A DNA stretch of 64,000 bases from Chitinophaga pinensis (GTDB lineage: Bacteria; Bacteroidota; Bacteroidia; NS11-12g; UBA955), in NCBI GenBank assembly GCA_945871905.1, contig CAMBXL010000011.1, forward strand, positions 1-64,000, given 5' to 3'. The notes under the pieces are model-generated. The model was given only the letters and a program-made list of their open reading frames with translations. It did not search any database and was not told the DNA's origin. A program made the position numbers and the translations under genes. How positions within the stretch are numbered: the first letter of the stretch is position 1; each line of letters opens with the position of its first letter. This document shows, one piece after another, positions 1-64,000 of this stretch.

Positions 1-366
1 AATAAAGAATTAGAACATACTTTTGCAGGAGATAATTGCTTGGGTGGTACACGCCATGATAAAGAAAGCTTGAAAAGATGGTTTGAAAGAGTGGGAATTG
101 TACTTCCAGACCTTAAATTTGAGGTAACAGACATTCAGGTTAAAGGAAATCCAGCCAAAACCCTTGTTATTGCAAGGTGGACTGCAACTTGTTATTTATT
201 AAATGGTGAGCCCTACATAAATAAAGGAGTTCATTTTATCACCTTGAAATGGGGAAAGGCTATTAAATTTGATGTTTATGAAGATACTAAAACTGTATCT
301 CATGGTTTAGATGTTCAATTTGAATCAGGTATCAAGGAAGCTAAAGCTCCCAAAATTGAAAGCTAA
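1..366 (+). CDS. SnoaL/NTF2-like protein, 5'-truncated by window edge
   Basis: Frame +1 is open from base 1 (NKELEHTFAGDNCLGGTRHDKESL...) to the stop at 364-366; the TTG start at 40 in the ORF track is probably not the real start. FAGDN..GGTRHxKESLxxWF resembles SnoaL/NTF2-like proteins. Confidence 0.65.
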   Translation, partial: NKELEHTFAGDNCLGGTRHDKESLKRWFERVGIVLPDLKFEVTDIQVKGNPAKTLVIARWTATCYLLNGEPYINKGVHFITLKWGKAIKFDVYEDTKTVSHGLDVQFESGIKEAKAPKIES

Positions 367-456
367 AAATTACATCTAACATAATCAGCTATGGCAATTG
401 GTGCTTTTGATTGAATTGGATTAAAAGATTGGACGACAGTATAATAGCACGACCGC

Positions 457-620
457 ATAACACGGGTTTAGCTTCGCTGATTTTCAATTGGCAAAAGTGG
501 CGGTTCCGTTCTCCGCAGTCCGCCGCGGCGGAGGTTAATCAAAGTTTGTTTCTCCGCATCCATCTCGGCTAAGCCGAGAAGGTAAAAATCGCCGCCCATC
601 GCCAATCTGCAAAACGTTAT
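457..620. repeat. Structured intergenic element with nested inverted repeats
   Basis: ATAAC(457-461)/GTTAT(616-620); TTGGC(488-492)/GCCAA(601-605); GGCGG(499-503)/CCGCC(592-596); inner palindrome TCCGCCGCGGCGGA (519-532); inner hairpin TCTCGGCT-A-AGCCGAGA (563-579). Confidence 0.65.
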
Positions 621-773
621 AATAAACCCTACAAAACCAAGGATAAAAAGCCAATGTTCAAAAAACATTCTAAATAAAACCAATCAACTAGAAAAAATGA
701 TGGTGTTTAATTCGCTTTTTTAACCACATTTATAGACCAAAACACTTCCTCATTTTTAATATTTGTAATTATG

Positions 774-1232
774 ATTATGAAAAAAATATTATTCGCCACA
801 CTTATCTTAAGTTCTCTTTTTATCGGCTGTTCTAAAGACGATAAGGAAGATGTAAAACAACCAACTAAAACAGAATTATTAACGGCACACTATTGGCAAG
901 CTACTGCTTTAACAATTGACCCTCCTTTGTCTATTGGAGGAATTCAAATTTCAGATTTATACTCACAATCAGAAAATTGTGTAAAAGATAATTTAGAAAA
1001 ATACAATACTAATAATACATTTATATCTGATGAAGGTCCAACTAAATGTGACCCAACTGACCCACAAACCGAAAATGGCGTTTGGTCTTTTAATTCTGAT
1101 GAGACTATTTTAACGGTTGATGGCGAATCATACAAAGTACTGACTTTAACCTCAACTCAGTTAAAAGTTAGTGTTATTGATCTTATTGATGGTATCAACT
1201 ACACCTATACCGCGACTTATACTAAAAAATAA
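774..1232 (+). CDS. Small lipoprotein, lipocalin-like; CSKDD after lipobox
   Basis: Signal peptide with lipobox (SSLFIGC) followed by SKDDKED; 153-aa ORF, with a choice of MIM/MKK start. Confidence 0.7.
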   Translation: MMKKILFATLILSSLFIGCSKDDKEDVKQPTKTELLTAHYWQATALTIDPPLSIGGIQISDLYSQSENCVKDNLEKYNTNNTFISDEGPTKCDPTDPQTENGVWSFNSDETILTVDGESYKVLTLTSTQLKVSVIDLIDGINYTYTATYTKK

Positions 1233-1253
1233 GAATTATAAAACTTTTTAAAA

Positions 1254-1285
1254 AAACCAATGTTCAAAAGGCATTGGTTTTTTTA
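1254..1285 (+). terminator. Rho-independent terminator
   Basis: AAACCAATG-loop-CATTGGTTT followed by T-run. Confidence 0.75.
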
Positions 1286-1288
1286 TTG

Positions 1289-2008
1289 CTATAAAAACTT
1301 GACTAGCACATTGTCTTTCATCCCTACTACTACCTCAATAGTGGATTGCTTTAAGCAGTAAACCATGTCTTCGTGATGGTGTAAATGAGACAGCCTTTGG
1401 TAATGGGAGGATTTTTTTAAATAATCGGCAAAGTCTGAACCAGCCATTTGTAAAACATCCATAGCCATTAAAGCCCCATCATCCTCCGTAGTTGCTACAT
1501 TGCTATCAATCAACCGTTGCGTTAACAATCCCGCATACAACGTATCTTCGAGATTTACTTTGTTTTTCCAACCCGCGCATAAAACGATACAATCGGCAGG
1601 ATGATTGATTAACCAATCAACCGTGGCGTCCAAATTCAAAAAACTACCTGCCAATATGGTTTTAGCGCCAGCCTCTTGTGCCGCATTAAAACACTTAGTA
1701 CCATTGGTGGTGGTTAATGCTAACTTTCGATTCAACACTTTACCCTCCATACATTCAAACGGAGAATTCCCCATATCGAACCCTTCCATTTTAGCCCCAT
1801 TTCGTTCCCCTGCACTCAGGTAACCTTCACCCTTAAGTTCAGCAGCTTCTTCGGCATTCAAAACTGTTTTTACATGATTGGCCCCTTCATTAATGGCGGT
1901 TACTATAGTAGAGGTTGCTCTTAATATATCAACCACTATCACATGTTTGTTTTGTACTTGATGGTATGGCAATAATGCAGGACTTAATAGGACTTCTATC
2001 TGAAACAT
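1289..2008 (-). CDS. comB: 2-phosphosulfolactate phosphatase (ComB family)
   Basis: VVDILRATSTIVTAINEGA, GERNG, NSPFE, TTTNGT, LCAGW and EDTLYAG motifs typical of ComB. Confidence 0.85.
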   Translation of the reverse strand: MFQIEVLLSPALLPYHQVQNKHVIVVDILRATSTIVTAINEGANHVKTVLNAEEAAELKGEGYLSAGERNGAKMEGFDMGNSPFECMEGKVLNRKLALTTTNGTKCFNAAQEAGAKTILAGSFLNLDATVDWLINHPADCIVLCAGWKNKVNLEDTLYAGLLTQRLIDSNVATTEDDGALMAMDVLQMAGSDFADYLKKSSHYQRLSHLHHHEDMVYCLKQSTIEVVVGMKDNVLVKFL

Positions 2009-2079
2009 TCCACAATAGTAGATATCTATTTTTAAATTATAAAATTTTTTGGTTGCATTTTTGCAATTAACTTTAAAAA

Positions 2080-3096
2080 GTGATGAATAAATTTTTCAAA
2101 ACAGCTCTTTTACTACTTTTGATTGGCACAAATACCCTTTTTGCTCAATCATTGTTTGACAAAGGGATGGGCTATTTCCAAAACAGAGATTACACCTCAG
2201 CAATAAGCACCTTTAACCAAGCCTTAGAGAGTAATAACCGCGATGCGGAACTCTATTTTTACAGGGGTTCTAGCTACTTAATGCTTCAAAAACCGAATAT
2301 CGCATTGGTCGATTTTAATCAATGTATTTTGTTGAATGCCAATAAAAATGAAGCCTATTTATACCGCGCTATTTGTCACCACGCACTCAAGAATTATACT
2401 TTTGCCGAAGGCGATTACTTAATTTACAAACAATCTCAAACCAATACCATTGAAGTTTTAAAAAGCCTAATTCAACTGATGGAAGAAATGCAAGATTATG
2501 CCAAAGCGGCTGAATATTGCACAGAATTTATCAGTCAAGACCCAAACAATGTTACTGTTATAAAAAAACGAGCCTTGTATTATTTGGCGATTGACTCCAT
2601 TGACCTATCTATAAAAGACATAGACAAAGCCATACAAATAAACAAGTTTGACACCAGCGCTTGGATGATGAAAGGCAATATTTACTATGATGCTTCAATG
2701 TTTATGAAAGCTGTAGATGCTTACAATGTGGTTTTGCTGTATGAACCATCCAATTTATTGGCATTGTTAAACCGTGCAGATGCATTTATGTCTTTACAAT
2801 TGTTTGAGGAAAGTATTCGCGATTTGCGAAGCATTAATATGCTCGACCCTTCCAATACCGCTATTTATTATGACTTAGGATTTTGTTACTTACAAACTGG
2901 TCAAAACGAAAAGAGCATTTTTTACTTGACCAAATCCTTGGATTTTGAGAAAGAAAATTTGGGGAATATTTTAACCTTACGAGGTGTCGCTTACTTAAAC
3001 CAAAAAATGAATCAGGAAGCTTGTAGCGATTGGAAAAAAGCCGAAAACATTGGCTTTAAAGATGCCACAAAATACATTCTAAACTACTGTAAGTAA
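2080..3096 (+). CDS. TPR-repeat protein with signal peptide
   Basis: Repeated TPR-like helices (AELYFYRGSSYLMLQKPNIALVDFNQC, etc.) and an N-terminal signal sequence ending at LFAQ. Confidence 0.8.
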   Translation: MMNKFFKTALLLLLIGTNTLFAQSLFDKGMGYFQNRDYTSAISTFNQALESNNRDAELYFYRGSSYLMLQKPNIALVDFNQCILLNANKNEAYLYRAICHHALKNYTFAEGDYLIYKQSQTNTIEVLKSLIQLMEEMQDYAKAAEYCTEFISQDPNNVTVIKKRALYYLAIDSIDLSIKDIDKAIQINKFDTSAWMMKGNIYYDASMFMKAVDAYNVVLLYEPSNLLALLNRADAFMSLQLFEESIRDLRSINMLDPSNTAIYYDLGFCYLQTGQNEKSIFYLTKSLDFEKENLGNILTLRGVAYLNQKMNQEACSDWKKAENIGFKDATKYILNYCK

Positions 3097-3112
3097 AGTA
3101 TTGAGAACCTAC

Positions 3113-3853
3113 TTACTTAAAAATAGGCGAGGTATAAATACCCCATTTGTTGAGGCGGTATAAAACCGACACTTTCAATACACCCAAACCATAAATGCTG
3201 CTGCGTTTAAAGTTGATACTGCTGGCTTCGTCAAAATACTTGGTTGGGCAGGTAATTTCGGCAATATCAAAATTGGCATTAAATACTTGCGCAATCATTT
3301 GATTGTCGAATATAAAATCATCAGAATTGGCTTCAATGTTTATTTTTTCAAATATTTTTTTATCAAACGCTCTGTAACCAGTGTGGTATTCAGAAAGTTT
3401 CTGTCCCATGAGTATATTTTGGAATAATGTTAATATACGGTTTGCAATGTATTTGTAAATTGGCATACCACCTTTCAAAGCTCCTTTGCCTAAAATACGA
3501 CTACCAAACACTACTGGATAGACCTCATTGGCAATAAGATAAGCCATACTTTCTATCAATTTGGGTGTATATTGGTAATCGGGATGCACCATTATAATAA
3601 TGTCTGACCCAATTTCTAAGGCCTTGTTATAACAGGTTTTTTGATTGCCTCCATAACCTCTGTTTACCTCATGCTTAATCACATGTTTAATGCCTAAATC
3701 TTTGGCTTTTTGCATGGTTTCATCTTTGCTATTGTCATCTACCAAAACCACTTCATCCACTATATCCATTGGAATTTCTTTGTATGTTTTCTCCAATGTT
3801 GCAGCGGCATTATAAGCAGGCAAAACGACGGTAACCTTTTTATTCTTAATCAT
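3113..3853 (-). CDS. Glycosyltransferase family 2
   Basis: VTVVLPAYNAAATLEKTYKEIP..DEVVLVDDNSKDET; HPDYQY. Confidence 0.9.
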   Translation of the reverse strand: MIKNKKVTVVLPAYNAAATLEKTYKEIPMDIVDEVVLVDDNSKDETMQKAKDLGIKHVIKHEVNRGYGGNQKTCYNKALEIGSDIIIMVHPDYQYTPKLIESMAYLIANEVYPVVFGSRILGKGALKGGMPIYKYIANRILTLFQNILMGQKLSEYHTGYRAFDKKIFEKINIEANSDDFIFDNQMIAQVFNANFDIAEITCPTKYFDEASSINFKRSSIYGLGVLKVSVLYRLNKWGIYTSPIFK

Positions 3854-3937
3854 AAAAGGTGCAAATTTAATCTATAATATCTACATTTTCCCCTTAAAAA
3901 ATTTGCACTTTTCAATAAGTTTACATAATGTTGAGGC

Positions 3938-4876
3938 ATGAATCAATTATTACAATCTTTTCGTGGTCAAGTTTTTGAGGCATCTATGCAACTTTTCAAA
4001 AAAGTATTAGTGCGCCATTTACTCACGAGCATCCTTATAAGTCTGGTTACTTTTGCCATTGCCATTCCTTTAATCCTTCAAGGTCTTGGTTGGTCTTTTG
4101 ATGATTTAAGTAATTTTCAAACCAACTTTCAAGAATCATTACAGAACCTTGACAAAGGTTCAAACCCTTATGAAGCCATCTTTGCATTGTTTGGAGATGT
4201 TAATGTGCCTTTAATTGTTTTGGCAATAACAATAAGTTTAATTCTTAATATTTGGTCTTACGTCGCTTTTTTGAAAATAAACGAAAATGTCATTTTTAAC
4301 AAATCCTATAACTTGATAGACATTTATCGTCAAGTAAGTTTAAATCTTGTTTTCAGAACAATTGGTATTTATCTTTTACTCAACTTTTTTATCGTTGCTT
4401 CATTCGGTTTATTTTTTGCCATCATATTCATCATCGGCTCTATTTCTGTAGCAATTGCTGCAATTATTGGCTTTGTAGGGTTCTTTATCCTTTTAATTAT
4501 GATGGTCAGATTCGCTTTAGTTCTTCCGGCTATCATCCATGATAACTTAAGCTTGAGTGAGGCATTTGGCTTTAGTTTCCAAAAAATAACCTTCAAAAGA
4601 GCAGGATTAATCTTTTTGATAGGAATTGTTTTTGTAATAGCCACTACTATGGTTACAGGCATTTTTTCGCTTATCATCAATTTGGCATTGGGCAACAATG
4701 AAAACCTATTAACGGTTTCTTTTATAATAAACCAAGGCTTTTCATTGATAATAGGTGGCTTATCGGGAGCATTTATTTTTGCAGCATTAAGTGCCTTATA
4801 CTACAGATATACTGAGCACGGCAATGAAGACAACGAAGAAGAAAACTTCGACGCTCACGTGATAGATTCAAACTAA
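3938..4876 (+). CDS. Multi-pass membrane protein of unknown function
   Basis: 312-aa ORF with several hydrophobic segments. Confidence 0.75.
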   Translation: MNQLLQSFRGQVFEASMQLFKKVLVRHLLTSILISLVTFAIAIPLILQGLGWSFDDLSNFQTNFQESLQNLDKGSNPYEAIFALFGDVNVPLIVLAITISLILNIWSYVAFLKINENVIFNKSYNLIDIYRQVSLNLVFRTIGIYLLLNFFIVASFGLFFAIIFIIGSISVAIAAIIGFVGFFILLIMMVRFALVLPAIIHDNLSLSEAFGFSFQKITFKRAGLIFLIGIVFVIATTMVTGIFSLIINLALGNNENLLTVSFIINQGFSLIIGGLSGAFIFAALSALYYRYTEHGNEDNEEENFDAHVIDSN

Positions 4877-6387
4877 AACAAAGCTACACCATCCATAGCT
4901 TTGGGTTTTTCCAAACCCATCATTTTAAGAATAGTAGGTGCCACATCTGCCAATTTTCCTTTCCTTGTAATGGCTTTACACTTGTCTGACAAAATAAAAC
5001 AAGGAACGGGGTTCATGCTGTGTGCAGTATTGGGACTACCATCAGGATTTTTGGCCTCATCAGAATTTCCGTGGTCGGCTATTATGATAAATTGATACCC
5101 TTTACTTAATCCTTTTTCTACAATTTTTTGGGCACAACTGTCTACTGTTTCTGCGGCTTTGATAATAGCATCCCACACACCTGTATGCCCTACCATATCG
5201 GTATTGGCAAAATTCAAACAAATGAAATCATACGACTGTGTTTCCAAGGTATTTAATATTTTATCGGTCAACGGTAAGGCGCTCATTTCGGGTTGTAAAT
5301 CGTAAGTTGAAACTTGGGGAGACGGTTCCATCAATCGCTCTTCGCCTTCAAATAGTTCTTCCCTACCTCCTGAAAAAAAGAAAGTAACATGGGGATATTT
5401 TTCGGTTTCAGCACTTCGAAGTTGTGTTTTGCCATGTTTGCTAATAACCTCTCCTAGGGTTGCCGAAATATCGCTCGACTTAAAAACAACATGTATATTT
5501 TGGTATGTTTTATCATACTCTGTCATGGTGGCGAAATACAATTGTTTGACATGCATACCAAATTCGTGGTTACTTTGCTGAGTAAGTACTTGCGTAATTT
5601 GACGACCGCGGTCTGTCCTGAAATTAAAACAAAAAACAGCATCACCATCTTTTATTTTAGTCGCTTCAGTGCCATTAACAGTACAAGGTTCAATAAATTC
5701 ATCTGTAATGCCATTTTTATAACTCGCGTTTATAGCTTCAGAAGTCTTGTTGAAAGCTTCTCCCAAACCATCCACCATTAACTTGTATGCTTTCTTGGTT
5801 TTTGCCCATCGTTTGTCTCTATCCATTGCAAAATATCGACCAATGATAGACACTACTCTTGCGTTTGTATTTGCAATAGCAGATTCCAAATAACTCAAAT
5901 ATTGCAATGCTGATTGTGGATCGGTATCTCTTCCGTCTGTAAACGCATGAATATAAATGTGCGCCACTCCTTTTTGTGTAAAAATATGACACAATTGAAT
6001 TAAATGTTCAATACTGCTATGAACGCCACCATCACTCACTAATCCGATGAGGTGCAGGGGTTTTTGATTGTCAATACAATAATTTGCCAACTTCACTATT
6101 TCCTCTTCATTGGCGGCTGAACCATCTTCGAATTTTTTATTAATCAAAGCGAGTTGTTGCCACACTACCCTACCCGCTCCAATATTCATGTGCCCAACTT
6201 CGCTATTCCCCATTTGACCATTGGGCAAACCAACTTCATTCCCAAATGTCGTTAAAGTTGTATTGGGCACTGTTTGATAGAGTTGATTGATAAAAGGTGT
6301 TCGAGCATTAAAAATACCATCGGTAAAATCTTTTTTACCAATACCCCAACCATCTAATATCATTAAAAACACTTTTTCGGAATTCAT
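4873..6387 (-). CDS. gpmI: 2,3-bisphosphoglycerate-independent phosphoglycerate mutase
   Basis: MILDGWGIG, GNSEVGHMNIGAGRVVWQ, HAFTDGRDTDP, TDMVGHTG and ADHGNSDEA motifs. Confidence 0.97.
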   Translation of the reverse strand: MNSEKVFLMILDGWGIGKKDFTDGIFNARTPFINQLYQTVPNTTLTTFGNEVGLPNGQMGNSEVGHMNIGAGRVVWQQLALINKKFEDGSAANEEEIVKLANYCIDNQKPLHLIGLVSDGGVHSSIEHLIQLCHIFTQKGVAHIYIHAFTDGRDTDPQSALQYLSYLESAIANTNARVVSIIGRYFAMDRDKRWAKTKKAYKLMVDGLGEAFNKTSEAINASYKNGITDEFIEPCTVNGTEATKIKDGDAVFCFNFRTDRGRQITQVLTQQSNHEFGMHVKQLYFATMTEYDKTYQNIHVVFKSSDISATLGEVISKHGKTQLRSAETEKYPHVTFFFSGGREELFEGEERLMEPSPQVSTYDLQPEMSALPLTDKILNTLETQSYDFICLNFANTDMVGHTGVWDAIIKAAETVDSCAQKIVEKGLSKGYQFIIIADHGNSDEAKNPDGSPNTAHSMNPVPCFILSDKCKAITRKGKLADVAPTILKMMGLEKPKAMDGVALF

Positions 6388-6443
6388 AATGCAAAGATAT
6401 TACTCCGTTTTGATATCCGAATAGAAAGTCGTTTTTATTCCTT

Positions 6444-6451
6444 TAAATTTG
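6444..6451 (+). promoter_or_regulatory. Bacteroidota -7 element TAAATTTG
   Basis: TAnnTTTG match 4 nt before the ATG at 6456. Confidence 0.55.
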
Positions 6452-6455
6452 CAAA

Positions 6456-7247
6456 ATGAATCTTGAGAAACTAAGCATTGAAGTCGGGAACCTGTGCAAA
6501 GAAGTAGGTGCAAACATTATACAACAAAGACTGAATTTTGACCCTGCCGTAGTGGTTGAAAAGGGGCTCAACCAATTGGTGAGTTTTGTGGATATTGAAG
6601 CCGAAAAACAACTGGTGGAGGGATTAAAAAAAATAGTTCCCGAAGCAGGATTTATAACCGAAGAAAACACTGTTGAGCAGCTGAACACTGAACTTGTTTG
6701 GATTATTGACCCCCTAGATGGCACTACCAATTTCATTCACAACTTACCTGTTTACAGTATTAGTATTGCACTTGCCAAAGGCAATGAAATTTTAATAGGC
6801 GTGGTTTATGAAATGGGTAAAAAAGACCTGTTTACGGCTTGGCAAAATGGGGGCGCTTGGTGTAATGGCGAAAAAATAAGTGTTACTAAAACAAGTGAGT
6901 TATCGCAATCTTTAATAGCAACGGGCTTTCCATACTATGAGTTTGACCAAATGGAGGCTTACATTAAAACCTTAACCTACTTAATGAAAAACACGCATGG
7001 ATTGAGACGATTAGGTTCTGCAGCGGTTGACTTGGCCTATGTGGCGTGCGGAAAGTTTGATGCTTTTTTTGAAACAGGCCTTCATGCTTGGGATGTGGCG
7101 GCAGGTTGTTTGTTGGTGCAAGAAGCAGGAGGCACTGTTTATGATTTTAAAGGCGAAAACAATTTCCTTTTTGGCAAAAGTATTACTGCAGGTAATGTCC
7201 CTGTCAATGCAATTTTGAATCAGTTGGTGCAATCTAATTTCAAATAA
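6456..7247 (+). CDS. suhB: Inositol monophosphatase family protein
   Basis: WIIDPLDGTTNFIHNLPVYSISIA and WDVAAGCLLVQEAGG motifs. Confidence 0.93.
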   Translation: MNLEKLSIEVGNLCKEVGANIIQQRLNFDPAVVVEKGLNQLVSFVDIEAEKQLVEGLKKIVPEAGFITEENTVEQLNTELVWIIDPLDGTTNFIHNLPVYSISIALAKGNEILIGVVYEMGKKDLFTAWQNGGAWCNGEKISVTKTSELSQSLIATGFPYYEFDQMEAYIKTLTYLMKNTHGLRRLGSAAVDLAYVACGKFDAFFETGLHAWDVAAGCLLVQEAGGTVYDFKGENNFLFGKSITAGNVPVNAILNQLVQSNFK

Positions 7248-7767
7248 GTCAATCGATTCAGATTGATTGTAAAAAACGAAGCACCCTTACTTTACAATCC
7301 ACTTCCAAAACTTTTGGTGTAATTTGGGAATTACAATTGCCATTACAGGCACTAAAATCAAGGTAAACACTAATGTCTTTAGAAGCTGATGCATCTCAGA
7401 CAACAAGGGGAAAATTAGAAAAAACATTAAACCCTGATTAAGTATTAGAATATCGCAATGAGAGTTAAATATCAAAAAATCAGCTTATTGATTTATGAAA
7501 AGCATCCTAAATGGGCGATGGTTTAGAAAATCAATAAATAGTTGATTTGAAGAGATTTAGCTTGTAATAGATTTTCTAATGCTTAATTTGGGTTAATTAT
7601 TACTGGGTAAACAAACAACCACGAGATTAAAATCATTTTCCATCTTTTGGGTTTTAGTTCAGAATTATTTTGCATAAAAGAGGCGCAAGTTAAACCTAAA
7701 TTTTACATTTTGATTTGCTGTGATCAAACAAAATTGATTTTAAAAAATTCCAACCAATGATAAATAA

Positions 7768-7795
7768 AAAATCCCCATTTTTGGATGGGGATTTT
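7768..7795. terminator. Rho-independent terminator for the 7817-8254 gene
   Basis: AAAATCCCCAT-TTTTGG-ATGGGGATTTT, lying just past the minus-strand stop. Confidence 0.7.
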
Positions 7796-7816
7796 CTTTT
7801 AGATTGAATCTTAAAA

Positions 7817-8254
7817 TTAATTTTTCTCGAATGTTAAGTAATCAGTTTCACCACTTCCACCGCTTACATCTAACAATTCAATTTTATTTGCAGACTGTGA
7901 TATAAAATCCCAATCGTCGTTTAAATCTTCAAAGTCATTGGTCAAATCAAAATAAAGATTAAAATCTAAATCATCTTGACTGTCATCGTTGCTATTGCTA
8001 TCTGTAATACTCCAAGAACCTGTATAAGTAACGCCTCCTTTTGTTGCATAAACGATACCGTTTGACTGGAAAGTAAAGTTATAACCAGCAAAATTACTGG
8101 TTTCATCTACTTGAGAATCGATGTAGCGAGTAATACGCCAAGTTCCTGACTTTACATTGCTGTTAATTTGAGTGGTTGATTTGGCATCATCGTCTTTAGA
8201 ACAAGAGGAAAATGTGATGATAATTAAACAGAGATAGAATAAGATTGACTTCAT
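7817..8254 (-). CDS. Small lipoprotein, lipocalin-like; CSKDDD after lipobox
   Basis: MKSILFYLCLIIITFSSCSKDDDAK, then the GTWRIT..YxF.FxxxG..YA pattern. Confidence 0.75.
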   Translation of the reverse strand: MKSILFYLCLIIITFSSCSKDDDAKSTTQINSNVKSGTWRITRYIDSQVDETSNFAGYNFTFQSNGIVYATKGGVTYTGSWSITDSNSNDDSQDDLDFNLYFDLTNDFEDLNDDWDFISQSANKIELLDVSGGSGETDYLTFEKN

Positions 8255-8270
8255 TTTTAAATATATCTTT

Positions 8271-8477
8271 TTATTTTTTTACTGAACAAGTGTTGATGCC
8301 AAAAGGTTTGTACAAAGGACAAAAACTAACTAAACTTGTGAGTACAAAAATAATAGATAATATTAACAAAACAACACCCAATGTCCCTGTTACTGTTCCA
8401 TTAAAATACAATACTCCCATTATTGCAGCTATTATCACTCTAATAATTCTGTCTGCAGTTCCCATGTTTTTTTTCAT
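8271..8477 (-). CDS. DUF2892 / YgaP-like small membrane protein
   Basis: MKKNMGTADRIIRVIIAAIMGVLYFNGTVTGTLGVVLLILSIIFVLTSLVSFCPLYKPFGI; start revised from 8543 to the ATG at 8477. Confidence 0.8.
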   Translation of the reverse strand: MKKNMGTADRIIRVIIAAIMGVLYFNGTVTGTLGVVLLILSIIFVLTSLVSFCPLYKPFGINTCSVKK

Positions 8478-8582
8478 ATAAATAAATATTTGATGCCACA
8501 AATGTAAACACATAATCAAGTCAATTAAAATGACCTGCATCATGTTTCACTTCAACCCTTTATAAAAGGTAACAGAAATCAG

Positions 8583-9086
8583 TTAGTTTAAAATTAGCTT
8601 CAAGTCTTGCGGATTAGAATCATCAAACAAAAGATGTTCTTGAATTGTAGTTGCCATGCTTATACCCACAAAATCAGCCTTTACAGGAAAAGCTCTGTAA
8701 CTTCTTGAGGCTAAAACAGCTATTCGAATTTTGGCAACTTGTCTTTGCAAGAGTGGTAAAAAAGCCGAAATCAATGTTTTGCCTGTATTGAGCACATCAT
8801 CCACCACCACCAAAGATTGCTCTTTGATGTCTGCAATATTAAATTCCGAGTAGAACGAAGGTTCAAAATTGTTTCTATCAATGACAATATTAATTAACTC
8901 CACTTTGAGGTCACTTATCAATCGGAGTTCATTGGCAATTTGTTCAGCCAAGTACATCCCTCGGTTGTCCACACCGGCAATATAAAGTTGTTTTGACTCC
9001 ATATTATCCTCATAAATTTGCCACGCCAATCGTTTGATTTTATGGGTAATTTGTTGGTGATTAAGAATAATTGCTAACTGACTCAT
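8583..9086 (-). CDS. PyrR-like phosphoribosyltransferase
   Basis: PRPP-binding motif VVVDDVLNTGKTL; GVDNRGMYLAEQIA. Confidence 0.85.
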   Translation of the reverse strand: MSQLAIILNHQQITHKIKRLAWQIYEDNMESKQLYIAGVDNRGMYLAEQIANELRLISDLKVELINIVIDRNNFEPSFYSEFNIADIKEQSLVVVDDVLNTGKTLISAFLPLLQRQVAKIRIAVLASRSYRAFPVKADFVGISMATTIQEHLLFDDSNPQDLKLILN

Positions 9087-9122
9087 AGACGATTCAAACT
9101 TAAATAAAATATTTTACAAAAA

Positions 9123-10328
9123 CTAAGCTTCGGCTTGCTCATCATTGATGGCTTGAATTCCGGGCAATATTTTACCTTCGAAATACTCCAACAATGCACC
9201 ACCACCTGTTGATACATAACTTACTTTGTCTGCCAATCCAAATTGGTATATTGCAGCGGCACTGTCTCCACCACCTATTAAGCTAAAGCCTCCTTTTTGA
9301 GTAACACTTGCTACAGAATTAGCCACAGATTTGGTTCCATTTTCAAAATTTGACATTTCAAAAACGCCCATTGGCCCATTCCACAAAACGGTTTGTGAAG
9401 CTTCTATTTCTTTGGTAAATGCAGCAATGGCTTTAGGTCCAATATCTAATCCCATAAACCCATCAGGAATAACATCATTGTTACAAAAAGAGGTTTCAGC
9501 ATCATTGGCAAATTTATTGGCAATTTTACTGTCCTCGGGTAGCAATAATTTAACCCCTTTGGCTTTTGCTTTTTCTATCAGTTCTAGGGTCAACGGCATT
9601 CTATCGTCTTCGCAAAGTGAACTACCTATGGCACCACCCATTGCTTTGGCAAACGTGTATGCCATGCCACCACCCACAATTATCGTGTCTGCAATTTGCA
9701 TTAAATTTTCTATAATCAATAATTTGTCGGACACTTTAGCTCCTCCAACTATGGCTGTAAAAGGGCGTTGTGGGTTGTCCAACACTTTTTTAGCATTGGC
9801 TATTTCATTGGCCATTACATAACCAAAACATTTTTTACCATTAAAAAAGCGAGCGATAATAGAAGTTGAGGCATGGGCACGGTGGGCAGTACCAAAAGCA
9901 TCATTGACATAAAAAGTTCCTAAGTTTGCTAATTTTTGAGCAAATGCTAAGTCACCTTTTTCTTCTTCTTTGTAAAATCTCAAATTTTCTAACAGCAATA
10001 TTTCACCATTTTTAAGATTAGCACTCAATGAAAGTGCCTCATCGCCTATACAATCTGGGGCAAAATGCACAACAGTATTGGTCAATTCTTTTAATCTATC
10101 AACAATATGGCGCAGCGAAAACTTATCTGCAGTACCTTCCTTAGGACGACCTAAATGGCTCATTAATATACAAGAACCACCATCATTAAGAATTTTTTGG
10201 ATGGTGGGAATCGTTGCTCTCATTCTTGAATCATCACTAATATTAAAATGAGCATCTAAAGGCACATTGAAATCGACACGTATTAATACTTTTTCGTTTT
10301 TGAAATTAAAATCGTTGATTGTTAACAT
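9123..10328 (-). CDS. pgk: Phosphoglycerate kinase
   Basis: [52 protein letters not shown] and GGGDSAAA motifs. Confidence 0.97.
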
Positions 10329-10405
10329 TTAATTAAATATTTTATGAGGGCACAAAAATAAGTTAAAATATTATTGTTTAATTTGCAAAACGAAAAAAAT
10401 ACACT

Positions 10406-11380
10406 TTGGAATTGTCGATAGATGAGATAAAGAAGCCTATAAACTCAGATTTAACAGCCTTTGAGAGCACTTTTAGTCAAAGCATGAAAACTTCTGTGCC
10501 TTTGCTAAATACGATAATGAACTACATTGTCAAACGAAAAGGGAAGTTAGTGCGACCAATGTTTGTGCTTTTTTGTTCAAAACTTCATGGCGAAATCAAT
10601 GAAAGAACTTACCGAGGTGCTAGCTTAATTGAATTGTTACACACTGCCACTTTGGTACATGATGATGTAGTAGATGGCAGCGACATGAGAAGGGGCTTTT
10701 TTAGTATTAATGCCCTTTGGAAAAACAAAATTGCCGTTTTAGTGGGTGATTATTTATTGGCAAAAGGCCTGCTTTTATCCATTGACAATGATGATTTTGA
10801 CTTACTGAAAATAGTAAGTGAAAGTGTAAAAAAAATGAGTGAAGGCGAGTTACTCCAACTTGAGAAAGCACGCAGATTAGACATTACAGAGGAGATTTAT
10901 TACGACATTATAACCAAAAAAACGGCTTCGCTTATTGCCAGTTGTTGTGCCATAGGTGCTGCGGCTGCCAATGCAGACAGCATCACTATTGAAAAAATGC
11001 GCTTATTTGGCGAACATACCGGTATTGCTTTTCAAATAAAAGACGACTTGTTCGACTACGGTGATAACAATGTAGGCAAACCTACAGGATTGGATATCAA
11101 AGAAAAAAAGATGACCTTACCGCTTATTCATGCTCTGAATCAGTCAGACTCATCTGAAAGAAAACACATTATCTACCTGATTAAAAATAAAAACACCAAC
11201 AAGAAAAAAGTAGCAGAAGTCCTTCAATTTGTCAAAGAAAAGGGGGGATTTGAATATGCTCAACAGCAAATGATTGACCATAAAAACAAAGCGCTGAGCA
11301 TTTTACAAGAAATGCCTGACAATGAAAGCCGCGCTAGCTTAGAAGCCCTTTTGGAATTTGTGATTTTGCGTAAAAAATAG
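10406..11380 (+). CDS. Polyprenyl (octaprenyl-type) diphosphate synthase
   Basis: ATLVHDDVVDGSDMRRG and QIKDDLFDY Asp-rich motifs; apparent TTG start. Confidence 0.93.
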   Translation: MELSIDEIKKPINSDLTAFESTFSQSMKTSVPLLNTIMNYIVKRKGKLVRPMFVLFCSKLHGEINERTYRGASLIELLHTATLVHDDVVDGSDMRRGFFSINALWKNKIAVLVGDYLLAKGLLLSIDNDDFDLLKIVSESVKKMSEGELLQLEKARRLDITEEIYYDIITKKTASLIASCCAIGAAAANADSITIEKMRLFGEHTGIAFQIKDDLFDYGDNNVGKPTGLDIKEKKMTLPLIHALNQSDSSERKHIIYLIKNKNTNKKKVAEVLQFVKEKGGFEYAQQQMIDHKNKALSILQEMPDNESRASLEALLEFVILRKK

Positions 11381-11522
11381 AACTAGTCCTTTTCTTTTGT
11401 TTGTTAAGTCTCTTTATTGTTGCTTTTTACATTCCTAAGCACTTAAAAAATAGGTTCAACTTTGCAAAAAGATTTCTTTATCTATTTTAGAAAAACATTA
11501 AATTTGCAAAAAATATAAAAAT

Positions 11523-14234
11523 ATGCTGCCTAACTCTTATCTAAGCAATGCTGATGTCAACTTCATTGACGACTTATATAAACAATACCAAAAAGACAGT
11601 TCATCTGTGGAATATGGATGGCAAAAATTCTTTGAAGGATTTGATTTTGGAAGTGGTAAATCAAACAATGGCACAAGTGGGGTTAGCGATGATACTCTTA
11701 AAGAAATCAATGTATTAAATTTAATAAATGCCTACCGTACCAGAGGTCATTTATTCACTAAAACCAATCCTGTAAGAGAAAGAAGAACCTACTCTCCTAC
11801 TTTAGACCTTGCCAATTTCGGTTTGTCTGAAGCCGACCTTAACAACATATACAATGCAGGAAATGATGTAGGACTTGGTTCTGCCAAGCTATCAGACATT
11901 ATCCAACACCTTAAAACCACTTACTGCGAAAGTATTGGAGCTGAATACATGCACATAGGTGACCCTGTTAAAATAGAATGGTTGCGCCAGTTAATGGAAA
12001 CAACCAAAAATATCCCGAATTTAACGATTGAAGAAAAAAAACAATGCTTGAACAAATTGAACCAAGCGACGGCATTCGAAAATTTTTTACACACTAAGTT
12101 CATCGGACAAAAAAGATTTTCTTTGGAAGGCTTGGAATGTTTGATTCCCGCTCTTGACAGTGTCATTCATTATGGCGCAGAATTGGGCGTTCAGGAGTTT
12201 GTAATGGGCATGGCACACCGTGGAAGATTAAATGTATTGGCTAACATTTTCAACAAAACTTATTCTGACATTTTCAGTGAATTTGAAGGGAAAGTATTCC
12301 AAGACGACCAATTTGAAGGTGATGTAAAATACCATTTGGGTTATACTACTCTGGTAAACACCTACCAAAACAAAGAAGTAAAATTAAAATTGGCACCTAA
12401 CCCTTCTCACCTCGAGGCTGTAAATCCTGTGGTGAAAGGAATAGTGAGAGCAAAATTAGACAATCAATACGAAGGAAACATCAACCGCATTTGCCCTATT
12501 TTAATACACGGAGATGCCGCCATTGCTGGTCAAGGCATTGTGTACGAAGTGGTTCAAATGAGTGGTTTGGAAGCCAACAGAATTGGTGGTACTATGCACA
12601 TAGTGACTAACAATCAAATAGGATTTACAACCAATTATACCGATAGCAGAACAAGCATATACTGTACGGATGTTGCAAAAACAACGAATTGCCCCATTTT
12701 CCATGTGAATGGCGACGATGTTGAAGCGGTAGTTCACACCATTAAAATGGCAATGGCTTACCGAAATCAATTCAATTGCGATGTTTTTATCGACTTGTTA
12801 GGTTACAGAAAATATGGCCACAATGAAGGCGACGAACCTCGTTTTACCCAACCATTGTTGTACAAACTGATAGCAACTCATGCTAATCCTCGCGAAATTT
12901 ACAAGGAAAAACTTATTGCACGTGGCGACATAGACGCAGCTATAGCTGAAGAAATGGAAGAAAAATTCAAGGCGCTATTGCAAGTAACCCTCGATGATGT
13001 AAAGCAAAACAAAGCACCTGAATCTAAACCTAAAGTTGATGATTTATGGAAAGACTTCCACTATCCTACTGAATTGGATTTTCTAAAATCAACCAATACT
13101 ACATTTGAGGCAAACCGTTGGAAAGAATTGGCACAAAGTATCAATACTATTCCTGACAACAATTTACCAATCAAAAAAGTACAACAATTGTATCAAGGTA
13201 GATTGAAAATGATAACTGAAAATCAGTTTGACTGGGCCATGGGTGAATTAATGGCTTATGCAACCTTGTTGGATGAAGGGCATTCTATCAGATTATGTGG
13301 TCAAGATTGCGAAAGAGGCACCTTCAGTCACAGACATGCTTTAATTAAAAAAGAAGATTCAGAAACAGAATATGTGCCTTTGCAAAATATCAGTAAAAAC
13401 CAAGGCAAATTCAATGTATACAATTCATTGTTAAGCGAATATGCTGCATTAGGTTTTGAATATGGATACAGTGTAACAACACCCAATGATTTAACCATTT
13501 GGGAAGCACAATTTGGTGATTTTGCCAATGGCGCTCAAATAATGATTGACCAATTTATAGCAAGTGCAAGTACTAAATGGGCACAATACAGCGGTTTAGT
13601 AATGATGCTTCCACACGGTTATGAAGGACAAGGACCAGAGCATTCATCAGCACGTTTGGAAAGATTCTTACAATTATGTGCAAGTTTTAACATGCAAGTA
13701 GTCAATTGCAGTACACCTGCCAATTATTACCACGCACTAAGAAGACAGTTAAAAAGAGCTGATTTCAGAGTTCCTCTAATTGCCATGACTCCAAAAAGCT
13801 TATTGAGACACCCTCAGTGCGTAAGTCAAATCGAAGACTTTACTCAAGGAAGTTTCCAAGAGCTTATCAATGACAGTTATGTAGAATCAAAAAAAGTAAA
13901 AAGAGTGGTTTTATGTTCTGGTAAAATCTATTACGACTTATTGGAAAAACAACAAGTTGAGAAAATCAAAAACATTGCAATAGTTCGCATTGAACAACTA
14001 TTCCCTTTACCTGAGAAACAATTGGCTGAAATTTATGAATTATACTCAAATGCAGAATTTGTATGGGTTCAGGAAGAGCCAAGAAACATGGGTACATGGA
14101 TGCATTTCAGTCGTTATGAATTACCATTTACACTTAGATACATTGGCAGAAAAAGCAGTGCAAGTCCAGCCACAGGCTACAAAAAAACGCATGACAAGGA
14201 ACAAGCCGCAATCATAAACGAAGCTTTTGCTTAG
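11523..14234 (+). CDS. sucA: 2-oxoglutarate dehydrogenase E1 component
   Basis: MGMAHRGRLNVLANI, YHLGY, NPSHLEAVNPVV, GYRKYGHNEGDEPRFTQP, LPHGYEGQGPEHSSARLERFLQ. Confidence 0.97.
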   Translation: MLPNSYLSNADVNFIDDLYKQYQKDSSSVEYGWQKFFEGFDFGSGKSNNGTSGVSDDTLKEINVLNLINAYRTRGHLFTKTNPVRERRTYSPTLDLANFGLSEADLNNIYNAGNDVGLGSAKLSDIIQHLKTTYCESIGAEYMHIGDPVKIEWLRQLMETTKNIPNLTIEEKKQCLNKLNQATAFENFLHTKFIGQKRFSLEGLECLIPALDSVIHYGAELGVQEFVMGMAHRGRLNVLANIFNKTYSDIFSEFEGKVFQDDQFEGDVKYHLGYTTLVNTYQNKEVKLKLAPNPSHLEAVNPVVKGIVRAKLDNQYEGNINRICPILIHGDAAIAGQGIVYEVVQMSGLEANRIGGTMHIVTNNQIGFTTNYTDSRTSIYCTDVAKTTNCPIFHVNGDDVEAVVHTIKMAMAYRNQFNCDVFIDLLGYRKYGHNEGDEPRFTQPLLYKLIATHANPREIYKEKLIARGDIDAAIAEEMEEKFKALLQVTLDDVKQNKAPESKPKVDDLWKDFHYPTELDFLKSTNTTFEANRWKELAQSINTIPDNNLPIKKVQQLYQGRLKMITENQFDWAMGELMAYATLLDEGHSIRLCGQDCERGTFSHRHALIKKEDSETEYVPLQNISKNQGKFNVYNSLLSEYAALGFEYGYSVTTPNDLTIWEAQFGDFANGAQIMIDQFIASASTKWAQYSGLVMMLPHGYEGQGPEHSSARLERFLQLCASFNMQVVNCSTPANYYHALRRQLKRADFRVPLIAMTPKSLLRHPQCVSQIEDFTQGSFQELINDSYVESKKVKRVVLCSGKIYYDLLEKQQVEKIKNIAIVRIEQLFPLPEKQLAEIYELYSNAEFVWVQEEPRNMGTWMHFSRYELPFTLRYIGRKSSASPATGYKKTHDKEQAAIINEAFA

Positions 14235-14242
14235 TTTTTCAA

Positions 14243-15004
14243 ATGAAGCTTCACTACAAACAATACGGGAATACAGGAGAAACACTATTTATTCTTCATG
14301 GCATTTTTGGCATGTTGGACAATTGGCATAATATTGCCAAAGTACTTGTAGAACACTATATTGTTTACACTATTGATGCTCGAAATCACGGCAAATCACC
14401 TCATGCAGATGAAATGAGCTACCAATTAATGGCAGAGGATGTTATTGAATTAGCAAACGATTTAGGGGTTAATCAATTTATTCTTTTAGGCCATAGTATG
14501 GGTGGCAAAACTGCCATGTGGACTGCACACCAATTTCCTGAAAGAATTTCAAAATTGATAGTGGCTGACATTGCACCTAAAACCTACGTGGCTGGGCATA
14601 CTCCCTATTTTAAAGCACTCAAAGAAATTCCATGGGCAACATTACAGTCAAGAAAAGACATCGATGAGGCATTACTCTCCTATGAGCAAAACATTGGCAT
14701 TAGACTTTTTTTAGCCAAAAACATTGAGCGTAATGAAAACGGCGTATTTGAACTAAAATGCAATATCAATGCAATAGAACACGCTTATCCAGAAATTATT
14801 GGGACATTACATTTTAGCCAAACCAATAACATTCCTACTCTATTTATATTGGGCGAAAATTCTAATTATTTGAAAGAAGAAGACAAACCCTATATAGAAT
14901 CTTACTTCAAGAACGTGACTTACCAAAATGTTTCTAAAGCGGGCCATTGGTTACATGCCGACAATCCCAGTGAATTCTTAGAGAAGCTGATCGCTTTTTT
15001 ATAA
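14243..15004 (+). CDS. Alpha/beta hydrolase (YbfF-like)
   Basis: LHGIFGMLDNW, DARNHGKSPHA, LLGHSMGGKTAM, AGHWLHADNP. Confidence 0.9.
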   Translation: MKLHYKQYGNTGETLFILHGIFGMLDNWHNIAKVLVEHYIVYTIDARNHGKSPHADEMSYQLMAEDVIELANDLGVNQFILLGHSMGGKTAMWTAHQFPERISKLIVADIAPKTYVAGHTPYFKALKEIPWATLQSRKDIDEALLSYEQNIGIRLFLAKNIERNENGVFELKCNINAIEHAYPEIIGTLHFSQTNNIPTLFILGENSNYLKEEDKPYIESYFKNVTYQNVSKAGHWLHADNPSEFLEKLIAFL

Positions 15005-15085
15005 AATAAATCTCAAAATATATAGCAATAATACCTCTATTATTGATAAATTGCGGGCATAAATTAACTCAAAGGTTTTTCAACA

Positions 15086-16174
15086 ATGAATCTTAATAAA
15101 CTAAAAATTATTTCAATAATAGGAGCCCGTCCTCAGTTTATAAAAGCCTCTCCTATTGAGTTGGCTTTTTCTAAATACCCCAATGTAGATTTTTATTCCA
15201 TCCATACAGGTCAGCACTATGACACCAATATGAGTGAAATATTTTTCAATCAATTAAAACTAAAACAACCATACAAAACATTAGAATCGGGCGGAAAAAG
15301 CCACGGCAAACAAACTGCGGATATTCTAGTAGGGATTGAAGAACTATTACTTGAAATAAAACCAAACCTCATTATCGTTTATGGAGACACCAATTCTACC
15401 ATTGGGGCTGCTTTGGCTGCAGCAAAACTTCACATTCCTATTGCTCATATTGAAGCAGGGTTGCGTTCTTTTAACAAACAAATGCCTGAGGAGGTTAACC
15501 GCATCCTCACCGACCATATTAGCGACTTACTCTTTGTTCCTTCAGAAAATGCTGTTTCTCAACTTGCAAGTGAAGGCATAACAAAACAGGTTTTTTTGTG
15601 CGGTGATGTTATGAAAGACATCATGAAAATATGCTTAGACCAAAATATTATTCCTGACAATAACAACAAAAACTATTACTACACCACCATACACAGACCC
15701 TATAACACGGATGATAAAGAAAGACTTATTTCTATTCTTAATACTTTAAACGCTTTAGACAAAAAGGTAATTTTCTCTATCCATCCAAGAACCTTAAATT
15801 TACTTAAAAACACCTATCAAGTTGAACTAAACTTCAACAATATTGAGTTTATAGAACCTCAAGGCTACTTTGACAATTTAGCTTACCTAAAAAATTGCGA
15901 TTGTGTTATTACAGATTCAGGTGGAATGCAAAAAGAGGCCTACTGGCTTCAAAAAAAATGTATCACAATAAGAAAAGAAACAGAATGGTCTGAAACATTA
16001 GAAAATGGTTGCAATACGCTTGTTTTTGATAATTTAAATGAAATTGAAAATATCTTAAAAACCGAGAATTTGCAATTTGATAACACGCTGTACGGTACCG
16101 CAAATGCAAGCGAAATAATAGCAGAAAGTATTATTGATTTTATAAAAAACTCGTCATCCACTAAAACAAATTAA
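15086..16174 (+). CDS. wecB: UDP-N-acetylglucosamine 2-epimerase (non-hydrolysing)
   Basis: IIGARPQFIKASP, TGQHYD.NMS, VYGDTNSTIGAALAAAKLHIPIAHIEAGLRSFN, PEEVNR.LTDH. Confidence 0.94.
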   Translation: MNLNKLKIISIIGARPQFIKASPIELAFSKYPNVDFYSIHTGQHYDTNMSEIFFNQLKLKQPYKTLESGGKSHGKQTADILVGIEELLLEIKPNLIIVYGDTNSTIGAALAAAKLHIPIAHIEAGLRSFNKQMPEEVNRILTDHISDLLFVPSENAVSQLASEGITKQVFLCGDVMKDIMKICLDQNIIPDNNNKNYYYTTIHRPYNTDDKERLISILNTLNALDKKVIFSIHPRTLNLLKNTYQVELNFNNIEFIEPQGYFDNLAYLKNCDCVITDSGGMQKEAYWLQKKCITIRKETEWSETLENGCNTLVFDNLNEIENILKTENLQFDNTLYGTANASEIIAESIIDFIKNSSSTKTN

Positions 16175-16232
16175 ACTTCATTCAGTATTAATTTAGCACC
16201 TTTGCAATAAAATAGATTAACCCAAAGAGCGA

Positions 16233-17369
16233 ATGATGTCCATTGTTAGAACCTCTACAATCCCCAAAAGATATCTTTCTGATATTTACAACAATCATTT
16301 AACGGATGTTAATCTATTAACTTTTGAAGAACTAAGGGCAAAGATATTCGGCTTTTTTATCAATGAATTTGACCAATACTCTTATTACCTAAACAAAGGC
16401 GAAAAATACCATTGCGAAGAAATTATCACCAATGATTCCATTCTTCAAAAAAAATGGGCAAGCGAGCATGGTCTAAGTCCCCATTTAAGTTTAGAAGACA
16501 TTTTTTTGGAGCAAATCAAGCATTTTAAACCCCTTATCTATGTTGATAACAGCAGTTATTTCATGTCGCATAATGCTGAGGAGTTTAAACAAAAGTATAA
16601 AGTAAGTAAAATCATTGCTTGGGATGGCTATACCGGAAGCCAATTTAAACAACAAAGTAAAGGTGTAGATTTGCTTATCACTTGTGTTGATTACATCAAA
16701 AACATCTATCAAGAGTTAGGATTTGAAAGCAAGCTACTGCCCTTTGGTTTTGACAACAGAGTCTTTGAACAATTAAAAACGAGTTTAACAATTCAAAACC
16801 GATTGAGTTTTACGGGTTCCATATCCGACAATGTTCACAAAGAACGCAAGGAATTACTGCTTACTATTCTCAAAAACAAAATCCCTTTGGCATTGCACAT
16901 CAGCAATATTGGCAACAAAAATACATGGCTTAGTCGGGCTCAAATGAGAGCAATAAAAGATTTACGCCTCAAAGATTTTAAAGATTACTATACCCTACAA
17001 TCGCACAACCTTGGGGGCGTATACGGGATAGAAATGTATAGAACCTTAGGTCAAAATACCATTCAATTAAACAGTCATGGTGATGGGTCTCTGCAAGCTG
17101 GAAACATGCGATTGTATGAGGCTACAGGTATGGGAACGCTATTACTTACCGACTGGAAAAGTAATTTACCCGACTTGTTTGTCCCTGAAAAAGAAATCAT
17201 TACCTACAAAAACAAATCGGAAGCTATAGACAAAACCAAGTATTACTTAAAAAACACAAACGAAGCCAAAGAAATTGCTTTAAATGGCCAAAAAAGAACA
17301 TTTGCTCAGTACAGCACTCAAAGTCGAATGATAGCATTTGAGAAAATTTGTGATGAGATACTCCAATAA
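16233..17369 (+). CDS. CgeB-like glycosyltransferase
   Basis: C-terminal RLYEATGMGTLLLTDWKSNLPDLFVPEKEIITY typical of CgeB/Glyco_trans_1_2 proteins. Confidence 0.75.
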   Translation: MMSIVRTSTIPKRYLSDIYNNHLTDVNLLTFEELRAKIFGFFINEFDQYSYYLNKGEKYHCEEIITNDSILQKKWASEHGLSPHLSLEDIFLEQIKHFKPLIYVDNSSYFMSHNAEEFKQKYKVSKIIAWDGYTGSQFKQQSKGVDLLITCVDYIKNIYQELGFESKLLPFGFDNRVFEQLKTSLTIQNRLSFTGSISDNVHKERKELLLTILKNKIPLALHISNIGNKNTWLSRAQMRAIKDLRLKDFKDYYTLQSHNLGGVYGIEMYRTLGQNTIQLNSHGDGSLQAGNMRLYEATGMGTLLLTDWKSNLPDLFVPEKEIITYKNKSEAIDKTKYYLKNTNEAKEIALNGQKRTFAQYSTQSRMIAFEKICDEILQ

Positions 17370-17487
17370 ACATTGCCGAAAGGGTTCTTAATATTGTATT
17401 CTTCAGATTAAAAAAAATAAATGTAAATTTGCCCTTTCATGTTTTTGTCTTCTACGAGATTATTACATCAAAAAAAAGTAGTTAAAA

Positions 17488-18378
17488 ATGCTAGCAACCC
17501 TTTACAGATCGATACTTCCGCCCAAGCTTAGAGCTTATATTTACTCCTATTTTTTAGGAGAAATACTGGTTTTCATCAGGAATTTCAGAATGAATGCCAA
17601 ATGTAAATTTACTTTCTTGTTCCAAAAACTCCTCCCAAAAACAGATTATAACAAAGCCTTGGCTTTTATGGGCAGACATGGCTTAAGTTCTTATCCTGCA
17701 CCCTATGTTCTCGACTACAAAAACAGAACGGTTCAGTTGGAATTTGACAGCGACAAACAAATGCATTATTGCATACACAATGGTAAAAAACTCTATTTTA
17801 CTTCAAAATTTGGCAAAGCACAAATTATTAAATTATATAAAAGCTTAATCACCGAACAAGACGTTAGAAGTGCACATCGCTATGTCGAAAATTATGAAGA
17901 TTTAAATGGAATGACTTTGTTAGACGTGGGTTCTGCGGAGGGTATTTTTACCTTGGACAATATTGATAGATTAGAACATGCTTATTTATTTGAAGTTGAA
18001 CCTTTTTGGATTGATGCCCTACATGCAACTTTTGAACCTTGGAAAGAAAAGGTAACTATTATCAAAAAATATGTGGGCGACCAAGTAAGTGAAGATTTTA
18101 TTACCATTGATGAATTTCTGAAAGACAAACCTAAGCACCATCTATTTATCAAAATGGACATAGAGGGCGCCGAACTAAAAGCCTTGGAAGGGGCAAAAAA
18201 CACATTGGAACAAGGTCAACATATTACAACAGCCATTTGCACCTATCACAAACCCAATGACCCTGAAACTTTTGAGAAACTTCTTCAAAAACACGGTTTT
18301 GACACTCGTTTTTCGGAAGGTTATTTGTTTTGGGGAAAAAGATTGAGTAAAGCAGTTATTAGAGGAGTTAAAAAATAA
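17488..18378 (+). CDS. FkbM-family methyltransferase
   Basis: [36 protein letters not shown]. Confidence 0.85.
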
Positions 18379-18380
18379 AA

Positions 18381-19058
18381 ATGTCTATACTCAGCAAAAT
18401 CCCTGTTATTAAAGAATTGGTTTATTCACTTAAAAAACGTTCGTTTAAGAAAAAATGGCGTCAATTGAATCCCCATAATTTAACCTCAGTAGGTGAGCGT
18501 TTCTTCCCTTTAAACAATGTAAAAGTGGGCAACATGAGTTATGGCGCTTTAAACATTCAAAGCTTGTTTGAACAAGATGGCGAAAAACTTGAAATAGGGA
18601 ATTTCGTATCCATAGGCCCAGGTGTCATATTCCTTTTAGGGGTCAATCACCAAACCAATACGCTCTCAACGTTTCCATTGTATAGCCGCTATGTTGATCC
18701 TTCTACCAAGGATGCTGTTATCAAAGGACCCTTAATCATTGAAGATGAAGTTTGGATAGGCACTAATGCCATTATTCTGTCGGGACTTACCATAGGCAAA
18801 GGCGCAATGATTGCCGCAGGTGCTATTGTAAGCAAAGATGTACCTCCTTATGCTATTGTTGGAGGAAACCCTGCCAAAATTATTCGCTATAAATTTCCAC
18901 CCGAAATCATCGAAATGATTGCCCCTATTTTTTTAAACGATTTGCCTTCCACTTTTATTAAGGAGAATATCAATTTATTGTACCAACCTCTTCATTCGAC
19001 TGAAGATGCACTCAAACTAGTGGAGAAAATCAAAAATTATCAATCCCAAAATGGCTAG
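18381..19058 (+). CDS. Hexapeptide-repeat acyltransferase (LbH)
   Basis: [71 protein letters not shown]. Confidence 0.92.
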
Positions 19059-20130
19059 AATTATAGCAATATATTTACCTCAGTTTCACCCAATTCCAGA
19101 AAATGACTTGTGGTGGGGCAAAGGATTTACAGAATGGACCAATGTGGGTAAAGCAAAACCGCTTTTCAAAAACCACTACCAACCCCGTGTGCCTGCCGAC
19201 CTAGGCTACTATGACTTACGACTCTCAGAGTCACGCGAGGCTCAAGCCAAACTTGCACAAGAGTATGGGATCGAAGGATTTTGTTATTGGCACTATTATT
19301 TCGGCAATGGTAAACGCTTACTTGAAAGACCTTTTAATGAGGTTTTGCAAAGTGGTAAACCCGATTTCCCCTTTTGTTTAGGTTGGGCAAACCACAGTTG
19401 GAAAGACAAACAATTCAATAAAGAAGGTGATGATAAACTCTTAATTGAGCAAGTTTATGGCGGCGTTAATGATTATACTGAACATTTCAACACATTATTA
19501 TCTGCATTCAAAGACCATAGATACATCAAAGTTAATAACAAACCCTTGTTTTTTATTTATGCCCCTAATGAAATCCCCGATTTAGAAACTTTTATGCAGT
19601 TATGGCAAAAGCTTGCCAAAGAAAATGGACTTGAAGGCATTCATTTTGTTGGGAATACACACCATATTGACGAAATAAGCAAACTTAAAAACAAAGGGTT
19701 TGATGCAGTAGGTTTGGTTCGATTATTCCATGTTTTCAAAAAAGAATATTCCTTGTTAAGCCGTGCTTATGTTAAATTTATGCGCTTGTTCCTAAAGCGT
19801 GGCAGGGTGCTTGATTACGAGAAATGCTCGCAACATTTTCATGGCGTAGAAGACAAAATGACCGACTGTTACCCTAGTATTTTCCCAAATTGGGACCATT
19901 CTCCACGCTCAGGTAGAAATGGCCATATTTTACACAATTCTAATCCCATTGCTTTTAAAAAACATGTTAAAAATGTTTTGAAAATGGTGAAAGACAAACC
20001 ACAAGACAATAAGATTGTATTTATTCGTTCGTGGAATGAATGGGCAGAAGGCAACTACATGGAGCCCGACTTAAAATTTGGCAAATCTTATCTCGAAGCC
20101 TTGAAAGAAGCCTTAGATGAAACTCAATAA
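19051..20130 (+). CDS. WbsX / GH99-like domain protein
   Basis: [71 protein letters not shown]. Confidence 0.92.
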
Positions 20131-20210
20131 ATGATCCACCTCTTAAATAACACTTTTAATCGACAAGTTAAATCGACTCTTATATTTTAATATAAATTCG
20201 CAACAGTAAA

Positions 20211-21710
20211 ATGGGAGTTATAATCAGACAAAGTTTTAAAGCCTCAATTTCAAATTACATTGGAGTTGTTCTAGGATTTATTAGTCTTATCTTCTTATTT
20301 CCTCTATTTTTTACCCCCAAAGAACTCGGTGCTTATCGCTTATTTATTGAACTTGGCGGCGTTCTTTCTGCTTTTGCATTAATGGGAACAAACTCTAGTA
20401 TCAATCGTTTTTTCCCTTATTTTAAAACGAATGATCAGAAACACCATGGATTTTTCTTTTGGGCATTTACAATACCGGCAATTGGCTTTATTTTATTAAT
20501 GATGTTCTTTTTGTTTTTTGGACAATCTTTTTTTGTATTTATTAACGAAGATGCCCTCCAATACAAAGAACTATTCCCTATGTTTATCTTATTAATTATT
20601 GCCAATATTTATATTGCAGTAACCGAAGTGAGTTGTGCCAATCATGGAAGAATAGCGGTTACTAATTTTTCTAAAGAAGTATTGATGCGACTTCTTATCA
20701 TTGCAGGAGCCGCTTTATATTATTTCAAACTCATTGATTTCAAAACCTGTATTTGGTTAGTAGTGGGGGCATACGCTTCTACCTTATTTCTTAATTTATT
20801 CTTTTTAAGCAAACTTACCAAGCTTCACATGGTTCCCGATTTTGAGTTTATGAATGCAAACAAAAAACTCAGAAATGAAATATTATTATTTACTTTAATT
20901 TTAATTTTTTCGGCAATTTCATCCTTAGTGGTTCCCAAAATAGATTTTATATTGGTTTCAAAATTAGAAAAAGACTTGAGTAACGTCGCTATATATAGCA
21001 TTGGGTTCACCCTAGCAACCTTTATTGAAATCCCTAGACGAACTATCATGCAAATTTCAATGCCTATTATTTCTTCTTACCTTAAAAACAATCAATTGGA
21101 TGAAACAGAGAAATTTCACAAGAAAAATGGCACAACACAATTTTTAATTGCCAGTATTTTATTTCTATTGATTTGGTTAAATATTGACAATCTATATGCT
21201 GTAATGCCCAAAGGCGACTATTACGCTCAAGGGAAATGGGTTGTTTTTATTATTGGACTAAGCAAAGTAATAGAATCTCTTTTTAGCTCACAAGGCGCTA
21301 TTATTTCCAATTCTAAACTCTACAAATGGACTCCATTTATCGTCGTTATGAATGGCGGATTTGCCATTATGTTCAACTATTATTTTATTAGCAAATATGG
21401 CTATGTAGGCGGTGCCATAAGTAATATTGCCGCCATGCTTATTTTAAACCTGTTTTGCTTTGGATTAATCTCCTATTTCCTGAAAATAAATCCGTTTGAG
21501 AAAAAACAATGGTCTATTTTATTCGCTTTTAGTATTTTTCTTTCAATTGTTTTCTTGGGGAATTGGTTTAGCAATCCTTTTGTTGATGGCATTGTTAGAA
21601 GTATATTAATCGGCACATCTTATGTTTGGGTTTTAGTCAAACTTAATGTTTCTAAAGACTTTAACGATTTAATTTTGAGCAAACTTCCTTTGCTCAAAAA
21701 AATCATTTAA
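20211..21710 (+). CDS. Polysaccharide biosynthesis flippase (Wzx/MOP-like)
   Basis: About 12-14 hydrophobic segments, oligosaccharide-flippase-like N-terminus, genomic context. Confidence 0.8.
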   Translation: MGVIIRQSFKASISNYIGVVLGFISLIFLFPLFFTPKELGAYRLFIELGGVLSAFALMGTNSSINRFFPYFKTNDQKHHGFFFWAFTIPAIGFILLMMFFLFFGQSFFVFINEDALQYKELFPMFILLIIANIYIAVTEVSCANHGRIAVTNFSKEVLMRLLIIAGAALYYFKLIDFKTCIWLVVGAYASTLFLNLFFLSKLTKLHMVPDFEFMNANKKLRNEILLFTLILIFSAISSLVVPKIDFILVSKLEKDLSNVAIYSIGFTLATFIEIPRRTIMQISMPIISSYLKNNQLDETEKFHKKNGTTQFLIASILFLLIWLNIDNLYAVMPKGDYYAQGKWVVFIIGLSKVIESLFSSQGAIISNSKLYKWTPFIVVMNGGFAIMFNYYFISKYGYVGGAISNIAAMLILNLFCFGLISYFLKINPFEKKQWSILFAFSIFLSIVFLGNWFSNPFVDGIVRSILIGTSYVWVLVKLNVSKDFNDLILSKLPLLKKII

Positions 21711-24529
21711 TGCGCTTCTAACCAATTTTCGCCCCAACCTGCTTCAGCTATTACAGGCACTTTGAGCAACATTGCATTTTCCATTTCATATTTTACCAAT
21801 TCAACCATCACATCGAGTTCTTCTTTGTGCACATCAAACAACAACTCATCATGAACCTGAATGAGCATTTTTGAACGCAATTGCTCTTGTTTCATTCTTT
21901 TGTCCACTCTTATCATTGCTAACTTAATCATGTCTGCAGCCGTTCCTTGAATAGGTGCATTAATGGCATTCCTTTCGGCAAAAGCTCTCACTGTTGCATT
22001 GGCAGAATTAATGTCACGCAAATACCTTCTTCTGCCCATTATTGTTTCCACAAAACCGTCTTGCTTGGCTTTCTCTTTTACATGCTCCATGTAGTTTCTG
22101 ATTCCAGGAAATTGAATAAAATAATTATCAATGATATCCTTTGCTTCACCCCTCGAAATGCCCAAATTCTCTGACAATCCGAAAGCACCTTGACCATAAA
22201 TCAATCCAAAATTAACACTTTTAGCCTTATACCTTTGCTCTTTACTAACCTCCTCAATGGGCACTCCAAATACTTTGGAAGCTGTTGCACTGTGAATGTC
22301 AATGTTTTTAGAAAAGGCATCCATCATTCCCTCGTCTTCACTAATACTTGCAATTACCCTCAACTCAATTTGAGAATAATCCGCTGACAATAACAAGAAA
22401 TTTTCATCCCTTGGAATAAAAGCCTTTCTTACTTCCCTACCCTGTTCGGTTCTGATTGGAATATTTTGTAAATTAGGATTGGTACTGCTCAATCGGCCTG
22501 TAGCTGCTATAGACTGATTAAAAGTGGTGTGAATTCTGCCTGTTGTGGGATTAACTAAGGCAGGCAAAGCATCTACATAAGTTGACTTTAATTTCTGTAA
22601 TCCCCTGAACTCCAATATATCTTTTACTATGTCACTTTTGGATGACAATTTCTGAAGCACATCCTCGCCTGTTTGGTATTGACCTGTTTTGGTTTTCTTT
22701 GCCTTAGGGTCTAACTGAAGTTTTTCAAACAATATTTTACCCAATTGTAAAGGCGATGCTATATTGAACTTCTCCCCTGCCAATTCATAAATACGATTCT
22801 CTGTCAATATAATTTCTGAGCCTAATTTCTTAGAATATTCATTCAGAAAATCACTATTTATTCTTATTCCTTCTCGTTCCATTGATGCCAAAACTGATAC
22901 CAAAGGCATTTCGACTTCCTGAAACAATTTTTCCCCATTTTGCTCAACTAAGAGTGGATTCAAAACCGTTTTTAACTGAAATGTAACATCGGCATCTTCT
23001 GCAGCATATTCTGCCACTTTCTCCACTTCAATATTCGCCATATTCAGTTGGTTTTTGCCTTTTTTACCAATCAAATCCTCAATGGACACAGGATCATATT
23101 TCAAATACTGTCTCGACAAATCATCCATGTTGTGTCGCTTGTCTGGCTCAATAATATAGTGTGCCAACATGGTATCGTAGTACGGTGGATTTGTCGCTAT
23201 TCCTTGACTTGCCAATACTTGCATGTCGAACTTTAAATTTTGAGCAATTTTAACACTAGCACTTTCAAATACAGGCTTAAACAAGTTTAACTCTTCTTGT
23301 TCATTGATAGGCACATAATACCCTTCATTGGCATTAACTGAAAAAGACATGCCTATGATTTTGGCATTGAAAACATCTAAACCATCTGTTTCGGTATCAA
23401 AACAAAACTCTTTTTGCTGTAATAATAACTCTATTAAACTTTTCTTTTCATTGTCAGAAGTCACCAAATGATACTGATGCGCTGTATTTTGTATGTTATT
23501 TAAAGTCTCTGACACATAATCTAGGTCTTCACTTTCGATACTTTCTTCGGTTGTTTCAACTTGTTTTGCCGTTTCATTTACAGGTTGATTAAAAAGGTCG
23601 AACCCATTGTTTGCGGGAGCAGTAACTTTGGGAGTAATTGGCAGTTCTTCACCCAAAACCCTTTTGGTTAAATTCCTAAATTCCAATTCAGCGAACAAGG
23701 TTTTAACCGCTTCTTTATTGACTTCTTTTACAATATAATCGTCCAAATAATGCTCAACAGGCACATTAATATTAATGGTCGCTAACATTTTTGAAAGCAA
23801 GGCTTGTTCTTTGAAATTAATTAAATTTTCTTGCTGCTTTCCTTTGAACTGATCCGTATTTTCTAAAATATTTTCAAGGGAACCATATTCTTTAATTAAT
23901 TTTTTGGCTGTTTTTTCACCCATCCCAGGAATTCCGGGGATATTATCTACAGCATCCCCCCATATCGCCAATATATCTATCACTTGATGAATGTGTTCTA
24001 TTTCCCATTTTTTCTTAACCTCTTCAACACCCATTATTTCATAATCATTCCCCATCCTTGCTGGTTTGAAAATAAACACATTTTCATTTACTAACTGACC
24101 AAAATCTTTGTCAGGGGTCATCATATACACTTGACAATCGGGCGAACCATCTCTGAGCGCAATGGTTCCAATAATATCGTCGGCTTCATAACCGTCAAAG
24201 GTGATACATGGAATATTAAAAGCTTCTAAAATCTTGAAGATATAAGGTAAACTTTTGGCCAAATCCTCGGGCATTTCCTCGCGGTGCGCTTTGTATTTTT
24301 CATAAACATCATGTCTTTCGGTTGGAGCAGAAGTATCAAAAACACAAGCAAGATGTGTTGGTTTTTGTTTATTAATGACATCTAGCAAGGTATTTACAAA
24401 ACCAAACATGGCATTGGTATTCAATCCATAAGAGGTAATTCTTGGATTTTGACTAAAAGCAAAAAAAGCACGGTAAATTAATGCCATACCATCTAAAAGG
24501 AATAATTTCTTCTGACTCATCGCAGGCAA
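21707..24529 (-). CDS. polA: DNA polymerase I
   Basis: FLLDGMALIYRAFFAF, 5'-3' exo, 3'-5' exo and polymerase motifs (ADYSQIELRVIA, YKAKSVNFGLIYGQGAFGLS, QVHDELLFD). Confidence 0.97.
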   Translation of the reverse strand: MPAMSQKKLFLLDGMALIYRAFFAFSQNPRITSYGLNTNAMFGFVNTLLDVINKQKPTHLACVFDTSAPTERHDVYEKYKAHREEMPEDLAKSLPYIFKILEAFNIPCITFDGYEADDIIGTIALRDGSPDCQVYMMTPDKDFGQLVNENVFIFKPARMGNDYEIMGVEEVKKKWEIEHIHQVIDILAIWGDAVDNIPGIPGMGEKTAKKLIKEYGSLENILENTDQFKGKQQENLINFKEQALLSKMLATININVPVEHYLDDYIVKEVNKEAVKTLFAELEFRNLTKRVLGEELPITPKVTAPANNGFDLFNQPVNETAKQVETTEESIESEDLDYVSETLNNIQNTAHQYHLVTSDNEKKSLIELLLQQKEFCFDTETDGLDVFNAKIIGMSFSVNANEGYYVPINEQEELNLFKPVFESASVKIAQNLKFDMQVLASQGIATNPPYYDTMLAHYIIEPDKRHNMDDLSRQYLKYDPVSIEDLIGKKGKNQLNMANIEVEKVAEYAAEDADVTFQLKTVLNPLLVEQNGEKLFQEVEMPLVSVLASMEREGIRINSDFLNEYSKKLGSEIILTENRIYELAGEKFNIASPLQLGKILFEKLQLDPKAKKTKTGQYQTGEDVLQKLSSKSDIVKDILEFRGLQKLKSTYVDALPALVNPTTGRIHTTFNQSIAATGRLSSTNPNLQNIPIRTEQGREVRKAFIPRDENFLLLSADYSQIELRVIASISEDEGMMDAFSKNIDIHSATASKVFGVPIEEVSKEQRYKAKSVNFGLIYGQGAFGLSENLGISRGEAKDIIDNYFIQFPGIRNYMEHVKEKAKQDGFVETIMGRRRYLRDINSANATVRAFAERNAINAPIQGTAADMIKLAMIRVDKRMKQEQLRSKMLIQVHDELLFDVHKEELDVMVELVKYEMENAMLLKVPVIAEAGWGENWLEAH

Positions 24530-24551
24530 AGTTAATGGATAATAGTTAATT

Positions 24552-24735
24552 GTTTCACGCCGTGCAGCGTGATTGTTTTATTGTTGAATTGTTATATTGT
24601 CACCCTGAGGCTCTCGAAGGGTGTTGAATTTCCCTTTTGTCATCCTGAGTGATTCAGCTATGCTGAATAGTACCGAAGGGTGCCAAAAGGGTATTTGTTG
24701 ATTAGTTTCAAACCGTTTAGCGCGATTGTTGAATT
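24552..24735. repeat. Intergenic modular hairpin repeat, copy 1 (modules A-B-C-A')
   Basis: A: GTTTCACGCCGTGCAGCGTGATTGTT 24552-24577; B: CACCCTGAGGCTCTCGAAGGGTG 24601-24623; C: TCATCCTGAGTGATTCAGCTATGCTGAATAGTACCGAAGGGTG 24640-24682; A': GTTTCAAACCGTTTAGCGCGATTGTTGAATT 24705-24735. Matching modules occur at 59861-59990. Confidence 0.85.
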
Positions 24736-24994
24736 GCCTGTTAGTTATTCTAGAAAATTTTGTCTTCAAAATTTATAATGAATCAAGTTCAGCACAGGTT
24801 TTAGAATCTATCTTTAACGGCTTTTTGAAGTCATTGTGCCTTTATAATCGCCAAAACGCTATACCAATCTTTGTCTGAAAATGCAGATAACACTTGTATG
24901 ATTGAATAAGAAATCAAAATTGAGAAAAAAAATTCCAATCTGATACGACTAAACTCCTTTATTGAAACGAAAAAAAACATTAAGTTTGCTAATA

Positions 24995-25264
24995 ATGTCT
25001 GAAAATGAATTAAGAGAATTACTCATCACCAATGGTTTTGAACTACAAAACCAAAGTGACATGACTAAAATTGTGTTCCAACAAATACTGTATTTATTGG
25101 AACACGATTTAAACAGGCTGTATTCGCTTTTATACCGGATTGACGTTTCAGAAAGCAAAGCAAAATCGGCATTTGGTGGAACAACGGAAGATATTGCACA
25201 AAAACTAACCCAATTAATTATTGAAAGATTACAACAAAAAATTGAATCTAGAAAAAAGGGGTGA
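24995..25264 (+). CDS. Small hypothetical protein
   Basis: MSENELRELLITNGFELQN...; start placed at 24995 because a TAAGTTTG promoter element (24981-24988) lies inside the longer ORF. Confidence 0.6.
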   Translation: MSENELRELLITNGFELQNQSDMTKIVFQQILYLLEHDLNRLYSLLYRIDVSESKAKSAFGGTTEDIAQKLTQLIIERLQQKIESRKKG

Positions 25265-25313
25265 GTTGCAAACAATTTATTTAAAAAATTCCGTTATAAT
25301 GATAAATTAAAGT

Positions 25314-26120
25314 ATGTATTATAAAATCATCGTTTCGTTCGTTTTATTCAATATTGTTTTCTCAGTTTTTTCTCAAATAAACGATTCTGCCAATTTATAT
25401 AAACTTAAAGGAATAGATGTTAATATTGGAAGCGGTTGCTATCATTATGGTTATCGCACTACTGTTAACTTTACCCAAGCTATAACTACAGATGAGCTTG
25501 ATAGTGATTTGGGTTATCAGAATGCTAGAACAAATAATACCACTGTTTCACCTATAAAAATAGGCCTCAATTTCGTGTTTGGTAACGACCGACGAAATTT
25601 TAAATATTTCATTCATAAACATGAAGCTCTTTTTAGGTTTTCTTTCGAAACAAAACAAGACAAAGCTGAAATAATGGGAATTGAACATCGTTTGAATCCA
25701 AGTGTAAGGGATATTTCTATTAACTACACTTATCAAACACAATCTATTGGTTTGGGTTATCAAATGGCAAGTAAACCATTTTTAAAGAACTTGGCTTTAT
25801 TTATGGGAGTTCATTTAGATTTTGGAATGTTAGCATTAAAACAACTTGATGTACCTTATTACGCTGATATCTATTCTAATCCTAATAACATAAAATTCGA
25901 AAACTACTATTCTACTTTTTTGAGAGGCTCAGCCAATTTGGGTGTAAAGTATAATTTTTCATGTGACATTAATTTTTTCATGCAAACTGAATTTACTTTT
26001 TTGAAATATGGCAATAAAATCAACACCAATGCATCAGGTATTAGAGCAAGCTTTGGAATAAGATATAAGTTTTTAGAAGATCAAGACAAATTGAATTATA
26101 ATGATACTAGCTTTTGGTAA
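25314..26120 (+). CDS. Hypothetical outer-membrane beta-barrel-like protein
   Basis: Signal peptide (FSVFSQ), aromatic/glycine alternating strands, aromatic-rich C-terminal half. Confidence 0.6.
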   Translation: MYYKIIVSFVLFNIVFSVFSQINDSANLYKLKGIDVNIGSGCYHYGYRTTVNFTQAITTDELDSDLGYQNARTNNTTVSPIKIGLNFVFGNDRRNFKYFIHKHEALFRFSFETKQDKAEIMGIEHRLNPSVRDISINYTYQTQSIGLGYQMASKPFLKNLALFMGVHLDFGMLALKQLDVPYYADIYSNPNNIKFENYYSTFLRGSANLGVKYNFSCDINFFMQTEFTFLKYGNKINTNASGIRASFGIRYKFLEDQDKLNYNDTSFW

Positions 26121-26276
26121 AGAATGAAAACATTTATAAAAAACAAGCAACTACTTCTGAATTAAAAAACTTCCTTGATGATGAATTAAATAAAACTCAA
26201 ACTGAAGTAAAGAAACTTGAAAAAGTGTCTAAATTTCTAACAAAATAGAGCGCTACAAAAAATAAGTAAAATATTT

Positions 26277-26306
26277 TTTGTAAATATGATTTTTGGCTTA
26301 TATTTG
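26277..26306 (+). promoter_or_regulatory. Bacteroidota promoter TTTG-N18-TATATTTG for tRNA-Asp
   Basis: TTTG 26277-26280, TATATTTG 26299-26306, tRNA at 26325. Confidence 0.7.
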
Positions 26307-26324
26307 CAGTCCCAAAAAACCAAC

Positions 26325-26398
26325 GGTGTGGTAGTTCAGCTGGTTAGAATACTGCCCTGTCACGGCAGGGGTCGCGGGTTCGAGTCCCGTCCACACCG
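26325..26398 (+). tRNA. tRNA-Asp (anticodon GTC)
   Basis: Acceptor GGTGTGG/CCACACC, anticodon arm CTGCC-CTGTCAC-GGCAG, T-arm CGGGTTCGAGTCCCG; 74 nt; CCA not encoded. Confidence 0.97.
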
Positions 26399-26403
26399 CT
26401 CCC

Positions 26404-26431
26404 AAAACGCTCTCACAAGGAGCGTTTTTTT
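26404..26431 (+). terminator. Rho-independent terminator after tRNA-Asp
   Basis: AAAACGCTC-TCACAAG-GAGCGTTTT followed by T-run. Confidence 0.85.
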
Positions 26432-26525
26432 ATTATGGAAAAAATCAATAAATATTAGAAATATAATGCATTGATTTTTGTGTATACTGAATATACAAAA
26501 TGTAAAATAGATATTAATGAATAAC

Positions 26526-26571
26526 GCCTTTGATAACAACTAAATTAACAAATTTTATTATTATCAAAGGC
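26526..26571. repeat. 11-bp perfect inverted repeat downstream of aroF
   Basis: GCCTTTGATAA (26526-26536) / TTATCAAAGGC (26561-26571). Confidence 0.7.
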
Positions 26572-26596
26572 TAGTAATTCTGTATTGAGACATTAC

Positions 26597-27454
26597 TTAC
26601 CTCAGGACTTTTTCTGATTCGAAATCGACTGTTTTACCGAAAAACTCAGAAGTATTTTGAACTTTCTTCATTAAATCTGAAAATTGGTCAAAGTATAATG
26701 ATTGATCCCCATCAGACATTGCTTCATCAGGGTGGTTATGTACCTCTAAAATCAAACCATCTGCGCCTGCTGCAATTGATGCCAAACTCATAGGGGTAAT
26801 TAAGTCGCGCAAACCTGTTCCTTGACTTGGGTCAACGATTATTGGCAAATGGCTTAATGATTTCACCAAAGGAACCATACTTAAATCGAGTGTATTACGT
26901 GTTGCTGTTTCGAAAGTACGGATGCCGCGTTCACATAATATAACATTATTATTTCCTCCTGATAAAATATACTCTGCAGCCAATAACCACTCTTCAAGTG
27001 TGCTACTCATCCCTCTTTTTAATAAAACAGGTTTATTTATTTTGCTTAGCGCTCTTAATAATTGATAGTTTTGCATATTGCGAGTACCTACCTGAAGAAC
27101 ATCTGCATATTCAGCAACTTCATCAACCAAATTGGTGTCCATTACTTCAGTAACAACCTCCATTTCATATTTGTCTGCAGCTTGTCGTAACAATTTGAGT
27201 CCTTCTTTTTTTAACCCTTGAAATGAGTATGGTGAAGTTCTTGGTTTGTAAGCACCACCACGTAATAATTTAATTTGAAATTTACTTAAAAACTCACAAA
27301 TTGTAAATATTTGATCTTCATTTTCAACCGCACAAGGACCGGCAATAACCGAAAATGACCCAGCACCTATTCGCGTATTTTTAAGTTCAATAACAGTATC
27401 AGATTGTTTCCATTCCCTTGACACCAATTGATATGGTTTTCGTTTATTTTCCAT
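26597..27454 (-). CDS. aroF: 3-deoxy-7-phosphoheptulonate synthase (type I-beta)
   Basis: VIAGPCAVENEDQI, LLRGGAYKPRTSPYSFQG, LQVGTRNMQN, PVLLKRGM, PIIVDPSQGTG. Confidence 0.95.
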   Translation of the reverse strand: MENKRKPYQLVSREWKQSDTVIELKNTRIGAGSFSVIAGPCAVENEDQIFTICEFLSKFQIKLLRGGAYKPRTSPYSFQGLKKEGLKLLRQAADKYEMEVVTEVMDTNLVDEVAEYADVLQVGTRNMQNYQLLRALSKINKPVLLKRGMSSTLEEWLLAAEYILSGGNNNVILCERGIRTFETATRNTLDLSMVPLVKSLSHLPIIVDPSQGTGLRDLITPMSLASIAAGADGLILEVHNHPDEAMSDGDQSLYFDQFSDLMKKVQNTSEFFGKTVDFESEKVLR

Positions 27455-27483
27455 GTATTAATTTTTAAAACAATTCAAATTGC

Positions 27484-28791
27484 TTAAAGTTCTGTATAAT
27501 AAAGTTTAAACTCAATTCCAGCATTTTCCAGCCCTTTGCGAGTATCAATCATTAGGCGCGATGGCGCAATTGGGTTATCGGAAGGAATGGTTATAAATAA
27601 GCCCCTGTTCAGATTATCCCCTTTAGATTGGTATTGAACAAACAAATTTTGAATATGTCTTGTAATATTAATTTTGTACGTGTTAGTGACTTTATTTAAA
27701 TCGCCGCCAAACACAAATTCCGTTAAATCAAGTATCCCCGCATTGGTATTATTAACTGGATTGGGTTGAAAACACAGTAAACGAGTAGGTAAAGTAAAAG
27801 GTGATTGAAAAGTACCCGTAACTGGTCGAATAAACAATTCTGCTTTACCTATTACGACGCGTTTGGTAGAATCTTTGATAATACTAAACAAATTGGGCAA
27901 TTGAATATGCATTTTAGAACTTGCCATTGCTAAAAGAAAAGTTGTATCAAAATCCTGTGTTTTTCCTGCCGATCTTTGTTTTAATATTTCAGGAGACAGG
28001 TTACTAAATTCGTATTTTGTAAACCTTTCAGATTCATCGGTCACTTTAAAATCATTATACATTGAATCATTGTAATAGATTCTTATTTTAGAATGCGTTC
28101 CTTTTAAATTGAAGGCGCTTATTGCTTGCGAATTACCCTTTGGGACTACCGCTATTCCTTTAAAGAAATTCAAAAAATTTGTTTGCGAACTCAAATCTGA
28201 ACTTGTTGCATTAAACAATTTGTTGGCTAAGGCACTTCCCAACTTTATTTTAAGTGTTGGGGCTACACGAATTACAGACTTCCCTTGTCTAACATTAGTA
28301 CTGTCAGAAGGGGCAAATCTACCTGTGTAAGAAGCAGCGGGAGTAGTATTGTAGGCGTAAGTCTGATTAGAATGAGTAACAGCACTTCCCATGGCTTCTG
28401 TAAGTTCGAACACATCAAGAGAAACGGTTGATGACATGTCACCGTAATTAGCAATAGTAGAAGTGTATTGCATCATAAGCACAACAGAGTCGAGCGTATT
28501 TGCTGACAGAACATTATTAAGTTGCGGCAATCTAAATTGAAAAAAACTGCTCGCTTTATAAGTTCCAAAATTGGGGTCGTTTATAAGACCAATTAGGTTA
28601 TGACTCAAACTATCCGATTTAAGAGAATCTTCCCTTACCGAACGGGTCAATAAATCTAATTGATTGGTATATAAATATCCATCAAAACCTAAAGCACCGT
28701 CACTGTCAAAAAAAACGTTATCACTTTGTTTCTTACAGGCTGCAATAAGCAATAGAGAGAGTATGATTACCCCCGTTAATCTAAATTTCAC
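27484..28791 (-). CDS. DUF4270 lipoprotein
   Basis: Lipobox (LLLIAACKKQ), LGFDGYLYTN..., GLINDPNFGTYKASSFFQFRLP, C-terminal ..SRLMIDTRKG..AGIEFKLYYTEL. Confidence 0.8.
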   Translation of the reverse strand: MKFRLTGVIILSLLLIAACKKQSDNVFFDSDGALGFDGYLYTNQLDLLTRSVREDSLKSDSLSHNLIGLINDPNFGTYKASSFFQFRLPQLNNVLSANTLDSVVLMMQYTSTIANYGDMSSTVSLDVFELTEAMGSAVTHSNQTYAYNTTPAASYTGRFAPSDSTNVRQGKSVIRVAPTLKIKLGSALANKLFNATSSDLSSQTNFLNFFKGIAVVPKGNSQAISAFNLKGTHSKIRIYYNDSMYNDFKVTDESERFTKYEFSNLSPEILKQRSAGKTQDFDTTFLLAMASSKMHIQLPNLFSIIKDSTKRVVIGKAELFIRPVTGTFQSPFTLPTRLLCFQPNPVNNTNAGILDLTEFVFGGDLNKVTNTYKINITRHIQNLFVQYQSKGDNLNRGLFITIPSDNPIAPSRLMIDTRKGLENAGIEFKLYYTEL

Positions 28792-28809
28792 AGGTGCAAA
28801 TTAACTAAA

Positions 28810-29622
28810 TTATTTAGAAGAAGCGATTAATTGGTCGTAAAAAGCCATGTATTTATCGCCTAAATTATCGGCTTCATGCACCATATGTGGTTTGTTTTTG
28901 GCTAATTTAACACAATCTGCATCCATTTTCGAAGTACAATCTACGATGGCATCAGCGCTTTGAATACCGCCTAACTGCATACTTCTAGAATCTCCTTTTG
29001 CAAATGTTTCAAGATATTTGTCTTCAATTTCGTTTAATGAAGCTTTTCTTGCAAAATCTTTTCCTAATTCAGTCGAAATTTCGTTTTCAAATACTGAATA
29101 AACGATTTTTGCGTTTTTAAACACCGGTTCATCTTTATATAATGTTTTAAGATAAATTGGAATTAAACTTGTCATCCAACCTTGGCAATGAATAATATCT
29201 GGAGACCATCCTAATTTTTTCACTGTTTCTAAAACCCCTTTACAAAAGAAAATCACACGTTCATCATTGTCATCAAAAGCTTTGTCTTGCTCATCAGAAA
29301 ACAAAAATTTGCGGTGGTAATAATCTTCATTGTCTAAAAAATAAACCTGCATTCTTGCCTCAGGAATAGAAGCAACTTTAATGGTCAATGGATTATCCTT
29401 ATCATCAATAGAAATATTGATCCCTGACAATCTAACCACTTCATGTAATTTGTTTCTTCTTTCATTGATAACACCAAAGCGTGGAACAAGAACTCTAACT
29501 TCATTATCCTTTTCCTGAATAGCTTGTGGCAAAAATCTAGCAATAGTAGAAACGGGTGATTCATTTAAAAACGGTGTCATTTCTGATGACACAAATAGAA
29601 CTCTTTTTTTTGGACTTGTCAT
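28810..29622 (-). CDS. Half-size glycogen/starch synthase-like protein (GT5 N-terminal domain only)
   Basis: RVLFVSSEMTPF, RVLVPRFG, DDNDERVIFFCKGVLETVKKLGWSPDIIHCQGWMTSLIPIYLK; ends at 270 aa without the C-terminal GT-B half. Confidence 0.85.
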   Translation of the reverse strand: MTSPKKRVLFVSSEMTPFLNESPVSTIARFLPQAIQEKDNEVRVLVPRFGVINERRNKLHEVVRLSGINISIDDKDNPLTIKVASIPEARMQVYFLDNEDYYHRKFLFSDEQDKAFDDNDERVIFFCKGVLETVKKLGWSPDIIHCQGWMTSLIPIYLKTLYKDEPVFKNAKIVYSVFENEISTELGKDFARKASLNEIEDKYLETFAKGDSRSMQLGGIQSADAIVDCTSKMDADCVKLAKNKPHMVHEADNLGDKYMAFYDQLIASSK

Positions 29623-29841
29623 GGGGTGTGTATGTTAATGCGCAATACAAAGATAATACAATTTTTTCTGAATTATTGAAACTTACTTGTATATTTTTTT
29701 TAAAATAACTTATAAACCCTCTTAATTACTATATTAATTTAATATATACGATTTTATCAATAATACCCTCAATCACCCTATTTTAGCCCAATTTTTTTTC
29801 TTGTTTTTGTCATTTTTTTTTATTAATGACATATTGTTTAA

Positions 29842-30624
29842 CTATTCTTTAGATTCCATTTCTAGAATACCTAAAGTTGCACCGACTACTCCATTGATTG
29901 GCGCTATCATTAATCCTACAATTGGAACCATATCCAATAATGCATAAACAACGCCTATCCCTAATGCAAAAGAACGCTTACTTTTAATAAATTGAATCCC
30001 CTCTTTTATACTCATTTTCTTTCTCTCGCAAGTATAATCCATCATACTAAATCCAAAATAATAAGCACTAACAAGCCACAAAAATGGAACAGTTAAAAGC
30101 GTAAAAGGCCCAATTAACAAACCCAACAATCCAAACAAAGCAATTAATGCCAATTCAATAGTTAAGTTTCTTAACGCTATTAAAGTACCTCTTAGCATGT
30201 CCTTTAGTAACTGAAATCCTGAAAATGGATATTTTCTTCCTGTTTCTATTTCTTCTATTCGTTCACTTAAAAAAGAAAACAAAGGTGCCAATACTATTAA
30301 CACAAAGTATTTTGAAAACTTTGCGGAGAGCATTAATACTATAATTGAATAAATAACCGTCATTATTCCTTTTATTGACCACTGTGTAATAATCGCCAAA
30401 ACTCCATTTGTACCTAACAACTCTCCTATATTTTCTTGACTATACCTGCCAAATATTTTTTCGGTTATAATGTCTGACAAATAGAAAATACTTGAAAACA
30501 AACTTACATACAACAATATAGCTACCACTAATGGCCACAAATAATAATGTAGTAATCCTTTTTTGGACAAATAGAGAGGTGCCTTTAAAAAGTGGGACAC
30601 TCCTAACATAAATTCCTTAATCAT
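29842..30624 (-). CDS. EI24/CysZ-like membrane protein
   Basis: GVSHFLKAPLYLSKKGLLHYYLWPL..., multiple TM segments, YYFGFSMMDYTCERKKMSIKEG. Confidence 0.75.
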   Translation of the reverse strand: MIKEFMLGVSHFLKAPLYLSKKGLLHYYLWPLVVAILLYVSLFSSIFYLSDIITEKIFGRYSQENIGELLGTNGVLAIITQWSIKGIMTVIYSIIVLMLSAKFSKYFVLIVLAPLFSFLSERIEEIETGRKYPFSGFQLLKDMLRGTLIALRNLTIELALIALFGLLGLLIGPFTLLTVPFLWLVSAYYFGFSMMDYTCERKKMSIKEGIQFIKSKRSFALGIGVVYALLDMVPIVGLMIAPINGVVGATLGILEMESKE

Positions 30625-30750
30625 TTTACGAAGTTATTTCATTTTGACTTAAATGTTTAAGTTTTTCTTGTGAATTAGACAAAGACAATAATCTGTTTGA
30701 TAAATAGATATTTTATTGCCGCTTTAACAAGCAATGCTTTAATTTGCAAT

Positions 30751-31404
30751 ATGGATTTCATCAATCACCTTATACAAAACTATGCGGACAATCACACCTC
30801 GGAAGAACCTGAACACCTCAAAGCTTTAAATAGACACACCCATCTGCATGTTTTAAAACCACGCATGCTTAGCGGTCATTTTCAAGGTCGATTTTTATCC
30901 ATGTTAAGTCAATTGATAAGACCAACCCATGTTTTAGACATAGGCACATTCACCGGTTATTCTGCACTTTGCTTGGCAGAAGGTCTTAGTCCTGAAGGTT
31001 GCGTTTACACTATTGATAACAATGAAGAGGTTAATGTAACTGCTCAACAATTTATTGAATCATCTCCCTACGCCCATCAAATATCCCTTAAAACTGGTAA
31101 TGCCGATGCTGTAATCCCTCTGTTACATGAAACTGTAGATTATTGGGACATCGTATGGATAGATGCCGACAAAACAGCTTATAAAACCTACTTTGACTTG
31201 TGTATTGAAAAAGTGCGTAAAGGTGGACTGATAATGGCTGACAATGTCCTGTGGAGTGGTAAAGTATGTGATGACAATGCTTTGAAAAAAGACAAAGACA
31301 CTCAAGCTATCGATGAGTTCAATAAATATGTATCAAAAGACTCAAGAGTAACCCCTGTCTTGTTACCAATTCGCGATGGTATTATGATGATGATAAAAAA
31401 CTAA
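30751..31404 (+). CDS. Class I SAM-dependent O-methyltransferase
   Basis: VLDIGTFTGYSALCLAEGL, WDIVWIDADKTAYKTYFDLC, GGLIMADNVLWSGKV; start revised to 30751 (TAATTTGC immediately upstream). Confidence 0.93.
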   Translation: MDFINHLIQNYADNHTSEEPEHLKALNRHTHLHVLKPRMLSGHFQGRFLSMLSQLIRPTHVLDIGTFTGYSALCLAEGLSPEGCVYTIDNNEEVNVTAQQFIESSPYAHQISLKTGNADAVIPLLHETVDYWDIVWIDADKTAYKTYFDLCIEKVRKGGLIMADNVLWSGKVCDDNALKKDKDTQAIDEFNKYVSKDSRVTPVLLPIRDGIMMMIKN

Positions 31405-32402
31405 TCGATCAACTTATTTTCTATCTCTTCCAATGTTTCCATTATTTCGTTAATGGAATGACTCATAACCAAAGTTGTTTTATAAGTTTTGAAATTTGGA
31501 ATCCCTTTAAAATAATTGGCATAATGCCTTTTCATTTCATTAATAGCCACGACCTCACTCTTCCATTCTATAGACTTTAAAAAATGAGTTCTACAAGCTT
31601 CCACTCTGTCTGCTATGGTTGGAGAAGGTAAAATTTCTCCCGTTGCCATGTAATGTTTGATTTCATTAAAAATCCAAGGATGGCCAATACTTGCACGACC
31701 TATCATAATACCATCAACACCATATTTATTTTTATATTCCAATGCCTTTTGAGGTGTGTCTATGTCTCCGTTCCCAAATATTGGGATTTCGATATTAGGA
31801 TTGCTTTTAACTTTGGCAATGAGTGTCCAATCGGCCTCCCCTTTGTACAATTGCGTTCGCGTCCTTCCATGTATTGACAGTGCTTTAATTCCTACATCTT
31901 GTAACCTTAATGCCACTTCTTCAATATTTTTGGTGCGCTCATCCCAACCTAATCGGGTTTTAACAGTTACAGGCAAATTTGTGCTTCTAACAACGGCTTC
32001 GGTTAGTCGGACCATTAAGGGAATATCCTTAAGAACTGCCGCACCTGCACCTTTACAAACTACTTTTTTTACAGGACAACCAAAGTTAATGTCAACAATA
32101 TCGGGTTGAGTTGCATCTACAATTTTAGTGGCCATTGCCATTGCTTCCTCGTCACCACCAAATATTTGAATACCAATTGGCTTTTCGTAATCGAAAATAT
32201 CCAACTTTTGTCGGCTTTTTATGGCGTCCCTAATTAGGCCTTCTGAACTAATAAACTCAGTATACATAAGGTCGGCCCCATGTTTTTTACATAAATACCT
32301 GAAGGGTGGATCGCTAACATCCTCCATGGGTGCCAACAATAAAGGAAAATTTCCTAACGATATGTGACCAATTTTTACCAAATTTGCATTTTTTATAAGC
32401 AT
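31401..32402 (-). CDS. dusB: tRNA-dihydrouridine synthase
   Basis: LLLAPMEDVSDPPFRYLCKKHGADLMYTEFISSEGL, DINFGCPVKKVVCKGAGAALL-like, HGRTRTQLYKGEADW, GIMIGRASIGHPWIF. Confidence 0.95.
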   Translation of the reverse strand: MLIKNANLVKIGHISLGNFPLLLAPMEDVSDPPFRYLCKKHGADLMYTEFISSEGLIRDAIKSRQKLDIFDYEKPIGIQIFGGDEEAMAMATKIVDATQPDIVDINFGCPVKKVVCKGAGAAVLKDIPLMVRLTEAVVRSTNLPVTVKTRLGWDERTKNIEEVALRLQDVGIKALSIHGRTRTQLYKGEADWTLIAKVKSNPNIEIPIFGNGDIDTPQKALEYKNKYGVDGIMIGRASIGHPWIFNEIKHYMATGEILPSPTIADRVEACRTHFLKSIEWKSEVVAINEMKRHYANYFKGIPNFKTYKTTLVMSHSINEIMETLEEIENKLID

Positions 32403-33309
32403 GCAAAATTACAATGATAAAACCACAATACAAACCATCGCTGATGTATTTATCATTATTGGCTTGGCAATACTAGGAATGATAGCGGGTAGTTTTGTAG
32501 GCATGTTTATTGGTATTGTTGGTTTTGATATACCATTTTCCAATTATCAAGCTACCATAGTTAATCCTCAAACTGCAAATGAGGTAATGGCGCTTAAATG
32601 GTACAACTTTTTCTCAAATTTAGGAGCTTGGGTGCTTTCTGTGTGGGTGTATTTCAAAATACGTTTTTATTCATTTGGCAAACAAATTAACTTTAATTCA
32701 GCACAACCCAAAATTATCTATGCCCACCTAATCCCGCTTTTCTTTGCCCTTACCATAACATCGGCTTGGCTATTGCAAATCAACCAACAAATAGCCCTTC
32801 CGGAATGGATAGAAAAATTAAGCTCTAAACAAAACAAACATTTGCTAACTAAAATGTTGCAAATGAATACCCACACCGACTATTTAATTAATCTATTTTT
32901 TGTAGCCTTAACTCCTGCTATACTCGAGGAAATCTTTTTCAGAGGAACCCTTCAAAAACTATTTATCGAAGGATTCAAAAACACTCATATTGGCATATTT
33001 GTAACCTCTTTTATTTTTGCGGGCATTCATCTTAATGTGCAACAATTTATTCCAATGTTGTTTTTAGCGCTTGTTTTTGGCTATATCTGCCACTATTCCA
33101 AAAGTATTTGGCCAAGTATTATTTTACATTTTTTCAATAATGGTTTAGCTGTTACAGCCTATTATTTAAAGGGTGGTAATGACATTGCCAATGAGCTAGT
33201 TAATGACAATTTCAGTCCCTCCATTCCATTTTTCCTTCTTTGCTTTTTTTCTATTGTAGTTTATTTTATATACTTGCACAAGCAATACACCTCACTGAAA
33301 CATGAATAA
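32401..33309 (+). CDS. CPBP-family intramembrane metalloprotease
   Basis: TPAILEEIFFRGTLQKLF, FIFAGIHLN, ILHFFNN motifs. Confidence 0.9.
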   Translation: MQNYNDKTTIQTIADVFIIIGLAILGMIAGSFVGMFIGIVGFDIPFSNYQATIVNPQTANEVMALKWYNFFSNLGAWVLSVWVYFKIRFYSFGKQINFNSAQPKIIYAHLIPLFFALTITSAWLLQINQQIALPEWIEKLSSKQNKHLLTKMLQMNTHTDYLINLFFVALTPAILEEIFFRGTLQKLFIEGFKNTHIGIFVTSFIFAGIHLNVQQFIPMLFLALVFGYICHYSKSIWPSIILHFFNNGLAVTAYYLKGGNDIANELVNDNFSPSIPFFLLCFFSIVVYFIYLHKQYTSLKHE

Positions 33310-34123
33310 TTTTACGCTTAGGGCCATAACTGGATTTTTTTTTATAGCATTTATAAGCGGAATGACGCTCTATAGTCCCTATACTTTTTTAATACTTTTA
33401 CTATTAATTGGCGGTTTGGGAATGATGGAGTACTACAAAATTGTGATGCGTAAAGAAGCCTATTTTTTACAATTGATTTTCACCCTTTTAGGACTTTCTA
33501 TCATTAGTGCCTATTTTTGGATCGATGACAGGGTTGACTTTGCCTTATTTGGTGTCGTATTATTGGTAACGAGCTCTTTCATCTATTCCCTTTTCAGACA
33601 GAAACATTCTTGGAAAAACATCCCTTTACTTTTATCAGGACTATTTTACATTGCATTTCCTCTGTTTTTATTTTTGCTTTCTGTAATGAAATCAGATGGA
33701 CAATATGAATCCCCACAAATGGAGTTCAAACCCTATTTAGCGTTAAACTTATTTGTGTTAATATGGTGCAGTGATACATTCGCTTATTTATGTGGCAAGG
33801 CATTTGGTAAGCATAAACTTTTCGAAAAAATTTCTCCTAAGAAAACCGTAGAAGGCTTTATTGGCGCACTTGTTTTAACCGTTGGTTTTTCAATATTACT
33901 GTCCCAATGGTTTGGCATTTCTGTAAAACTGAATTTATTAATTGCTTTTCTTAGTGTTGTATTTGGCACTTTAGGCGATTTAGTAGAGAGTCAACTAAAA
34001 CGCGAACATCAAATAAAAGATTCAGGGACTATAATTCCTGGGCATGGCGGCATACTTGACCGTTTTGATGCACTCTTTATTTCCCTTCCATTTACAACGG
34101 CCTGTTATTATTTTTTGGCATAA
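33302..34123 (+). CDS. cdsA: Phosphatidate cytidylyltransferase
   Basis: CSDTFAYLCGKAFGKHKLFEKISPKKTVEGFIGAL, GTLGDLVESQLKREHQIKDSGTIIPGHGGILDRFDAL. Confidence 0.95.
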   Translation: MNNFTLRAITGFFFIAFISGMTLYSPYTFLILLLLIGGLGMMEYYKIVMRKEAYFLQLIFTLLGLSIISAYFWIDDRVDFALFGVVLLVTSSFIYSLFRQKHSWKNIPLLLSGLFYIAFPLFLFLLSVMKSDGQYESPQMEFKPYLALNLFVLIWCSDTFAYLCGKAFGKHKLFEKISPKKTVEGFIGALVLTVGFSILLSQWFGISVKLNLLIAFLSVVFGTLGDLVESQLKREHQIKDSGTIIPGHGGILDRFDALFISLPFTTACYYFLA

Positions 34124-34179
34124 TAATATGCAACTAATTTTAAATCAACACGTCTAAAGAATATGATTAATCATAAACA

Positions 34180-37100
34180 TTGAAAATCCTTGTTTTATAT
34201 ATTGTTAGTTTCTTTACCGCTTTAAACATTTATGGACAATGTCAACCTTCATTTTCAGGGACTCAATGTGTCAATAATCCTATAGAATTCAATGGGAACA
34301 GCCCAGGAGCAAGTAATTTTCTTTGGAATTTCAATGGAGAAGGGAGTAATAACACTACCATAAAACCTGTTTTTAGATTTACAACTACAGGCGTCAAAAT
34401 TGTCACTTTTTCATGTACTTTGGCCAACGGGAAACCTTGTTCGGGTCAACTCACATTGACTATAAAACCCTTACCAATCATTCGAAGCCGCTTACTAACC
34501 GATTCTGTTCAATGCTTTGAAAACAATGCTTTTTGCTTTCGTGATTCAAGTTTATCGGGTGATGGCAACAACTGTATTGTTTCTATCAAATATTTGTTTA
34601 GCGATGGTGAATTGATAACAAAAACAGGCACTAAATTCAATCCCGTTTCTTTACCTGCTACATTTTGCAAAACAATTAATGATCCTCAAGGCACTACTGT
34701 TAATTTACTTATAGAGGTGGAGGATTGTAATGGTTGCATATCGCGGTATCAATACCCTAATGCTTTGAAAACAGATTTTGCACCTGCCTTATTTGCTAAT
34801 TTCCAGTTTTCTACTGCGCCTTGTGGTGTTACATCGAGGGCAAAATTCACCAATTTATCACAACTAAAAACCAGCGATTTAAAATCTTATTATTGGGATT
34901 TTGGGGATGGTTTTAAAGACTCAATTAATTGGGATACTATTTCACACACCTACAATATTGGGAATGCAAGCACCAAAATTTTTTCACCCAAATTAGTTGT
35001 AAAAACAAAATCGGGATGCACCGTTGTTTTTAATTTAAAGGACATTACGATGTTCAACTTAAAACCTAGGATTTTATTAAGTAGAGATTCCATCTGTGTG
35101 GACGATACCATTGCTTACCAATTGCTTCCTACCTCCATGAGCAATTTTATCACAGAACGAGATCTATCATGGCGTTTCAACCCCGGCATAGCCAATCAAT
35201 TTAAAGGAATACAATCCTACAATACTCTTGGACCCAAGCTTATCAATTGTCGAATTTCGCATCCTTGTGGACCTTTTAATTTATACGACACTTTAATTGT
35301 TATAGGACCAAAAGCAAGTATTGAACCCCTTTATATGGACCCCAACAAACGGTTTCAATGCACTATCAAAGACAGTATTACGGTAACCGATCGCAGTTTG
35401 TTTTATCATAACGATACCAATATGCTTAATGATGATAGTTTGTTCAGAAAAAAAGCAGGGAACTTAGGCCATCATTTCACCAATAACATTTCCACAAATG
35501 CCCGTAATCAGGTAAGGAATGGAGAAAACACAATCCGACTTTGGAATTTTGGAGACGAGTATTGCGACCAATGTACTACCGATGTTCAGCAAAATAAAAA
35601 CACTTGGTTGAATTGCAATTACAGTCGTGAAAAAACGCCTCAACATTGGTACACCCCTTGGGACTCTATTTACCGTTACAAATACAGCTTTCTTCCTTTT
35701 GAAATTAGTTTCTTTGATGGCCTAAACCAATCGTGCGCAAAGAGAAAACTATACAGCAGCGATAGTTTATTTATAACCACAGATACTATTCTGTATTATG
35801 GCAACAATTCACTTGGCAAATCGGTAAAAGACAGTTCTGTATTTCTATCCTTAAAAAAGCAAATAATTCCAAGTGGCATTGTCGGAAAAGGAAGTTTAGA
35901 TTGTCCTTTTAACATTAGGGTTTATATACCTTCACAAAGTCAAATTAGTATTGACCGAAAAAATGGATTGGGTTTATTGAATATTACTGGCCCTTCCTAT
36001 TTCAATGTTAGCAAAAACTGGAAAATTCAAGTTGACAATTCAGATGATTCTTGTTTATTTATTTATAGTTTATTGGCGAATATTGACAGCATTCCTTTAC
36101 AAGAAATTCAGCCACACCACACCGTTATTGGGGCATTAAAAAACCCTCGTATTACGTCATTCGACAGTGTCAATTTTGATTTACATCGCAAACTTTTTTA
36201 CGAGCGAATTCCCAAATGTTTTCCTATTGAATTAATTGTTCGAGACACTTCGCATCCACTAGCTTGTGAAAGCAGAAGCACTGTTAATGTGGCATTGTTA
36301 CCTCCATCTGCAAAAAAATTGAGTATAGAGAATCAGTTTTGTTATGGTTATACAGATAAGGTTATTGAATTCAGCTTATCCGACACCAAACCTGGTTGCA
36401 CACAATCTACGGCAAAAATCAATTTTGATTATATCAATACCCCAAATGACTGGAAATTAGTCAATGACTTGTATGATGGAGAAGTTAGACTAGGCCCTTA
36501 TTTAAACAGTGGACCTCCTTACAGAGGGTATGCAAGTCAGGGGCCCTTTAATTCCATATTTTTTAAAAAATACAGTGATTCCATCCTATCGAAAAAAGGC
36601 GTTCAACAATTAAACATTGCCTTAATTATAGGAAATGGCACAGGCTCCAATTATTGCGAAGACACTGTCTATTATCCTAATTTTGCATCGTTCCCTTATC
36701 TAAACGCCAACTTTAATATATTTTCTAAATCAGCCAAAAACGTTTACCACGTTTGCCCTAATGAACCCATTTGCATTAATATTCCTTCACCACAGTCGAG
36801 AGAATACAATCAGCTTGCCTATGGCAATAATTGGTTTTTCATTAATCACAATTCCGGAGATACTGTTCAAAAAATAACAGAAACCTACTTTAAGGTACAG
36901 TCGAACCCACGTTACCCAAATCAGAAAGTAAATTTTGTAGTCATTAAACGATACAATGCTGCAAAAAATGGCTTTAACCCTACTCAAACTGATACTGTTT
37001 TCACTGCCATTGTTCATAAACACCATGTTAAACTCCTTAAGTCTATAAACAATCAAAAACTGAAGGATAAACTTTCAGAAATAGGTTTATCAATCGATGA

Positions 37101-39276
37101 TTTTAGTGACAGCCTTTTGGTTTCGTTGATTTGGAACAAAGTTGGAATTATTGGAGATAAAAACAGCGGCAGTAAGGGTTGTATTGACACCACAGGATTT
37201 GGGAATGAATTGTTTTTTGAATATGTCATTGACTCATCTACCATTTTACACTTTAAAGACAGTAGTTTTAATCCATTGGATCAAATAACTAAAAATGGAA
37301 AAAACTATCAATCTTATTGCTTTAGCACACCTAAAAGTGGTGCATACAAAATGGTTAGAAATATAGAAACCAACTTCCCCAACTATTGCCCTTTAGAAAA
37401 AGAACAAATGGTGATTGTAGGTTTTTACGGAGATATGACTGTTGTGGACAGTGTGTTTTGTGCTGGTCAACCGGTTGAAATAAATAGCAAAATCAGATAT
37501 TACTCGGCAGACACATCCTCATTTGGGTCTTTAGATACAATAGACTATTGGACGTTAAGAGAAAATGAGGCAGGCAATATCAACAGAGAGGGGCGCACAA
37601 TATGGGATTTTAGCAAACAAGATGACAACCCCAACAATCCGAATACAATATTCGGTGTAATGCCTTATGGCAGATTGGGCTTGGCGAATCCCAACTTAAC
37701 AATAGGCAATGAACCGGGTGGTATTTATTACAAACAAGCTGGATTTTACACCTTAAGAATGTTGACTTCAGACAGCAATCGATGTGCAGACACTTTCAAG
37801 CAAAACTTATATGTTCTAGGACCAAAAGCAGGATTTTTTATTGACTTTAACAGACCAAATTGTAAAACCATTATTGAATTATTTGACACTTCAAAAATTA
37901 TAGACCCTTGTGTTTTGAAGGGCTTACCTCCTTGCGATGATATTATTTACTGGGCAATAGATTGGGGAGATGGAAGTCCATTGTCCGAATATTATAAAGA
38001 CCGTCCAGCACAAATTGGGCACGACTTTGTAAGAAATGGCACCTTTAGAATATGGTTGTATATAAATACCGCAAAGGGATGTAGAGATTCTGTCTTTTTG
38101 GATATTGATATTCCCGGACCGCTACCTACCTTTATTGTAGAAACAGAATCTACCATTTGTGTCAATGACAGTGTTTTGTTTAAAAATGTTTCAAGAAATT
38201 TCACCAAATCTGCACAATGGCTTTGGAGTTTTGGAGATGGCCAATTTCAACCTCAGAAAGACACCGGTTTGGTATGGCATCAATACAAGCAAACAGGATT
38301 TTTCGACGTGTATTTAACACAATATGATAGCATAGAAAATTCAGGGAAATACTGCTCTTCTACTTTCCCGGATACCATAAATAAAATTAGAATTACAGTG
38401 TTGCCTTATGACCAAATCAACCTAAGTGCAGTTCCAAATATTGTATGTGTTGGAGATTCCATTACCATAAAAGCGAACATAAATACGTTTGCAACTTATC
38501 AAAATTACTTTTGGTCTATTAATCAAATTCCATCTACAACAACAATCCCTGAAAAAACATTTCAATTGAAACAAAAGGGTTCCTACTTTGTGATTTTTAG
38601 TCCAATCCTTTCGGGATTAGGTCAAAAAACGTGTTCAACACTAGATACTATTACAGTCTATGCGGACAGTGTCGTTGCTAATTTTGACATTGACACAACC
38701 CAAGAACCAAAGTATTGCTTTACAAATACATCGACAAATGGTGTTAAATACCGTTGGGGATTTTTCCATTCAGATGACATTACAAAAAACAAATCTTTAA
38801 TATTTACCGAAAATGCTAGTCAAGTTGAACCTGAAAGATACATTTGTCAAGATTTTTTCCAGAATCCCGGTTATAATTGGATTTGTTTGGAAGCTACCAA
38901 TGCCATAGGTTGCAAAGACACCATTTGCAAAAGAATTCAGAATAAGTATGAGAGGGCAATTATTCCTCCTAATGTATTTACTCCTAGCGGCAAAGATGGT
39001 TTTTCGGGTAAAGACAAAGACCAACTCGAAGGCAACAATGTGTTTAATATTTACTTAAAAGGTGAATCGTTCTACGATTTAAAAATATACGACAGATGGG
39101 GTGTTTTAGTGTTTGAGAGTATGGACAAAAACTATGATTGGAATGGGAGGCTCTTTAACACAGGAGAAGAATGCATGGATGGCACTTATTATTATATTTT
39201 AAACTACAGATACAAAAGCAGCAATGAAAACGAACCTACCCTCAACGGAGTTGTACGTTTAATTTGGGACCGTTAA
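34180..39276 (+). CDS. Very large PKD/CHU_C (gliding-motility-associated C-terminal domain) secreted protein, 1698 aa
   Basis: PKD-like YYWDFGDGF, C-terminal NVFTPSGKDG..NVFNIYLKG..FYDLKIYDRWGVLVFES..WNGR...G.YYYILNY; TTG start. Confidence 0.88.
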   Translation: MKILVLYIVSFFTALNIYGQCQPSFSGTQCVNNPIEFNGNSPGASNFLWNFNGEGSNNTTIKPVFRFTTTGVKIVTFSCTLANGKPCSGQLTLTIKPLPIIRSRLLTDSVQCFENNAFCFRDSSLSGDGNNCIVSIKYLFSDGELITKTGTKFNPVSLPATFCKTINDPQGTTVNLLIEVEDCNGCISRYQYPNALKTDFAPALFANFQFSTAPCGVTSRAKFTNLSQLKTSDLKSYYWDFGDGFKDSINWDTISHTYNIGNASTKIFSPKLVVKTKSGCTVVFNLKDITMFNLKPRILLSRDSICVDDTIAYQLLPTSMSNFITERDLSWRFNPGIANQFKGIQSYNTLGPKLINCRISHPCGPFNLYDTLIVIGPKASIEPLYMDPNKRFQCTIKDSITVTDRSLFYHNDTNMLNDDSLFRKKAGNLGHHFTNNISTNARNQVRNGENTIRLWNFGDEYCDQCTTDVQQNKNTWLNCNYSREKTPQHWYTPWDSIYRYKYSFLPFEISFFDGLNQSCAKRKLYSSDSLFITTDTILYYGNNSLGKSVKDSSVFLSLKKQIIPSGIVGKGSLDCPFNIRVYIPSQSQISIDRKNGLGLLNITGPSYFNVSKNWKIQVDNSDDSCLFIYSLLANIDSIPLQEIQPHHTVIGALKNPRITSFDSVNFDLHRKLFYERIPKCFPIELIVRDTSHPLACESRSTVNVALLPPSAKKLSIENQFCYGYTDKVIEFSLSDTKPGCTQSTAKINFDYINTPNDWKLVNDLYDGEVRLGPYLNSGPPYRGYASQGPFNSIFFKKYSDSILSKKGVQQLNIALIIGNGTGSNYCEDTVYYPNFASFPYLNANFNIFSKSAKNVYHVCPNEPICINIPSPQSREYNQLAYGNNWFFINHNSGDTVQKITETYFKVQSNPRYPNQKVNFVVIKRYNAAKNGFNPTQTDTVFTAIVHKHHVKLLKSINNQKLKDKLSEIGLSIDDFSDSLLVSLIWNKVGIIGDKNSGSKGCIDTTGFGNELFFEYVIDSSTILHFKDSSFNPLDQITKNGKNYQSYCFSTPKSGAYKMVRNIETNFPNYCPLEKEQMVIVGFYGDMTVVDSVFCAGQPVEINSKIRYYSADTSSFGSLDTIDYWTLRENEAGNINREGRTIWDFSKQDDNPNNPNTIFGVMPYGRLGLANPNLTIGNEPGGIYYKQAGFYTLRMLTSDSNRCADTFKQNLYVLGPKAGFFIDFNRPNCKTIIELFDTSKIIDPCVLKGLPPCDDIIYWAIDWGDGSPLSEYYKDRPAQIGHDFVRNGTFRIWLYINTAKGCRDSVFLDIDIPGPLPTFIVETESTICVNDSVLFKNVSRNFTKSAQWLWSFGDGQFQPQKDTGLVWHQYKQTGFFDVYLTQYDSIENSGKYCSSTFPDTINKIRITVLPYDQINLSAVPNIVCVGDSITIKANINTFATYQNYFWSINQIPSTTTIPEKTFQLKQKGSYFVIFSPILSGLGQKTCSTLDTITVYADSVVANFDIDTTQEPKYCFTNTSTNGVKYRWGFFHSDDITKNKSLIFTENASQVEPERYICQDFFQNPGYNWICLEATNAIGCKDTICKRIQNKYERAIIPPNVFTPSGKDGFSGKDKDQLEGNNVFNIYLKGESFYDLKIYDRWGVLVFESMDKNYDWNGRLFNTGEECMDGTYYYILNYRYKSSNENEPTLNGVVRLIWDR

Positions 39277-39277
39277 C

Positions 39278-40123
39278 TTATTTAACTACAAGTGCTTTAA
39301 ATTCATTTTTAAGTCCGCTGTAACTGGTAATATCAACTTTAATTGAACCTACCATTATCTTTGCTTTAACACGAACAGGAATTTTGTTGGCATCATCACT
39401 AACCCAAACAGTCATGTCATCTTGGTCCTTAAAAACTCTGTCAACCACAAGAATAGGAACAAATCTTAGACATTTAATTTTACCAATATCAGTACTAATG
39501 GTTTCTTTTCCATCGTATTTAAACCCAAGATGGTATATTTTGTTATCTAGGTATATATCAAGAGGGTATTTATCCCCTTTTTTAGCATTAGAAAAATCCA
39601 AATTTCTAACATAATACAAAGCTGAAATTATATCGTGGGTATATTCAGGCATGTCCAAAACCCCTTTTATTCCGTATAATTTTTTCTTATTGTGTTTAAA
39701 ATTAACTAAATCATTGTCTACATATTTATCTTCTTGAACACTTTTATTGAAACTCATAGGTGCTAAAGCTTCATTATCTACGTAACTTTCAAACTTATCT
39801 CTTACTTTATAAGCCCAATCAAATGATTTAAGGGTTCTTCCATCTGCTTTAATTTGATAGCATTTTCTGTCAGATTTTTCAATAAACTGAGGTCCAACTT
39901 CCATAGTAACAGCAGCCGCATTGATGACACCATAATGGACTCGGTAACTTAACTTTTCATTAAAACCAAAGGCTTGATTACTCATTTTCCTGTAGGCAAA
40001 TTGATCCTTATCGGCATTTGTTTCTGTGGGTTGAGGAATAAAAGTAAATGCTGACAAGAACACAAAAGGCAACAAAGACCAAAACGTAATAAAAAAGGCT
40101 GAATTTGGACGAATGATGTTCAT
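39278..40123 (-). CDS. DUF3108-domain protein
   Basis: FGFNEKLSYRVHYGVINAAAVTMEV..., DRTFKDQDDMTVWVSDDANKIPVRVKAKIMVGSIKVDI-type C-terminus. Confidence 0.8.
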   Translation of the reverse strand: MNIIRPNSAFFITFWSLLPFVFLSAFTFIPQPTETNADKDQFAYRKMSNQAFGFNEKLSYRVHYGVINAAAVTMEVGPQFIEKSDRKCYQIKADGRTLKSFDWAYKVRDKFESYVDNEALAPMSFNKSVQEDKYVDNDLVNFKHNKKKLYGIKGVLDMPEYTHDIISALYYVRNLDFSNAKKGDKYPLDIYLDNKIYHLGFKYDGKETISTDIGKIKCLRFVPILVVDRVFKDQDDMTVWVSDDANKIPVRVKAKIMVGSIKVDITSYSGLKNEFKALVVK

Positions 40124-40190
40124 TTTATTTGATTTTTTTTATAAGTATTTCAAAAACCATTCCAAAAATACTATTTTTGAAACCATCTCA

Positions 40191-41318
40191 ATGAATATAA
40201 AACGTTCACTTTTAACAATTATTGTTTGTTTTTCTCTATTGGCAACTAATGCTGTATATGGACAACTAGAAAACAATATCCTGAAACAAAAAGATTCAGT
40301 TAACTTAAATGACACACAAAATGTGAATTATAATTTTGAGGTTTTCAATTTTTACAGAAACACTGAATATTTTGATATTATTGAAAAAGGACAAACCTAT
40401 TTTGGTTCCATGGTTCAAGGCTATTTAAAGTACAATCCTCATAAAAACATAATGATTAAAGTTGGGTTTATAACCCGTCATGACTTTGGGAGCACCAAAT
40501 TAAACACGGTCCAACCTATTGTTTCAATTTCCTACTTCAAACACAAATGGCGTTATAATTTTGGTATGTTACAAGGACACATGAATTATGGTTTTATAGA
40601 ACCCATGTATAATATTGACCGTGCCATAACCAATAGAATAGAAAATGGAATTCAAGGAATATACACTGGAAAAACATTTACTTTCAATAATTTTCTGGTG
40701 TGGGATGAACCTACCTACAGAACGACTACAAATCAAGAACGATTTGTAACGGGTTTTACCTCAGAAAAAACCATTTATAACAAGTCAAAAAATTTAATCT
40801 CATTTCCTTTACAGGGTTCACTTTGCCACCGTGGTGGTCAATTGAATCCTAATCCTAACCCCATTTATTCACGCATTAATGTTGCCTACGGTTTAAAGTG
40901 GCGAAGTAATATTAGTCCTTATTTGACCTTAAAAACAGAACATTATTTTTTACATGCTAGAGATTTTTCTCCTACAATTTCACAACCATTTCTGAATGGA
41001 AATGCCAATTGGCACTCCTTTTCACTTAAATACAAACACATAGAATGGATGATTAACTATTGGCATGGCAGAGAATACCAATCACCTGTTGGCACTCAAA
41101 TATATAACAACTATAATATTTACGACATATACCTTAATCGTCAATCACGTAAAATGCTAATGAGTAGAATATTATTTTCGCAAAAACTTAACAAAGGCAC
41201 TTGTATTGATTTAAGATTAGAACCCTTTTATGACTTTGAATATGGAAGGTTTCAATACAATTATTCTTGCTATATTAAGTTTATTATAGAAGACAAACTT
41301 TTTAAAATAAAAAAATAA
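40191..41318 (+). CDS. Hypothetical secreted/outer-membrane protein
   Basis: Start revised to MNIKRSLLTIIVCFSLLATNAVYGQ; TATTTTTG promoter-like motif upstream at about 40172-40179. Confidence 0.65.
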   Translation: MNIKRSLLTIIVCFSLLATNAVYGQLENNILKQKDSVNLNDTQNVNYNFEVFNFYRNTEYFDIIEKGQTYFGSMVQGYLKYNPHKNIMIKVGFITRHDFGSTKLNTVQPIVSISYFKHKWRYNFGMLQGHMNYGFIEPMYNIDRAITNRIENGIQGIYTGKTFTFNNFLVWDEPTYRTTTNQERFVTGFTSEKTIYNKSKNLISFPLQGSLCHRGGQLNPNPNPIYSRINVAYGLKWRSNISPYLTLKTEHYFLHARDFSPTISQPFLNGNANWHSFSLKYKHIEWMINYWHGREYQSPVGTQIYNNYNIYDIYLNRQSRKMLMSRILFSQKLNKGTCIDLRLEPFYDFEYGRFQYNYSCYIKFIIEDKLFKIKK

Positions 41319-41419
41319 TTAACTCATTTACAGACTATTACAACAAAATATTCAACATTTAAAGCACTCTTAAAAGAAAGCATAGTCAAAAAAACAAAAT
41401 AACCTTAAAATCAAATATC

Positions 41420-42088
41420 ATGAAATTTAAATTTTTAACCCCCGTAATCATCTTAGGAATTGCTTTATTAATCAATTTCGCTAGTTGTAAAAAAGAAACA
41501 GTTTTAAAAGAAACAGTTACACCTACTGCACCTACTACAAACGAAGATTTGATAAGTGTGTTAGACCAAACTGACAAAAAATACCTAGAGGTAGAAGTAA
41601 CTGAAGGCAATGAAGTGCAAGAATTTTCTTCACCAAACGAAGGAATTGTAGAATCTTATTTACTAGTAGAACAAGACATGGATGATGCTGGCTACAAGCG
41701 AACTGTTGAGAGAAGATTCATTTCATGTATCAAAAAACTAGATTTAACAGATGCACAAGTAGCTTCATTGCGTTTAACCCTTCGTCAATTTGAAGAATGT
41801 AAAGCTGCGGATGTAAAAAAACACAGAGAAGCTTATGAGTTATTAAGAAAAAGAATTGAGAAAATCAGACAAGAAGCTTTAGCAAAATTGAAACGAGGTG
41901 ATATTACAAAAGCACAATTTGAAGAAAAAATGCAATTGTTGAAAAAAGACTTTGTTGAAAGTTTAAGAAAAATCAAAATGAGTTATGCTTCAAATTTAAG
42001 AATGTGTTATGAAAAATTCTTAAAAGGCATTAAAGCAACTTTAACTGACCGTCAATGGAAAGCATTTATGGAATGTTACAGAAGTTAA
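41420..42088 (+). CDS. Lipoprotein with Spy/LTxxQ-like helical domain
   Basis: Lipobox NFASCKKE; CIKKLDLTDAQVASLRLTLRQFEECK; LTDRQWKAFMECYRS. Confidence 0.7.
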   Translation: MKFKFLTPVIILGIALLINFASCKKETVLKETVTPTAPTTNEDLISVLDQTDKKYLEVEVTEGNEVQEFSSPNEGIVESYLLVEQDMDDAGYKRTVERRFISCIKKLDLTDAQVASLRLTLRQFEECKAADVKKHREAYELLRKRIEKIRQEALAKLKRGDITKAQFEEKMQLLKKDFVESLRKIKMSYASNLRMCYEKFLKGIKATLTDRQWKAFMECYRS

Positions 42089-42106
42089 TCTAAAAACATA
42101 TTTCAT

Positions 42107-42145
42107 AAAAAAAGGGGTGTCTCAACTATGAGACACCCCTTTTTT
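42107..42145. terminator. Strong bidirectional terminator
   Basis: AAAAAAAGGGGTGTCTC-AACTAT-GAGACACCCCTTTTTT. Confidence 0.9.
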
Positions 42146-42170
42146 GTTTACAAGAATTTAAATTTAATCC

Positions 42171-42314
42171 TTAAAAATTAAACTGTGCTTGAATTATTAA
42201 TAGACCTCCTTTTTGATAATTATTTTTAAGCCCCGAATCCTCAAAACGTGTTTGTGAAATAATGTATTTTTTTTTCACAAAACGAATTAAGTCTAATTGA
42301 TAATGAATTGAATA
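42171..42314 (-). pseudogene. C-terminal remnant of an outer-membrane beta-barrel (porin-like) protein
   Basis: Minus-strand reading YSIHYQLDLIRFVKKKYIISQTRFEDSGLKNNYQKGGLLIIQAQFNF-stop; amphipathic strands ending in Phe; no upstream start because pit abuts it. Confidence 0.5.
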
Positions 42315-42315
42315 C

Positions 42316-43725
42316 TTAAATAAACAATCTGAATAAATAATAAAATCCTCCTGCTAAAGTAATAGTCACAGGCAAGGTAAGTAACCAAGCTATCGCAATG
42401 GCTTTGATTGTTGCAGGTTGCAAGTTTTTAATCCCTTTTGATGCGGTCATGGCTCCAGCAACACCTGATGACAATACATGGGTAGTAGATACAGGTAAAC
42501 CAAAAGCAGAACTTAGTCCTATCGTTGATGCAGCTGTTAATTCAGCGGTTGCTCCTTCGGCATAAGTCATGTGTTTTTTTCCAATTTTCTCTCCAATAGT
42601 AATAGCAATACGTTTCCAACCTATCATAGTACCAAGACCTAATGATAAAGCAATCATTAAAGTAACCCATTGAGGCGAATATTCTGTATCATTTTTAAAA
42701 ACTTCTAGTTGATCCTTCAATACAGAAATATTGGATTTATTGTCTATAAAAGTAGGGTTTTTTAATTCATTTACAACTTTTTTATTGATATCCGTAAGAG
42801 CTACTCTTAACTCAACTATGGCAGTTCTTTTGTTTTTATCGGTAGCTATTGGACTAACCTTAAGGGCTTCGTAGTGTAATAATTTCTCTTTAACTTTGTT
42901 TGACTTAATCAATAAATCCGTTTTGTTTTCTTGTTCAAAAACCTGATCCATGTTATTAAGAGCTTGCATGGTTTTATTGACATTAAACTCAGAATTTAAA
43001 GCGAATTGAAGAGGCATAAAAGTAATTAAGATGATTAAAACCAATCCAATACCTTTTTGACCGTCATTATTTCCATGAAAAAAACTAACCAAAGTACAAG
43101 TTGCTATAAGTATAGCTCTAATCCAAGTTGGTGGTCTATTTCCAGGTTCAGGTTCTTTAAAAATTAACTTATCTGCTTTGATTACCCTTTTAAGTATATA
43201 CATCATTAAAATGGTAACCGAAAAACCAAAAATTGGAGAAACTAATAAAGACAAACCAATATCACCTGCCTTGCTCCAATTAACCCCATCACCTCCATGA
43301 ATCCATGAAAACACAAGACCTGCTCCTAATATAGACCCAATTAAAGTATGAGAACTACTACAAGGAATCCCTAGATACCAAGTACCCAAGTTCCAAATAA
43401 TACCTGAAAGCAGCATCCCTAACACCAAACTGACACTTTCTCCCGTCGAAAGATTGATTAAGTCATTTAAAGGAAGTAGATTTACTATTCCCATTGCTAC
43501 TTTGTAACCAAAATAACCACTTACAAGCAGTCCTAGAAAATTACAAAAGCCAGACCAAACTACCGCATAATTAGGCTTTAGAGAACCCGTATAGATGACA
43601 GTAGCTACTGCATTTGCCGTATCATGAAAGCCATTCGCAAACTCAAAAACGCAAACAGCTAAAATACAAAGGGCAAATAAAATACCCATCCAACTTTCCA
43701 TTCCAAACATAGATGCAAATGTCAA
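42316..43725 (-). CDS. pit: PiT-family inorganic phosphate transporter
   Basis: FANGFHDTANAVATVIYTGSLKP, GIPCSSSHTLIGSILGAG, FGLPVSTTHVLSSGVAGAM. Confidence 0.94.
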   Translation of the reverse strand: MTFASMFGMESWMGILFALCILAVCVFEFANGFHDTANAVATVIYTGSLKPNYAVVWSGFCNFLGLLVSGYFGYKVAMGIVNLLPLNDLINLSTGESVSLVLGMLLSGIIWNLGTWYLGIPCSSSHTLIGSILGAGLVFSWIHGGDGVNWSKAGDIGLSLLVSPIFGFSVTILMMYILKRVIKADKLIFKEPEPGNRPPTWIRAILIATCTLVSFFHGNNDGQKGIGLVLIILITFMPLQFALNSEFNVNKTMQALNNMDQVFEQENKTDLLIKSNKVKEKLLHYEALKVSPIATDKNKRTAIVELRVALTDINKKVVNELKNPTFIDNKSNISVLKDQLEVFKNDTEYSPQWVTLMIALSLGLGTMIGWKRIAITIGEKIGKKHMTYAEGATAELTAASTIGLSSAFGLPVSTTHVLSSGVAGAMTASKGIKNLQPATIKAIAIAWLLTLPVTITLAGGFYYLFRLFI

Positions 43726-43928
43726 ATCGCAATGTTACCTTAATATCAAATTATTGCAAAGGTTTTGTTAGTTGCTTAATTCTCAATAGATTTATTTATC
43801 ATTTGGCATTTTTGAAATCATTTTAGTATTATTGCGTTAGATTTTATTGAACGTCTAATTTTTGGTACAATGATTGTAATAATCATTTCAAAGTTACCAA
43901 ATATGAAACTTAATAACCTTCAACATTT

Positions 43929-46900
43929 ATGAAATCAATCATTACTAAACCAATCCTTTTTTTATTTATTACTTTGGCTTCTATCAACGTCTATTCTCAG
44001 CAATGGCTTGGTAGAACCACTAGTAATTACTCTGGTACTTATGGCGTTTACAACAACGCTTCTTCTATCGCCGATTCCAAATATTTATTGTATTTTAACT
44101 TTTGGGGTAGAGGTGTCAATTTTTACAATGATTACCTCGATTACAACTCCCCTATTAAACTAAATAAGTGGGCAAATGACAATTATGTGCTTGCCAATAA
44201 CGACCCTAATAATAAATCAATCTATCAAAACGATTGGTTATTGGAAAATTTAAATGGCAAAGACAAGCAATTTAGTTTTAACCAAGATATTTGGGGACCT
44301 GCGATGATGTTTCCACTTTCCAAAAAAACAAACTTTTCAATAAATACCCGTCAACGCAGTGGTTTGCAAATGTTTGGGATTAGTGAAAACTTTGCTAGAA
44401 TGGCCAAAAATGGCATTGACACTAACAGTGGAATCTTCAATGGACCTAATGCTTTGAGACGAAATGTGACTTATGAAAATGGCAAGTTTGCTGTTAATGC
44501 TCAGTCCTATCAAGAATTGAGCTTTACCCTAGGAGGTATTATGCACCAATCCAAAAAACACCAATTTAATGGTGGACTAACTTTAAAACTAATTCGTGGA
44601 TTAGGATCAGCCTTTATCAAAGGTGATAATTTAAACATGAGTATTGATGGCAATCAATCTGCCGACATAAACGGAACAGTTCAATATGGTTACACTGACA
44701 ATCAATCGGTTATTGACCCATTTAATGACCCTTATGGATTATTTTCTTTAAATTCTAAAGGATTTGGAGCCGGTATAGATGTTGGCTTTGATTATACATA
44801 CCGCTCAAATAGATTGAAATACAGAAACAATCAGTGCAACAACAACAACAGAAAAAGCGATTACGATTTAAAAATTGCAATGGCATTTAATGACATTGGC
44901 GGTATTCGTTTTAACCGTGGTTCTTATGTATACAAATACCAAAACCCTGTAAATTCAAACGTCAATGTAGCGACAGGTATATTAGATGGCTTTAGGTCTA
45001 CCAATCAAAACACTTTTGATTCCATTGGAAATGCCATTTTTGGCTCAATGGGGGTAAACAAAAACAGTGGATTTACAACTGCACTTCCAGCTGCATTTAA
45101 CTTTCAAGCTGATTTCAGATTTACAAAACACTTTTACACTCAAGTCTTCTTAAATCAAAACTTAAAACCGATGAACTCTTCTGGATTAAGAGCGACTTCT
45201 ATGTTATCGGTTATACCAAGAATTGAATCAAGAGGATTTGAATTCAGTATGCCACTTACTTTGAGTGACAATTATAAAAACTTTTACGTTGGCGCATACG
45301 CCCGTATAGGACCTGTATTTTTTGGAAGTGACAACTTAGGGGGTTTATTAAATGTTGCGTCTAATAGTAATTTTAGAGGAGGAGATATTTATGGAGGTAT
45401 TTCATTTGGGATTGGCCATTGCCATACTGAATGGATAGACAATCAAGTTGACCCTGTTTATATTGATTCTGTTAGAGACACCTCACACACCGAAAAATTA
45501 ATAAACAAATCTGATACTATTGTTAAAATCAAAACTGACACCGTAAAAATAGTAATAAAAGACACCATTAAAATTACTAAAAAAGACACTGTTTATATTA
45601 ACAACACTAACAATGCAGAATTAGACAGAATATACAAAAATCGCGAAAATGAAGTATTAAGACGTCAAAGAGAACTTGAGAGACGAGAGAGAGAACTTTT
45701 AGAAAGAGAGCGAAATTTGAATCAAACTAATGCTCAGGTTTTACAAAACTGCAGAAATCAAAACAACACACTAACTGAAGAGCTTAACAGATTAAGAAAC
45801 AACGCTGTTTCAAAGGACAGAGAAATTGACCAATTGAGAAGAGACCTAGAAACTGCGAGACAAACCAATAGAAAATACGAAAGTGATTTGTTAGTTTGCA
45901 AAAACTGTCCAGATGAATTGGTTAAGAAAAATGCAGAAATAGTTAAACTTCAAGCTGAGATAGATGCTTTAAGAAAAAACACGACTCAAACCAACGCTGA
46001 AGTGATTAAGAAAGCGGAATTAGACAAAGCCAAAGCAGAGGCAGAAGCTATTGTGTTAAGAAAAAGAGTCGACAGTTTGGGTCTTGTTATTTTGAATAAA
46101 CAAAAAGAACTTGATTTATGCAAAATAGACAAAAGCTCGGGTGATATTAAAAAATGTGAAGAAGAAAAAGCCTTATTAAATCTTGAAATGATTGAGATGG
46201 CAAAAAACATCAACCGATTAAACACCAGAGTTTATAGCTTGACATACAGAGTAGACAGTTTATACAACGAACTAAACAAATCTAACAAAGCGCTTGACGA
46301 TTGCAAAAGAGCAGCCATAGCCAATGCCGAAGTAATTAAAAAAACAGAAGCGGATAAGGCTAAAGCAGAGGCTGAGGCTGAAATAGCTAAGAAAAGAGCT
46401 GAAGAATTAAACCAAGTATTAATTGCTAGAACAGCTGAATTAGAAAAATGCAAATCGAGCAATAACAATCAAACCAATGCCGAAGTAATCAAAAAAGCAG
46501 AAGCAGACAAAGCCAAAGCAGAAGCAGATGCTGAGATAGCTAAGAAAAGAGCTGAAGAATTGAACCTGTTATTAATCGCAAAAGCTGCTGAGTTAGAAAA
46601 ATGCAAACAAAACTCAACAAGCAATGATGCTGACATTTTAAAAATAAAGAAATGTGAAGAAGAGAATGAAATGTTAAAAGCAGAGATGAAAGCATTAGCA
46701 ACAAATGTTGGACGTTTAAATACCAGAAACTCAGTTTTAACATACAGAGTTGACAGTTTGATTAACGTACTTAAAAACAGTAGTTCTAACAATAACAGTT
46801 CAACAGAAGCAGAACTATTAAAAAAATGTAGAGAGGCTGAAGTTCAATACAAAGCTGAAATTACTGGTTTAAAAAACACCATTACTGCTAAAAACAAAAC

Positions 46901-47777
46901 CATAGACAGCACAAAAGCTGCGGCAGAAGTGATTGTAAAAAAACAAGCCGAATTAAGCACACAGGTTAACCAATTGAAAGCTGAAATTGAAACTTTAAAA
47001 GCTAACAGTCCAAGTGATGATTGTGCTGATTTGAAAAAACAATTAGAAGAGAAAAACGCTCAAATTCTTCAATTGAACAAAGACAAATCTGATTTACAAT
47101 TTCAAGTCAACAATTTGACAAACCAATTGAATGAAACAAGAGTTGAATATAACTTCGTGTTAAAACAAAGTCAAAAATGCAATCAAAAACTTGACAGTTG
47201 TATGAGAGGATTATACAACAAAGACATTGTTCCTGACGAAAAAGACAAACCTACAGAAGGAACAGGTCCATACCAAGGCAACAGAATTGAAAATACGACT
47301 CCGCCAAAAAGAGAAGAAGACAGACCTAGAAAAACTTTATTAGGTGCTATTTTAGAAGCCGCTTTAGAGTCAAGTTCAACGTCAGGTTCAAGTGACGAGA
47401 ATTCAGGAACAGGAACAAACACTCCTAGCAGACCAAGACCAAGTAGTCCAAACACTACAAGTTCAAATGAAAGTACTAGTAAACCAAAATATGATACTCC
47501 TGCACCTTATACTCCATCAAGACCTACCAATCCAAGTCCGAGTTATACGCCATCTAGAACCAACACGAGCAATAATTCTGGTGTAAAAGTAACGCAACCA
47601 AGCACACCTGCAACATCTAATCCTTCTCCAAGCAAGCCAAGTTCACCTGACCCAACTATTAACAGACAACCTGGAACAACGACAGGTGCAGGAACACCAA
47701 GTCCAAATTCGCCAACCATTAATTCAAGAGGTACATCAGGGGGGGCGAGTGGTTTGGAACCGGCAAGAACAAAGTAA
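43929..47777 (+). CDS. DUF5723-type outer-membrane protein with long repeat-derived coiled coil and Pro/Ser/Thr-rich tail
   Basis: N-terminal signal (YSQQWLGRTTSNYSGTYGVYNNASSIADS); barrel-like region; K/E/A-rich coiled coil with internal repeats; low-complexity C-terminus. Confidence 0.85.
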   Translation: MKSIITKPILFLFITLASINVYSQQWLGRTTSNYSGTYGVYNNASSIADSKYLLYFNFWGRGVNFYNDYLDYNSPIKLNKWANDNYVLANNDPNNKSIYQNDWLLENLNGKDKQFSFNQDIWGPAMMFPLSKKTNFSINTRQRSGLQMFGISENFARMAKNGIDTNSGIFNGPNALRRNVTYENGKFAVNAQSYQELSFTLGGIMHQSKKHQFNGGLTLKLIRGLGSAFIKGDNLNMSIDGNQSADINGTVQYGYTDNQSVIDPFNDPYGLFSLNSKGFGAGIDVGFDYTYRSNRLKYRNNQCNNNNRKSDYDLKIAMAFNDIGGIRFNRGSYVYKYQNPVNSNVNVATGILDGFRSTNQNTFDSIGNAIFGSMGVNKNSGFTTALPAAFNFQADFRFTKHFYTQVFLNQNLKPMNSSGLRATSMLSVIPRIESRGFEFSMPLTLSDNYKNFYVGAYARIGPVFFGSDNLGGLLNVASNSNFRGGDIYGGISFGIGHCHTEWIDNQVDPVYIDSVRDTSHTEKLINKSDTIVKIKTDTVKIVIKDTIKITKKDTVYINNTNNAELDRIYKNRENEVLRRQRELERRERELLERERNLNQTNAQVLQNCRNQNNTLTEELNRLRNNAVSKDREIDQLRRDLETARQTNRKYESDLLVCKNCPDELVKKNAEIVKLQAEIDALRKNTTQTNAEVIKKAELDKAKAEAEAIVLRKRVDSLGLVILNKQKELDLCKIDKSSGDIKKCEEEKALLNLEMIEMAKNINRLNTRVYSLTYRVDSLYNELNKSNKALDDCKRAAIANAEVIKKTEADKAKAEAEAEIAKKRAEELNQVLIARTAELEKCKSSNNNQTNAEVIKKAEADKAKAEADAEIAKKRAEELNLLLIAKAAELEKCKQNSTSNDADILKIKKCEEENEMLKAEMKALATNVGRLNTRNSVLTYRVDSLINVLKNSSSNNNSSTEAELLKKCREAEVQYKAEITGLKNTITAKNKTIDSTKAAAEVIVKKQAELSTQVNQLKAEIETLKANSPSDDCADLKKQLEEKNAQILQLNKDKSDLQFQVNNLTNQLNETRVEYNFVLKQSQKCNQKLDSCMRGLYNKDIVPDEKDKPTEGTGPYQGNRIENTTPPKREEDRPRKTLLGAILEAALESSSTSGSSDENSGTGTNTPSRPRPSSPNTTSSNESTSKPKYDTPAPYTPSRPTNPSPSYTPSRTNTSNNSGVKVTQPSTPATSNPSPSKPSSPDPTINRQPGTTTGAGTPSPNSPTINSRGTSGGASGLEPARTK
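45989..46761 (+). repeat. Internal coding repeats (A-B-A-A-B order)
   Basis: A unit: AEVIKKAEADKAKAEAEAEIAKKRAEELN..ELEKCK (three copies); B unit: KKCEEEKALLNLEM..NRLNTR..LTYRVDSL (two copies). Confidence 0.8.
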
Positions 47778-47780
47778 TAT

Positions 47781-47811
47781 TTTGTAAATTAAAAAAGAGC
47801 TGTTATATTTG
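47781..47811 (+). promoter_or_regulatory. Promoter TTTG-N19-TATATTTG for rimP-nusA
   Basis: TTTG 47781-47784, TATATTTG 47804-47811, directly after the upstream stop. Confidence 0.75.
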
Positions 47812-47836
47812 TAGCCTATTATAGATATCATTTAAA

Positions 47837-47860
47837 TGAGGGGCACTAAAAAGCCCCTCA
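47837..47860 (+). promoter_or_regulatory. Leader hairpin upstream of rimP
   Basis: TGAGGGGC-ACTAAAAA-GCCCCTCA followed by CTTGTTTTTG, between promoter and the rimP ATG at 47877. Confidence 0.65.
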
Positions 47861-47876
47861 CTTGTTTTTGAAACTT

Positions 47877-48341
47877 ATGGAATTAAAACCGCAACTTAAA
47901 CGTATTTTGGAAGATGTATTGGTGAATTACGAACACATTTTTTTGGTTGACATACATCAACATCAAAATGAATTTGAATTTACCTTAGATGGTGACCAAC
48001 TTTTGGGCATACATGATATTAGTTCTATCAGCAGACAATTCAATAAAATAGCGGATGAGTTACTCCCTGAGGCTGAATATTCAGTTGACATTGCGACTCC
48101 GGGGGCTGACAGTCCTATCAAATTATTCAGACAGTATCCCAAACATGTAGGCAGAGAATTTCAGGTTACATTAAACACAGACAATCAAAGTTTTAACGGG
48201 AAATTAATCGCTGTAGAAGAACCCTTTTTAACTTTTGAATTTTATAAAGTTGAAAAGCCAAAGAAAAAAGATTTACCAGAACAAATAAAGTTAACTATAG
48301 ACCAAATTAAACAAGCACAAATAATTCTATCATTCAAATGA
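47877..48341 (+). CDS. rimP: Ribosome maturation factor RimP
   Basis: Two-domain RimP pattern (VDIATPGADSPIKLFRQYPKHVGREFQV); located before nusA. Confidence 0.9.
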   Translation: MELKPQLKRILEDVLVNYEHIFLVDIHQHQNEFEFTLDGDQLLGIHDISSISRQFNKIADELLPEAEYSVDIATPGADSPIKLFRQYPKHVGREFQVTLNTDNQSFNGKLIAVEEPFLTFEFYKVEKPKKKDLPEQIKLTIDQIKQAQIILSFK

Positions 48342-49594
48342 CATCACAACAAGTTTTAACAGTAAGAGGATTAGTTGAATCCTTTTCTGAATTTAAGGAA
48401 TTTAAAAACATCGACCGTGCAACATTAATGCGTGTGTTAGAGGAAGTTTTTCGCAACATGCTAAAAAAGAGATATGGCGACGACTCTAATTTTGACATTA
48501 TCATCAATACTGACCAAGGTGACTTGGAGATTTATCGCAATAGATTAATTGTGGATGAGTGTGAAGTTGAAGATGAAAACAAACAAATAAGCATTACTGA
48601 TGCTAGAAAAATAGAGCCTGACTATGAAATTGGTGAGGAAGCAATTGACCAAGTGCCAATGGATTTCTTTGGAAGAAGAAACATATTAGCAGCTAGACAA
48701 ACCTTAATGACTAAGATTCTTGAGCTTGAAAAAGATGAACTTTTCAGAAAATATTCAGACAGAGTCGGTGAAATAGTAAGTGGTGAGGTGTATCAAATTT
48801 GGAAAAAAGAAATCATGGTATTGGATGATGAAGGCAATGAATTGTTATTACCTAAATCAGAAATGATTCCAGCAGATTTCTTCAAAAAAGGTGAAACTGT
48901 GAAAGCGATTGTTCATGAAGTGAGCATGATCAACGCTTCTCCAAAAATCATATTATCAAGAACTTCTCCTGTATTCCTAGAAAGATTATTAGAACTAGAG
49001 GTTCCTGAAATACTAGATGGCTTAATTACCATTAAGAAAATTGTTAGAGAACCTGGCGAACGTGCTAAAATTGCAGTTGAAAGCTACGATGATAGAATTG
49101 ATCCTGTAGGTGCTTGTGTGGGTATGAAAGGAAGTCGTATTCATGGTATCGTTAGAGAATTACGCAACGAAAACATCGACGTGATCAACTTTACAACAAA
49201 CAATTCTTTATACATCCAAAGATCATTAAATCCTGCTAAAATATCATCAATCGCTATTAATGAAGCAAACAAAAAAGCAAGCGTATTCTTAGCGCCTGAC
49301 CAAGTTAGTTTAGCAATTGGTAAAGGTGGATATAATATTCGTTTGGCTAGCAGATTGGTTGGTTACGAAATAGAAGTTTACAGAGAAGATGTTGAATATG
49401 ATGATACAGACATCGACTTAGAAGAATTTGCAGACGAAATTGACAGCTGGATTATTGACGAATTAAAAGCAATTGGTTTAGATACCGCTAAAGCTGTTAT
49501 AGACATTCCAAATGAACAATTAGTTTCAAGAACTCAATTGGAAGAAGAAACTGTGGAAGAGATTAAAAAGATTCTGAAAGCAGAGTTTGAATAA
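48338..49594 (+). CDS. nusA: Transcription termination/antitermination factor NusA
   Basis: RVLEEVFRNMLKKRYG, ILSRTSPVFLERLLELEVPEILDGLITIKKIVREPGERAKIAVES, GACVGMKGSRIHGIVRELRNENIDVI, AIGKGGYNIRLASRL. Confidence 0.97.
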   Translation: MTSQQVLTVRGLVESFSEFKEFKNIDRATLMRVLEEVFRNMLKKRYGDDSNFDIIINTDQGDLEIYRNRLIVDECEVEDENKQISITDARKIEPDYEIGEEAIDQVPMDFFGRRNILAARQTLMTKILELEKDELFRKYSDRVGEIVSGEVYQIWKKEIMVLDDEGNELLLPKSEMIPADFFKKGETVKAIVHEVSMINASPKIILSRTSPVFLERLLELEVPEILDGLITIKKIVREPGERAKIAVESYDDRIDPVGACVGMKGSRIHGIVRELRNENIDVINFTTNNSLYIQRSLNPAKISSIAINEANKKASVFLAPDQVSLAIGKGGYNIRLASRLVGYEIEVYREDVEYDDTDIDLEEFADEIDSWIIDELKAIGLDTAKAVIDIPNEQLVSRTQLEEETVEEIKKILKAEFE

Positions 49595-49617
49595 TTAGTT
49601 TAACTTAGATAATAATG

Positions 49618-49647
49618 AAAAGGAGGTTTTATAAACCTCCTTTTTTT
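49618..49647 (+). terminator. Rho-independent terminator after nusA
   Basis: AAAAGGAGGTTT-TAT-AAACCTCCTTTTTTT. Confidence 0.9.
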
Positions 49648-49843
49648 ATGCCTATTAATAAACATAAATATTATCGTTATTGTCTCCTCAATTAAACTAA
49701 TATAAACCTTATATAAAACCCTATAAAACAAACTTAAGTAAAAGCTTAATAATATTAACATTTAACTGACAAGACTCAATTAAAGAGTCGTTTGGAATAG
49801 TTGAGGCATTACACTCAAACTAGAATTACTAAACTATTACGCA

Positions 49844-49874
49844 TAAAAAAAGGGAGTTACAACTCCCTTTTTTT
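49844..49874. terminator. Terminator downstream of the minus-strand OmpA gene
   Basis: AAAAAAAGGGAGT-TACA-ACTCCCTTTTTTT. Confidence 0.85.
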
Positions 49875-49888
49875 AAATATGTTATCAA

Positions 49889-52885
49889 CTATTTCTTTTT
49901 GGTTTTGTCTTTGTAATAAAGCACATTGCCTTTAACAGTTGCATTAATTTTCTTCATTTGAGTATTCAATGCACCAATAGTAGGTTCAGTTACTTTACTG
50001 CTAATTACGATTTTTGCAGCAGGGATAATAAGATCACCAATTTGAATGCTTGCCACAAAAGTATTGCTTGGCAATTTTGTTCCATCTGCTAATTTGATAG
50101 ATTCTCCGTCTTCAAAATCTTTTTTAGAAACCACTTTAGCATCAAGTAATTGTTTAAACATGTCTTCAGAAATTTCTATTTTTCTTCCTGTTGGATTAAA
50201 CAACCAATTTACATTTTCTTTATCGTTAACCATAGTTGGCACAAACAATGCACCTCCTTGAGAAATTAAACTAACTTGACTGTAGTCTGCCATAGAAGCG
50301 GTATCGGCATTTGCAGGAGTTGAAGTTGGCGCTGTACCTGTTCCACCTGCAGTACCAGTTCCTGTATTTCCTGTTCCTGGAATGGTGCTTTTGATTGGAC
50401 CATCTTTTAAGGCTTCCGTATTAACATTTTTGAAAGTAATTTCACCTTCTTCAGTATTTACAGTACCATTATTGGCTTTCAATGCATCATATCCAAAACT
50501 GTATGGATTGTTAATCGCTGCTATTTTCATAGTTACGTTTGTCATTGTATAACTTACATCTTTTGGACCAACTCTTAACGTATTTAATTTAACAGAAGCC
50601 GTTGGTTTAACACGTCCACCTGCTATATCAGCCATGGTTACACCAGTTAAATCAGTTTGTTTCACCACACCTTTAGCAATTAGATTTTTTAATTCTAAAA
50701 CACTGATTGTTAAATCAGCTCCTGGGACAACGATTGCTGTTCCTGTAGCTGCAATGTCATTTCCGGCAGCAGCTACAATGTATGCATCATTTTTCTTACC
50801 AAGTTTTACTATAATAGGTTTAACGTTGACATTGTTAGCATCTTTGCTATTTACAGCAGCCACACGTGGGTCAAAATTCACATCTAAGGTACGAATGGTG
50901 GTACGTCTATTTTCTTGGTGTTTATTTTCTGGGCAATCTACTTTTACTGCGCCTTCACATTTACAATCGTTTACCAATTGAGATTCTCCATAACCTTGCG
51001 CCACTAATCTGCGGGCATCAATTCCTTTTCTTACAAGGTATGCCACAGCACTGTCTGCTCTTCGTTGAGACAATCCCATATTGTAATCGTAAGATGAACG
51101 ACAATCCGTATGTGAACCCAACTCTAAACGAAGTTTAGGATATTTTACAAGGAGTGGTAATATTCTTTCATCTAATACTTTGGCAGCATCAGGACGAATT
51201 TCAGCACGGTCTAAGTCATAGAAAATTGGCACCACTTCTTCGATAATTTGTGAGTACAAGCAGAAATCTTGTTTAAGTGTAGAAGATATTTTTATTCCTC
51301 TTGTTGTTCTTTGAACCAATTCAGCATCGAAATAATACAATTCACGATTGGTACAAGACATTTCATAATTGGTTTTTTCTTTTAATCTCACTTTACCATA
51401 ATATCCGTTAGCATCTGTTTTTACTAAAATTTTAGTGGTGTCTTTGTCATTGGTAAATGTAATAACAGAATTTGCTAATGGTTTAGAATTATTGAATGTA
51501 GCAGGATTTGTTTTTGGCAAAACACATTCGTAAACATAACCTTCAATTTCTATAACCAGTGGCGTTACATTGAATTCATAAATATCAAAATTTCCTTTCC
51601 CTCCACAACGGTTTGAAGTAAAGAAACCGTGGTCAGGATTGTTATTATCGAAAGTCATTCCAAAATCGTCACCACCACTGTTAATAGGAGCTCTTAAATT
51701 TTCTGGTTCTGTCCATTCTGTACCCGAACCTTCACATTTAAACACATCTAAACCTCCCATACCCATGTGACCGTTTGAAGAGAAATAAACACTTTTGTCG
51801 TGTAAATTATAGTATGGGAACATTTCATCTGAAGGCGTATTTATCGTTTTTCCTAAGTTGAAAGGCTCGCCCCAATCTTTGGCACGTTGGTTATAAATAG
51901 CGCACCAAATATCGTACCCACCTTCACCACCATCTCGGTTAGAAGAGAAATACAAAGTTTTACCATCTTCACTGATAGCAGGGTGACCATAGTCAAAACT
52001 GTCATTGATACAGAAACTCAACATTTGTTCTTCACCCCATTCAGAACCGTTCATTTTGGCCATGTACAACTTACATGATGTTGATTTACCATCCGAACCA
52101 TTACACTGTGTGTAGTAAACAGTACTAAATTTTCTATCAAAAGAACTAGAACCATCGTTGTATTTGGTATTGATAGTTCCTAAAGCTAAAACCGGTTTTT
52201 CCCAAATCATACCTGCACCTCTTTTACCTTTCTTCCCTTTAACATACCACATATCGGAATAACTATTTCCTGTTAATCCGTATACTTTATTTTTAGCAAC
52301 ACCACCTACTCTATCAGTACTAAAATATAAAACATCATCTTTTTTACTTGCAACCATTGGACTGTAATCCATTCCTTTGGTATTTACAATTTTAAAATTT
52401 GAAACTTTAAAACGGCTTAATGGCGCTTCTTTCCTCCAATTTTCAGCACTGTCTATTCCTGCTACCTTTCTTAGAACTTTCTCGTCATTAGGCACTTCTT
52501 CTAAATATTTAGTAAACCATTCTCTGGCTTTTCTATTGGCATCAGGATTACATCCATCGCCAGAAACTTTCATACTTAAGGATCCTAATTGATACAGGGC
52601 TTCCGTATTTTTAGGTTCTTTCTTTAAAACTTTCTCATAAGCTTTGATTGCCTTCTCGTATTCATTTGCCATTCTGTAACAAAAAGCTGCTTCCATCCTA
52701 CCTCTTTGAGCTTCATCTTTGTCTTTGACATTTGGAGAAATTTGGGTGTATAAATCCCCTGCCAACTTATAATTCATCCTTTTTTTGGCTTCGTCTGCTT
52801 TTGACAAACTTGCCCCGCCACAACCCGACAATACAATTGAAAGTGCTACAATTGCTGAGCTGAATAATATAGTAATTTTTTTCAT
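49889..52885 (-). CDS. PorE-like OmpA-family lipoprotein: TPR + PD40 propeller + carboxypeptidase regulatory-like domain + OmpA + two extra C-terminal domains
   Basis: Lipobox VLSGCGG; TPR (AYEKVLKKEPKNTEALYQLG); PD40 (AISEDGKTLYFSSNRDGGEGGYDIW); OmpA (LRLELGSHTDCRSSYDYNMGLSQRRADSAVAYLVRKGI). Start revised to MKKITIL at 52885. Confidence 0.9.
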   Translation of the reverse strand: MKKITILFSSAIVALSIVLSGCGGASLSKADEAKKRMNYKLAGDLYTQISPNVKDKDEAQRGRMEAAFCYRMANEYEKAIKAYEKVLKKEPKNTEALYQLGSLSMKVSGDGCNPDANRKAREWFTKYLEEVPNDEKVLRKVAGIDSAENWRKEAPLSRFKVSNFKIVNTKGMDYSPMVASKKDDVLYFSTDRVGGVAKNKVYGLTGNSYSDMWYVKGKKGKRGAGMIWEKPVLALGTINTKYNDGSSSFDRKFSTVYYTQCNGSDGKSTSCKLYMAKMNGSEWGEEQMLSFCINDSFDYGHPAISEDGKTLYFSSNRDGGEGGYDIWCAIYNQRAKDWGEPFNLGKTINTPSDEMFPYYNLHDKSVYFSSNGHMGMGGLDVFKCEGSGTEWTEPENLRAPINSGGDDFGMTFDNNNPDHGFFTSNRCGGKGNFDIYEFNVTPLVIEIEGYVYECVLPKTNPATFNNSKPLANSVITFTNDKDTTKILVKTDANGYYGKVRLKEKTNYEMSCTNRELYYFDAELVQRTTRGIKISSTLKQDFCLYSQIIEEVVPIFYDLDRAEIRPDAAKVLDERILPLLVKYPKLRLELGSHTDCRSSYDYNMGLSQRRADSAVAYLVRKGIDARRLVAQGYGESQLVNDCKCEGAVKVDCPENKHQENRRTTIRTLDVNFDPRVAAVNSKDANNVNVKPIIVKLGKKNDAYIVAAAGNDIAATGTAIVVPGADLTISVLELKNLIAKGVVKQTDLTGVTMADIAGGRVKPTASVKLNTLRVGPKDVSYTMTNVTMKIAAINNPYSFGYDALKANNGTVNTEEGEITFKNVNTEALKDGPIKSTIPGTGNTGTGTAGGTGTAPTSTPANADTASMADYSQVSLISQGGALFVPTMVNDKENVNWLFNPTGRKIEISEDMFKQLLDAKVVSKKDFEDGESIKLADGTKLPSNTFVASIQIGDLIIPAAKIVISSKVTEPTIGALNTQMKKINATVKGNVLYYKDKTKKK

Positions 52886-53022
52886 GCGTTGATTAATGGT
52901 ACTAACTGGTTTATCTACAATCCACAAACCTATATAAAAATTTATACTTTACAAAATTATTTTCAAGTTAAACGTCTGATAACTAAAAAATATTGTATTT
53001 CAAGGGCAAAAGAATATGCAAT

Positions 53023-53832
53023 CTAGTGTTTTTGTTGATGTTTGTCAACTGCTTTTCTTACACTACCATTTTCTAAAAGCAACTTTTTGGCAGTGTCATA
53101 ATCCAATTGCGTTTCTGAAATAACCATTTTGGTGCCCCTGTCTATAAGTTTTTCATTACTCAATTGCATGTCAACCATTTTGCTCCCCTTTACCTTCCCT
53201 AACAAAATCATGGAGGCTGTACTGAGCATGTTTAAGAGCATTTTTTGAGCAGTCCCAGACTTCATTCTTGTACTTCCTGTAACCACTTCGGGACCAACTT
53301 CAACTTCTATCGGAAAATCACATGATTGACCTATCACGGATGATTTATTGCAAGTAATACAACCTGTAGGAATACCCAACTCCTTGCAGGCTAGCAAACC
53401 TCCTAAAACATATGGGGTCCGACCTGAAGCTGAAATCCCAACCACAATGTCTTTTGAATTGATGTTGTATGTTTGTAAATCAATGATTGCTTGTTGGGTA
53501 TCATCCTCAGCAAATTCAACAGCTTTTCTGATGGCTCCATCACCCCCTGCAATAATGCCTGTAACCAAATCGAAGGGAACGCCATAAGTGGGAGGACATT
53601 CACTGGCATCCAATATCCCTAACCTTCCACTGGTACCTGCGCCTATGTAAAACAAACGACCGCCTGAGCGAAGTTGTGATACAATTTTGTCCACTAAAGA
53701 ACTTATGGCTTTGGTTTCATTTTGTACCGCTAAAGCCACTTTTTGGTCTTCAGTATTAATAACATTGATAATGTCCTCTGTATTTAAATCAGATAAATTG
53801 GGATATAAAGAGTCTTTTTCTGTGGTATGCAT
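53023..53832 (-). CDS. murQ: N-acetylmuramic acid 6-phosphate etherase
   Basis: GGRLFYIGAGTSGRLGILDASECPPTYGV, ISASGRTPYVLGGL, GPEVVTGSTRMKSGTAQKM. Confidence 0.96.
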   Translation of the reverse strand: MHTTEKDSLYPNLSDLNTEDIINVINTEDQKVALAVQNETKAISSLVDKIVSQLRSGGRLFYIGAGTSGRLGILDASECPPTYGVPFDLVTGIIAGGDGAIRKAVEFAEDDTQQAIIDLQTYNINSKDIVVGISASGRTPYVLGGLLACKELGIPTGCITCNKSSVIGQSCDFPIEVEVGPEVVTGSTRMKSGTAQKMLLNMLSTASMILLGKVKGSKMVDMQLSNEKLIDRGTKMVISETQLDYDTAKKLLLENGSVRKAVDKHQQKH

Positions 53833-54347
53833 TAGTTATTTTGAATGGTAATACGTTTTACAAACATAAACCTTTCTCTGTAATAAAGTTCTTCAGAATT
53901 TGAAATGATAACACCTGCTTGAACTGAGGCGTGAATGAAAAATATTTGTTCTCCTTCTACATGAGAAATTATTCCAACATGGCCAACGGTTTCGCTGTTT
54001 TTTTGTCGACCATTAAAAAAAATTAAATCGCCACGCATGGCATTTTTGGGACTAACGAACTTGCCCAACTTACCTTGACAATCGGAACAATGTGGCAATT
54101 CGACCCCAAAATGGCTGAATACATGGCGAACTAATCCGCTACAATCAAAACATTTTGGGGTTTTACTGCCGTAACAATAAGGTTTGTCTATGTATTGCTT
54201 AGCAAAGCAAAACAAGGAATCACAAACCATGGAATCATTTTTAGTTTGAATTTTAAAAACAGCACTTTGCTGATTGCCCTTGGATTTAAAACTCCAAATA
54301 GACAAACAGATTATTAAATACAGCGCATGTTTTGCAATTCTTGTCAA
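53832..54347 (-). CDS. NlpC/P60-family peptidase
   Basis: KTPKCFDCSGLVRHVFSHFGVELPHCS, MRGDLIFFNGR, GHVGIISH. Confidence 0.92.
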   Translation of the reverse strand: MTRIAKHALYLIICLSIWSFKSKGNQQSAVFKIQTKNDSMVCDSLFCFAKQYIDKPYCYGSKTPKCFDCSGLVRHVFSHFGVELPHCSDCQGKLGKFVSPKNAMRGDLIFFNGRQKNSETVGHVGIISHVEGEQIFFIHASVQAGVIISNSEELYYRERFMFVKRITIQNN

Positions 54348-54362
54348 ATGATTTTTTTAAAA

Positions 54363-55679
54363 TTAATATCTGTAAGAATCTTTTTTGAAAGGTCCTTTTA
54401 CAGCTACACCAATATAATCGGCTTGCTCTTGCTCCAATGTTTCCAACTTAGCACCAATGTGAGCCAAGTGTAACATTGCTACTTTTTCATCTAAATGTTT
54501 AGGTAACACATAAACTTCATTTTTGTAGTTAGCACTGTTAAGCCATAATTCTATTTGAGCCAATGTTTGGTTACTGAATGAGTTACTCATTACAAATGAA
54601 GGGTGTCCCATTGCACAACCTAAATTCACTAATCTTCCTTCGGCCAATACAATCACTTCTTTACCGTCTATATCATAAACATCAACTTGTGGTTTGATGC
54701 TGTATTTAGTAGAACCATAGTTTTGGTTCAACCAATTCATGTCTATTTCATTGTCAAAGTGACCGATATTACAAACAATAGATTTGTCTCTCATCGCTTT
54801 AAAGTGTCTGTCTTTGATAATATTAACGTTACCTGTTGCAGTTACGAAAATATTAGCACGGTTAACGGCTTCATTCATAGGCACTACTTCGAAACCATCC
54901 ATTGCTGCTTGCAATGCACAGATTGGATCGATTTCTGTAACCAATACACGACATCCAGCACCTCTCAAAGATTCAGCAGAACCTTTTCCTACGTCACCAT
55001 AACCAGCAACTACGGCTACTTTACCAGCCATCATAATATCAGTTGCTCTTCTGATTGCATCTACTAAAGATTCTTTGCAACCATATTTATTGTCAAATTT
55101 AGATTTAGTAACACTGTCGTTCACATTGATAGCAGGCATTACTAAAGTGCCATTTTTCATTCTTTCGTATAAACGGTGAACACCTGTAGTGGTTTCTTCG
55201 CTTAATCCTTTGATGCCCGCAGACAATTCAGGATAGTTATCAAACACCATATTGGTTAAGTCACCACCATCGTCCAAAATCATGTTTAAAGGTTGTTTGT
55301 CTTCACCAAAAAACAAAGTTTGTTCGATACACCAATCAAACTCTTCGGCTGTCATGCCTTTCCAAGCATAGACAGGAATACCTGCAGCAGCAATAGCCGC
55401 AGCAGCGTGGTCTTGAGTTGAGAAAATATTACATGAAGACCAAGTAACTTCTGCACCCAAAGCGGTTAATGTTTCTATTAATACAGCAGTTTGAATGGTC
55501 ATGTGCAAACAACCTGCAACACGAGCACCTTTCAGTGGTTTGCTTTCACCAAACTCAGCGCGCAACGCCATCAATCCTGGCATTTCAGCTTCTGCTAATT
55601 TAATTTCTTTTCTTCCCCATTCTGCTAATGAGATGTCCTTTACTTTATAAGGAATGTAAGTACTTGTTTCTGTTGACAT
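54363..55679 (-). CDS. ahcY: Adenosylhomocysteinase
   Basis: [75 protein letters not shown]. Confidence 0.97.
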
Positions 55680-55876
55680 TATTAATTATTGATAAATTGA
55701 ATTGAATTGCAAAGGTAATAAAAATTTATAAATTATAAATTACTTGTGTGTTAATAAGACAATTGAAAGGGAAAATTGTTTGGGGATTTGTGATTTGTGA
55801 TTGTATTATTGAATACACTCATAGCTGAACCATAAAAAACGAAAACAAACTAAGAATAGATTAGTGTAAATTTAAA

Positions 55877-55898
55877 TTGTTGGTGATAACACCAACAA
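55877..55898. repeat. Perfect 9-bp hairpin in intergenic region
   Basis: TTGTTGGTG-ATAA-CACCAACAA. Confidence 0.8.
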
Positions 55899-55967
55899 TG
55901 GCTTTAGCTTAGTAAAACAGTGTAGTTCAGTGCTAAACATAAAATTTTTATCTTTTTCAATCTCTCA

Positions 55968-56900
55968 TTACTCATAAATCTTAACAACCTCTTCCCCATT
56001 CACACTCAAACTTGCTCTGTACATGCCTTCACTGTTGAAGGGCATTTCGATGTTTCCGTGGGCATCTATGGCAACCAATCCGCCTTCGCCTTCTATTTTT
56101 ACGAGTTTGTCCATTACCACAATTTCACACGCTTGTTTTAAGGTCAATCCTTTGTATGCCATCAAACAACTAATATCACAAGCCACTACACTTCTGATAA
56201 ACAGTTCACCATGTCCTGTGCAACTGATGGCACATGTTTCATTATTGGCATACGTTCCTGCTCCGATAATGGGCGAATCGCCTACTCTGCCAAATTTTTT
56301 ATTAGTCATGCCACCGGTACTAGTTGCCGCGGCAATATTACCATCTTTGTCCAACGCTACAGCACCCACAGTGCCCATTTTGTTTTCCGATTTAGCGGTA
56401 TGGTCTAGCTGATAGTTTTCTGTACCTTTAATGTCCAACCATTGTTGGTAGCGATGTTCGGTATGAAAATAAGCGTTGTCTGCAAATTCAATGTTTACGG
56501 TTTTGGCAAACGCCTCTGCACCATCGCCAGCCATCATCACATGGGGCGATTTTGTCATTACGGCATGTGCTAGCAAAACTGGATTTTTGATGTTTTTTAC
56601 ACCACATACAGCACCTGCTTTCAAGAACTGACCATCCATAATGGCGGCATCCATTTCATGTTGACCCAAATGATTAAACACTCCGCCCTTACCTGCATTA
56701 AACAAGGGATTATTCTCTAACTCAACCACAGCAGCCAAAACCGCTTCTGTGGCAGTACCTCCACTTTTCAAAACCTTATTACCTGCCTCCAAAGCCGCTT
56801 TGAGACCCGAGCGATAATCGATTTCGAGTTGTGGCGTTAATAAATGTGGCGCTATGGTACCCGCACCCCCGTGTATAGCTATGGCTGTTTTTTGATTCAT
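55968..56900 (-). CDS. iaaA: Isoaspartyl peptidase / L-asparaginase (Ntn hydrolase)
   Basis: AIHGGAGTI, NAGKGGVFNHLGQHEMDAAIMDG, catalytic GTVGAVALDKDGNIAAATSTGGMTNK. Confidence 0.93.
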   Translation of the reverse strand: MNQKTAIAIHGGAGTIAPHLLTPQLEIDYRSGLKAALEAGNKVLKSGGTATEAVLAAVVELENNPLFNAGKGGVFNHLGQHEMDAAIMDGQFLKAGAVCGVKNIKNPVLLAHAVMTKSPHVMMAGDGAEAFAKTVNIEFADNAYFHTEHRYQQWLDIKGTENYQLDHTAKSENKMGTVGAVALDKDGNIAAATSTGGMTNKKFGRVGDSPIIGAGTYANNETCAISCTGHGELFIRSVVACDISCLMAYKGLTLKQACEIVVMDKLVKIEGEGGLVAIDAHGNIEMPFNSEGMYRASLSVNGEEVVKIYE

Positions 56901-57013
56901 AATAATAGGGATTACAAAATTAGTTTAAAATTTCTTCATTCTTAGTTATTCCGTTTTCGTTATTTCCTACTTCCTCTCACCTAACCCTTCCTCCCCTAGG
57001 CTGAGCCTAAACA

Positions 57014-57076
57014 TGGCAAATCCCTATTTCCTAATCCCTATTTCCTAATTCCTAATCCCTCATTCCTAACCCCAAT
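57014..57076. repeat. Degenerate CCTAATCCCTATTT tract
   Basis: AATCCCTATTTCCTAATCCCTATTTCCTAATTCCTAATCCCTCATTCCTAACCCC. Confidence 0.75.
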
Positions 57077-57134
57077 TTTTCCTTTTGTTAGATTGCTGCT
57101 TATTTATTAAGTTTGCAAACATTAACAAAAAAAT

Positions 57135-58361
57135 ATGGCTGTAGCGATAAAAATGCCCAAAATGAGTGATACCATGACTGAGGGCGTAGTTAGAAAATGG
57201 AACTATAAAGTAGGTGATACCATTAAAAGTGGTGATGTTTTAGCAGAAGTGGAAACAGACAAAGCCACTATGGACTTAGAAAATTACGAAAAAGGAACCA
57301 TCCTTCACTTTGCAGTTGGGGAAGGTGATGCTGCACCTGTTGATGGCGTTATCGCTATTGTGGGTAAAGCAGGAGAAGATTTCTCTGCCTTATTAATTTC
57401 AGGCGCTTCAGCTGCCCCTGCCGCTCCTGTTGCTGAAACTGTTAAAGTTGAAACCACCACTAGCAATCCAATTGTTGCAAGTGCACCAGTTCAAGCAAGT
57501 GCAAGCGACAACCGATTAAAAGTATCTCCATTAGCCAAAAAATTAGCGGCTGAAAAAGGGGTTGACTTGTCGAGCGTTGCTGGTTCAGGCGAAAATGGCA
57601 GAATCATTAAAAGTGACATCGAAAACCTTTCTGTGTCTGCTGCTAGTTCTTCTACAAAAACGGCAACTTTGTTTGGACAAGAAAGCTATGAGGAAATCAA
57701 TGTGTCTCAAATGCGTAAAACCATTGCGGCTCGTTTGGCTGAAAGCAAATTTACAGCACCACATTTCTATTTAACGATGGAAATAAACATGGACAAAGCT
57801 TTGAATGCTCGTGCTGCTATAAATGCAAGTGGAGATGTTAAAGTATCTGTTAATGATATGATTGTTAAAGCTTGTTCAATTGCTTTGGGCAAACATCCTT
57901 GGGTGAATGCCAGTTGGTTAGGCACAAAAATTAGATTGAATCACCATATTAACATTGGGGTTGCCATGGCTGTTGAAGATGGTTTATTGGTACCTGTTGT
58001 TAAATTTGCTAATCAAAAATCATTGTCTGCTATCAGTAGCGAAGTGAAAGAATTTAGTATAAAAGCGAAAGATAAAAAATTACAACCTGCAGATTGGAGT
58101 GGTAACACATTCACTATTTCAAACTTAGGAATGTTTGGCATCGAAGAATTTACTGCCATTATCAATCCACCTGATGCTTGTATTTTAGCGGTTGGGGGAG
58201 TAAAAGAAACGGTTGGTATTGTAAACGGTGAAATAGCCAAAACAAACGTAATGAAAGTAACCCTGAGCTGCGACCACAGAGTGGTTGACGGTGTTGTAGG
58301 TTCTAAATTCTTAAACACCCTGAAAGATTTATTGGAAGAACCAGTGAAGATGTTGGTTTAG
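57135..58361 (+). CDS. pdhC: Pyruvate dehydrogenase E2 (dihydrolipoamide acetyltransferase)
   Basis: Lipoyl domain (EVETDKATMDLENY), E3-binding (VSPLAKKLAAEKGVDLSSVAGSGENGRIIKSDIE), catalytic SCDHRVVDGVVGSKFL. Confidence 0.94.
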   Translation: MAVAIKMPKMSDTMTEGVVRKWNYKVGDTIKSGDVLAEVETDKATMDLENYEKGTILHFAVGEGDAAPVDGVIAIVGKAGEDFSALLISGASAAPAAPVAETVKVETTTSNPIVASAPVQASASDNRLKVSPLAKKLAAEKGVDLSSVAGSGENGRIIKSDIENLSVSAASSSTKTATLFGQESYEEINVSQMRKTIAARLAESKFTAPHFYLTMEINMDKALNARAAINASGDVKVSVNDMIVKACSIALGKHPWVNASWLGTKIRLNHHINIGVAMAVEDGLLVPVVKFANQKSLSAISSEVKEFSIKAKDKKLQPADWSGNTFTISNLGMFGIEEFTAIINPPDACILAVGGVKETVGIVNGEIAKTNVMKVTLSCDHRVVDGVVGSKFLNTLKDLLEEPVKMLV

Positions 58362-58400
58362 GAGTTAGGATTTAGGGATTATTAGTTAAGGGTTATTGGT
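58362..58400. repeat. Inverted-orientation counterpart of the CCTAATCCCTA tract
   Basis: GGAGTTAGGATTTAGGGATTATTAGTTAAGGG; reverse complement resembles the 57014-57076 tract. Confidence 0.6.
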
Positions 58401-58526
58401 TAATTAGTTTCTGATTCAACAAATTAATATTAAAAAGTTAACAATCATCTTTCTTTTTGGCTCAGATGAGAAATAGAGATAATTCCGAAGGGTCGGAAGG
58501 TGAGGCGAAAAGACGAAATTTTAAAT

Positions 58527-59810
58527 ATGAAAACAAAATTCATAGATGAGCTGAGATGGAGAGGAATGCTCCAAGACATAATGCCTGAAACGGAAGCTTT
58601 ATTAAATAGCAAACAAGTTACAGGTTATATTGGGTTCGACCCCACTGCCGATTCTTTAGGTGTGGGCAATTTGGTGCAAATAATGACTTTGATGCACTTT
58701 CAAAGATGTGGGCACAAGCCTATGGCATTAGTAGGTGGCGCAACGGGTATGGTGGGCGACCCTAGTGGAAAAAGCGATGAACGCAACCTATTGAGTGAAG
58801 ATATTTTGCAACACAACTTGGCATGTCAAAAAGCACAATTAGAAAAATTCTTAGATTTTAACTGTGGCGACAACAGTGCAGTAATCGTTAATAATTACGA
58901 TTGGTTCAAAGAATTTAGTTTTTTGGATTTTATCAGAGAAGTTGGCAAACACATTACCGTTAATTACATGATGGCGAAAGACAGTGTTAAAAAACGCTTG
59001 GAAACCGGTATGTCTTTCACTGAGTTTAGTTACCAATTGGTGCAAGGGTATGATTTTTACCATTTATGGAAGAACAATGGCGTGATGCTACAAATGGGCG
59101 GTAGCGACCAATGGGGAAATATTGTTACAGGTACTGAATTAATAAGAAGAATGGCTGGTGGTGAAGCTTATGCACTCACTACTCCATTGATTAAAAAAGC
59201 AGACGGCACCAAGTTTGGCAAGTCAGAAAAGGGGAATATTTGGCTCGACGCGAACAGAACCTCCCCTTATCAGTTTTACCAATTTTGGTTGAATGCAGCC
59301 GATGAAGATGTGGTAAATTACATCCGTATTTTCAGTTTGAAAGGCAAAGAAGAGATTGAAGCATTAGAGAAAGAACATTTTATCAATCCGGGTGCTAGAT
59401 TATTACAAAAAACCTTAGCAGAAGAAATTACTATCAGAGTTCACTCTAAAGAGGCATACGACAAAGCAGTAAGAGCCTCAGAGATTTTATTTGGGAAAGG
59501 TACAGCTGAGGAATTAGCTACCATTGATGAAGCTACTTTGTTGAGTGCAATGGAAGGTGTTAAACAAGCGGTGGTCTCCCTTTCAGAAATTGAAAACGGC
59601 ATCCCAATCATTGATTTTTTGAGCGAAAAAACAGGACTTTTGCCAAGTAAATCAGAGGCTAAAAAAATGATTTTAGGCAACGGTATTAGCATCAATAAAG
59701 AAAAAAATGCGGACATCAATGCCACTATATCTCAAAAAGATTTAATAAACAACCGCTATATCTTGGCTCAAAAAGGCAAAAAGGACTACTGTTTGGTAAT
59801 AGTTGAGTAG
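58527..59810 (+). CDS. tyrS: Tyrosyl-tRNA synthetase
   Basis: [86 protein letters not shown]; start revised to 58527. Confidence 0.96.
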
Positions 59811-59866
59811 TTGTTTAGTTGTTTAGTTGTTTTGTTGTTTTGTTGTTTTGTTGTTTTGTTGTTTCA
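59811..59866. repeat. 8-bp tandem repeat TTGTTTAG/TTGTTTTG x about 7
   Basis: (TTGTTTAG)2(TTGTTTTG)4TTGTTTCA directly after the tyrS stop. Confidence 0.9.
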
Positions 59867-59990
59867 CGCCGTGCAGCGTGATTGTTGAATTATCCTTTTG
59901 TCATCCTGAGTTATTCAGCTATGCTGAATAGTACCGAAGGTGTCACCCACTAGGCTGAGCCTTGTCACGTGAGGAGGCTCTCGAAGGGTG
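59861..59990. repeat. Intergenic modular hairpin repeat, copy 2 (modules A-C-B')
   Basis: A 59861-59886 identical to 24552-24577; C 59901-59942; B' CACCC...GGCTCTCGAAGGGTG 59944-59990. Confidence 0.85.
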
Positions 59991-60187
59991 TAATTAGTTA
60001 TGTATCACCATCTTGTAAAACTTTATTAAACCACAAAAAAACCTAATGGCAAACATCAATCTTTTCAAATTTAAAAAGCAATCAAATAAAAAAATCAAAA
60101 ACTTAAGCCTTTACTCATGCATTTTTCATTTCTCTTCAATGGATTAAGTCTTGCATTATTTTTAAATTTGTATACTTTTGTAATTCA

Positions 60188-60580
60188 ATGAAAAACCTTT
60201 TTAAAATTGGCAACACCAAAATTTTCACTAAAACTGTAACTCAAAGTGATATTGCTCAATTTGATGAAGGTACTGTTCACGAAGTGTATGGCACTTTTGC
60301 CTTGGGCAGAGATGCCGAATGGAGCAGTCGCTTGTTTGTCCTGGAAATGAAAGAGGAGGATGAAGAAGGTATAGGCACATTTTTGAATATCAAACACCAC
60401 TCTCCTGCATTGCTTCATCAAACAGTAACTTTTACTGCCACCATTACCGTATTGGAGAAAAATAAGTTGGATTGTTACGTTGTTGCCAAAGTGGGAGACA
60501 GGCTGATAGCAGAATGTGAAACTGGACAAAAAATAATCAAAAAAGAAAAGTTAAATTTGCTGTTCGAAAGTTTAAAATAA
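60188..60580 (+). CDS. Hotdog-fold thioesterase-like protein (FlK-like)
   Basis: SPALLHQTVTFTATITVLEKNKLDCYVVAKVGDRLIAECETGQKII. Confidence 0.75.
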   Translation: MKNLFKIGNTKIFTKTVTQSDIAQFDEGTVHEVYGTFALGRDAEWSSRLFVLEMKEEDEEGIGTFLNIKHHSPALLHQTVTFTATITVLEKNKLDCYVVAKVGDRLIAECETGQKIIKKEKLNLLFESLK

Positions 60581-60581
60581 T

Positions 60582-61031
60582 TTGGCACTGAAACCACTAC
60601 ATATCACCAACAAAAAAGCCAATTACGAATATTTTGTAGATTTAAAATTCACTGCTGGAATCGTATTAAAAGGTACTGAAGTAAAAAGCGTAAGAGAACA
60701 CAATGTCAATATCAATGACGCATATTGTTTATTAGAGGATGGCGAACTGTGGATTAAAAACATGCACATTAGCGAGTTTAAGCAAGGCAGTTACAACAAT
60801 CACCTTCCTTTGGCTAACAGAAAACTACTCCTAAACAAACAAGAACTTCGCAAAATAACTTCGCGCGTCAAAGAAAAAGGGGTCACTATTTTCCCGTTAA
60901 AACTATTTGTCAATGACAGAGGATTTATTAAGCTTGACATCGGGGTCGGCAAAGGCAAAAAATCATTTGACAAACGAGAAGACATCAAGCAAAAGGATAT
61001 TCAAAGGGAACTTTCTAAAATAAAATTCTGA
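60582..61031 (+). CDS. smpB: SsrA-binding protein
   Basis: NKKANYEYFVDLKFTAGIVLKGTEVKSVREHNVNINDAYCLLEDGELWIKNMHI; apparent TTG start. Confidence 0.95.
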   Translation: MALKPLHITNKKANYEYFVDLKFTAGIVLKGTEVKSVREHNVNINDAYCLLEDGELWIKNMHISEFKQGSYNNHLPLANRKLLLNKQELRKITSRVKEKGVTIFPLKLFVNDRGFIKLDIGVGKGKKSFDKREDIKQKDIQRELSKIKF

Positions 61032-61627
61032 TGATTAAAACAGCCCTATTGTGTTTATTGTGTTTTTCAATGACTCTTACAAAAGCTCAGTTTTTTGGAA
61101 GAAACAATATTGGCATTCATCAAGGGGTCATTTTATTCAATCCCTCTGCATTGAACAACCCAAACAATGCTAATAATAAAAAAAGTTGGGTAAATGAAAT
61201 TGATAAAAATTTCACCTTAGGCACTAAAACCACTTTCAATACAGGAATTGGTTTTGGCAATTATCAAAACCCTGACAATAGATTTGAATCATACCAAAGT
61301 ACTAATTTTTTAAGACTTAAAATAGCAGTGATAATTCATCTTCCTCAAACTATTACTCATTACAAAACAAAACCCAACTTATTTAATCCTTATTTTAAAG
61401 TGGGTTATAATTTCGACATACTCAACAATTACTTTTTGGCGGTTGGTAACAATAGAGTCAACACCAATTTAAGATTAGGTTTCGGAAATGCTATTAGAAT
61501 CAATCACTATGTGGGGCTCAACTATGAATTTTCTTACAACCAAAGAGTTAATCCCGATTACAGAACATTTTTCCAACACACCTTGGGTTTGGTTTTTAAT
61601 CTAGAAGAACCTTTTCAAAGGTTGTAG
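61031..61627 (+). CDS. Hypothetical outer-membrane protein
   Basis: Signal peptide (SMTLTKAQFF), beta-rich with aromatic strands. Confidence 0.6.
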   Translation: MIKTALLCLLCFSMTLTKAQFFGRNNIGIHQGVILFNPSALNNPNNANNKKSWVNEIDKNFTLGTKTTFNTGIGFGNYQNPDNRFESYQSTNFLRLKIAVIIHLPQTITHYKTKPNLFNPYFKVGYNFDILNNYFLAVGNNRVNTNLRLGFGNAIRINHYVGLNYEFSYNQRVNPDYRTFFQHTLGLVFNLEEPFQRL

Positions 61628-61638
61628 AATCACAACGC

Positions 61639-61812
61639 TTACCAACGGGCGCGTCGTCTTTCTTTTTTAGAAAACAAACCAACATTTTTCGATTTTCTCG
61701 AACTCTTGTCTTCAATAACATTATTGGTAGCGTCACATGTTTTTGCCTTACAAGACTGTAATGCCGTTGACATAAAGGCGATGAATATAAAAATAAAAAA
61801 CTGTTTAAACAT
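61639..61812 (-). CDS. Small lipoprotein, 57 aa, not in the ORF track
   Basis: Minus-strand translation MFKQFFIFIFIAFMSTALQSCKAKTCDATNNVIEDKSSRKSKNVGLFSKKERRRARW-stop; lipobox-like LQSC and basic tail. Confidence 0.65.
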   Translation of the reverse strand: MFKQFFIFIFIAFMSTALQSCKAKTCDATNNVIEDKSSRKSKNVGLFSKKERRRARW

Positions 61813-61813
61813 A

Positions 61814-63244
61814 TTACTTAACGTATTGAAATTTTATTGATTGCTGGTAATTATCGGCACTAAACACTATTATATAAAATCCTGATTTGAAATCGCTTAT
61901 ATCCATAATAGTTTGATTGACAACCGTTTTTAAGATTTTCCCTGATATTTCTTTAAGTTGAACAGTCCAATGACTTACATTGGCATCAACTTGAATATTA
62001 ACTGTACCTGAACTAGGATTGGGGAAGATAGAAACGAGGGTTTGTTTATTTACCGTTTGAATATCACTTGGCAAGCAGCTTGCTGAGGAAGTATCAATTT
62101 GTTTGCTAAAAAAGTTTGCCATGTTTTTAGAACGTAATTTTACTTGATCTATTGCATGTCCTGTAAGTGCAGGATTGGAAACTTGCATTGCACAATTGAC
62201 TGTATTTAAAGTTGAGTCAAACAAATAGTCTGGCAATTGAGGTACAGTAGTCTTCAATTTTTTAATCAAATTAAACAGTCCACTTGAACCATAGACATAA
62301 GGACGATTGACAATTGATTGGCAATTGGCAGGAAAACCTTGGGCACAAATATTATAGTCGTGAAAAATCCTTTGTTGCTTGTAGGGAACAATTAAATCAT
62401 TGGGTTGATGATAGGCATAAATAGCAGGTGATTTGGCATAAGAATAGCGGCTAAAATTATCAAACATAAGAGCGCCATAAATACTTCCCACTCCTTTGAT
62501 TGTATAATTTAAATTGGTTGGATTCAAATCTCCATGGATTGAACCTAAGTCGGGTCTAGTTAGATTTAATGCCGACAATGAAGTGGTATGACCTGTACTT
62601 ACCAAACAAGTCGACTCATAGATTGCATTGGGTCTTGCTACTGTATTTATAGCATAGCAGCTTGGGTGTTTTTCTAATGTATCGTCAATAAAAGCCGTAG
62701 CTAAAGCAATGAAACCGCCTGCACTTTCTCCAACTACAAAGATGTTTTTAGGGTCAATCTTCAAGGAATCTTTTTGATTAAGCAAAAAACGAATAGCACC
62801 CTTTGCATCTTGCATTCCTCTGTAAACAGCTCTGTACCACTCTGCAGTATCTGTCATATTCAAACAATTCCAATTTGGGATATTACAATTAATAGCTGAA
62901 GCTGTTTGAAACATTCCCAAACGGTAATTAATAGAAGCCGTTACATAACCTCGTTGCGCGAATTCTTTAATTATCAGTGGCGGTGCCCCAGTAGATTTGT
63001 TTCCTCCCATAAAAGCACCTCCATGAATAGCAATAAGCAAAGGTCGTCCACAAACGGGTGGAGTGTCATTAGTCGGAATGGATACATCCATCCTTAACAA
63101 TCGGTTTTGTCCACCAAAATCGATGGCAGACCCATAAACAACATTAGAAATCTGAATTGTTTGATAGGCAGTATCTACCCACTTTTGAGCTTTTAATTGC
63201 AACCCAACAATAAGCAATAAGGCACAAACAATTTTTGATTTCAT
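61814..63244 (-). CDS. Secreted alpha/beta hydrolase (carboxylesterase-like) with T9SS C-terminal sorting domain
   Basis: IAIHGGAFMGGNKS, VVGESAGGFIALATAF; C-terminal VSIFPNPSSGTVNIQVD...DISDFKSGFYIIVF. Confidence 0.9.
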   Translation of the reverse strand: MKSKIVCALLLIVGLQLKAQKWVDTAYQTIQISNVVYGSAIDFGGQNRLLRMDVSIPTNDTPPVCGRPLLIAIHGGAFMGGNKSTGAPPLIIKEFAQRGYVTASINYRLGMFQTASAINCNIPNWNCLNMTDTAEWYRAVYRGMQDAKGAIRFLLNQKDSLKIDPKNIFVVGESAGGFIALATAFIDDTLEKHPSCYAINTVARPNAIYESTCLVSTGHTTSLSALNLTRPDLGSIHGDLNPTNLNYTIKGVGSIYGALMFDNFSRYSYAKSPAIYAYHQPNDLIVPYKQQRIFHDYNICAQGFPANCQSIVNRPYVYGSSGLFNLIKKLKTTVPQLPDYLFDSTLNTVNCAMQVSNPALTGHAIDQVKLRSKNMANFFSKQIDTSSASCLPSDIQTVNKQTLVSIFPNPSSGTVNIQVDANVSHWTVQLKEISGKILKTVVNQTIMDISDFKSGFYIIVFSADNYQQSIKFQYVK

Positions 63245-63249
63245 AAATA

Positions 63250-64000
63250 TTAAAATGATTTTGCTATATCAATAAAGTCTCTCGATGAGAGCGCTGCTCC
63301 ACCAATCAAGGCACCATCAATATCCGACATTCCAAATAATCCTTTGGCATTGTCAGGCTTAACACTTCCGCCATATAAGATTGATACCCCTTCGGCAACT
63401 TCATTATTAAACAGAGTAGATACTACATTTCTGATGTGTTGATGCATTTCATTGGCTTGTTCTGCAGAAGCAGTTACGCCTGTCCCTATAGCCCACACCG
63501 GCTCATAAGCCAATACGACTGATTTCATTTCACTTGAACTCAATCCTTTTAAAGCTTCTAATTGATTTTCTATAACAGTAAAATGTTTTGTATCATTTCT
63601 TTCTTCTAAAGTTTCACCAATACAATACACCACTTGCAATCCTTTTGCCAACGCAACATTGATTTTCGAAGCACATGAATCATTTGTTTCGTTGTAATAC
63701 TGACGTCTTTCACTGTGACCAATTAACACATAATTCATACCTATAGAACTCAACATTGCTGCTGATATTTCTCCGGTATAGGCACCTTGTTCATGCTGAT
63801 TCATATTTTGCGCACCTATTTGAATAGGCGAACCTTCTAATTGTTTTTTGAGAGTAACTAAATGAATAAAAGGCGGAAATATAATAATTTCAGCATTATT
63901 CATAAGTTCTGTTTCTGCCATGGTTCTAATTTCATGAGCTAAACCTTGACCTTCCAATAAGGTCTTGTGCATTTTCCAATTGCCTGCGGCTATTTTTCTT
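63250..64000 (-). CDS. tpiA: Triosephosphate isomerase, 5' end beyond window
   Basis: IGHSERRQYYNE, VLAYEPVWAIGTG, ILYGGSVKPDNAKG; the reverse complement of the last bases reads RKIAAGNWKMHK in frame, so the true start is past 64000. Confidence 0.96.
   Translation of the reverse strand, partial: RKIAAGNWKMHKTLLEGQGLAHEIRTMAETELMNNAEIIIFPPFIHLVTLKKQLEGSPIQIGAQNMNQHEQGAYTGEISAAMLSSIGMNYVLIGHSERRQYYNETNDSCASKINVALAKGLQVVYCIGETLEERNDTKHFTVIENQLEALKGLSSSEMKSVVLAYEPVWAIGTGVTASAEQANEMHQHIRNVVSTLFNNEVAEGVSILYGGSVKPDNAKGLFGMSDIDGALIGGAALSSRDFIDIAKSF

Follow-up and report, generated by a model that had tools for sequence, protein, structure and literature searches.

Retropepsin-like domains without the catalytic motif are fused to a PorE-like OmpA-family lipoprotein in an order of uncultured Bacteroidia

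Introduction

PorE (PG1058/PGN_1296) of Porphyromonas gingivalis and its OmpA domain structure are already known (PMC7192894, PMC5053529): a lipoprotein signal is followed by TPR, beta-propeller, carboxypeptidase-regulatory-like (CRD) and OmpA_C domains, and the protein stops after OmpA (domains up to residue 668; PMC7192894). Heath et al. mentioned C-terminal extensions in some PG1058 homologues as data not shown, and the extensions were not identified (PMC5053529). The CHU_0125 family, known from Cytophaga hutchinsonii for its part in outer-membrane integrity, has a similar scaffold of TPR, PD40 and OmpA, and the CHU_0125 protein has 656 aa and no extension (PMC5891637). Retropepsin-like enzymes are also known in bacteria, namely APRc of Rickettsia and RloA of Pseudomonas (PMC12239564).

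Here we describe a gene in the window (the whole stretch of 64,000 nucleotides that was analysed) whose product has the lipoprotein signal and domain order of PorE and the scaffold of CHU_0125 but, unlike either, continues after OmpA with two retropepsin-like domains. These two blocks have the fold, the ADG/ANG flap region and the hydrophobic-hydrophobic-Gly motif in common with the bacterial retropepsins (the TIGR02281 clan AA DTGA family, APRc and RloA), but they differ from them in lacking DTG(A/S), in being fused behind OmpA and in standing in tandem in the subclade of the window. A preliminary description of this DNA considered the arrangement unfamiliar on PorE-type T9SS proteins, and in our searches of the open-licence literature we found no retropepsin-like domain reported on an OmpA or PorE protein.

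Results

Gene and domain architecture

The gene lies on the minus strand (-), as do all the features below, in an ORF spanning 49889-52927. Translation likely starts at ATG 52885 rather than at TTG 52927, which gives a PorE-like OmpA-family lipoprotein of 998 aa (49889..52885, stop codon at 49889-49891). The lipoprotein signal peptide, MKKITILFSSAIVALSIVLSGC, was predicted at 52820..52885 from the lipobox pattern (LSGC). It is followed by a TPR region (52439..52807, approximate limits; Pfam TPR_11, TPR_2 and others) and by a beta-propeller region (PD40) at 51524..52390, with a Pfam PF07676 match at residues 295-328 (1.9e-8) and approximate limits set by analogy with the PorE domains (PMC7192894). 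A putative CRD was placed at 51269..51523 (approximate limits) from its position and from the full-length match to the PorE model; the Pfam scan of the protein gave no match for this region itself. The OmpA_C-like peptidoglycan-binding domain (50903..51232; Pfam PF00691, 5.9e-14) carries the motif HTDC...LSQRRADSAV...NRR.

The protein extends about 310 aa beyond the OmpA domain, in two blocks (50426-50821 and 49892-50251) joined by a Gly/Thr/Pro linker, exactly as first described. Block 1, a retropepsin-like domain without catalytic Asp, occupies 50426..50821 according to hhalign, profile search, AF2 and Foldseek. The end of block 1 and a Gly/Thr/Pro/Ala linker lie at 50252..50425, where both the sequence and AF2 point to flexibility (pLDDT <50, model residues 169-202). 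Block 2, a retropepsin-like domain without DTG that is found across the order, was identified at 49892..50296 by the same four approaches.

The gene neighbours, named from their translations, are nusA and rimP downstream and murQ and an NlpC/P60-type gene upstream, and they give no functional hint for the PorE-like protein. Elsewhere in the window, a 1282-aa ORF (43929-47777) begins with what resembles a signal peptide, continues with a long stretch that is coiled-coil-like and rich in KAEAEA repeats, and has a Ser/Pro/Thr-rich end.

Relation to PorE, CHU_0125 and the T9SS

The best NCBIfam match of the 998-aa protein was PorE (NF052230 T9SS_PorE, 4.6e-125, 418 bits vs cut-off 600), with a nearly equal score for CHU_0125 (NF053607, 2.4e-118, 396 bits vs cut-off 620), and neither threshold was reached. 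PorE-like, the term used at the outset, is thus a fair label, but full membership in the PorE family did not hold. The PorE succession of TPR, propeller, CRD and OmpA behind a lipoprotein signal was present, the CRD by position only. A CHU_0125-like role in outer-membrane integrity fits the protein as well.

The genome of the window has a T9SS, as does the host of PorE: we detected SprA (2413 bits), GldL and 81 cargo C-terminal domains above the cut-off. One of these 81 cargo candidates of the 2.5-Mb genome is a frame of the window itself (61814-63244), whose end matches the sorting domain of T9SS cargo (TIGR04183, E 1.6e-8). One other PorE-like gene of the genome is full-length; it encodes 645 aa, has no extension and is unlinked (G000:C1:220521). 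Three more PorE-like genes matched through the OmpA part only.

Retropepsin-like fold of both blocks

Neither Pfam, NCBIfam nor PDB gave a useful match when searched directly by sequence with the two blocks from the window, and profiles built from the orthologues were needed. The profile of block 2 alone found intact retropepsins of other Bacteroidia (E down to 5.9e-20), and that of block 1 alone found an intact retropepsin with DTGAS (L071, E 1.7e-9). Compared with intact retropepsins by hhalign, both blocks aligned over the full length (block 2, probability 98.9, E 1.4e-17; block 1, probability 97.7, E 1.8e-12). With 100 column-shuffled controls for each block, none scored as high as the real profile, and reversing the profiles brought the score to chance level, so a chance resemblance to retropepsins was excluded. 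Pfam Asp_protease_2 was matched weakly by 22 out of 30 block-2 orthologues (best 1.3e-4).

Outside the order, the block-2 profile matched aspartic proteases that carry DTGAS or DSGAS together with ADG/ANG and LLGQS-type motifs. An NCBIfam scan of two of these gave TIGR02281 matches, one above and one just below the cut-off. From sequence reading, an unusual fusion in another Bacteroidia family (L070, G237:C16; 551-aa ORF) combines three FKBP-type peptidyl-prolyl isomerase-like repeats with a following intact retropepsin-like domain (FDTGASD). Two TPR-like proteins (L068 and L073), read in the same way, have an intact retropepsin-like domain inserted or terminal, which suggests that in the class proteases of this type occasionally occur joined to scaffold repeats.

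The AF2 models were single chains of the tandem blocks and of block 1 alone, so that block 2 was modelled within the tandem only. Confidence in the tandem model was mostly 85-97 per ten-residue stretch in both blocks, with a pTM of 0.45 that does not fix how the blocks are placed relative to each other; block 1 alone gave a pLDDT of 84.8 and a pTM of 0.74. Foldseek matched the tandem model to APRc, Ddi1 and pepsins, and block 1 alone to Ddi1 and APRc (E 2e-5, target TM 0.5-0.68). Profiles and models together support a retropepsin-like (clan AA) fold for both blocks, which bears out the plan read from the letters in the preliminary description, and the predicted fold matches the solved retropepsins APRc and Ddi1. 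The supposed homology between the two blocks was also recovered, in a single register over 127 columns (hhalign probability 82, E 1e-5; score attained by 0 out of 100 column shuffles), and in two relatives the block-2 profile also matched block 1 of the same protein.

The plant 7S globulin, EDGP and conglutin gamma occurred among the Foldseek matches of the blocks. In these dead pepsin-fold proteins the aspartic-protease fold is used without catalysis; unlike the window protein, they belong to the two-lobed family A1 and have no OmpA scaffold.

A further reading concerns how the blocks might pair: as mainly dimerisation or clamp modules they would link neighbouring scaffold proteins, with block 2 of one PorE-like molecule pairing with that of another in the manner of retropepsins and, in the subclade of the window, blocks 1 and 2 of a single chain forming a pseudo-pepsin. 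Retropepsins are active as homodimers whose interface includes the DTG loop (PMC12239564), and two-lobed pepsins align across both blocks in Foldseek. However, superposition on whole pepsins was poor (rmsd 16-19, TM 0.2), the AF2 model with its low pTM contains no pepsin-like pair, the single-block form is more widespread and neither block retains the DTG loop from which the interface is built; we consider this reading unlikely.

Loss of the active site

The motifs quoted in the preliminary description, VVPGAD and NPTGRK, are correct and both sit at the DTG position. In block 1 the best alignment needs a one-residue deletion (VPGA-D vs DTGASD; degenerate loop VPGAD at 50714..50728), and none of 16 block-1 domains has Asp at the catalytic position, which is occupied by V, A, T, K and others. 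In block 2 of the window the loop reads N-P-T-G-R at the DTGAS position (50183..50197), with Asn where Asp is expected. The alignment of 66 distinct block-2 domains has D in 47, N in 13, T in 3, E in 2 and I in 1 at this column, so the catalytic-position aspartate is absent from 19 of them; the glycine of DTG, and likewise DTG or DSG as a motif, was found in none (0/66). The structural Gly of the hydrophobic-hydrophobic-Gly motif was kept in 63 out of the 66. The loss of the catalytic DTG from both blocks, as first proposed, therefore holds across the order, where the orthologue alignment never shows an intact DTG.

Because D and N exchange with Gly nearby, the catalytic loop of block 2 appears from the alignment to have become a plain turn and not a catalytic dyad. 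An active protease was rejected since DTG is absent. Block 2 could still be a working but unusual protease that uses the Asp kept by the majority of orthologues, within a fold that retains its structural Gly, and some residual or unusual activity is conceivable because most domains have Asp or Asn at the catalytic position. We give this reading very little credence, as no domain retains the conserved Gly of the motif, the window itself has Asn at a column where D, N, T, E and I replace one another, and true relatives of active type in the same order keep DSGAS (L223) and DTGAS (L224). No TIGR02281 match was found in the window's own genome.

Selection and the conserved flap segment

For close relatives, block 2 gave dN/dS values of 0.02-0.06 and block 1 values of 0.03-0.08, and in the more distant pair of the window and genome G001 it was about 0.19 in both blocks vs 0.055 in the core. 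The blocks evolve faster than the core (68-74% vs 87% identity in the latter pair), which, together with the low-complexity linker, might suggest that they serve as passive spacers or are remnants in decay, with no function in themselves. This is highly improbable, given dN/dS values far below 1 in both blocks, the order-wide retention and the highly conserved flap columns. By this measure both blocks are under purifying selection and are not decaying, and a decaying remnant was rejected because dN/dS is low.

Conservation in block 2 differs from that of the active enzymes. The information at T-G-A-S falls from 3.3-3.9 bits in active enzymes to about 1-2 in block 2, and the segment KKDF-DGExIKLxDGTKLPSNxF gains conservation: against a comparison set of just 12 active enzymes, drawn from a broader taxonomic range, its Phe, Lys and Phe columns reached 4.7, 4.0 and 4.3 bits vs 2.2, 2.2 and 1.9. 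This segment, DFEDGESIKLADGTKLPSNTF in the window (50057..50119), contains the most conserved columns of block 2 and was assigned to the flap by alignment to the retropepsin plan, not from coordinates. As conservation has moved to the flap segment, a binding role for the flap face is favoured, and the shift from the DTG loop to the flap suggests a pseudo-protease that would bind a partner near peptidoglycan or the T9SS.

Distribution and evolutionary origin

The block-2 profile matched 95 out of 108 genomes of the order, including 60 of the 64 good ones, nearly always on a frame of about 850-1090 aa. In our sample of the class Bacteroidia outside the order, it matched 11 out of about 285 genomes, there in other proteins, and block 2 was not found on a PorE-like protein. 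Block 1 is confined to four genera (g1, g7, g3 and g18) of family f1, and the form with block 2 alone is the commoner. According to the record titles, every fusion carrier retrieved from the named genome collection is an environmental assembly, and none is a named cultured strain.

As reconstructed from the PorE-like core, the fusion of block 2 had a single origin in the order: all fusion proteins formed one clade (SH-aLRT 99), in which the sole short-tailed member (L124) is truncated by the contig end, and the two-block proteins placed in the tree formed one subclade (SH-aLRT 99). The sister group includes Bacteroidetes bacterium UKL13-3, with a short tail of about 40 residues in most members. 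At L094, L105, L107, L117 and L125 two PorE-like genes stand in tandem, one copy with a post-OmpA tail of 40-50 residues and the other without; the tailed copies belong to the lineage that is sister to the fusion clade.

In the domain trees, block 1 fell among active enzymes and block 2 on a separate branch, which would mean two recruitments and two catalytic losses. Two separate recruitments may thus have taken place; block 1 is on a long branch, and a tree joining the blocks as one clade was not rejected (p-AU 0.136). A bolder version, in which two retropepsins were recruited successively to the T9SS PorE scaffold and, both dead, form a pseudo-pepsin clamp that holds extended T9SS-substrate segments or ring components at the peptidoglycan, seems to us decidedly doubtful.

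Discussion

We regard the finding as real, with the fold and the pseudo-protease status of the blocks well supported; the function we infer. On balance we favour an outer-membrane PorE-like lipoprotein whose fused dead retropepsin-like domains act as binding modules, mainly via the flap, and across this order of uncultured Bacteroidia the dead domains probably serve in this way. The preliminary description had put forward binding or assembly as the role of the blocks, and we likewise infer such a role.

According to the proposed mechanism, a PorE-like lipoprotein in an ancestor of the order would have gained a retropepsin-like aspartic protease domain behind OmpA, its peptidoglycan-binding domain; a few genera have block 1 as a further domain of this kind, located between OmpA and block 2. 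Held between the outer membrane and the peptidoglycan by its lipid anchor and OmpA, the protein would extend its dead protease domains on a flexible tether into the periplasm, where the blocks would bind a protein or peptide mainly through the conserved flap segment, with no catalytic cleft. The candidate partner would most likely be a second component of the envelope or the T9SS, or else a secreted substrate bound through an extended segment.

Few descriptions exist of bacterial pseudo-aspartic-proteases of the retropepsin type. The fusion points to a partner of PorE-like proteins still to be found and, as an order-wide addition to an envelope scaffold in which the active site was erased and the flap conserved, it offers a clean case of evolution from protease to binder.
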